DNA from: a virus
Length of the DNA stretch: 20,527 bases
Virus record (IMG/VR): IMGVR_UViG_3300025646_006814
Coordinates: 1-20,527 of that record
Direction: 5' to 3' (one strand)
How positions within the stretch are numbered: position 1 is the stretch's first letter; each line of letters opens with the position of its first letter. Both the position numbers and the translations under genes were made by a program. The notes beneath the pieces were generated by a model. It saw only the letters and a list, made by a program, of their open reading frames with translations, was not told the DNA's origin and did not search any database. Shown piece after piece: positions 1-20,527 of this stretch.

Positions 1-2166
1 TTCGTTTGTATTCCAATCTCCTGATTGGTTAGTAAATGAAGCTGTTGCTGGGTAGTTTTCAGTTATATTAACTGTAAATGTTGTTTGGTTTGTAGTACCA
101 AATGAATTTGATGCTGTAATTTCACCACTAATTGTATCTCCTGATGCTATACCTGAACCTGAAATATCTTGGGAACTAGATAAATAACCACTGGCATTTA
201 CTGAAAAATCATTTGAAGAACTAACAGTCCAAGTTACAGATTGGTTTGAATTAAATTGAGCTACTGTTCCTGATCTACCATTTGTACTATCGTAGATATT
301 ATCTCCAGCTAAAGCAGATTCAATTAAATAAAATGCTTGAACACCATCAATAGAAGGTGGGGCATCATCTGCTACTGGAATAGTAATTTCACCCGAGCTT
401 GTAGTTTCATTAAAGTTATCTCTAACACTTACACGGTAAACATAAGAATTAATTAAATCTGAATTTAAATAAACCCCTACTTTACGGGTTACCTCACCTG
501 AAGAATCTACTTGGAAAGCATCTTCTGTTGGGTCATTTTGACCTGTACCTGTATAAGAACCAGTTGAAACCGGAGTTCCATCTAATGCTAAAGATATTAA
601 ATTAAAGTTCGTAAATGTAACAACATCTCCTTCTGGTTCAGTTACTGAAATAGTTCCTGCTGAGGTACCATCTGCTGAACTTTCTGTTACACCTGTTAAA
701 GTTTGATTGTTTACAGTAGGAGCTATATTATCTGTTACAGTAATTATAGATGGTAAGTAGGTGATTGAATTGTCATCTTGAGAAGGATAATGTTCATCAC
801 TCGCTGTTAACACATAAGTAAATTCATTAGTTCCTTCATAATCTAAAGAACCTGTAGTTTGAACTAATCTTACAAAAGTTCCTGAAATCTGTAATTCAAA
901 TGAACCTGAAGGTAAAACGCCTGAACCTGTTCCTATTGTAATAGTATCACTTTCAGCATCAGTATAGTAAATTTGAGCTTTACTTCCTGAATTTGAATTT
1001 TCATCTAATGAGCTAGTAAATGTAGTAATTATAGTACCTCCAACACTACCTTGTCTAAATACAGGAGCTTGGTTAGGAATTACTCTAATATAAACATTAC
1101 CATTTGTTTCTGAGCCGAATGAATCAGTTACAGTAATAGGGAATAATGATGAAGAATATCCTTGAGAAGTATCTGTATTGAGTGAAGAAGTTACTAATAC
1201 ATTAGCTGTAATTACACCTGATGAAGAGTTAATTCTAAAATAATCATCTGTGTAACTACTTTGAGTACTGTACGTTACAGTTTGTCCTTCAGGATCTGTT
1301 GTAGTAACAGTACCTACAGTTGAACCGCTAGCTTCAAATTCATCTATTGAAAAAGTATTTGCTGTAATTACTGGAGGGTTGTTAGGGAAAAATACAGCAT
1401 TTAAAAAATCTTGCACACTTCCTGTAGTACCTGCATTAAATGAAGCACTAAACATTGTAGGAAATAATTCTTGAGAAACAATTCTATCCCCATCATAAGT
1501 AACATCTCCACCAGAGCCTGTATCTACGGTAACTTCAAAAGTTGAAGCATCTCCTTTAGTAAAGGTAATTACATTATTGGCAGCAGAAGCTGTAGTAAGT
1601 AATGAACCTGTGTCTGTTGATCCTCCCCCACCTGAGCCTGTGTCTACTGTTAAATCAAATGTAGTACCATCACCTTTAGTAAGAGTAATAACATTGTTAG
1701 AAACAGATCCAGTTGTAACAGCATTAGGAGTATTAGAAGCTGTTTGAGCAGTTTCTACATATGAAGCAGTAGATGCATAAGATGCAGAAACAATTTCTAA
1801 ATTAAATGTAGTACTATCTCCTTTTGTAAAAGTAAGTGTGTTACCTGAAACTGATCCTGTTTGGATTAAAGAAGAAGTAATCGCTGAGATGTTTAGATCA
1901 AATGTGCTAGCATCTCCTTTAGTAAAGGTTAAAATAGGATTAGAGAAAGATCCTGTAGTAATTAATGAGCCTGTATCAACAGAGCCACCACCCCCAGAAC
2001 CAGTATCTACAGTAACAACGAATGTAGAGCCATCTCCTTTAGTAAAAGTAATATCATTTAATACAGCAGACGCTGTAAGGAGTAAACTCCCAGTATTACC
2101 TCCTTCTGTACTAGAATCTTGGAAACTTGCGAGAGATACCTGATCAAGAAATCTTATATTGGCCAT
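1..2166 (-). CDS. Large fibre/adhesin-like virion protein with N-terminal repeats and cadherin-like domains (partial, C-terminus beyond window)
   Basis: An open frame of 722 codons starts with ATG at 2166 (MANIRFLDQVSLASF) and reaches the left edge without a stop. Residues 25-220 hold five imperfect repeats around the core FTKGD-[GAS]-[ST]TF, at residues 41, 81, 113, 162 and 202, most of them followed by TVDTGSGGGGS-like glycine/serine linkers. From about residue 262 come several cadherin/Ig-like beta domains. These show NxPPVI- and NQAPVF-type domain starts, DPEG and EPEG turns, DSFGSE, and LDYEGTNEFTY, which resembles the LDxE calcium motif of cadherins. Composition is rich in Ser, Thr and Gly with almost no Cys. 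It follows gp15 and has its own upstream ATATTTAT element. I infer a long fibre or surface adhesin that binds host or environmental glycans. The exact role is unknown, and the repeats could also serve assembly. Confidence 0.8.
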   Translation of the reverse strand, partial: MANIRFLDQVSLASFQDSSTEGGNTGSLLLTASAVLNDITFTKGDGSTFVVTVDTGSGGGGSVDTGSLITTGSFSNPILTFTKGDASTFDLNISAITSSLIQTGSVSGNTLTFTKGDSTTFNLEIVSASYASTASYVETAQTASNTPNAVTTGSVSNNVITLTKGDGTTFDLTVDTGSGGGGSTDTGSLLTTASAANNVITFTKGDASTFEVTVDTGSGGDVTYDGDRIVSQELFPTMFSASFNAGTTGSVQDFLNAVFFPNNPPVITANTFSIDEFEASGSTVGTVTTTDPEGQTVTYSTQSSYTDDYFRINSSSGVITANVLVTSSLNTDTSQGYSSSLFPITVTDSFGSETNGNVYIRVIPNQAPVFRQGSVGGTIITTFTSSLDENSNSGSKAQIYYTDAESDTITIGTGSGVLPSGSFELQISGTFVRLVQTTGSLDYEGTNEFTYVLTASDEHYPSQDDNSITYLPSIITVTDNIAPTVNNQTLTGVTESSADGTSAGTISVTEPEGDVVTFTNFNLISLALDGTPVSTGSYTGTGQNDPTEDAFQVDSSGEVTRKVGVYLNSDLINSYVYRVSVRDNFNETTSSGEITIPVADDAPPSIDGVQAFYLIESALAGDNIYDSTNGRSGTVAQFNSNQSVTWTVSSSNDFSVNASGYLSSSQDISGSGIASGDTISGEITASNSFGTTNQTTFTVNITENYPATASFTNQSGDWNTNE
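1507..2094 (-). repeat. Five-copy protein-coding repeat (FTKGD units) in the fibre N-terminus
   Basis: Five in-frame units encode roughly TGSL-x-TTxS-x-N-x-ITFTKGD-x-STFxVTVDTGSGGGGS. Core-to-core spacing is 40, 32, 49 and 40 residues. Copies 1, 4 and 5 keep the VDTGSGG tail, while copies 2 and 3 have lost it. Copies 3 and 4 are separated by a Ser/Ala/Thr spacer, SASYASTASYVETAQTAS. At the DNA level the copies are diverged but share runs such as ACTTTTACTAAAGGAGAT (sense). Such arrays can expand or contract by recombination. Confidence 0.8.
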
Positions 2167-2178
2167 TTAATCCTATCC

Positions 2179-2194
2179 GTTTTGTAATAAATAT
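2179..2194 (-). promoter_or_regulatory. ATATTTAT element before the fibre gene (candidate promoter)
   Basis: The sense strand reads ATATTTATTACAAAAC in the 32-nt gap between the gp15 stop and the fibre start. The octamer ends 20 nt before the ATG. It is one of six such sites in the window. This copy is the only one whose complement is AATAAATAT rather than TATAAATAT. An AGGA lies between the element and the ATG and may act as a ribosome binding site. Confidence 0.5.
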
Positions 2195-2198
2195 CGGG

Positions 2199-3131
2199 TT
2201 AATATGTCACCTTTATTTTAGGTGTTTTTTCTCTTTCACCTTCGGTAACAATTCTATTCCCTTTAATATTTCCATTATAAATTCCTTCTTCAGAAGATAC
2301 TTCTAAACCAAAAATTACTTTAGATTTATCTCTAAACTTAGGAATTGCACTTAATTCTTTTTGTATTGTTTCAGGGACAATATACCCTCGTAAATTTATA
2401 TCAAATGTACTTCTTACAACTCTTTCTTGCCCTTCAGTTAGTTCTTGAACAGTAGCAAAACTATCTATACGAGCTCTAAATTTAAATCGTTCAGGATCAC
2501 CCCAGTATGAATCAGAAGCATAGTTAATTGCTTCAACAATTTTATTTAATTGTTCAATGTAATAAGTTTGAATTATACAACTATATTGAATAGTTACATA
2601 ATCCGGAACTACAACAGCATAGTATTGTTTAACAGGAATCCTATTATTTAAAACAGAAAAATTATCATAAGCATCCATTGATGAATAGCTTTTACCATAA
2701 ATCCCAAAATTAATAGGATTATTAGCATCTAATTTATTTCCAACGCTTCTGTCTTTACTTAAACTATTACGTTTAAACATAATAATAGGAGACATAATAC
2801 GTCCACTTTTATCTCTATAATATCCATCTTTTTGGAATGACTTCCATCTTTCAGGAGCACCATAAATAATAGGTACAGATATTCTTTCACCATTTTGATA
2901 AACATAAGGTTTAATTACGTTATTAAAATAGTACATAATAGATTCATCAATATCTTGAATACCAACTGAAAATGTTTTAGAAGTATCTCCAGTCCAAGAT
3001 GTTTGATTACCTCTATTAAACCCTGAGTCTGTATTATTAGGGTTTCCTAAAGATTTATCGTAAGGAACTATCATATCATTTGATATTTCCTTTTGGGTTT
3101 TTGGGATTGGTTTACGTCCTTGAGTTGCCAT
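2199..3131 (-). CDS. 15: gp15-like tail completion / sheath-stabilising protein
   Basis: This 310-residue protein is similar in length and layout to T4 gp15 (about 270 residues), which caps the tail tube and sheath and forms the interface to the neck. Shared features are visible by eye. VPIIYGAPERW (residues 86-96) corresponds to VPITYASKEHF in T4. A segment with IQYSCIIQTYYIEQLNKIV matches the T4 region YELSIFTRYEDDMFQIVEQ. It is followed by a strand reading RSTFDINLRGYIVPE, comparable to the T4 WSLTFEVNGWMYPP. The N-terminal 50 residues are polar and probably disordered. Its ATG overlaps the stop of the gp14-like gene (TAATG). The 13-14-15 order as in T4 supports the call. Confidence 0.75.
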   Translation of the reverse strand: MATQGRKPIPKTQKEISNDMIVPYDKSLGNPNNTDSGFNRGNQTSWTGDTSKTFSVGIQDIDESIMYYFNNVIKPYVYQNGERISVPIIYGAPERWKSFQKDGYYRDKSGRIMSPIIMFKRNSLSKDRSVGNKLDANNPINFGIYGKSYSSMDAYDNFSVLNNRIPVKQYYAVVVPDYVTIQYSCIIQTYYIEQLNKIVEAINYASDSYWGDPERFKFRARIDSFATVQELTEGQERVVRSTFDINLRGYIVPETIQKELSAIPKFRDKSKVIFGLEVSSEEGIYNGNIKGNRIVTEGEREKTPKIKVTY

Positions 3132-3652
3132 TAGAATCTTTCTTTAGTTATACCAACTTTATCAGCAGGTACATAATGAGTATTACAAATAATCGAAACA
3201 TTGTAACCAAAGTTCTCTAAATCACTTTCTAATGGGTTAACTCCATCATCTCCTTTATTAGGGTAATCTGGGTTTTTACCTACAAAGTATTGGTTAGCAT
3301 TTGTGCTATCTACCTCATAATATCCTTTTTGGTATAAGAAAATATCTCCTACTTCAGGAACTACATTGGCATCTACTAAATCATCTCTTAAAAATTTAAA
3401 TGTGATTCCCCATTGAAAATCTATACCAAAATCACTTTCAGGGTAAGATTGGTTTTGTCTTTCAATTAAGCAGTAAAGTAAAACAGGATCATCATAATAT
3501 TTAGCTTGAGCTGCTTCACCATATAAATTTACTTTAGTTTCTTCTAATCTAAATTTGTAAATAGCTACTTGTTGAGAAATAATATTACCCATCAACTCTC
3601 GGTTGACGTGTCTAAACATACTTATATCTCTTGCCTCACCGTATAATGCCAT
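3131..3652 (-). CDS. 14: gp14-like neck protein
   Basis: This 173-residue protein has VNLYGEAAQAKYYDDPV (residues 41-57), a segment FGIDFQWGITFKFLRDD, and PEVGDIFLYQKGYYEVD (residues 99-115). In T4-like cyanophages, gp14 neck proteins show the same succession: a tyrosine-rich strand, a Phe-x-Val/Ile strand, then a PxxGDxIY-type loop. Neck protein gp14 joins with gp13 to form the gate between the filled head and the tail. Here the gene is shorter than T4 gp14 (256 residues), so only the core domain appears to be kept. One base separates it from the preceding gp13-like stop, and it overlaps the next start. The identification rests on the motif pattern and on its place between gp13-like and gp15-like genes. 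Confidence 0.65.
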   Translation of the reverse strand: MALYGEARDISMFRHVNRELMGNIISQQVAIYKFRLEETKVNLYGEAAQAKYYDDPVLLYCLIERQNQSYPESDFGIDFQWGITFKFLRDDLVDANVVPEVGDIFLYQKGYYEVDSTNANQYFVGKNPDYPNKGDDGVNPLESDLENFGYNVSIICNTHYVPADKVGITKERF

Positions 3653-3653
3653 T

Positions 3654-4826
3654 TTAACCTATATAAATTGTCATAGGAACCTTATTTAACTCATTTTGAG
3701 CAGCATCTCCTTCAGCAGCTTTTCTTTCTAATCTAGATTTTCTTGAACTATCGTCTAAATAAACTCTTAATTTTTCTTTTAAAGCTGTTTTTTCACTAGT
3801 ACCTTGGTCAACTAAAGTAGAACCATTTAATGTTACTTCAGCACCTGGAATAGGAACTGAAGAATATTTGTTTCTTACTAAACCTAAAGTTTCTTTTACA
3901 ATTGCTAATGTGTATTCAAAAATCCATTGACGACCAATTGAATTTATTTGAGAATAAACTGGATTAGCATAAGGAACATTAGATACATTAGAAACTAAAT
4001 TACTTCCATCAGATAAATTATCTGAAATTCTATCAGATTTTAAAATATATTCAAACCATAAATTAGTTCCTTCATCAGCAGTTGATGGGATTGGGAATAT
4101 TTTTAATCTGTTATTAATCAATTCAAAACTGTAAGCTGATAATCTAACTTGGTTAGACATTTCTAGAGCTTGAATTGAAGCAATATCGTAGTTTACGGGC
4201 ATTGCTAAGAAACTATAGGCGGTATTATACGCAGTAAATCCATATGAACCCAAGTACCCACCAAAACCGAGACCTGTGTTATACCCAGGTGCTCCATAAT
4301 AATATTGGGCAGAAGCTGGTGTATCGTTGTAGTAAACTCGTTTAATCTCTAAATCACTGCCTGAGATTCCGTTTTCAGTAGCCCAGGTATCTAAATTGTA
4401 AGTTTGTTGTGAACCTGTTAAAACAATAGAACCACTATACCAAGTTACATTTCCTCCAACTCCTGCTTCTTCAGCATATTGTTGAGAAATCCTAATAATA
4501 TTAGAAAAATTAGGAGTAATTACAGTATTATTTAATTCTGAGGCAGGGTATGTAGTAGTATTTGAACCAATAAGATCAACTAAATCTTCTCTAACTAAAT
4601 AGGCATAAATTTCATTACCATAAGTAGTTACAGCTTCTTCAAAAGCAGTATAAAATTGGATATCTTGCAATTCAACATTTTCAATAGGATAACCCAAACG
4701 CTGAGCACAAAATTTAGCTACTTTATCAGCATCTACTTGGAAATCTAGGTCATTATCATAGAATCCAAATGGTGTATCGCCTGGGGAGAATGAGGAACTA
4801 CCTGGCCAAATAGGAATTACTGCCAT
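3654..4826 (-). CDS. 13: gp13-like neck (head completion) protein
   Basis: This 390-residue protein starts MAVIPIWPGSSSF and has an alpha-helical N-terminal segment (VDADKVAKFCAQRLGYPIEN, about residues 31-50). A helix with FEEAVTTYGNEIYAYLVRE follows, typical of the connector/adaptor helical bundle. A beta-rich, Tyr/Gly-rich middle (residues 150-235, including a YYYGAPGYNTGLGFGGYLG loop) is probably an insertion. The C-terminus returns to a helix with FEYTLAIVKETLGLVRNKYSSV and ends in charged Lys/Arg. T4 gp13 is 309 residues, so this version is longer. It sits directly before the gp14- and gp15-like genes. In T4, gp13 seals the portal after packaging. I am fairly confident of the neck role, less so of strict gp13 orthology. 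Confidence 0.6.
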   Translation of the reverse strand: MAVIPIWPGSSSFSPGDTPFGFYDNDLDFQVDADKVAKFCAQRLGYPIENVELQDIQFYTAFEEAVTTYGNEIYAYLVREDLVDLIGSNTTTYPASELNNTVITPNFSNIIRISQQYAEEAGVGGNVTWYSGSIVLTGSQQTYNLDTWATENGISGSDLEIKRVYYNDTPASAQYYYGAPGYNTGLGFGGYLGSYGFTAYNTAYSFLAMPVNYDIASIQALEMSNQVRLSAYSFELINNRLKIFPIPSTADEGTNLWFEYILKSDRISDNLSDGSNLVSNVSNVPYANPVYSQINSIGRQWIFEYTLAIVKETLGLVRNKYSSVPIPGAEVTLNGSTLVDQGTSEKTALKEKLRVYLDDSSRKSRLERKAAEGDAAQNELNKVPMTIYIG

Positions 4827-4837
4827 AATTTTTTATA

Positions 4838-5287
4838 TTAAGCGTTTACAAATACGTACTCTACATCAATACTACTCCCTGAAGCATATACTGAAACTAC
4901 TTCTAAAGTTGATGATAAAGGACCACTAAATTCACTTCCAGTAATATTAGCACTAGTCCACATAAATGATGAAGTAGGAAGTACTTCTTGGCTCCAGTAC
5001 TCATCACTAGAACCACTTAAAGTAACTATTAAACTGTAAGCATCATCTAAATTAGTAATTCGAGCATATTTAATACTACTAGAAGGAAAGGTTCCAGCTC
5101 CAGGATTTACTCCATTAATATTAATTAAATCAATAGAAGTTGTATTAGGACAAGTTACTATTCTTCTATCAAAATTAGTAACATCACTAACTTTATAGAG
5201 AGTTTCATTAAGAGTACGAACATCTTTTACTATATGTTCTTCTTTTACTGTAACTTGAAATGTAGTACCAGATATTGTAGAGGCCAT
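4838..5287 (-). CDS. Small beta-rich virion-type protein, function unknown
   Basis: This 149-residue protein starts MASTISGTTFQVTVKEE. It is rich in Ser, Thr, Val and Ile with alternating hydrophobic residues (for example YSLIVTLSGSS and SSIDVEYVFVNA at the C-terminus), as expected for a beta-sandwich. It has no signal peptide, membrane segment or catalytic motif that I can see. It leads the neck gene block, directly before gp13-like, with an ATATTTAT element 14 nt upstream. I infer a head- or neck-decorating or small structural protein. The position would also suit a head-tail connector accessory. I do not recognise a named family. Confidence 0.6.
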   Translation of the reverse strand: MASTISGTTFQVTVKEEHIVKDVRTLNETLYKVSDVTNFDRRIVTCPNTTSIDLININGVNPGAGTFPSSSIKYARITNLDDAYSLIVTLSGSSDEYWSQEVLPTSSFMWTSANITGSEFSGPLSSTLEVVSVYASGSSIDVEYVFVNA

Positions 5288-5293
5288 ATTAAT

Positions 5294-5309
5294 ATTTTGT
5301 TATAAATAT
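5294..5309 (-). promoter_or_regulatory. ATATTTAT element before the neck gene block (candidate promoter)
   Basis: The sense strand reads ATATTTATAACAAAAT, and the octamer ends 14 nt before the ATG at 5287. It lies in the short gap after the PhoH gene, where a new transcription unit (small virion protein, gp13, gp14, gp15) would begin. The complementary strand reads TATAAATAT. Confidence 0.55.
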
Positions 5310-5311
5310 TG

Positions 5312-5338
5312 AAAAAATATGGTTCCTTCCTATTTTTT
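5312..5338 (-). terminator. Possible weak terminator at the end of phoH
   Basis: The sense strand reads AAAAAATAGG, a six-base loop, then CC-A-TATTTTTT. This gives an A/T stem of about eight pairs capped by two G-C pairs, with a T-run on the 3' side. It overlaps the phoH stop codon. The G-C content is too low for a confident call, but it separates two blocks and lies just before an ATATTTAT element. Confidence 0.3.
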
Positions 5339-6058
5339 ACGACCGCTTGAACCTTGAATTCCAGCTAATCCTCTTTCTTCAGCTTCCTCATATATTTCTA
5401 GTAAATCATCTACAATTGGATCTCTGTGGTTATTCATTAGTGTTACAGCTGTCATGTTTTTAATTTTACGAGCAGCTGCATATAAAAATCTAAATCCGGA
5501 ATCACGTTTTGATTTTAAATCAACCTGTCCATCATCTCCACAAATAATCATTTTGGAACGTAAACCAATTCTGGTTACAATCATTTCCATTTGTTCGTGA
5601 GTTACGTTTTGGGCCTCGTCTACAATAATAATACTATCGAGAAAAGTTCTACCACGCATAAAAGATACAGGAACAATTTCGATTTTACCCTCTTCGATGA
5701 GCTTTTCGATTTTGACTTTATCATATAAAGCAAACATGTTTTGATAGATAGGTTGAACCCACGGATCCATTTTTTCCCTTAAATCACCTGGTAAGAATCC
5801 AATGTCTTCTTTTGAGACAGTAGGTCTTGTAATGATAATTTTTTCAATCTCTCTCATAAACAATTTATCGAGAGCAATTTGACATGCTAGCATTGTTTTA
5901 CCGGAACCGGCTTTACCTGCTAACAAGGTAAGTGTACTATCTAATATCTTAGCTTTAGCTTCTTTTTGTTCTTCGTTTAATGAAATTTTAAATTTGATAG
6001 GTCCTTTGGGTTTACGTTTTTCAATGAATACCTGATCGGTATGATGATTTGATGCCAT
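5330..6058 (-). CDS. phoH: PhoH-like P-loop ATPase
   Basis: This 242-residue protein is a full-length PhoH domain. Walker A is GKAGSGKT (residues 48-55), Walker B is IIIVDEAQ (143-150), and GDDGQVD (174-180) is the PhoH sensor segment. The family signatures ITRPTVSKEDIGFLPGD and MRGRTF are also present. PhoH proteins are RNA/ATP-binding ATPases whose cellular role is unresolved; they are very common in marine myoviruses, sometimes linked to phosphate stress. The ATG at 6058 lies 38 nt inside the preceding decarboxylase-like gene, in another frame. No nearer in-frame ATG exists, so the two genes are probably translationally coupled. It is the last gene of the enzyme cassette. Confidence 0.95.
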   Translation of the reverse strand: MASNHHTDQVFIEKRKPKGPIKFKISLNEEQKEAKAKILDSTLTLLAGKAGSGKTMLACQIALDKLFMREIEKIIITRPTVSKEDIGFLPGDLREKMDPWVQPIYQNMFALYDKVKIEKLIEEGKIEIVPVSFMRGRTFLDSIIIVDEAQNVTHEQMEMIVTRIGLRSKMIICGDDGQVDLKSKRDSGFRFLYAAARKIKNMTAVTLMNNHRDPIVDDLLEIYEEAEERGLAGIQGSSGRKK

Positions 6059-6773
6059 TATCTTTGTAGTTGATTTTTACTAATTTATCAAGGCCAGCAT
6101 TTACATGCATTGTATCTTCTAATACGGTCTCGAAATTGAATCTCTCATCCAGAGGTAGAACTAAATCTACTTGGGATCCCCATCTAATTAGACTAAATCT
6201 TTCGTTTTGAGCACAAAGATCTAATTGCTTCTTAAATGGAGCAATTACATTTACATCTTCATCGGCTATTTGGATTAAATAATATGTGTAATCTAGAGAA
6301 GGAACATACACTTGGTTAAACATTCGTTCATTGTACTTTAAGTACTCCATGTTATTAGGGTTGATTACTTTATTAAGAATATCCTTCTCAACCGCTAACA
6401 TAGGTTTATTCGTTGATTCAATCGGTTCTAATGATTCGTACGTGAGTACTCCACCATAAGGGATTCGATTGATATGGACGTCGTAAAACGACATAAAAAT
6501 ACCAATTACCAGCGACGGTTTATCATACTCGTCGTTACCCATAACGTCTTTTAAAGTGTAATCTATTCCTTTTATTTCAACAACCGCTTCATCTGGTTGT
6601 ACAACTTTTTGATATATAATTGTTCCATCCGCTGGGCTATAAAAGTGTTCCCAATCAATGTAATTTGGACGAAGAGGATCTCTAAAGAAAAATGTATTGC
6701 TTAATTCGCCTACAGGCATTTTTTGAAGTTCTTTAACTTCTCCGTTTAACCAATCTTCTAATCTTTCAGCCAT
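6021..6773 (-). CDS. Phosphatidylserine decarboxylase-like pyruvoyl enzyme
   Basis: This 250-residue protein carries the ordered motifs of the phosphatidylserine decarboxylase family. These are FYSPADGTI (residues 44-52, Asp48), an IKG near residue 68, FMSFYDVHINRIPYGG (93-108, His100), NER (148-150), and RWGSQVDLVLP (197-207). In the family, the enzyme cuts itself between Gly and Ser, and the Ser becomes a pyruvoyl cofactor; here that would be Gly199-Ser200. The catalytic Asp, His and Ser all appear to be present. The usual reaction turns phosphatidylserine into phosphatidylethanolamine plus CO2. No membrane segment is seen, as in the short soluble type. It begins at a TAATG overlap with the pentein gene, so the two are probably made together. 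It might act on host membrane lipid or on another carboxylated substrate. The family is clear; the substrate is not. Confidence 0.85.
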   Translation of the reverse strand: MAERLEDWLNGEVKELQKMPVGELSNTFFFRDPLRPNYIDWEHFYSPADGTIIYQKVVQPDEAVVEIKGIDYTLKDVMGNDEYDKPSLVIGIFMSFYDVHINRIPYGGVLTYESLEPIESTNKPMLAVEKDILNKVINPNNMEYLKYNERMFNQVYVPSLDYTYYLIQIADEDVNVIAPFKKQLDLCAQNERFSLIRWGSQVDLVLPLDERFNFETVLEDTMHVNAGLDKLVKINYKDNGIKSSYRSGIH

Positions 6774-7687
6774 TATAATAAAGATTTAGAATGATCAACT
6801 CTATTTAAGTGCATTACCATACAAGATAGCATAGCTCCTGATTTTATGTATTCAGACAGGTTAAAGATAACTGGTTCCATACCTGCGTTAGAGCATATTT
6901 TTTCTAAGCTTTCAATTTTATGTTTTTCCATCTCATAATATTCATGAGATTTTTTTAGCTCAGCAATATTTGAAGCACATAAAATCATATTTCCTAATCT
7001 AACAGAATTAGTCATACCACCTAAAGCATCATCTGTATCAACCGGGATTATTTCAGTATGTTGTTCTATTGCGCGTAACTCTTCAGGAGTATATAGTTCC
7101 GTGGCTACTAATGTTTGATCGTTATTTAACGCAAATATGCTGCAATCTAAATGGTACATATATTCATCTGTCATAGCAACCTTAATAATATTCATACCAA
7201 ATTCTTTTTCCATCCACTCGTATGTTTTAATGTTAGAGCGAATACCATAACCTCCGATATAAACATTATCATAAAGATATTTAATGTCTGCTTCACCTTC
7301 CCATTTATAAGGAGAAATGTGAGTTTTATATCCCATTTGTTGGAAAAATTTCTCACCAACTAATTCTTCACCTTTACGAGGATCTGATGTGTAATTTGAT
7401 AATAAAATAATATTATCATTTGTAATATGAGGTAATTGTAAACCTAAATTTGCAACGTAGACTTGGTCTTGATAACTTCCTTCGGAAGGAAGTAAATAGA
7501 CAAGTGATTGGCCTGACATAAAGTTGTACAGGTCCATAAATTGTTTATATGCTTTAGGTCTGTTAATTTGGAGTTCGTCATCTGTTAACTCTTGCATCCA
7601 AATATTATTTGGATCATTCGTAGAGAGAGAAAACGGAAAATTCATTACATAACTTTGTAAGTGTAACTGAGATGGGGTTTCTTTCAT
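6773..7687 (-). CDS. Pentein-fold guanidino-group enzyme (amidinotransferase / arginine deiminase / dimethylargininase-like)
   Basis: This 304-residue protein shows the motif order of the pentein superfamily (amidinotransferase/DDAH type). The motifs are NFPFSLSTNDPNNIWM near the N-terminus, QDQVYVANLGL (residues 73-83), WEGEAD (129-134), GGYGIRS (145-151), YHLDCSIFAL (178-187), TNSVRLGN (226-233) and SEYIKSGAMLSCMVMHL (278-294). By family analogy the catalytic residues would be Cys289, His179 and Glu130/Asp134, all present. Members hydrolyse or transfer the guanidine carbon of arginine, methylarginines or agmatine. I cannot tell which from sequence. It is the first gene after the gp23 terminator and has its own ATATTTAT element. 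It is coupled by TAATG to the decarboxylase-like gene and, through that gene, to phoH. I know of no settled role for such an enzyme in a T4-like structural cluster. Confidence 0.8.
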   Translation of the reverse strand: MKETPSQLHLQSYVMNFPFSLSTNDPNNIWMQELTDDELQINRPKAYKQFMDLYNFMSGQSLVYLLPSEGSYQDQVYVANLGLQLPHITNDNIILLSNYTSDPRKGEELVGEKFFQQMGYKTHISPYKWEGEADIKYLYDNVYIGGYGIRSNIKTYEWMEKEFGMNIIKVAMTDEYMYHLDCSIFALNNDQTLVATELYTPEELRAIEQHTEIIPVDTDDALGGMTNSVRLGNMILCASNIAELKKSHEYYEMEKHKIESLEKICSNAGMEPVIFNLSEYIKSGAMLSCMVMHLNRVDHSKSLL

Positions 7688-7702
7688 TTTAGTAACTATT
7701 AT

Positions 7703-7718
7703 TATTTACTATAAATAT
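7703..7718 (-). promoter_or_regulatory. ATATTTAT element before the enzyme cassette (candidate promoter)
   Basis: The sense strand reads ATATTTATAGTAAATA, and the octamer ends 23 nt before the ATG at 7687. It sits between the gp23 terminator and the pentein gene, where a new transcript must start. The complement reads TATAAATAT. Confidence 0.55.
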
Positions 7719-7730
7719 AGTAAGTACCTA

Positions 7731-7765
7731 GTAGAATAAAGAAGGGCCTAGATTTCTCTAGGCCC
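7731..7765 (-). terminator. Rho-independent terminator after the major capsid gene
   Basis: A perfect 9-bp stem (7744-7752 with 7757-7765) is closed by a four-base loop. In the transcript it reads GGGCCTAGA-GAAA-TCTAGGCCC, a GNRA-type tetraloop, followed by the T-rich TTCTTTATT. It begins 23 nt after the gp23 stop and precedes the next candidate promoter. Confidence 0.85.
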
Positions 7766-7788
7766 CCTTTATCTATTGAACTATTCTA

Positions 7789-9438
7789 TTAAAGAGTGTT
7801 CAATCCTTCTACGTATACTTTACCGTAGAATTCAGGACGAAGCATCTTCTTAGCGTAACGAGTCAATAAACCTTTACGTGGAGTGAAGGTATTTGGATCG
7901 TAAAGAAGTGGAGTCATGATTAATGGAATGTATGGAGCGAATACAGCACCAGCTTCCAAGAATTGAGTACCTCTGAAACCAACTAAGATAGTGTTTTCAG
8001 TCATGTATGGGTTCTTGTAAACTGTGTATCTGTTATTCAACTGACCAGCTTTCTGTACACCAAATGCGTAAGAAGCTTTAGATACATCACCATCAGAATT
8101 AGCAGCGTATCCTGGGATTGATTCCAAGATAGTAGCTACTGTAGGAGATACTACCATAAAGTTAGCACCACCTCTTAAAGTCAATTGGTGAATCTTGTTA
8201 CTTAATTTTTGTAATTTAGTACCAAGAGTTTGGAACCACTGACCTTGAGTGTTGTAGAATCCAGAAGTAGCATCACCAAATGCAGTACCTGCATTGTTGA
8301 TTACTTGGTTGTTCTGAGCTGACCAGTATTCAGTACCAGCTGCAGCATCTTGAATCAACATATCTAAGATTTCCATATCAATTTCTAATGAAATGTACTC
8401 ACTCATGATGTTAGTTAATTCAGCTTCAGCATCTAAAGATTGGTAAGCGTTCAAATCTTGAGCAAATTCAGGAGTCCAAACTGCTTTCAATTTACGAGTC
8501 TTAGCAACGATCGCTTCAGAAACCATTTGGATGTTGATTTCAGGAATTGCGATTGGGTTGTTGTTAGCGTTTAATGCAGTGTTACCATCTTCAAAGTCAC
8601 CTCTGTTTTTGTCAGTAGGTTGGATTGAATAAGTAACAGCGTAACTAGCACCTGTTGGTCCTGTGAATGCTCCATCTAATAAAGAACTAGCAACTACGAA
8701 AACTACGTTAGTACCATCGTAAGAAGTAAACGCTGGTAAGTTATTAGCTACAGTAAGTGAACCTGAGTTGATAGTGAAAGAACGAACAGCTTCAGAATCT
8801 AAAGTAGGTAAACTAGCAGCAGTAACACTTAGAGTTTTGTAATCACCAGCAGCAGCAGAAGCTGAGTAGTCAGAATCAAAGTTAAATGTAGCCCAAGTAG
8901 CTGAACCTGTAGTTACACTTACTACTGAAGAAGTGTTATTTACAGAGTAACCAAATCTACCAGCACCATACAAACCACCAGCAGTTGCAGGAGTTGAGAA
9001 TGGGTAATCAGAGCTAGATCTGTTACCGAACATTGAACCACCAGAAGTGAATGGGTTTTTAGTAGTACCGTACTGGAAGTCTAAGTAGAATACTAGACCA
9101 GAAGGTAAGTTCATTGGTTGAACAGAAACGAATTCTTTAGCAGCAATTTGACCGAATACTTTTCTTACCAAAGGAAGAGCGATACCAGCCCATTGCTCAC
9201 CAACACCCGCAGTAAAAGTACCTACTGAAGAAGTACCACCACCAGTTTGTGAAGATTCAACCACCAATTGTTTTGCTTGGTTCTCAAGGATCAAAGACAT
9301 ATTGTTTTTGTGAGTCTCGTTACCAAGACCTTCCAATAAACCTGTCTTTTCCCACTTAGAAGCCAATTTAGCAGCGTCAGATTGCATGTTTTTCCAACCT
9401 TGACCTGCAGATTCTAAAAGAGAATTTAATTGTGACAT
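7789..9438 (-). CDS. 23: Major capsid protein gp23
   Basis: This is a protein of about 549 residues. A TTG lies two codons upstream of the ATG at 9438; I prefer the ATG because it gives MSQLNSLLE. In T4-like phages, gp23 forms the hexamers of the prohead shell and is cut near residue 65 by gp21. Here a helical N-terminus ending LILENQAKQLVVE (about residues 49-61) resembles that propeptide, with cleavage plausible after Glu52 or Glu61. Conserved stretches include NLPSGLVFYLDFQYG (110-124), matching MTGPTGLIFAMRSRYG in relatives, and near the C-terminus LTRYAKKMLRPEFYGKVYV, matching the T4 TRYG...YYARVYI segment. Residues about 155-290 are a Ser/Thr/Ala-rich, beta-rich insertion, possibly a surface domain like the T4 gp23 insertion. 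It follows gp22 by 20 nt and is followed by a strong terminator, as expected for the most abundant virion protein. Confidence 0.92.
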   Translation of the reverse strand: MSQLNSLLESAGQGWKNMQSDAAKLASKWEKTGLLEGLGNETHKNNMSLILENQAKQLVVESSQTGGGTSSVGTFTAGVGEQWAGIALPLVRKVFGQIAAKEFVSVQPMNLPSGLVFYLDFQYGTTKNPFTSGGSMFGNRSSSDYPFSTPATAGGLYGAGRFGYSVNNTSSVVSVTTGSATWATFNFDSDYSASAAAGDYKTLSVTAASLPTLDSEAVRSFTINSGSLTVANNLPAFTSYDGTNVVFVVASSLLDGAFTGPTGASYAVTYSIQPTDKNRGDFEDGNTALNANNNPIAIPEINIQMVSEAIVAKTRKLKAVWTPEFAQDLNAYQSLDAEAELTNIMSEYISLEIDMEILDMLIQDAAAGTEYWSAQNNQVINNAGTAFGDATSGFYNTQGQWFQTLGTKLQKLSNKIHQLTLRGGANFMVVSPTVATILESIPGYAANSDGDVSKASYAFGVQKAGQLNNRYTVYKNPYMTENTILVGFRGTQFLEAGAVFAPYIPLIMTPLLYDPNTFTPRKGLLTRYAKKMLRPEFYGKVYVEGLNTL

Positions 9439-9458
9439 TGTCAATAAATTTTAATTAA

Positions 9459-10607
9459 TTACGATTTAATAATACCGGCAAGTTTTTGCCATCTTGCAAC
9501 CTGATTATTAGCTTCAAGGATTGGTTTTTTAGCTGTTAAAGCAACACCCATAGGTTTTGAAGCTCTACCTAAACTTTCTTTTACTACTTCTTTCTTAGCA
9601 CTTAAGTTTTCAGAAAGAGTTTCGAAAATTAGTTTTGCTTCTTCTGCAGATTTTGCTTTATCAAAAGCTTCTAAAACTTTAGCCTTTTTAGCTTCATTTA
9701 AGTTTTTAGACTTAAAGATTTTGTTTACGTAAAGAAGTTTAGCGTTTAATAAGTTGATTTCATTGAGTTCAGATTTCAATTCTTCAATTTCTTTCTTCAT
9801 TTCATCAACGTCATCTCCTTCTTCCATTTTACCAGTAACACCAGCAGGAATCGGGGTATAATCAATAGCTTTGCCTAATGCATCAATAAGAGCTTTAACT
9901 GCAGTTTTACCTGCACCACCCATTTTATCAACAATAGCTTCGATATCAATTACTTCGTCAACTTCTTCTTTTTCTTCGTTGATCATTTCGTCAACAGCAG
10001 TTTCCTCGTCATCTTCGATTTCAAGTTCACCTTCTGCGTCAACTTCTACATCAACGTCATCTTCGAATTCATCTCCGGCTTCAAGCTCACCAGCTTTAAC
10101 CATGTCTTCGATTACATCTTCGATAAATTTTTTCAAGTCTTCTTCTGACATTTCTTCTAAATCGATTTCTTCGTCTTCACCTTCAACTTCTTCGTCTTCA
10201 GCTTCTTCGTCTTCTTCGCCTTCCTCAGCTTCGTACATTTCGTCTTTAGCTTCGTCCATGTCTTCTTTTTCCTCGTCTAAATTTTCGAGTTCAGCCAAGA
10301 TTTCGTCTAAGTCCATCTCTTCATCCATCTCTTCTTCTTCTAAATTACCGTGTGGTTCTCTAGAATCTGGGTCGTTGATAGTTCCAAGTCTTTCTTCAAC
10401 TTCTTCTTTGGCTTCGTTCGTTACTGCTTCTTCGATTTCTTCGTCCATATCTTCTTTTTCCATTTCTTCCAACTTAGCTGAAAGCATAGATTTGATTCTT
10501 GGTTCGAAAGCCTCTTCTAAAGCAGCTTTTGCGTTTGCAATAGCAGTTTCTTTTACAGCTTTTGCGTCAGCGATTGCTTCTTTAAGCAAGTCTCTGTTGT
10601 TTGCCAT
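9459..10607 (-). CDS. 22: Prohead core scaffolding protein gp22
   Basis: This 382-residue protein lies directly between the protease gp21 and capsid gp23, as in T4. It has an Ala/Lys-rich N-terminal helix (LLKEAIADAKAVKETAIANA). Residues about 45-225 form a very acidic segment, dominated by Glu and Asp. The C-terminal helical domain contains LNEINLLNAKLLYVNKIF and a KVLEAFDKAKSAEEAKLIF stretch. That C-terminal pattern matches gp22 of T4 relatives. T4 gp22 (269 residues) lacks such a long acidic insert, so this copy is enlarged. In the family, gp22 fills the prohead core and is degraded to peptides by gp21 before packaging. Many Glu residues would offer (L/I)xE-type cut sites. The GAA/GAT-rich acidic stretch creates a long serine-rich antisense frame that is not a gene. 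Confidence 0.88.
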   Translation of the reverse strand: MANNRDLLKEAIADAKAVKETAIANAKAALEEAFEPRIKSMLSAKLEEMEKEDMDEEIEEAVTNEAKEEVEERLGTINDPDSREPHGNLEEEEMDEEMDLDEILAELENLDEEKEDMDEAKDEMYEAEEGEEDEEAEDEEVEGEDEEIDLEEMSEEDLKKFIEDVIEDMVKAGELEAGDEFEDDVDVEVDAEGELEIEDDEETAVDEMINEEKEEVDEVIDIEAIVDKMGGAGKTAVKALIDALGKAIDYTPIPAGVTGKMEEGDDVDEMKKEIEELKSELNEINLLNAKLLYVNKIFKSKNLNEAKKAKVLEAFDKAKSAEEAKLIFETLSENLSAKKEVVKESLGRASKPMGVALTAKKPILEANNQVARWQKLAGIIKS

Positions 10608-10632
10608 TTTACCTCAAAATTTGTTTGTGGAG

Positions 10633-10652
10633 TACGATTATTAGGAATCGTA
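10633..10652 (-). promoter_or_regulatory. Perfect inverted repeat in the gp22-gp23 leader (proximal)
   Basis: TACGATT (10633-10639) pairs perfectly with AATCGTA (10646-10652) around a six-base loop, ending 25 nt before the gp22 ATG. It could form a 5'-leader hairpin that protects or regulates the gp22-gp23 mRNA, or be an operator. No T-run follows in the transcript, so it is not a terminator. Confidence 0.5.
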
Positions 10653-10672
10653 ATAGAATAATTGTTTGATTG

Positions 10673-10693
10673 ATGCTATATAAGAGATAGCAT
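10673..10693 (-). promoter_or_regulatory. Perfect inverted repeat in the gp22-gp23 leader (distal)
   Basis: ATGCTAT (10673-10679) pairs with ATAGCAT (10687-10693) around a seven-base loop. It lies next to a TATAAT on the sense strand. It would overlap or immediately follow a transcription start, which suits either a 5'-end-stabilising hairpin or a protein-binding operator. Confidence 0.5.
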
Positions 10694-10699
10694 ATTATA
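10694..10699 (-). promoter_or_regulatory. Possible -10 box (TATAAT) for gp22-gp23
   Basis: The sense strand reads TTGGTATAATATGC, an exact TATAAT about 87 nt before the gp22 start and downstream of the gp21 terminator. No clear -35 TTGACA is seen; the region upstream is T-rich. The ATATTTAT octamer found before other blocks is absent here, so this pair may use a different promoter class. In AT-rich DNA a TATAAT alone is weak evidence. Confidence 0.35.
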
Positions 10700-10710
10700 C
10701 CAATACATAT

Positions 10711-10753
10711 ATAGAAAAAAATAAAAAACGCCCTTCTTTCGAAGAGCGTTTTT
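10711..10753 (-). terminator. Rho-independent terminator after the prohead protease gene
   Basis: Stem arms 10724-10731 and 10746-10753 (AAAAACGC/GCGTTTTT) continue, after one C-A mismatch, into CTTC/GAAG. In the transcript the loop is GAAA, followed by TTTTTTATTTTTTT. It is a textbook terminator for minus-strand transcripts. It shares the GAAA loop with the terminator after gp23, so the two bracket the gp22-gp23 unit. Confidence 0.9.
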
Positions 10754-10789
10754 CGGGTGCAGGGTAGCGCCTCAATACAGAGGAATATT

Positions 10790-11398
10790 TTAATCTAAAG
10801 CACAGAGACAAGTTTTTTCACAAATTATCTCTCTTAAAATAGAATTAACTTTAGAATATTTTTGTTGTGAAGTAAAATCTAATCCTTCTTTAATAACATG
10901 CATATATGAACCTGGGTTAGATGGTGTTGATACGAAGTCCCAACATAGTAACTCAAAGTCATCTTGTACTTCTAACACACCACCTCTTTCTTGTAATGAA
11001 CCCATACCACGAGAAGAAACACCTACTGTAATACTATTATCTAAAAGTGCTTTTAAAATATTACCTGAGGGTGTAGGTAAGATTTCGATTTTACCCATTA
11101 CTTGGTCTCCATCCCACCACATATCTTTAATGTTATGAGAAACATTTTTAAGGTTAATTACTGAGGATTCTGGGTGGTCTAATTCGCCTAATGCTCTGTT
11201 TTGTTTAACAGATTCCATATACTTATCGATCTCTCTTTCCCATAATTCTTTAGCATAATAACGACCATTACCATTTTTTACTTCGGCAGTCGCTAAAATA
11301 CCCTCAACTAAAGGATTTCCTCTATCGGACATTTTACCTTCCGACAACATTAAACCTTTAGGTCTAAATAGTTGAGTTTCGACAAGTACTTTTTTCAT
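10790..11398 (-). CDS. 21: Prohead maturation protease gp21
   Basis: This 202-residue protein is close to T4 gp21 (212 residues), the serine protease that cleaves scaffold and capsid proteins inside the prohead. It aligns by eye over most of its length. The matching segments are GILATAEVKNGNGRYYAKEL, RALGELDHPES (residues 68-78), IKDMWWDGDQVMGK (90-103), and SITVGVSSRGMGSL (122-135). The likely catalytic residues are His75 in LDHP and a Ser in VSSRG (128/129), as in the herpesvirus-assemblin-like fold. The C-terminal tail, which ends CEKTCLCALD, is unusual in having three Cys. In T4 the protease degrades itself after maturation. Its ATG overlaps the preceding stop as TAATG, and a strong terminator follows. 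Confidence 0.93.
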   Translation of the reverse strand: MKKVLVETQLFRPKGLMLSEGKMSDRGNPLVEGILATAEVKNGNGRYYAKELWEREIDKYMESVKQNRALGELDHPESSVINLKNVSHNIKDMWWDGDQVMGKIEILPTPSGNILKALLDNSITVGVSSRGMGSLQERGGVLEVQDDFELLCWDFVSTPSNPGSYMHVIKEGLDFTSQQKYSKVNSILREIICEKTCLCALD

Positions 11399-12420
11399 TA
11401 TTCTTCAGTTAGATCTTCATCCATGACTTGAGGCTTAACATAAGCTTCACCAGTCATTTTTTCGTACATTTTACCGTACTTTTCTTTTGCTTTAGAAAGT
11501 TCTTTAATTTCTTTCTTCATTTCGCTAATACGAGCTGGGTTTACGAATTCAGCTAGGTCAGCATTTTCTTCAACTGTGTTTAGCTTTCCTTCACGCATTT
11601 CGATTTCTTCATCTAATGCATTCATTTTAGCTTCTAAAGCAGCTATTGAACCTTTTTTCTCGATCTCTTTAATACGATCTTGAACAGATTCTTTTTTCAT
11701 TTTAGCTTTTTCGATTTTTTCTCCTTTTTTAACTCCAGCCCCAAATGCATCTTGCTCGCCTTTATCTTTAGCAGCAACACCTTTTGAACCTTTGTCATCG
11801 CGTTGGAATTCCGAGTAGCCTTCTTCTAATAAATCTAATAATGAAATCATTTCTTTACTTTCTTTTACTACTTCCATCCCTGAGGAAGCATATTTGCCTT
11901 TTACTTCTTTTGTGGGGCCCAAACCGGGATGATCCTCAGTGTATCCAACACCTTTAAGACCGAATTGACCGTCTTTAGTATAATACATTACGTCCTTAGC
12001 TAAATTTTTAGCTACCATTTCTTTTAATTGATCTACATCTTTATCTGCATTTTTTGGATCTTGCATTTCAGTGTAGAACCCTTGTAAGAAAGCAGGGCCG
12101 TAAATATTATCAATATTTTTTGTATTTTTGTAATCAAATCCTTTAATTTCAGTATCAACTACTTCTTTAGTAGGATTTTTTTCTACCGCTTTAGCTTCAT
12201 TAAAGATTTTAAACCAATCTGGTTGTTCAGTTTTACCTGTAACTAAGCCCCCAACATTTTCTGAAATAACAGAACGTTGTTTTAAAATTGTAGCAGTTTC
12301 GTTAAACCCAAAATGGTTAGGGATCAAATTAGGAAACAAAGATTTAGCATTCTTAAGAAATACATCTTTAGCTCCTTTACCCTCTTTAATTAGGTTGTAT
12401 TGTTCTTGTAGACTTTTCAT
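11398..12420 (-). CDS. Putative prohead core / internal structural protein
   Basis: This 340-residue protein starts MKSLQEQYNLIKEGKGAKDVFLKNAKSLFPN. It is highly charged (Lys and Glu rich), with a Gly-containing middle (GQFGLKGVGYTEDHPGLGPT). A long predicted coiled coil runs over about residues 240-325 (EEIEMREGKL, EMKKEIKELSKAKEKYGKMYEKM). It has no signal peptide or enzyme motif. It lies between portal and protease, where T4 carries the core genes 67 and 68. It is coupled by TAATG to the genes on both sides. I infer a prohead core protein, perhaps cleaved by gp21: several LxE/IxE sites occur, for example in LLDLLEEGYSE. I do not recognise a named family. Confidence 0.6.
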   Translation of the reverse strand: MKSLQEQYNLIKEGKGAKDVFLKNAKSLFPNLIPNHFGFNETATILKQRSVISENVGGLVTGKTEQPDWFKIFNEAKAVEKNPTKEVVDTEIKGFDYKNTKNIDNIYGPAFLQGFYTEMQDPKNADKDVDQLKEMVAKNLAKDVMYYTKDGQFGLKGVGYTEDHPGLGPTKEVKGKYASSGMEVVKESKEMISLLDLLEEGYSEFQRDDKGSKGVAAKDKGEQDAFGAGVKKGEKIEKAKMKKESVQDRIKEIEKKGSIAALEAKMNALDEEIEMREGKLNTVEENADLAEFVNPARISEMKKEIKELSKAKEKYGKMYEKMTGEAYVKPQVMDEDLTEE

Positions 12421-12662
12421 TATTGTGGTTTTATTAAATCTTCAATATCTTTAATATAATCTAAAATCAAATCTGTAGGTTTAACTACAGCATATGATCC
12501 TGGGTTTTCCTGATAATACTCTGCTGTTTCATTTTTAGCATTAGAGATTATAGGATATAAATTATTTAGACGAGCTTCGATTTCATCAAAGGCATCAATT
12601 CGTTTTTGTTGGTAAGCCTTAGCTGAAGTTGGTGTCGCTTCTTTTAATTTATACTTATACAT
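12420..12662 (-). CDS. Small helical protein of unknown function in the prohead core region
   Basis: This 80-residue protein is read from the ATG at 12662 (MYKYKLKEATPTSAKAYQQK). A longer reading from a TTG at 12695 would overlap the upstream gene by 29 nt and add KLNIYSKNNN-type, poorly structured sequence. The ATG lies just 4 nt after the upstream stop, the spacing usual for this genome, so I prefer it. The protein has two helical stretches (QKRIDAFDEIEARLNNLYPIISNAKNE and LILDYIKDIEDLIKPQ). It ends in TAATG with the next gene. T4 gene 67 (80 residues) is the same size and in a similar place, but I see no sequence match. Confidence 0.55.
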   Translation of the reverse strand: MYKYKLKEATPTSAKAYQQKRIDAFDEIEARLNNLYPIISNAKNETAEYYQENPGSYAVVKPTDLILDYIKDIEDLIKPQ

Positions 12663-12666
12663 ATTA

Positions 12667-13134
12667 TTATTTTTCGAATAAATGTTTAACTTCAATACCT
12701 TTTGCCTGTTTGTTTAGTTTTTTTTGATTAACAGGTTTCCAACCTAATTTATAATAGTAATTGGAAGCAGTACCATCTGCCTTTTTGTTTGGATTAAAAG
12801 CATTTTTAGTTAAAAAAGCACCAGCAGCCCCTGATGTAGAGATTTCTGACATTCCTTTAATACGCTCGTATTCTTTTCTTTTATTATTACGTAAATAAGT
12901 TCTTAATTGGTTTCTTAATTTACGAACATCATTATAATGATCTTTAAAGAAAGGTTCATCTGTTACTTGAGCTACTTCTTTAGCAGTCTCTAACATATCA
13001 GTTATTTCTTTAAACAGTCTTAAGTAATCAACAGTATATTCAACGTCCCAACTAATTTGACCTGTTTCAGGGTCAATATTAGTTACAGTAGTTTTAATAC
13101 CACCTTTTTCTTCAACGTCTCCAATCTTAGCCAT
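12667..13134 (-). CDS. Conserved-looking protein of unknown function in the prohead region
   Basis: This 155-residue protein has a beta-like N-terminus (GGIKTTVTNIDPETGQISWDV) and a basic helical middle (RKLRNQLRTYLRNNKRKEYERIKG). A low-complexity motif STSGAAGAFLTKNAFNP follows, then a Lys-rich end. The SGAAGAFLT motif is one I associate with structural proteins of marine T4-like phages, though I cannot name the family. The start overlaps the preceding stop by 8 nt. The role is unknown; position suggests prohead assembly. Confidence 0.6.
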   Translation of the reverse strand: MAKIGDVEEKGGIKTTVTNIDPETGQISWDVEYTVDYLRLFKEITDMLETAKEVAQVTDEPFFKDHYNDVRKLRNQLRTYLRNNKRKEYERIKGMSEISTSGAAGAFLTKNAFNPNKKADGTASNYYYKLGWKPVNQKKLNKQAKGIEVKHLFEK

Positions 13135-13984
13135 TTGCGATTTTTAATTCTTCTACTAATTCACAATATTGTAGCAAATCAACTAAATTATCAGTCTTAA
13201 TAGCATCTTTTTTATCTAATTCTTTTAACAATGAAGTTACTTCATTTAATTTAATTTGAATAGCTTTATCTGATGTTTTAGATGATAATTCTTGGAGAGT
13301 AGATTTTAATTCATTTACTTGAGAATTATAAAATTCTCTTAAACGAGGAGTACTATCTACTGAGTTAATAAATTCTTTAAGGATTGTTTTTTGAGAATCA
13401 TACAATTCAGAATATTTACCATTAAATTTTTCTAATAAAATTCTATAGGTTAAAATTCTAGTATCTTTATCGTATGTTTGGAATTCTTGGATTACATCTT
13501 CTTTAACTTTATTTTCTTCAATAGGTGAAGCTGATAGTTGTTCTAAAAGAGTAATTTTATTTGTAATGATTTGATCAGGAGAAATAGTATCCTGAGTGTT
13601 TTCAATTTCTGTTAATGTATAAAAAGCAGCATAAATTTTATAGTGAGAAACTTTAGTTTTAAAAAATTCATCTAAAGAATAATGCTTTTTTATTTCATTA
13701 ATAAGATTGTATTTTGCCTTTTTTAAAGAAGTTCTATTTAATTTTTTAGAAGACTCTAACAAAGTTTGTAAAACCGTATTGGCATACGATTCACTAAGAT
13801 TAGTTTTCTTAGTTAATGTTTCATACAACTTTAATTCTTTGCTTAGTTCTCCTTTAACAAAATATTTTTTAATTATGTTTAAGGCAGGAGAAGTATTCCC
13901 ATTTAAGGTATCGGCCGTTATTTGGCGAACCAAAAGTTCAAATAGGATTCCCGTATTTTTATACTTAGAATGTTTAATGTTCAT
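13127..13984 (-). CDS. Helical protein of unknown function following the portal gene
   Basis: This 285-residue, almost wholly alpha-helical, Lys/Glu/Leu-rich protein starts MNIKHSKYKNTGILFELLVRQITAD. It contains several predicted helical hairpins (for example LYETLTKKTNLSESYANTV and LNEVTSLLKELDKK). It has no membrane segment or enzyme motif. It is the first gene after the portal and has an ATATTTAT element 16 nt upstream, so it probably begins the transcript that ends with the protease. I infer an assembly or core component. Family not recognised. Confidence 0.6.
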   Translation of the reverse strand: MNIKHSKYKNTGILFELLVRQITADTLNGNTSPALNIIKKYFVKGELSKELKLYETLTKKTNLSESYANTVLQTLLESSKKLNRTSLKKAKYNLINEIKKHYSLDEFFKTKVSHYKIYAAFYTLTEIENTQDTISPDQIITNKITLLEQLSASPIEENKVKEDVIQEFQTYDKDTRILTYRILLEKFNGKYSELYDSQKTILKEFINSVDSTPRLREFYNSQVNELKSTLQELSSKTSDKAIQIKLNEVTSLLKELDKKDAIKTDNLVDLLQYCELVEELKIANG

Positions 13985-13992
13985 TCCTAATA

Positions 13993-14008
13993 ATTTTATT
14001 ATAAATAT
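13993..14008 (-). promoter_or_regulatory. ATATTTAT element before the prohead core block (candidate promoter)
   Basis: The sense strand reads ATATTTATAATAAAAT, the most consensus-like of the six sites. The octamer ends 16 nt before the ATG at 13984. The complement reads TATAAATAT. The gap is otherwise only about 34 nt. Confidence 0.55.
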
Positions 14009-14018
14009 ATAAAGATTT

Positions 14019-15920
14019 TTACTTCTTAATATTAGATTCGTCTAATAGTGAATTTTCTCCGTTACTTTTTTTAAATACTAAATCTTTTTGCAAACTTTCT
14101 ATTAATGTTTTGTTTTGAAAGCGTAAAGATTTAGAATTTTCTAAAGCTAAAGGACTACCACCTTTGTATTGAGGGCGAATAGAATCAGATTCATTATCAT
14201 CTTTTTTCATACCTTTTGCTCCTAATCTATCTTTACCAAAGGCGTTATCTTGAGTATTAATATCAGAAGCTTTTTCTTCAGGACGACCTAAAGGTGATTT
14301 TTCATCATATCCATCAGGTACTGAATTATCTTCATATCTACCTCTACCATATAAAGAAGCTAAATCGTGTGGTGTGCCGTATGATTTACCTGTTTCAAGA
14401 GGATCATTACCTTCTGTCTCAATTTGAGCCATACGGAATCTACGTTTTTGATCTTGTACAAGTAAATCTCTGTATTCTTCATATTCATCTTCGCTAAAAT
14501 GGAAAACATTTTCATAAATCCAATCAGTAGGGACCAATTTATTTTCCATCATTGTAGATGCTAGATCAACTTTTTCCTTAAGAAGAGCAATTTTTTCCTG
14601 GTCGTAGATAATTGAAGGAGTAGTTAAATCTAATTCGAAATTAGTTAACTGTTCATCAGTATAACCTTGGGTATATAAATGTACTACAGCAATTTTATAT
14701 AATTCTGAGAGTATAATTTTTTGGATACGTTCAATTGTGCGAGCAAATCTAATATCTTCAGCAGCTAGTGTAGCTTTACCTGTTAAATCTTTCTCATAAC
14801 CCATAAATGCTTTAGGCACTTTAAGGGCAGCAAATAATTTTTCTCTTAAGTATTCTACGTCTTGGATACCATCATATGATAAACCCGGTGTAGTTTCAAT
14901 TTTAGTTGTTTGGTCGTTACCTCTTACTGGGATAAAGAAATCCTCAAGTAAGTTTTGCATATTATATTTTAAGTTATATTCACCTGTTCTTTCATCCATA
15001 AATGGAGTTTTTTTCATGGTGTTGATAGTTTTTTGCATAAACTGTTCAACTTCATTAGGTGGAATATTACCAACATTAATATAGAAAGTACGTCTTTCTG
15101 GTGAACGGGCAATCCTATGAATTAACATAGCATCTTCCATCAAAATATACTGTTTATAAAGACGACGAGCCGGTTCTAGATATGAACGACCATATGGAAG
15201 ATAGTTAGTGTCAGATAATAAACGGAAATGGGCCATTTCATAATTATCAAATACTACTTCATGTTCACTAGCATTTTTTTGACTTGGGAGACCATAATAG
15301 CCTGAAGAATTACCACCTGAATAGAATCCATCTTCACTATAGACAAATTCTACTTTAGCTGGGTTGTTAGGGTCAAAGTTTTCACGTCTTTGGATATGAT
15401 AAGCCGTCATTGGGATTACATTGTAAACCCCAAACTTTTCAGCAATCTCTAATTTTAAGAAGAAATCACCATACTTACACATTTGACGAATCCAAGCCCA
15501 TAAATTAAATTCTACGTTTAATACATCATAGAATAAGTTATATAGAATTTTTTGAATATCTTCATCTGAAGATTTAATGTGAAGGATTTCTCCCATATCA
15601 TTTTTCAACGTACACTCATCAGCAATAATATCAAGAGCAGAAGAGATAATAGCATCTGTATCCATTGAATCGTAGTCCGAATAGATAGTAGTTCTAAGAT
15701 ACTGCCAGTTGATATTAAACTGTTCACCCATTATAGAGGTAGAAGCAGGATTACTATAAATTCTACTAAACCTATCTACCAAAGAGTTTGTTGCAAATTC
15801 ACCTGAGGTTTGGATTTTTTCAGGGTCCATTACTTTCAACTGTCCTCCGCCTTCATTACGGATAATTACATCAGTTGAAAATAATCTTTTTAATCTTGAA
15901 AATATGCTAGTATCAGCCAT
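14019..15920 (-). CDS. 20: Portal vertex protein gp20
   Basis: This 633-residue protein is longer than T4 gp20 (524 residues). Diagnostic stretches are MDTDAIISSALDIIADECTL (about residues 86-105), the region WAWIRQMCKYGDFFLKLEI, HRIARSPERRTFYINVGN (268-285; T4 has YRITRAPERRVFYIDVGN), and GEYNLKYNMQNLLEDFFIPV. A helix in the C-terminal half is followed by a polar, probably disordered tail of about 120 residues rich in Asp, Glu, Lys and Gly. That tail accounts for the extra length. Gp20 forms the dodecameric ring through which DNA is packaged and to which the neck binds. It lies 27 nt after gp17, with an ATATTTAT element overlapping the gp17 stop. Confidence 0.94.
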   Translation of the reverse strand: MADTSIFSRLKRLFSTDVIIRNEGGGQLKVMDPEKIQTSGEFATNSLVDRFSRIYSNPASTSIMGEQFNINWQYLRTTIYSDYDSMDTDAIISSALDIIADECTLKNDMGEILHIKSSDEDIQKILYNLFYDVLNVEFNLWAWIRQMCKYGDFFLKLEIAEKFGVYNVIPMTAYHIQRRENFDPNNPAKVEFVYSEDGFYSGGNSSGYYGLPSQKNASEHEVVFDNYEMAHFRLLSDTNYLPYGRSYLEPARRLYKQYILMEDAMLIHRIARSPERRTFYINVGNIPPNEVEQFMQKTINTMKKTPFMDERTGEYNLKYNMQNLLEDFFIPVRGNDQTTKIETTPGLSYDGIQDVEYLREKLFAALKVPKAFMGYEKDLTGKATLAAEDIRFARTIERIQKIILSELYKIAVVHLYTQGYTDEQLTNFELDLTTPSIIYDQEKIALLKEKVDLASTMMENKLVPTDWIYENVFHFSEDEYEEYRDLLVQDQKRRFRMAQIETEGNDPLETGKSYGTPHDLASLYGRGRYEDNSVPDGYDEKSPLGRPEEKASDINTQDNAFGKDRLGAKGMKKDDNESDSIRPQYKGGSPLALENSKSLRFQNKTLIESLQKDLVFKKSNGENSLLDESNIKK

Positions 15921-15932
15921 TTTAATGGGTTG

Positions 15933-15948
15933 TTATTATTATAAATAT
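15933..15948 (-). promoter_or_regulatory. ATATTTAT element before the portal gene (candidate promoter)
   Basis: The sense strand reads ATATTTATAATAATAA. It touches the last base of the gp17 stop codon, and the octamer ends 20 nt before the gp20 ATG. The complement reads TATAAATAT. The position would allow separate transcription of the portal gene. Confidence 0.55.
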
Positions 15949-17522
15949 TATAGCCAGCCTTTTAAGTCAATGTTTTCATTACCGGCTTTAAAATGGTAAG
16001 GATTATCCTTACCTTTTGAAAAATAAGCTCCTTGATGGGTAGGTCTGTTTACTTGCATACTATTCAAAGCAGCACGAGTCATATCTAACCCTTGTTGTTG
16101 GAATTTAAGTGAAGTATCTCTTAGGAATTGACCAATGCCAAAACTCATTACTAAGTCATCATTATAGCCTGTTTGGGCTTCGGGTCGTCCACTTTTCCAA
16201 ATAAATACTTTCATTTCTTCTAACAATCTTTTTGATTGAATCGTTACACTTCTATCACCAACGTACTCTCTAAATTTATTAACTACAAGAGGTCTTGTTC
16301 TCATTGACATTGTAAATCCAGGAGTTAAATTATTACTAAATTCGTAGCTGTTAAAATACGAATCAGCTGTTAATTGGTCACTCTTAGGTGAATAATAGAA
16401 GTTTCTATACCCATTTTCTAGTATAGTTTCTATGGTAGCCCAACCAATTGATGCATTTTCTACTACTAATAACCCTTGATTATATTCAGTTGCTAAACCT
16501 AATAAAAATAAACCAAATTCTTTAGGTGGTAATTGGCCTTTATATTCAGCTACTTGGGTGTTAGTTGTAATATCCATTACATGAGCCGCAGAAAAATCTT
16601 TACCATCACCTCTAGCAACATCAGCAATAACCATATAATCTCTAGAGTAATCAGCAGGTTCCCAAACCCATAAATTTTGGTCAGCACCTCTTCTTTCAAT
16701 AGGATCTTTAACTGTAGTTTCTGTAAGAAACTCTAACCATTCAGAATGAAATACAATATCACCTGAGGTGCTAAAGTCACAATCACATTCTTGTGCTGCC
16801 ATACGAGGATCACCTAGCAATTCATCTTGGCGTTTTCTCCAAGATTCATCTCGTTCTGGGTGGACGTACCAAGGTAATTTAATAGGTAAAAAATCATTTG
16901 CCCCTGCTTCGGCTGAAACCCATGTTTTATGGAACCAGTTACCTGTACCATAAGGGGTAGATAGTACAATAGCACCACCACCTGTAGCCAAGGTTTGTTG
17001 AGCTGAAGCCCAAATTTCACCAATACCCTCAATAAATGCTGCCTCGTCAATTAACAACAAAGATACTGCTTCTGATCTACCAGCATCACTTGATGCTGAA
17101 GTAGCTTTAATTTGGGACCCGTTACTTAATCTTAATGAAAGTTTATTATTCTCATCTGCATCAATTTTAAGCCATGAAGGTAAATTTTCATACATGAATT
17201 TTACCTTTGTAACCATGTTACGGGCTGTTTCTTGCTTTGTCGCAATACAGAGTACGTTTTTATCTTTATGGAATAACATTAACCATAAAGAATAACCTGC
17301 TGCTAGGGTAGAAATACCTAACTGACGAGATTTAAGAATAATTGAATATGGGTTATCCTGTAATAGGTGTAGTACTTTTTCTTGGAAAGGATATAAGTTA
17401 AATAATACTCTACCTCTTTGAGGGTGTTGAATATTACAATATTTTTTCATAAAGTGTGCTGGGTCGGAAGCACATTTTACAAATTCTTGTTGAATTATCT
17501 GTCTTAAATTTTGTTCAGCCAT
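15948..17522 (-). CDS. 17: Large terminase subunit gp17
   Basis: This 524-residue protein has an N-terminal ATPase. The Walker A-like motif is KSRQLGIST (residues 64-72), Walker B is LLLIDEAAFI (155-164, Asp159/Glu160), and the coupling motif is LSTPYGTG (188-195). The C-terminal RNase H-like nuclease has VIADVARGDGKD (Asp301), VVENASIG (Glu355) and YNDDLVMS (Asp455/456), the expected acidic triad. Together these cut concatemers and drive DNA into the prohead. T4 has Lys in the last part of Walker A (SRQLGKT); here it is Ile, with Lys64 at the start of the motif. That is a known variant in several terminase families. It is shorter than T4 gp17 (610 residues). The start follows the preceding gene without a gap. 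Confidence 0.95.
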   Translation of the reverse strand: MAEQNLRQIIQQEFVKCASDPAHFMKKYCNIQHPQRGRVLFNLYPFQEKVLHLLQDNPYSIILKSRQLGISTLAAGYSLWLMLFHKDKNVLCIATKQETARNMVTKVKFMYENLPSWLKIDADENNKLSLRLSNGSQIKATSASSDAGRSEAVSLLLIDEAAFIEGIGEIWASAQQTLATGGGAIVLSTPYGTGNWFHKTWVSAEAGANDFLPIKLPWYVHPERDESWRKRQDELLGDPRMAAQECDCDFSTSGDIVFHSEWLEFLTETTVKDPIERRGADQNLWVWEPADYSRDYMVIADVARGDGKDFSAAHVMDITTNTQVAEYKGQLPPKEFGLFLLGLATEYNQGLLVVENASIGWATIETILENGYRNFYYSPKSDQLTADSYFNSYEFSNNLTPGFTMSMRTRPLVVNKFREYVGDRSVTIQSKRLLEEMKVFIWKSGRPEAQTGYNDDLVMSFGIGQFLRDTSLKFQQQGLDMTRAALNSMQVNRPTHQGAYFSKGKDNPYHFKAGNENIDLKGWL

Positions 17523-18100
17523 TATTTACCAATCTTCCAATACATACGAACCGTATAAATAGGTTGGAAGTCTGGGTTTAAACCTATACCAAAACCGTAT
17601 GCATCTCTTTTTTTATTAACGTACAATAATTCACCGTTAATATTTTGTACTGCTTGATTAGTTGCTCCTACCGAAACACCCCCATAAAACTCGCGTTTGT
17701 AGAGGTAAACAGTATTAGTAATTGTAGTTGTTGGGATGAAAATGTTGGATTGAACATCTCTCATTGCGATTAAGTTACGGGTAATAGTGTCATTAATGAC
17801 AATAGAACCTAACGTATCTATCTGAATTGTATCAGTATAGAAGTATTTAGCATAATAATCTTTTAATACCGTAACTGTGTCGATAGGGGTAGAGAATGTA
17901 TCAATATCAACTACTACTTTTTCTACAATTTTAGGAACATATTTTGTTGTCTCTACTTTAACAGTATCCCAATGGGTTACTACTTCTGTAATAACCTTTG
18001 GTTCTACTGGAGGTGTAGAAGAGCAGCTTCGTTGTAAAAACAATAAAACTGCTAATACTACGATTAGTAAAGTTTGAATATTTTTAAAGTAGTCCTTCAA
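17522..18100 (-). CDS. Membrane-anchored protein of unknown function (TTG start)
   Basis: This 192-residue protein has a single N-terminal hydrophobic segment (residues about 8-23, IQTLLIVVLAVLLFLQ). RSCSSTPP follows, then a Val/Thr/Asp-rich extended region (VVTHWDTVKVETTKYVPKI) and a beta-rich C-terminus ending YTVRMYWKIGK. The segment looks like a signal anchor. A lipoprotein is possible, but QRSC is a poor lipobox. The only plausible start is TTG at 18100, inside the preceding gene by 17 nt. Six codons further upstream there is an in-frame stop and no ATG. Similar short membrane proteins occur in phages of Bacteroidota, and some may act in lysis as spanins, but I cannot show that here. It sits directly before gp17. 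Confidence 0.6.
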   Translation of the reverse strand: MKDYFKNIQTLLIVVLAVLLFLQRSCSSTPPVEPKVITEVVTHWDTVKVETTKYVPKIVEKVVVDIDTFSTPIDTVTVLKDYYAKYFYTDTIQIDTLGSIVINDTITRNLIAMRDVQSNIFIPTTTITNTVYLYKREFYGGVSVGATNQAVQNINGELLYVNKKRDAYGFGIGLNPDFQPIYTVRMYWKIGK

Positions 18101-18452
18101 GTTCTTTCTTGATTTTAGTTAACTCTTTTAAACGAGCTAATAAACGTTCTTTTTCTTCACCCTCAGCTTTTTTCCACTGATTAACTGTAGTTTTCATTTC
18201 TTTAGTAGTGTCAGCTAATTTACGAGCAATAGTAGAAACTGAGTCACCTTTAGCTAGATCTGCGGATGAAGGTTCAGCCATATCATCGTCAACGTCTTCA
18301 GTAGTAAGTGCTTTTTGTAAACGTTCTGCTTCATCAGCAGCACGCTTCATTTCATCGGCGTATGTTTTAGCATCTTCCGGTTTTACACCTTCTTCAGAAA
18401 GTAATTCAACGATTGTTTCTTTAATATAATCTTTAAAGTCTGACTTTTTCAT
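18084..18452 (-). CDS. Small charged coiled-coil protein before the terminase region
   Basis: This 122-residue protein starts MKKSDFKDYIKETIVELLSEEG, followed by a helix DEMKRAADEAERLQKAL. A short acidic linker (TTEDVDDDMAEPSS) precedes a long C-terminal coiled coil (VNQWKKAEGEEKERLLARLKEL). It has no enzyme motif. It begins a transcript with an ATATTTAT element 17 nt upstream and lies two genes before gp17. The position and coiled coil would fit a small terminase (gp16) or a small prohead core protein, but I see no clear match to either. Family not recognised. Confidence 0.6.
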   Translation of the reverse strand: MKKSDFKDYIKETIVELLSEEGVKPEDAKTYADEMKRAADEAERLQKALTTEDVDDDMAEPSSADLAKGDSVSTIARKLADTTKEMKTTVNQWKKAEGEEKERLLARLKELTKIKKELEGLL

Positions 18453-18461
18453 TACAATAAT

Positions 18462-18477
18462 ATTTTATTATAAATAT
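18462..18477 (-). promoter_or_regulatory. ATATTTAT element before the terminase block (candidate promoter)
   Basis: The sense strand reads ATATTTATAATAAAAT, identical over 16 nt to the site before the prohead core block. It lies just after the kinase gene stop, and the octamer ends 17 nt before the ATG at 18452. The complement reads TATAAATAT. Confidence 0.55.
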
Positions 18478-18478
18478 G

Positions 18479-19012
18479 TTAAAGATCCATATAATTTACC
18501 ATTTGGAAAATTCGATCTTCAGTGCTACCCTCAAGCACACCATATTTTTTAATGCGATGTTTTTGTTGGCTTAAAATATGTCGAATAATGATATCAATTT
18601 CATTTCTGTAGTTTGCATCTGTTTCTCTAATACCATTATCTTCAATCTCTACACCTTCTGGTGAAACGTAGAAAATATAATCGTATTCTCTAATCAAACG
18701 AATAGCGTAAGCATAAAATGCTTCTTTATCAGTCCAATCCATTGATTTAGAAGCTTGAGCAAAAGCCATTACATCAATGATAGTTCTATCTGTAATGATA
18801 TTATCAATTAGCAATTCGCTTGCTCTCTCAGCCATAAAGACTGTTTGACCTAAAAATGTTGAATCAGTATTTAATGGAATACCCATTGCCATTAGCTCCT
18901 TAGAACGTTCTGTTCTAGTTGTGTATCCTTCAAAATATTTTAGCTCTTTAAGAGCGTTGACAAGTGTAGTTTTACCTACACTCATCGTACCACATAATCC
19001 TATTCTTGCCAT
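18479..19012 (-). CDS. NadR/AAA_28-type P-loop kinase-like protein
   Basis: This 177-residue protein has Walker A GTMSVGKTT (residues 8-16), TDRTIIDVMAF (74-84, Asp75/Arg76), a strand DYIFYVSPEG (111-120) and a lid-like segment GIRETDANYRNEID (127-140). This arrangement is typical of the NadR-type nucleoside/nicotinamide riboside kinase-like ATPases (AAA_28). Those enzymes phosphorylate a small molecule, often in NAD salvage, but the substrate cannot be read from sequence. The start overlaps the preceding cupin gene by 13 nt. It ends the accessory block before an ATATTTAT element. A deoxynucleoside kinase is the main alternative. Confidence 0.75.
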   Translation of the reverse strand: MARIGLCGTMSVGKTTLVNALKELKYFEGYTTRTERSKELMAMGIPLNTDSTFLGQTVFMAERASELLIDNIITDRTIIDVMAFAQASKSMDWTDKEAFYAYAIRLIREYDYIFYVSPEGVEIEDNGIRETDANYRNEIDIIIRHILSQQKHRIKKYGVLEGSTEDRIFQMVNYMDL

Positions 19013-19380
19013 TTTCTATAAACTCTATAACTATCTGAATCAAAGTGTTCAGTTGATACTTCAAAAATTGTTCCGTCAGTTAATGCTTTCAATTGGTGAG
19101 GCATTCCTGGGAATTGTCTAACACTATCTCCTTCACGCAAATGTTGCTCATGTTCCTCACCAGTTTCAGTATCAATCCAACGATACAAAAATTCACCTTT
19201 ATCTACATACCATGTTTCATCTTTTTCTAAGTGGTAGTGCATGCTAAAGTTACAACCTTCTTTGAACACAAGCAACTTACCACAGTAAAGCTCGTTATTT
19301 TCAAAAATAATTTCATGCCCCCAACCTTTAGGAACATTACATTCTTTACATTCTTTAGCGTTAATTACAATTGGTTTCAT
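19000..19380 (-). CDS. Single-domain cupin, possible sugar or sugar-phosphate enzyme
   Basis: This 126-residue protein is one complete cupin domain. Motif 1 contains MHYHLEKDETWYV (residues 47-59), giving His48, His50 and Glu55 as metal ligands. Motif 2 contains FPGMPHQL (90-97), giving His95. The beginning KGWGHEIIFENNELYCGKLL resembles cupins related to mannose-6-phosphate isomerase and lyxose isomerase. Such proteins isomerise or bind sugars, or tailor surface polysaccharide precursors. It sits between a 90-residue unknown protein and the kinase, with overlap, so it likely works with them. The metal site looks intact; the substrate is unknown. Confidence 0.75.
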   Translation of the reverse strand: MKPIVINAKECKECNVPKGWGHEIIFENNELYCGKLLVFKEGCNFSMHYHLEKDETWYVDKGEFLYRWIDTETGEEHEQHLREGDSVRQFPGMPHQLKALTDGTIFEVSTEHFDSDSYRVYRKWQE

Positions 19381-19381
19381 C

Positions 19382-19654
19382 TTAAAATCGTGTTGTGCCT
19401 CTCATTGAGGGGTTTTTATACCAAGGTAAACCTTCTCTTTCTTTACGAGTCTCAGACCATGTCTCATAATCCATTTTTTGACCATAAAGGTGGTATTGTT
19501 TACCTAAACTACATTCTTCTCCTTCAATTGGTTCTACAGCTGGACCATCCCAGTTGTGAAGTTTCCAATTTTCTTCATCATTAAATTTAATCATATGATG
19601 TCTCGCTCCTTGAGACCTCATAGTACGATACTCGTATAATCTATCTTTTGCCAT
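19382..19654 (-). CDS. Small protein of unknown function with Trp/His/Tyr-rich motif
   Basis: This 90-residue protein starts MAKDRLYEYRTMRSQGARHHM. Its centre, WKLHNWDGPAVEP, and the later QYHLYGQKMDYETWSETRKE look like a compact conserved repeat-like fold rich in aromatic residues. It ends in LPWYKNPSMRGTTRF. It has no signal or membrane segment. The stop is directly followed by the cupin gene. I do not know its function. Confidence 0.6.
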   Translation of the reverse strand: MAKDRLYEYRTMRSQGARHHMIKFNDEENWKLHNWDGPAVEPIEGEECSLGKQYHLYGQKMDYETWSETRKEREGLPWYKNPSMRGTTRF

Positions 19655-19661
19655 AACTTTA

Positions 19662-20527
19662 TTAATAATTTTCTATAAAATCAGGATATTCTTCCATATC
19701 CTCTTTAAACTGTAAAATATATTCTGCAACATATGTCCCTTGAGCACCTGAAACTGTAATACCACGAGCTGATAAAGCATCGCCTACAAAGTGCACATTG
19801 TTGTAATCAGCTAATGCTAGTGTATCGTAATCTACAAGTGGTTCAGGAGACAAATATTTAACTTCAGGAATATAAATACCCCAATCATCCCCCAATGTTG
19901 GGAATACTTTTTTCATATCATCAATAAAATCATCAATATATGAATAGTAACCTTGGAATGCTTCACGTACTGAATCTAGTGAATTGATTGACATAGCATC
20001 AATGGTTTCACCTTCACTTGTAATACCTACTTTACGTGATGGGCTATAGTATAAACCAGAGTGAATTTTAGGTGCATTACGACCTTCAATACCTTGGTTT
20101 TTAATCCAGGTTTTATTTACCTTTTGAACCAATTCACGTGACCAATCAAATGGATTTTCGATACCAGGAATTTCCATCAAGATACCAAAATTGGTCATAT
20201 TGTTACGATGTTCTTCTCCTTTTTTAGCGTGACCATTGTAACTAACATCTCCGTATGTTTGTTCAACAGCTACATAAGCAGCATTGTTGTTTGTACAGAA
20301 TGAACGAAGCGAAACACCATTATCGAATTTACGATACAATTTAAAATCGTAACTGATGTCAATCAACTTTTGGAAGTGATGTTGAGGTGCTTCAAAACGT
20401 ACACCAATTTGTACTGGTTTTGGTTCTGTAGGGAATGAATAATCATCTGCTAGCTGTTTACCAAAATCAATACCTGATTTACCAACTGCAAAGATTAGGC
20501 GGTCATATTTTATTGTTTCTTTTGGAG
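19662..20527 (-). CDS. FAD-dependent dehydrogenase, COG2509-like (partial, N-terminus beyond window)
   Basis: The reading frame stays open from the stop at 19662 to the right edge, about 288 codons. The Met-like start at 20366 is an internal TTG and should not be used. The upstream part reads YDRLIFAVGKSGIDFGKQL and VQIGVRFEAP. These match the mid-region of a family of uncharacterised FAD-dependent dehydrogenases, where AVGRSG and GVRxExP are typical. FCTNNNAAYVAVEQ follows. Near the C-terminus is VHFVGDALSARGITVSG, the FAD-contacting GD...G motif. The N-terminal Rossmann FAD-binding GxGxxG would lie outside the window. It heads the accessory block and is 7 nt before the next gene. Substrate unknown. 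Confidence 0.8.
   Translation of the reverse strand, partial: PKETIKYDRLIFAVGKSGIDFGKQLADDYSFPTEPKPVQIGVRFEAPQHHFQKLIDISYDFKLYRKFDNGVSLRSFCTNNNAAYVAVEQTYGDVSYNGHAKKGEEHRNNMTNFGILMEIPGIENPFDWSRELVQKVNKTWIKNQGIEGRNAPKIHSGLYYSPSRKVGITSEGETIDAMSINSLDSVREAFQGYYSYIDDFIDDMKKVFPTLGDDWGIYIPEVKYLSPEPLVDYDTLALADYNNVHFVGDALSARGITVSGAQGTYVAEYILQFKEDMEEYPDFIENY

Follow-up and report, generated by a model that had tools for sequence, protein, structure and literature searches.

The functional unit described here is a two-enzyme module that consists of a pentein and a protein of the phosphatidylserine decarboxylase (PSD) family. The pair was found in three phage lineages: marine, Bacteroides and Campylobacter phages. 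We propose that the two proteins act one after the other on a phage-encoded path from arginine to polyamines, making ornithine and then putrescine at the time of head filling; the chances that this proposal is right or wrong appear to us to be about equal. The initial annotation of the locus had suggested both the pairing of a guanidino enzyme with a PSD-type pyruvoyl decarboxylase, which is borne out, and a link to polyamines, which now has support at the level of residues (the Asn, Arg, His and Cys of the pentein and the replacements in the PSD-like protein).

Gene order and a promoter-like motif

The window, i.e. the whole stretch of DNA analyzed, is a 20.5-kb virus record (20,527 nt) with no larger genome behind it. 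Its minus strand carries the pentein gene (6773..7687; 304 aa; a predicted ArgZ/AgrE-like arginine dihydrolase), the gene for the PSD-like pyruvoyl decarboxylase (6021..6773; 250 aa; no membrane anchor; PF02666, 2.6e-23) and the gene for a PhoH-like P-loop ATPase (5330..6058; 242 aa; PF02562, 5.8e-62). The stop codon of the pentein gene and the start codon of the PSD gene have one base in common in a TAATG junction (6771..6775, minus strand), and the PSD and PhoH genes overlap by 38 nt (6021-6058). The gene coordinates, the junction and the overlap are all as originally annotated, and the claim of joint translation stands in that the genes make one transcription/translation unit.

The insertion site of the cassette was also correctly described, with gp23 on one side and the neck genes on the other: the gp23 major capsid gene (7789-9444; phrog_138, 5.9e-69) is located upstream of the pentein gene and a gp13-type neck protein gene (3654-4826; phrog_211, 2e-12) downstream of the PhoH gene. 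Between gp23 and the pentein gene there is a terminator-like hairpin (7742..7767, minus strand) with 11 pairs followed by CTTTATT, a match to the consensus. An ORF of 149 aa (4838-5287, minus strand) that lies between the PhoH and gp13 genes had no match in the family search; it is variable among relatives (33-60% identity) and undetected in many loci. Elsewhere in the window, upstream of the packaging genes, a P-loop kinase-like gene (AAA_28) and a cupin gene occur together (18479-19380), the cupin belonging to a phage ‘cysteine dioxygenase’ family (phrog_7851, 1.3e-35).

The motif TATTTATA is present in the window in seven copies, all in the coding strand, and five of them fall in the 446 intergenic bases (minus strand, 5301-5308, 7710-7717, 14000-14007, 15940-15947 and 18469-18476). 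The five intergenic copies precede the pentein gene, the 149-aa ORF, the portal gene and two others; the copy at 7710..7717, a candidate phage promoter element, is 30 nt before the pentein start. Simulated intergenic sequence contained 0.28 motifs on average, and five copies were reached once in 5000 trials. Among related loci, the 75 nt before the pentein gene contained TAT[TG]TAT in 66 out of 66 cases, and the motif was seen upstream of the PSD and PhoH genes in none (0/54 and 0/58, respectively). A scan for sigma-70 promoters gave no excess over shuffled sequences. The core of the T4 late promoter, TATAAATA, is the reverse complement of TATTTATA. This distribution supports the presence of one putative promoter for the pentein, PSD and PhoH genes, of the type used by the structural genes; TATTTATA is thus a candidate promoter of this phage group, and we infer that the pentein operon is transcribed late.

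Co-occurrence of the two enzymes in phages

Scans of IMG/VR, queried with the two enzymes, yielded 40, 80 and 80 loci, and the junction statistics were computed for 92 distinct loci with both genes. The one-base overlap of the pentein and PSD genes was observed in 87 of these loci, with a gap of 0-2 bases in the other five; the few loci without one of the two genes reach a contig edge at that place. Therefore, the arrangement is not a chance one. All three genes of the cassette are under purifying selection, with median dN/dS values of 0.11 (pentein), 0.10 (PSD) and 0.14 (PhoH).

Of 50,697 public phage records, 45 contain the PSD and 47 the pentein, with the pentein present in all 45 PSD records; these positive records are many copies of two lineages (Campylobacter and Bacteroides phages), so that the counts do not stand for as many independent events. 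One of the two additional pentein records is Xanthomonas phage phiXF1, which encodes a true ArgZ-type relative (22% identity); in the other, a Campylobacter phage, the pentein is broken. Wider viral searches yielded a single locus with the Bacteroides PSD query and only six with the Campylobacter one.

The pentein and PSD genes are adjacent in Bacteroides phage SJC03, and in Campylobacter phage NCTC12673 they are located at 34 and 77 kb, 43 kb apart. The initial annotation had held that finding the enzymes scattered would speak against a functional link. Separation does occur in the Campylobacter phages, but the link survives it, since every phage PSD record also carries the pentein. The genes that come after the pair in SJC03 (L120:10852-12334) are dCTP deaminase/dUTPase-like and GMP-reductase-like.

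A bacterial origin of the PSD gene was considered and rejected: the sole hit in a scan of 84,980 genomes was a phage contig that had been binned into a Flavobacteriales MAG, and the genome with the nearest bacterial pentein (G231) has no phage-type PSD. This nearest bacterial relative is encoded in a chromosomal-looking Bacteroidota contig (L243:9743-11548), directly after an ATP-grasp-like gene. It is possible that it represents the source of the phage pentein or that it belongs to a different pathway; its location next to such a gene, with no PSD of the phage type, indicates that the pentein can serve elsewhere.

Residues and relatives of the two enzymes

The pentein matches PF19420 just over the cut-off (1.5e-5). 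Its match to the arginine dihydrolase model NF052232 is stronger (5.2e-21), yet the score of 75 bits is below the equivalog cut-off of 450 bits; for this reason we call the protein ArgZ-like and not ArgZ. A phmmer search gave a match to AgrE (6lrf, 6.5e-14), and with the predicted structure (pLDDT 78) the best PDB folds detected by Foldseek were AgrE/ArgZ (1.2e-13), followed by DDAH (1.9e-9). Among solved structures, ArgZ/AgrE are nearer to the pentein than DDAH, agmatine deiminase and amidinotransferases by both sequence and fold, so a DDAH identity is not favored despite the PF19420 match.

The key residues of the pentein are N80, R104, E130, D134, R150, H179 and C289. In the phmmer alignment N80, R104, E130, R150 and H179 are paired with N71, R90, E118, R139 and H168 of ArgZ, and C289 corresponds to ArgZ C264; all seven key residues, D134 included, are invariant in 22 sequences from the three phage lineages. 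The presence of Asn at ArgZ position 71 (ArgZ/AstB), where deiminases carry Asp, is presumably what permits two hydrolyses. According to the titles of PDB entries, a covalent intermediate was trapped in an N71S mutant, and C264S was combined with substrate. The substrate carboxylate is bound by a pair of Arg residues in this superfamily (PMC11659421); given the invariant R104 and R150, arginine or another free alpha-amino acid would be expected as the substrate and not agmatine. The nearest relatives and the invariant residues together indicate that the pentein probably makes ornithine.

Thus, the phage protein shares with the dihydrolase domain of ArgZ (Synechocystis Sll1336) and AgrE (Anabaena Alr4995) the pentein fold, Asn at the ArgZ-71 position, the carboxylate-binding Arg pair and the His and Cys. 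It differs from them in its low identity (∼20%), in having no ornithine cyclodeaminase half and in being phage-encoded. The phage penteins, along with the one bacterial protein from L243, make a separate clade apart from bacterial ArgZ-like proteins (100/100).

The PSD-like protein matches PF02666 with 83 bits (cut-off 22), and the triad D49, H100 and S200 and the self-cleavage site G199-S200 are invariant in 22 sequences. The closest relatives by motif are short flavobacterial PSDs (FFRNPxR, PxDG, FMSPxxVH, FGSRVD). With the short-type bacterial PSDs in general (PF02666, TIGR00164) the phage protein shares the FFR(D/N)PxR, PxDG, FMSxxxVH and GS self-cleavage motifs; in contrast to them it has GSQ for GSR, the acidic residues D171/E172/D173, inserted segments and no N-terminal hairpin.

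The last difference was assessed by the best mean hydrophobicity over 19 N-terminal residues, up to the start of the PADG motif, with 23 short-type flavobacterial PSDs taken for comparison. The maximum did not exceed 0.5 in the phage proteins where PADG was located, versus 1.85-3.06 in the 23 flavobacterial PSDs; it was below zero for the N-termini of the Bacteroides and Campylobacter phage proteins, and the value of 0.95 for phage protein L080, in which the motif was not located, comes from a scan of the whole protein. The N-terminal transmembrane hairpin, present in the 23 flavobacterial PSDs, is missing from the phage proteins.

Several residues distinguish host PSDs from the phage proteins as well. 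At positions that are invariant within each group, GSR is changed to GSQ, ALARR is replaced by EDVNV in the marine phage clade, and an invariant Gly of host PSDs is replaced by Asp171, which the three phage lineages all share. Where host PSDs have conserved Arg, the phage proteins carry Gln, Asn or Val, and acidic residues are gained. Such loss of positive and gain of negative charge, at positions that may contact the substrate, fits a substrate that is cationic and no longer an anionic lipid. Taken together, the loss of the anchor and of Arg residues and the gain of acidic ones speak for a cationic amino acid as the substrate and against a lipid. One more candidate, the change of Tyr137 (E. 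coli PSD) to Phe as a sign of lost phosphate binding, was rejected because flavobacterial PSDs also carry Phe.

In the phylogenetic tree one branch (97/95) splits the phage enzymes from host PSDs, with long branches making the inner order unsure. The structure model is weak (pLDDT 59), of too low quality for locating the replaced residues, and its only confident fold match, itself a weak one, is PsiD (E 0.022, ∼11% identity), the L-tryptophan decarboxylase of psilocybin synthesis, which is related to PSDs (PMC12099186). PsiD is a pyruvoyl enzyme of the PSD fold whose substrate is a free amino acid, as predicted for the phage enzyme, although it is fungal and its substrate is aromatic. Tentatively, with the chances somewhat against it, we regard the phage protein as an ornithine decarboxylase of the PSD fold, i.e. 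a membrane-lipid enzyme that was made soluble by phages, adapted to a cationic amino acid and paired with an arginine dihydrolase. A PSD-fold enzyme acting on ornithine was not found in the open-licence literature searched.

Proposed route, alternatives and implications

In the first step of the proposed route, as suggested by residues and fold, Cys289 would attack the guanidinium group of free L-arginine, and Asn80 (ArgZ Asn71) would allow double hydrolysis to L-ornithine, CO2 and two ammonia molecules. In the second step, the PSD-like protein would cleave itself at Gly199-Ser200 to produce the pyruvoyl group and would then convert ornithine to putrescine; the loss of the anchor and Arg residues and the gain of Asp and Glu would suit a soluble cationic amino acid and not an anionic membrane lipid. 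The third step concerns timing: the promoter-like element of the module also precedes the portal and other structural-region genes, and for this reason the amine would be made during head assembly and filling. There, polyamines could neutralize the charge of DNA in the heads, and the ammonia released may be of use as well. Some phages package polyamines, and T4 needs them for DNA synthesis and maturation (PMC7226272). Consecutive steps from arginine through ornithine to putrescine would explain the joint inheritance of both enzymes in three phage lineages.

Putrescine is made via agmatine and carbamoylputrescine in C. jejuni, a pathway that has also been predicted, with partial verification, for B. 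thetaiotaomicron (PMC10135574). The phage route would thus skip host steps, bypassing the conversion of arginine to agmatine, carbamoylputrescine and putrescine.

Other readings of the pair have to be weighed. The decarboxylase could act on another cationic amino acid (arginine, lysine or carboxyspermidine), with the pair serving nitrogen release or arginine depletion and not putrescine synthesis; we consider this unlikely, though far from negligible. The exact substrate of the PSD-like protein is deduced from sequence, which leaves room for such chemistry, and the distance of 43 kb between the Campylobacter phage genes implies that channelling is not needed. Downstream polyamine genes are missing too: PF01564, PF02784, PF02675 and PF03435 had no match in six long phage records, i.e. 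no members of the spermidine synthase, AdoMet decarboxylase, PLP ornithine/arginine decarboxylase and saccharopine-type dehydrogenase families and no SpeE, SpeD or ODC gene were found in these records; with these four families missing, nothing else in the six records points to polyamines, which counts against the proposed route. Still, strict co-occurrence and the junction with a shared base favor consecutive steps, and a pentein with conserved carboxylate-binding Arg residues is not expected to follow an arginine decarboxylase and act on agmatine. A phage-encoded carboxyspermidine route was rejected, as PF03435 had no match in the six long records and the dehydrogenase beside the pair in SJC03 is GMP-reductase-like.

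The initial annotation offered membrane aminolipid remodelling as an alternative. The phage protein would then be a real phosphatidylserine decarboxylase shifting host membranes toward phosphatidylethanolamine late in infection, and the pentein would be a separate arginine enzyme. The clear PF02666 match and the intact pyruvoyl site agree with this reading, and viral psd is counted among lipid genes in an ocean survey (PMC11360552). We find it improbable, however, in view of the lost transmembrane hairpin (kept by the 23 flavobacterial PSDs), the replacement of conserved Arg residues of host PSDs along with the gain of acidic ones, and the single branch that sets all phage enzymes apart from host PSDs; it also fails to explain why the protein is so tightly paired with an arginine enzyme across three phage lineages.

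Attachment of amines to DNA is exemplified by putrescinyl-thymine in phage phiW-14. That the pair makes an amine which is attached to DNA or protein, and not a free polyamine, is a still fainter prospect: the SJC03 pair is indeed located among DNA-metabolism genes and the NCTC12673 pair near gp41/gp45 genes, but only two of the six long records with the pair have a thymidylate-synthase-type enzyme. Thymidine hypermodification was rejected on the same count, as this family would be expected for 5-hydroxymethyl-dUMP chemistry.

PhoH (an RNA helicase-like ATPase) has a nearly complete domain that spans most of the protein encoded in the window (PF02562, 209 bits, profile positions 6-205 of 205). 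In the marine clade its gene comes after the PSD gene wherever the flank is long enough, and the two genes overlap in 73 of the 92 loci, with the overlap lost in at least 10. Accordingly, of the three coupled genes described in the initial annotation, the pentein-PSD junction is kept and the coupling to PhoH is unequal. A three-member system with PhoH functionally tied to both enzymes is, for all its constancy of position in the marine clade, very improbable, since phages without the pair commonly carry PhoH, and SJC03 and NCTC12673 carry the pair with no PF02562 match; it is the latter fact that makes the unit a pair and not a trio. PhoH is probably a downstream neighbor in the same transcription unit and not a part of the pathway. 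A 268,739-base phage record (G002) has a second PhoH gene far from the cassette (L219, G002:C1:248898-249509), with a product 36% identical to the PhoH of the window.

Phage polyamine genes as such are known, including those for pyruvoyl-dependent ornithine decarboxylases of the SpeD fold; Li et al. (2023) reported arginase homologues in giant viruses and none in phage, with no mention of PSD-fold enzymes, dihydrolases or Campylobacter phages (PMC9992855). The viral enzymes of that study resemble the predicted activity of the phage pair in leading from arginine or ornithine toward putrescine with the use of a pyruvoyl enzyme; they differ in fold (AdoMetDC and metal-dependent arginase). In the literature searched (open-licence only, so that an earlier account may exist elsewhere) we found no description of the pentein-PSD pair and no paper on phosphatidylserine decarboxylase in Campylobacter phages.

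Marine surveys now interpret viral PSD genes as lipid-remodelling genes, and annotations of Campylobacter phages do likewise; these assignments are wrong if ornithine is the substrate of the enzyme. Should the arginine-to-putrescine route prove true, the PSD fold would add to the three folds that PMC9992855 counts for ornithine decarboxylation, and phages would have a path from arginine to putrescine with no need for arginase. A large group of aquatic T4-like phages (>90 distinct loci) would then make its own putrescine, apparently skipping the agmatine pathway of the hosts, by a module joined to a role in the filling of the phage head.
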